A stretch of 5,131 nt of DNA, taken from positions 1 through 5,131 of the forward strand of contig JAJXXG010000954.1 in the NCBI GenBank assembly GCA_021781255.1, in the 5' to 3' direction. The position numbers were made by a program, and so were the translations under genes. This DNA comes from Acidobacteriota bacterium (GTDB lineage: Bacteria > Acidobacteriota > Terriglobia > Terriglobales > Acidobacteriaceae). The notes below the pieces were generated by a model. That model ran no database searches. It worked only from the letters and a program-made list of their open reading frames with translations, and was not told the DNA's origin. This document shows, in pieces, positions 1 through 5,131 of the stretch (position 1 is the stretch's first letter; each line of letters opens with the position of its first letter).

Positions 1-1067
1 CATAAAGAAGCTGGTAGCAAAGATTGCCCATGCGCCGCTCCAGCCGGGGAAGACAATGCCGATGAGCAGAAGGCCGCAGTTCAGAAGCGCAAATTGCCCC
101 ATCAGTAGATTGGGACGAATCCAGCGCATCAGGTGCGTTGAGGCGAAACGTCCGACTCCAAATGCAACCAAGGTCCCTGTCAGCATGTAGCCTGCGGCCT
201 TCTCTGAGAGATGGGTATAATCCTGCAAGTACTGAATGAAGTAGCTCCAGGTGCCAACCTGGGCGCCAACATAGCAAAATTGCGTCAGCACTGAGACCAT
301 GAAGTGCGGATACTGGAGCAAAGCGCGATAGCTGCCGGCCGCTCCTGCGCCGATGGCCGAACGTTCCAGCGCAACAGAGGGAAACGGCGCTCGCCAAATG
401 AGAATTCCCCACAGCAAGACCACAACACCCAAGGCCATATATCAACGACCCGCATAGTCTCGTGGAGGAGATAAGCATCATAAGTGCCTGCACGCTTAAG
501 TGCCTCGATCTGGGCCGGAGTCAACTCGACGCCGGAGAAGATAAATATGGTTCCGATCAATACACCGGCAATGGAGCCGGCGGGGAAGAATGACTGCGAA
601 AGATTCAGCCGGCGGACGGCATTGTTGGGCGTGCCCATCTGCGTGACGAGGGGGTTGGATCCTGTTTCAAGAATGCAGGAGCCACAGGCGATGACGAAGA
701 GCGCGAGCAGAAACAGCGCATAGCTGTGCGCATGGGCTGCCGGATAAAACAGAAATGTTCCGATTGCGTAGGTAAACAAGCCGGTGATGAGACCGTTCTT
801 ATAACCATAACGCCGCATGACCAAGGCGCCAGGAATCGCAATGAGAAAGTAACCAAGATAAAAGGCGGACTGAACCAGGCCCGCCTGCGCGCGGGAGAGG
901 GCGAATGATGTCATGAATTGCCGGATCAAGACATCGTTCAAATTATTCGGCACGCCCCAGAGAAAGAAGAGGCCCGTGACCAGAAAGAATGCGGATCGGC
1001 TTCCGCGAGGAATCAGGAATTCATCGGGATGGGGTTCTGCCGTGTCATATGGAACTGAGTGAGCCAT
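1..1067 (-). pseudogene. FucP-family MFS sugar transporter, frame broken, 3' end outside window
   Basis: This is an inner-membrane sugar:proton symporter of the major facilitator superfamily, L-fucose permease (FucP) type. The ATG at 1067-1065 opens a 209-residue stretch with about six membrane helices and FucP hallmarks: FFLWG followed by NNLND (Asp45), QAGLVQSAFYLGYF, and the C-I-L-E-T motif (Glu134). From memory, Asp45 and Glu134 match the acidic residues needed for proton coupling and sugar binding in E. coli FucP. After codon 441-443 the frame is wrong and soon stops at 285-287. Reading from 438 in another frame restores clear FucP sequence (QFCYVGAQVGTWSYFIQY, YMLTGT, GRF) for 146 codons, open to position 1. 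A net loss of one base (mod 3) therefore lies at about 436-443. About 75 C-terminal residues should lie outside the window. A longer in-frame GTG at 1196 is rejected because ATG 1067 has a good Shine-Dalgarno. It is the third gene of the leftward group. The family is certain; the substrate, and whether the break is real, are not. Confidence 0.85.
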
Positions 1068-1073
1068 GGTGTA

Positions 1074-1080
1074 CTCCTTC
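1074..1080 (-). promoter_or_regulatory. Shine-Dalgarno for the MFS transporter
   Basis: On the minus strand GAAGGAG lies six bases before the ATG at 1067. It fixes the transporter start at this ATG and not at the in-frame GTG at 1196, whose extra 43 residues do not look like FucP sequence. Confidence 0.75.
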
Positions 1081-1174
1081 GGGAGCTGGGGGCAGGAAGA
1101 GAATGCTGGTGCCAATCTGAAGAAGCTGCAATCTCGCGGCATTGCTATACTGCGAAGGCTGCGGTCCACTGACA

Positions 1175-1213
1175 CAGCGACGCCTCGAGAAGTCACTCCC
1201 CGAGGCGTCGCTG
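1175..1213 (-). other. Perfect 13-bp stem-loop between DUF1080 gene and transporter gene
   Basis: The arms 1175-1187 (CAGCGACGCCTCG) and 1201-1213 (CGAGGCGTCGCTG) are exactly complementary, with a 13-base loop at 1188-1200. The hairpin lies in the 172-base gap after the DUF1080 stop (1240) and before the transporter ATG (1067). In the leftward transcript no U-run follows it, so it is not a classic intrinsic terminator. On the plus strand there is only a short TTTT about eight bases further on. It may be a partial terminator, or an mRNA 3'-end or processing hairpin that lowers transporter expression relative to the upstream genes. An AGGAGG on the minus strand (1216-1221), next to the stem, has no start codon at a suitable distance. 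No convincing promoter for the transporter was found in this gap. Confidence 0.6.
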
Positions 1214-1239
1214 GTCCTCCTTTTAATCGATCCGGAGGT

Positions 1240-2151
1240 TCAGGGCAGTGTTTTGATCCAGATGTTTCTGTGCGAGATCTTTACATTACCGCTGCCTTCA
1301 ATCTCGAAACCGATTAGGCCCTTGGCATGGCTGAAGGTGGGATCGTTGTCGACGAAGATCGCCATTACGTGACCGTTGATAATGTGGATCATGGTGTTGC
1401 CGTCAGCGATGATCTCGTACTGATTCCACTCACCCGGCTTGATATATTCCTGCAGATCCTGCGAAGTGCCCAGTGTGGCCAGCAAGCGGGGCTTTTGCCC
1501 CTGATTGGCTTCCACCATCTGACCGCGCCACGCGATGATTCCACGGCCAGTGCCTTGTTCGTAAAGTTGCCCGGAAAAGCGATTCCGATAGTCGAAATCG
1601 GCCTGGTAGCCCTTCAAGCTCCACTTTGCATACTTCTGGAAGAGAGCCATTCTCTGTTTCATTTGCTGCTTCTGCGCGTCGGTCATTTGCGCCATGCGCT
1701 GCGCATCCATCTGCGGACGCGAGGCCACGTTCATGCTCCGGTATTGAACGCCGCCGTTCGCGCCTTCGCCTTCCAGCTTAATCTCTAGCTTGAGTTCGAA
1801 ATTGGCAGGCTCGCCGCCGCGCCAGATGATGTTGGTGGTGCCGGCCGGGTGCTCCGGGGTGGATTCGCCTACAATTGCTCCGTTTTCAACATGCCATATG
1901 TCGGACGGGCCGTCCCAGCTTTTTAAGGTTTTGCCGTCGAAGATTTGGGTCCAGCCGGTGTGATCGTCAAAGTCGATTGGGTCAGGCTGGGTAAAGCGCA
2001 TTGCGCCGGGACGCGCGGCTGGTGCGGTTGACGTCGGTCCCTGTTGACCGCTTGCAGCGCTGGCGGAGATGAGCAAGCCAAGCCCAAGGGTCGCAATGGT
2101 AGTCGAGCAGGTGCTCAGGCGTAGGCGTAAAGCAGAAGCTGTTTCAGGCAT
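1240..2151 (-). CDS. Exported DUF1080 (3-keto-disaccharide hydrolase family) protein
   Basis: This 303-residue protein belongs to the DUF1080 family (Pfam PF06439, 3-keto-disaccharide hydrolase), a LamG/concanavalin-like beta-sandwich fold. Characterised members cleave glycosides already oxidised to a ketone at C3 of the sugar. Residues 1-35 form a Sec-type signal peptide: Arg9 and Arg11, a hydrophobic core around 19-29, and small residues A30-S31-A32 for cleavage. A short Ala/Pro-rich linker follows. The domain starts near residue 68 (IFDGKTLKSWDG, then IWHVENGAIVGE) and includes NGGVQYRS (132-139), GYQADFDYRNRFSGQLYEQG (181-200) and RGIIAWRG, which is typical of the family. Residues 147-176 form a Met/Gln-rich insert. 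The start ATG (2151) has GAGGAG eight bases upstream. It sits 32 bases after the dehydrogenase stop and is very likely co-transcribed with it. A paralog lies at 4800. The family is clear; the exact reaction and substrate are inferred. Confidence 0.93.
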   Translation of the reverse strand: MPETASALRLRLSTCSTTIATLGLGLLISASAASGQQGPTSTAPAARPGAMRFTQPDPIDFDDHTGWTQIFDGKTLKSWDGPSDIWHVENGAIVGESTPEHPAGTTNIIWRGGEPANFELKLEIKLEGEGANGGVQYRSMNVASRPQMDAQRMAQMTDAQKQQMKQRMALFQKYAKWSLKGYQADFDYRNRFSGQLYEQGTGRGIIAWRGQMVEANQGQKPRLLATLGTSQDLQEYIKPGEWNQYEIIADGNTMIHIINGHVMAIFVDNDPTFSHAKGLIGFEIEGSGNVKISHRNIWIKTLP

Positions 2152-2159
2152 CCTTGACT

Positions 2160-2165
2160 CTCCTC
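2160..2165 (-). promoter_or_regulatory. Shine-Dalgarno for the leftward DUF1080 gene
   Basis: On the minus strand GAGGAG lies eight bases before the ATG at 2151. It sits inside the 32-base gap after the dehydrogenase stop, so the gene has its own ribosome entry within the shared message. Confidence 0.7.
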
Positions 2166-2183
2166 AGAGGCAGTATGAGCTGG

Positions 2184-3326
2184 CTAATCGAGACGGACTG
2201 TTTCCCATTGGCGGCTTTTTGCTGAACGCAATACAGCGTCGGTGACATAGTCTGTTGCCAGGCCATCACGGAATGTTGGCAACGCGGCTTGCCCGCTCTC
2301 GAGCGAGCGCACGAAGTCTGCGAATTGATGGACGAACGTGTGTTCATAGCCGATTTGCAGGCCGGGCACCCACCAGTTCTTCATGTAGGGGTGGTCTGAA
2401 TCGGTGATGTGGATGCTCCTCCAGCCGCGCAAGCGGCCCTCATCGCGATGATCGAAATAGCTCAGCCGATGCAGATCATGCAGGTCCCAGGATGCCGAAG
2501 CTTGCTCGCCGTTGATTTCTAGCGTGAACAGGGCCTTGTGGCCGCGCGCATACCTGGTGGCTTCAAAGCAGGCCAGCGAACCGTTCTGAAATCGACACAT
2601 GAACATGCTGGCGTCGTCAATGGAGACCGGTTCGACTTTCCCCGTCAGGTTGTGCTTGCGTTCCTTGATAAATGTCTCAGTAGTTGCGGAGACCTCGCGA
2701 ATCGGCCCGTTGAGCCATTGCGCCATGTCGATGTTATGCGCGAGAAGATCGCCCGTAACTCCGCTTCCAGCGACCCTGGCGTCGAGACGCCACAAGGCAG
2801 TTCCTCCTTGCGGCAGATCCTGGGAGATGGTCCAATCCTGCAGAAATTGCGAGCGATAGTGAAAGATACGTCCGAAGCGGTTCTCATCCAGCAGTTGCCG
2901 CAGGAGAACCAGGGCGGGGACGCGCCGGTAGTTGTACCAGACCATGTTGGCAGTGCCGGCGGCATCCACCGCTTTGACCATTTCCCTGGCTTCGGCCGCG
3001 GTGCGGCCCAGCGGCTTCTCGCACATGACCATTTTGCCAGACTGGGCGGCGGCAATTGCGATTTCCGCGTGGGTGTCATTGGGGCTGGCGATATCGATCA
3101 GATCGATATCGGGACGCTCGATCAGTTTGCGCCAGTCGGTTTCAGTGGTTTCGTATCCCCAGTTCTGGGCAAACTGGGCAGCGGTTTGCGCGTTTCGAGA
3201 ACAAACGGCGCGAAGCACCGGCTGATAAGCGAGTTCGAAGAAGTGTGGTGCCTGCAGGAAGGCATTGCTATGCGTGCGGCCCATAAACCCACATCCCACC
3301 AGGCCAATATTCAGGCTCCGTTTCAC
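2184..3326 (-). CDS. Gfo/Idh/MocA-family NAD(P)-dependent sugar dehydrogenase
   Basis: This 380-residue cytoplasmic oxidoreductase oxidises a sugar hydroxyl, or reduces the ketone, using NAD(P). The N-terminal Rossmann fold shows GLVGCGFMG (8-16). Other family marks are [18 protein letters not shown] (73-90), the catalytic-lysine motif C-E-K-P (Lys104), NYRR (132-135) and the substrate-domain motif [13 protein letters not shown] (Asp193, His197). The length is normal for the family. The pattern NYRR-P-A, FLQDW and SG-GD-H-IDMA recalls, from memory, the levoglucosan dehydrogenase branch, which oxidises C3 of the sugar; this was not tested. I chose the GTG at 3326-3324 because GAGGTG lies six bases upstream and homology begins at once. 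An in-frame GTG at 3407 would add 27 residues with no family resemblance and no Shine-Dalgarno. The protein has no signal peptide. It is the first gene of the leftward group, about 136 bases from the predicted transcription start. It probably works with the DUF1080 enzymes on 3-keto sugars. Confidence 0.92.
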
Positions 3327-3332
3327 AGGAAG

Positions 3333-3338
3333 CACCTC
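3333..3338 (-). promoter_or_regulatory. Shine-Dalgarno that decides the GTG start of the dehydrogenase
   Basis: On the minus strand GAGGTG lies six bases before the GTG at 3326. It supports this non-ATG start over the upstream in-frame GTG at 3407, which is preceded only by a pyrimidine-rich stretch. Confidence 0.65.
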
Positions 3339-3448
3339 AAGTGCAGGGAATGGCGCCGCAAGTCGTGGCGCGTGGCTCGATAGACCGGTATTAGCAACGG
3401 GTCTCACCGGGGAGGGGAGCAGGGCAGCAAGACCGCGGCTTCTGGCAA

Positions 3449-3462
3449 ATGAGACGTCTCAT
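3449..3462. promoter_or_regulatory. Palindromic LacI-family operator
   Basis: ATGAGACGTCTCAT is a perfect 14-bp inverted repeat centred on CG at 3455-3456. This is the usual form of operators bound by LacI-family dimers, whose hinge leucine inserts at a central CG step. It begins at the predicted first transcribed base of the leftward promoter, a typical position for a repressor site. The adjacent divergent gene encodes a LacI regulator, and an 11-of-12 core match lies at 4801-4812. Binding is inferred; the palindrome is directly visible. Confidence 0.8.
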
Positions 3463-3469
3463 ACACCGC

Positions 3470-3499
3470 ACTTTAGGTCGGTACCTTCAGTTCTGTCAA
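3470..3499 (-). promoter_or_regulatory. Sigma70-type promoter of the leftward catabolic genes
   Basis: On the minus strand a perfect -35 box TTGACA (3499-3494) is followed after 18 bases by TAAAGT (3475-3470), which matches four of six -10 consensus bases. A seven-base step puts the first transcribed base at 3462 (an A), the first base of the operator palindrome. The A-rich stretch just upstream of the -35 box may strengthen it. The assignment rests on sequence match and geometry only. Confidence 0.65.
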
Positions 3500-3612
3500 T
3501 ACTTTTTACCATGCAATTCTCTCTCTTCGTCTGGCGAGCAGATGCTTGATCTTGCGCCATTGAGAAGGGTAGCTGCGGAGTACAGCACGATTAGAATGAA
3601 AGTAAACGAACG

Positions 3613-3642
3613 TTGGACCCATTGTGAACGCCTCATTATAAT
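3613..3642 (+). promoter_or_regulatory. Promoter of the LacI gene, probably giving a leaderless mRNA
   Basis: A perfect -10 box TATAAT (3637-3642) is preceded after 18 bases by TTGGAC (3613-3618), a weak -35 keeping only the key TTG. Seven bases separate the -10 box from A3650, the first base of the regulator's ATG, so transcription probably starts at or within a base or two of the start codon. No purine-rich Shine-Dalgarno precedes the ATG, which agrees with a leaderless message. Confidence 0.6.
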
Positions 3643-3649
3643 CACGCAT

Positions 3650-4714
3650 ATGCCGCCTACACAGAAGGAATTGGCCAAACTTGCTGGCGTTTCGGCCGGC
3701 ACGGTTTCCAATGTAGTGAATGGAGTACCGGGGGTAAGTGAGCGTGCGCGCAAAAAGGTCATGGCGGCGATCGCGGCGCTCAATTATCAGCCAAACCTCA
3801 TTGCCCGCAGTCTTAGGACCAATAGGACCCATACGCTGGGAATGGTTGTTCCGGACATTACGATTCCTTTCTTTCCGAAGCTGATCCGGGGGGCTGAGTC
3901 GGCGGCGCGCAAGGCTGGATTCTTTTTGATCGTGCTTGACTCGGAGAATAATCGCGCCCGCGAAGCGGATATGCTTGCACTTTTGCGGGCGCAGCGCGTG
4001 GAAGGGATTTTATTGGTAGCGGCTGGAGAGACTGAGGCAACAGGATCGGCCTATAATGCCTTGACGACTGCGGGCCCGCCCTTGGTGTGCCTTGATCGCC
4101 TGCCTGAGGGCTTGGAAGTTGATTCGGTGTGTGTGGATGACTTTCAGGCTGCGGAGATGGCTGTGTCGCACCTCCGCGAAAAGGGGCATTCCCAGATCGC
4201 CGTAATTACGGGACCTCTCCATCTTCAGAATGAACAGGAGCGCTTGCGAGGCTATCGCAGGGCCTTGCAGAAGAGTGGCATTCCTGTTCGCGATATGCTT
4301 ATCTGGAAGGGCGGTTTTGACGATGAAGAGGTCGCCAACGTCTGCCAGCAAGGCCTGCTTCGCCCGGCAAACCGGCCGACTGCCGTCTTCGCAACGAATG
4401 GCGTTACGGGGCTGGCCGCGCTCCGCGCCATCTATCAGATGGGATTGACGACTCCGGATGACCTTGCCTTTGTGACTTTCGACGAACTGAATTCAGAACC
4501 TCTCTTCCGTCCAGGCATTACTTCCATTGTTCAACCGGCCTATGAAATTGGTTCCAGGGCAGTCGAGTCTCTCCTCAAGCGGATTGAGCATAATAGTGCT
4601 GCGGAGAAACCTGTGGAGCGCGTTCGACTTCCGGCCCGGCTCTACGTACGGGAATCGACCAACGGATCGGCAGCCTCGTATCCAAAGAGCAAGGCAAGAA
4701 CATCTCGCAAATAG
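3650..4714 (+). CDS. LacI-family transcriptional regulator
   Basis: This 354-residue protein is a DNA-binding repressor of the LacI/GalR family. Residues 4-25 (TQKELAKLAGVSAGTVSNVVNG) are the helix-turn-helix, with A16, G17 and N21 in the recognition-helix positions that set operator preference. ARSLR with Leu55 is the hinge helix that inserts at the operator centre. Residues 60-335 form the two-lobed periplasmic-binding-like effector domain (GMVVPDITIPFF, VCVDDFQAAEMAVSHL, FATNGVTGLAALRAI, FVTFDE, ITSIVQPAYEIG). The usual Asn-Asp of the FATN-D motif is Asn-Gly here. The tail is basic. The start at 3650 is chosen because the helix-turn-helix begins at once and a TATAAT box lies seven bases upstream. 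In-frame ATGs at 3449 and 3596 would add sequence unlike the family; the one at 3449 lies inside the operator. It probably controls the leftward genes and the DUF1080 gene downstream through the sites at 3449 and 4801. The effector is unknown, plausibly a sugar or 3-keto sugar. Confidence 0.95.
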   Translation: MPPTQKELAKLAGVSAGTVSNVVNGVPGVSERARKKVMAAIAALNYQPNLIARSLRTNRTHTLGMVVPDITIPFFPKLIRGAESAARKAGFFLIVLDSENNRAREADMLALLRAQRVEGILLVAAGETEATGSAYNALTTAGPPLVCLDRLPEGLEVDSVCVDDFQAAEMAVSHLREKGHSQIAVITGPLHLQNEQERLRGYRRALQKSGIPVRDMLIWKGGFDDEEVANVCQQGLLRPANRPTAVFATNGVTGLAALRAIYQMGLTTPDDLAFVTFDELNSEPLFRPGITSIVQPAYEIGSRAVESLLKRIEHNSAAEKPVERVRLPARLYVRESTNGSAASYPKSKARTSRK

Positions 4715-4761
4715 CAACGCATGACTGGCGCTAGCTCGATTTAGATCCGCTTCCGGCGTGA

Positions 4762-4791
4762 TTGACAGAAACTTTCCGCAGCGGCTAGCAT
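4762..4791 (+). promoter_or_regulatory. Promoter of the second DUF1080 gene
   Basis: A perfect -35 box TTGACA (4762-4767) is followed after 18 bases by TAGCAT (4786-4791), which matches four of six -10 bases. Eight bases later comes A4800 of the ATG, so the message is probably leaderless or nearly so. It shares its -35 box and spacer length with the leftward promoter at 3470-3499 and likewise has an operator-like site immediately downstream. It lies in the 85-base gap after the LacI stop, in which I see no terminator. Confidence 0.6.
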
Positions 4792-4799
4792 TGGCGGTC

Positions 4800-5131
4800 A
4801 TGAAACGTCTCAATCGCCGTTCCTATTTTCCAGTGCCTCTCCTCGCGCCCGTACTGCTCTTTCTTTTCTTTTTTTCTGTTCAGCTCACACCGGCTCAAGC
4901 TACGACATCAAGGTCTTCGTCAGCGGCTGTCTCGTCCTTAGCGGAGCCATCGACGCGCCCCAGCCGCTTCCGCGAGCCCGATCCGCTCGACTTCGATGAG
5001 CACACCGGCTTTGTCCCCCTCTTCGATGGCAAGACTCTTCACGATTGGGATGGCGATCCAAAGCTTTGGCGGGTAGAGGACGGCATCCTTGTCGGAGAGA
5101 CAGAGAAGGGCTATCCGCACAACAACAGCTA
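4800..5131 (+). CDS. Second exported DUF1080 protein, cut by window end
   Basis: The ATG at 4800 opens 110 full codons with no stop up to the window edge; the C-terminal two thirds lie outside. Residues 1-34 are a clear Sec signal peptide: basic K2-R3...R6-R7, a hydrophobic core (14-27, very rich in Leu and Phe) and cleavage motif A32-Q33-A34. After a Ser/Ala/Pro-rich linker, residues 57-100 align without gaps to residues 53-96 of the DUF1080 protein encoded at 1240-2151, with 26 of 44 positions identical, including DPLDFDEHTG, LFDGKTL and WRVEDGILVGE. It is therefore a diverged paralog and probably also acts on 3-keto-glycosides outside the cytoplasm. No Shine-Dalgarno precedes the ATG; a promoter 8 bases upstream suggests leaderless translation. 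It lies 85 bases after the LacI gene on the same strand and carries an operator-like site over codons 1-5. The family is clear; the substrate difference from the first paralog is unknown. Confidence 0.9.
   Translation, partial: MKRLNRRSYFPVPLLAPVLLFLFFFSVQLTPAQATTSRSSSAAVSSLAEPSTRPSRFREPDPLDFDEHTGFVPLFDGKTLHDWDGDPKLWRVEDGILVGETEKGYPHNNS
4801..4812. promoter_or_regulatory. Second LacI operator-like site, overlapping the start codon
   Basis: TGAAACGTCTCA differs from the core of the 3449-3462 palindrome (TGAGACGTCTCA) at one base of twelve and keeps the central ACGT. It begins nine bases past the -10 box at 4786-4791, where the leftward operator core begins eight bases past its own -10 box. 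It also encodes part of M-K-R-L, so some of the match could be chance coding sequence. Confidence 0.6.

Follow-up and report, generated by a model that had tools for sequence, protein, structure and literature searches.

The 5,131-nucleotide stretch of DNA that we analysed (hereafter the window) comes from a member of the Acidobacteriota, which are among the commonest soil bacteria. It carries a gene for a LacI/GalR-family repressor (lacI) with a similar short site on either side. Are these sites the operators of this repressor, which genes would they control, and which sugar would act as the inducer?

Layout of the locus and its two candidate operators

The leftward genes of the window follow directly behind the first site, on the minus strand. 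They are gfo (2184..3326; 380 residues from a GTG at 3326), coding for a Gfo/Idh/MocA dehydrogenase, a first DUF1080 gene (1240..2151) and a gene for a FucP-like MFS sugar symporter (1..1067), truncated by the window edge. The plus strand codes for lacI (3650..4714; 354 residues) and then for a second DUF1080 protein (4800..5131), also truncated by the window edge and with a likely start at ATG 4800-4802. The gfo product is levoglucosan-dehydrogenase-like, with 335 bits against NF052479, below the cut-off of 650 for LgdA membership, and 281 bits against PDB 6a3f, which we take to be levoglucosan dehydrogenase. The product of DUF1080 gene 1 belongs to PF06439, the 3-keto-disaccharide hydrolase family (109 bits; cut-off 26.8), and the partial product of gene 2 reaches 22.9 bits, under the same cut-off. 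By eye, gene 2 has no Shine-Dalgarno sequence, and its N terminus resembles a secretion signal, as in a protein of the secreted type. The symporter gene consists of two overlapping frames (window 285-443, minus strand; the two pieces were scanned apart) with a break near 440, which is either a true frameshift or a contig assembly error.

The LacI protein combines an N-terminal LacI helix-turn-helix (PF00356, 54 bits; cut-off 27) with a periplasmic-binding-protein-like sugar domain (PF13377 and PF00532, both above cut-off), and its sequence matches in the PDB include CcpA (188 bits) and chains of RbsR and PurR. A TATAAT hexamer (3637..3642, plus strand) that ends 7 bases before the lacI ATG is its probable promoter. 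A TANNNT box is found 5-10 bases 5' of the start in 28 of the 34 lacI loci compared below, versus 69 of 589 called genes, a rough control whose starts come from a crude longest-frame caller. This placement suggests that the lacI mRNA is leaderless. With its own promoter some 180 bp from the first site, lacI is probably not directly repressed through it.

Candidate operator 1, TGAGACGTCTCA (3450..3461), lies within a perfect 14-bp palindrome, ATGAGACGTCTCAT (3449-3462). It is found 8 bases beyond promoter 1 (3470..3499, minus strand), which is directed toward gfo and comprises TTGACA at 3499-3494, an 18-base spacer and TAAAGT at 3475-3470. Probable operator 2, TGAAACGTCTCA (4801..4812), is one base away from the consensus and overlaps the likely start codon of DUF1080 gene 2. 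It lies 9 bases beyond promoter 2 (4762..4791, plus strand), in which TTGACA at 4762-4767 and an 18-base spacer precede a TAGCAT ending at 4791. An even palindrome with a central CG near the presumably controlled promoters is characteristic of LacI/GalR operators, according to PMC4052901.

An earlier note on this DNA had described the palindrome, two 12-base cores agreeing at 11 positions, the same promoter geometry at both sites (TTGACA, an 18-base spacer and a -10 box 8 or 9 bases before the site), and a first site facing the leftward catabolic genes with the second facing DUF1080 gene 2. All of these features were seen at base level. The note had also held that meeting this arrangement twice around a LacI gene speaks against chance. 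Here, the statistics of the window are modest: counted strand by strand, it contains four matches to the motif with at most two mismatches, whereas shuffled versions average 0.68 and reach four in 4 of 200 cases. By itself the window makes the pair no more than suggestive, but the comparison across genomes settles the question in favour of the claim.

The motif and the LacI orthologue across genomes

Related loci were found with an alignment of 22 LacI proteins, that of the window included. The proteins of loci L001-L022 share 55-70% identity with the window's LacI and were treated as orthologues; the next matches drop to 43%. Further genomes came from three overlapping draws of 398, 397 and 200 genomes, in which we found no LacI relative above 70% identity. 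LacI proteins of 80-85% identity exist (P0003-P0010), and the DNA comparison covers relatives of at most 70%. As a control, we used 50 of the 366 genomes of the first draw without a match at E<=1e-100, with at most five candidates scored per genome; they have the lowest handle numbers (G023-G074 minus G053 and G056) and were picked before inspection.

Of the 33 Acidobacteriota genomes that carry the LacI orthologue, 31 contain the exact TGAGACGTCTCA (109 sites; 8 for a reversed-pattern control), versus 2 of 50 genomes of the same family without it (2 sites; reversed-pattern control also 2). The corresponding Fisher p value of 4e-18 overstates independence, and the association is inflated by shared descent, because the control genomes are unmatched for kinship. 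Neither of the two control-genome sites has a promoter of the family geometry. The two orthologue-bearing genomes devoid of the exact motif are G015, which has the TGAGTCGTCTCA variant, and G021. Orthologues of gfo (E<=1e-120) were found in 31 of the 33 genomes with LacI and in 2 of the 50 without (G042 and G059).

We determined the positions of sites relative to lacI with the relaxed motif TGA[AG][AT]CG[TA][CT]TCA in 34 lacI loci, the window included. In 22 loci a site lies upstream of lacI at a distance below 600 bp, and in 17 one lies between -30 bp and +300 bp of the lacI stop codon, the window being among both, and 16 loci have sites on both sides. The upstream site is missing in 12 loci (G005, G009, G016, G017, G018, G021, G053, G116, G148, G198, G224 and G248) and the downstream site in 17. 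The lacI locus of G005 has a downstream site only, and in G009, G016, G018, G148 and G248 a site is found instead before the cupin/Gfo operon or a rhamnulose-phosphate aldolase gene. The earlier note had made its proposal depend on conservation of the motif before orthologous genes; the motif does flank many lacI orthologues and tracks the orthologue across genomes.

The association with promoters was analysed at 80 nonredundant sites, two control-genome loci being left out. A promoter was called when a TTGACA-like box (at least 5/6), a spacer of 16-19 bases and a -10 box (TANNNT) occurred within 70 bp of the site. Such promoters accompany 59 of the 80 sites, whereas random positions drawn from these loci have one in 147 of 4000 cases. 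With loci added later, 61 of 99 sites have such a promoter. The gap between the -10 box and the operator peaks at 10-11 at the 80 sites. With transcription conventionally starting 7 bases after the -10 box, the operator would be centred at about +10.5 in the relatives, and the two sites of the window at +8.5 and +9.5. Across all loci, 123 places match the relaxed motif. A promoter at a gap of 6-16 accompanies 60 of them, with a spacer of 18 bases in 52 of these 60. The three positions before the core are A in 43, 55 and 43 of these 60 places, and the position after it is T in 40. A pattern search linking the operator with a distant TGTCAA gave no matches. The earlier note had proposed to search related genomes for the motif near promoters of DUF1080, Gfo/Idh/MocA or sugar transport genes; there it does precede genes related to those of the window in type, with the same promoter geometry.

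The 60-site set includes loci that had been picked by the exact motif, and we repeated the count at position 4 on 53 loci picked by the LacI protein alone. The latter contain 61 places that match the operator at 10 or more of 12 positions; 34 of them have a promoter, and 29 of these 34 are exactly TGAGACGTCTCA. Position 4 is G in all 34 promoter-linked sites of this set, as in 60 of 60 in all loci, and the mirror change, T at position 9, occurs once in each set (1/34 and 1/60). We also collected TTGACA-17/18-TANNNT promoters with no core required: an operator (at least 10/12) follows 60 of these 121 promoters, and the six imperfect operators among those 60 vary at positions 5, 8 and 9, never 4. 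The degenerate motif put forward previously, TGARACGTCTCA, must therefore be narrowed, since its R at position 4 stems only from the second site of the window. The corrected motif reads TGAGACGTCTCA, preceded by an A-rich flank and followed by T.

Genes behind the operator and the candidate sugar

A promoter at a gap of 6-16 was found at 57 of 99 nonredundant sites, and in 55 of these 57 cases the next gene matches a reference gene for sugar use, outer-membrane proteins or cytochromes. Classified by best match to our own reference set, the next genes code for PQQ-like propeller proteins heading an operon (18), cytochrome/HHH proteins (9), cupin-like proteins heading an operon (9), outer-membrane barrel proteins (9 + 6), DUF1080 proteins (3), a sugar ABC importer (1) and others (2). 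The other 42 sites have no such promoter, including 9 of the 11 before an ABC importer gene; at several importer sites the operator, by eye, directly abuts a -10-like box. These 42 also include many of the extra sites in G018 and G248, which are inside coding sequence.

The main operon of the relatives (L132 and L134) has the order PQQ-PQQ-cupin-TIM barrel-Gfo-DUF1080-DUF4432. Its cupin-like gene has no Pfam or NCBIfam match and a marginal PDB match (E 0.19). No operator was found in the 400 bp upstream of gfo orthologues in 30 loci (best 8/12; minus-strand loci not reoriented), and in the loci that we read gfo is an internal gene of an operon, with the operator at the operon's head. Related DUF1080 genes are found behind the operator in L134, L003 and L019, and also in L149 and L162, where no promoter was called. 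The regulon that the earlier note had called local is indeed centred on lacI, but it is not solely local: some sites lie far from lacI, before outer-membrane protein genes and, in some genomes, before the rhamnulose-phosphate aldolase gene.

Several loci showed further features. In L132 (5739-7766), a sugar ABC importer adjoining lacI has its permease and periplasmic binding domain in one frame (PF02653 + PF13407), apparently a fusion, and relatives of similar length are found in 14 loci. Two perfect TGAGACGTCTCA sites 25 bp apart precede the gene of a PF25183 outer-membrane protein in G022 (L148:18140-18176). The neighbourhoods of operator matches in G018 look near-identical in pairs (L190/L192 and L191/L193), pointing to a large duplicated segment. 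In G007, another LacI-family gene has a perfect operator at its start (L161:5041), which suggests a regulatory cascade or a paralogue sharing the specificity.

As for the sugar, L-rhamnose or a product of rhamnoside breakdown is a lead only, to which we give a little under an even chance. In Terriglobus roseus (G018), a bifunctional rhamnulose-1-phosphate aldolase/dehydrogenase (993 bits; cut-off 634) is encoded behind the operator and next to a rhamnulokinase-like gene (319 bits; cut-off 528). The bifunctional aldolase gene is present in 33 of 33 genomes with the LacI orthologue versus 16 of 50 without; the window has none. The 33 genomes with LacI gave 30 loci of the aldolase gene (three gave none), and 9 of these have an operator (at least 10/12) in the 400 bp before the gene, compared with none of 10 loci from the 16 genomes without LacI; the background is 25 of 2000 reversed random 400-mers. 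The operator is missing in the other 21 of the 30 loci. The binding domain of the ABC importer is nearest to RhaS (223 bits; cut-off 342).

Alternatively, the pathway and its inducer may belong to the breakdown of 3-keto-glycosides or of a levoglucosan-like anhydrosugar rather than to rhamnose, a serious contender that we would nevertheless not favour. The resemblance of gfo to the levoglucosan dehydrogenase model and to PDB 6a3f argues for it, as does the proximity of gfo to DUF1080 genes and, in relatives, to a TIM-barrel isomerase-like gene; DUF1080 proteins have been proposed to be 3-ketoglycoside hydrolases (PMC9007349). It accounts less well for the operator at the rhamnulose-1-phosphate aldolase genes of relatives and at the ABC importer, which is nearest to importers of rhamnose and other sugars.

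The second site, the proposed regulation and known systems

Whereas operator 1 matches the consensus fully, site 2 (4801-4812) is the weaker claim because position 4 is G in all 34 promoter-linked sites of the LacI-picked loci. We nevertheless consider it a probable true operator. The other reading, which we find unlikely, keeps operator 1 as real and takes site 2 to be nothing but the opening of a coding sequence, next to a promoter-like match that arose by chance. Its A at position 4 is seen in none of the promoter-linked sites of either set, it overlaps the likely start codon, and the coding sequence would open with ATG AAA CGT CTC (Met-Lys-Arg-Leu), a usual beginning of signal peptides; moreover, coding regions contain fewer than 1% of the sites of the LacI family, as stated in PMC4052901. 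However, a relaxed site occurs just after lacI in half of the 34 loci, and the TTGACA-18-TAGCAT-9 arrangement agrees with the family geometry. In addition, DUF1080 relatives are found behind the site elsewhere, and in L149 the ATG of the operator opens a reading frame.

On this evidence as a whole, lacI very probably encodes a LacI/GalR-family repressor with the operator TGAGACGTCTCA that controls gfo and DUF1080 gene 2. From the observed sites, their promoter geometry and their co-conservation with LacI, we infer binding, repression and induction as follows. The repressor, assumed to be a dimer as in its family, would recognize TGAGACGTCTCA. When it occupies operator 1, whose centre lies at about +8 to +9 relative to the gfo promoter, it would block RNA polymerase like LacI at lac O1, and at operator 2 it would likewise block DUF1080 gene 2. 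A sugar, for which L-rhamnose or a product formed from rhamnosides is the leading candidate, would release it and turn on the genes of the dehydrogenase, the DUF1080 hydrolase and uptake.

That the operator is read mainly by one or more other LacI-family paralogues, lacI being a mere neighbour, seems improbable: first-look searches gave 6 to 29 unconfirmed candidates per matching genome, which makes paralogues likely, and the G007 site lies across the start of another LacI gene, but the motif follows the lacI orthologue, the one LacI protein for which presence was compared, and its sites flank lacI in many loci.

Under a more daring and rather doubtful proposal, both of the following would hold. 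In Acidobacteriota, this one LacI would bring three activities under a single regulon, namely the catabolism of L-rhamnose, the oxidation of (rhamno)glycosides by a Gfo/DUF1080/PQQ pathway and uptake through the outer membrane of the TonB type. In the window, operator 2 would at the same time supply the start codon and the positively charged beginning of the signal peptide for a secreted DUF1080 enzyme made from a leaderless mRNA.

One LacI orthologue group and one 12-bp operator form a testable pair. Co-regulation could group DUF1080, DUF4432, PQQ-like and PF25183 outer-membrane proteins, whose functions are uncertain, into one pathway, and the regulon offers a handle for finding the sugar on which they act. 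Our searches of the open-licence PMC literature listed no earlier account of the motif or of a LacI regulon in Acidobacteria.

The system looks like a LacI-repressor regulon of the ordinary kind, with L-rhamnose or a similar sugar as its possible inducer. In Escherichia coli, lac O1 is centred near +10 of the promoter that LacI controls. The predicted operators resemble it in this position, and the comparison concerns position only. The LacI-family survey of Ravcheev et al. (2014; PMC4052901) covers seven named phyla, and 'Acidobacteri' does not occur in its text. The present locus shares with its regulons the even palindrome, the central CG and the catabolic promoters beside the regulator gene. 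In contrast to more than three-fourths of the local regulators in that survey, which are autoregulated, operator 1 would serve a divergent promoter. LacI-family regulators of rhamnose use are RhaR in Actinomycetales, RhmR in Chloroflexus and RhiR in Rhizobiales (PMC3870299), a survey in whose text 'Acidobacteri' is likewise absent. The proposed regulon would be similar to theirs in the LacI-family control of uptake and catabolism of rhamnose or its oligosaccharides; theirs have 20-bp palindromes in other lineages, whereas the targets here include gfo, DUF1080 and PQQ-like genes. Finally, the levoglucosan (lgd) cluster of Bacillus smithii, as described in PMC7676230, also has a Gfo/Idh/MocA dehydrogenase gene, with genes like those of sugar isomerases and a sugar ABC importer nearby. 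It differs in that gfo scores under the levoglucosan dehydrogenase cut-off and that the relatives of the window add DUF1080, PQQ-like and MauG genes.
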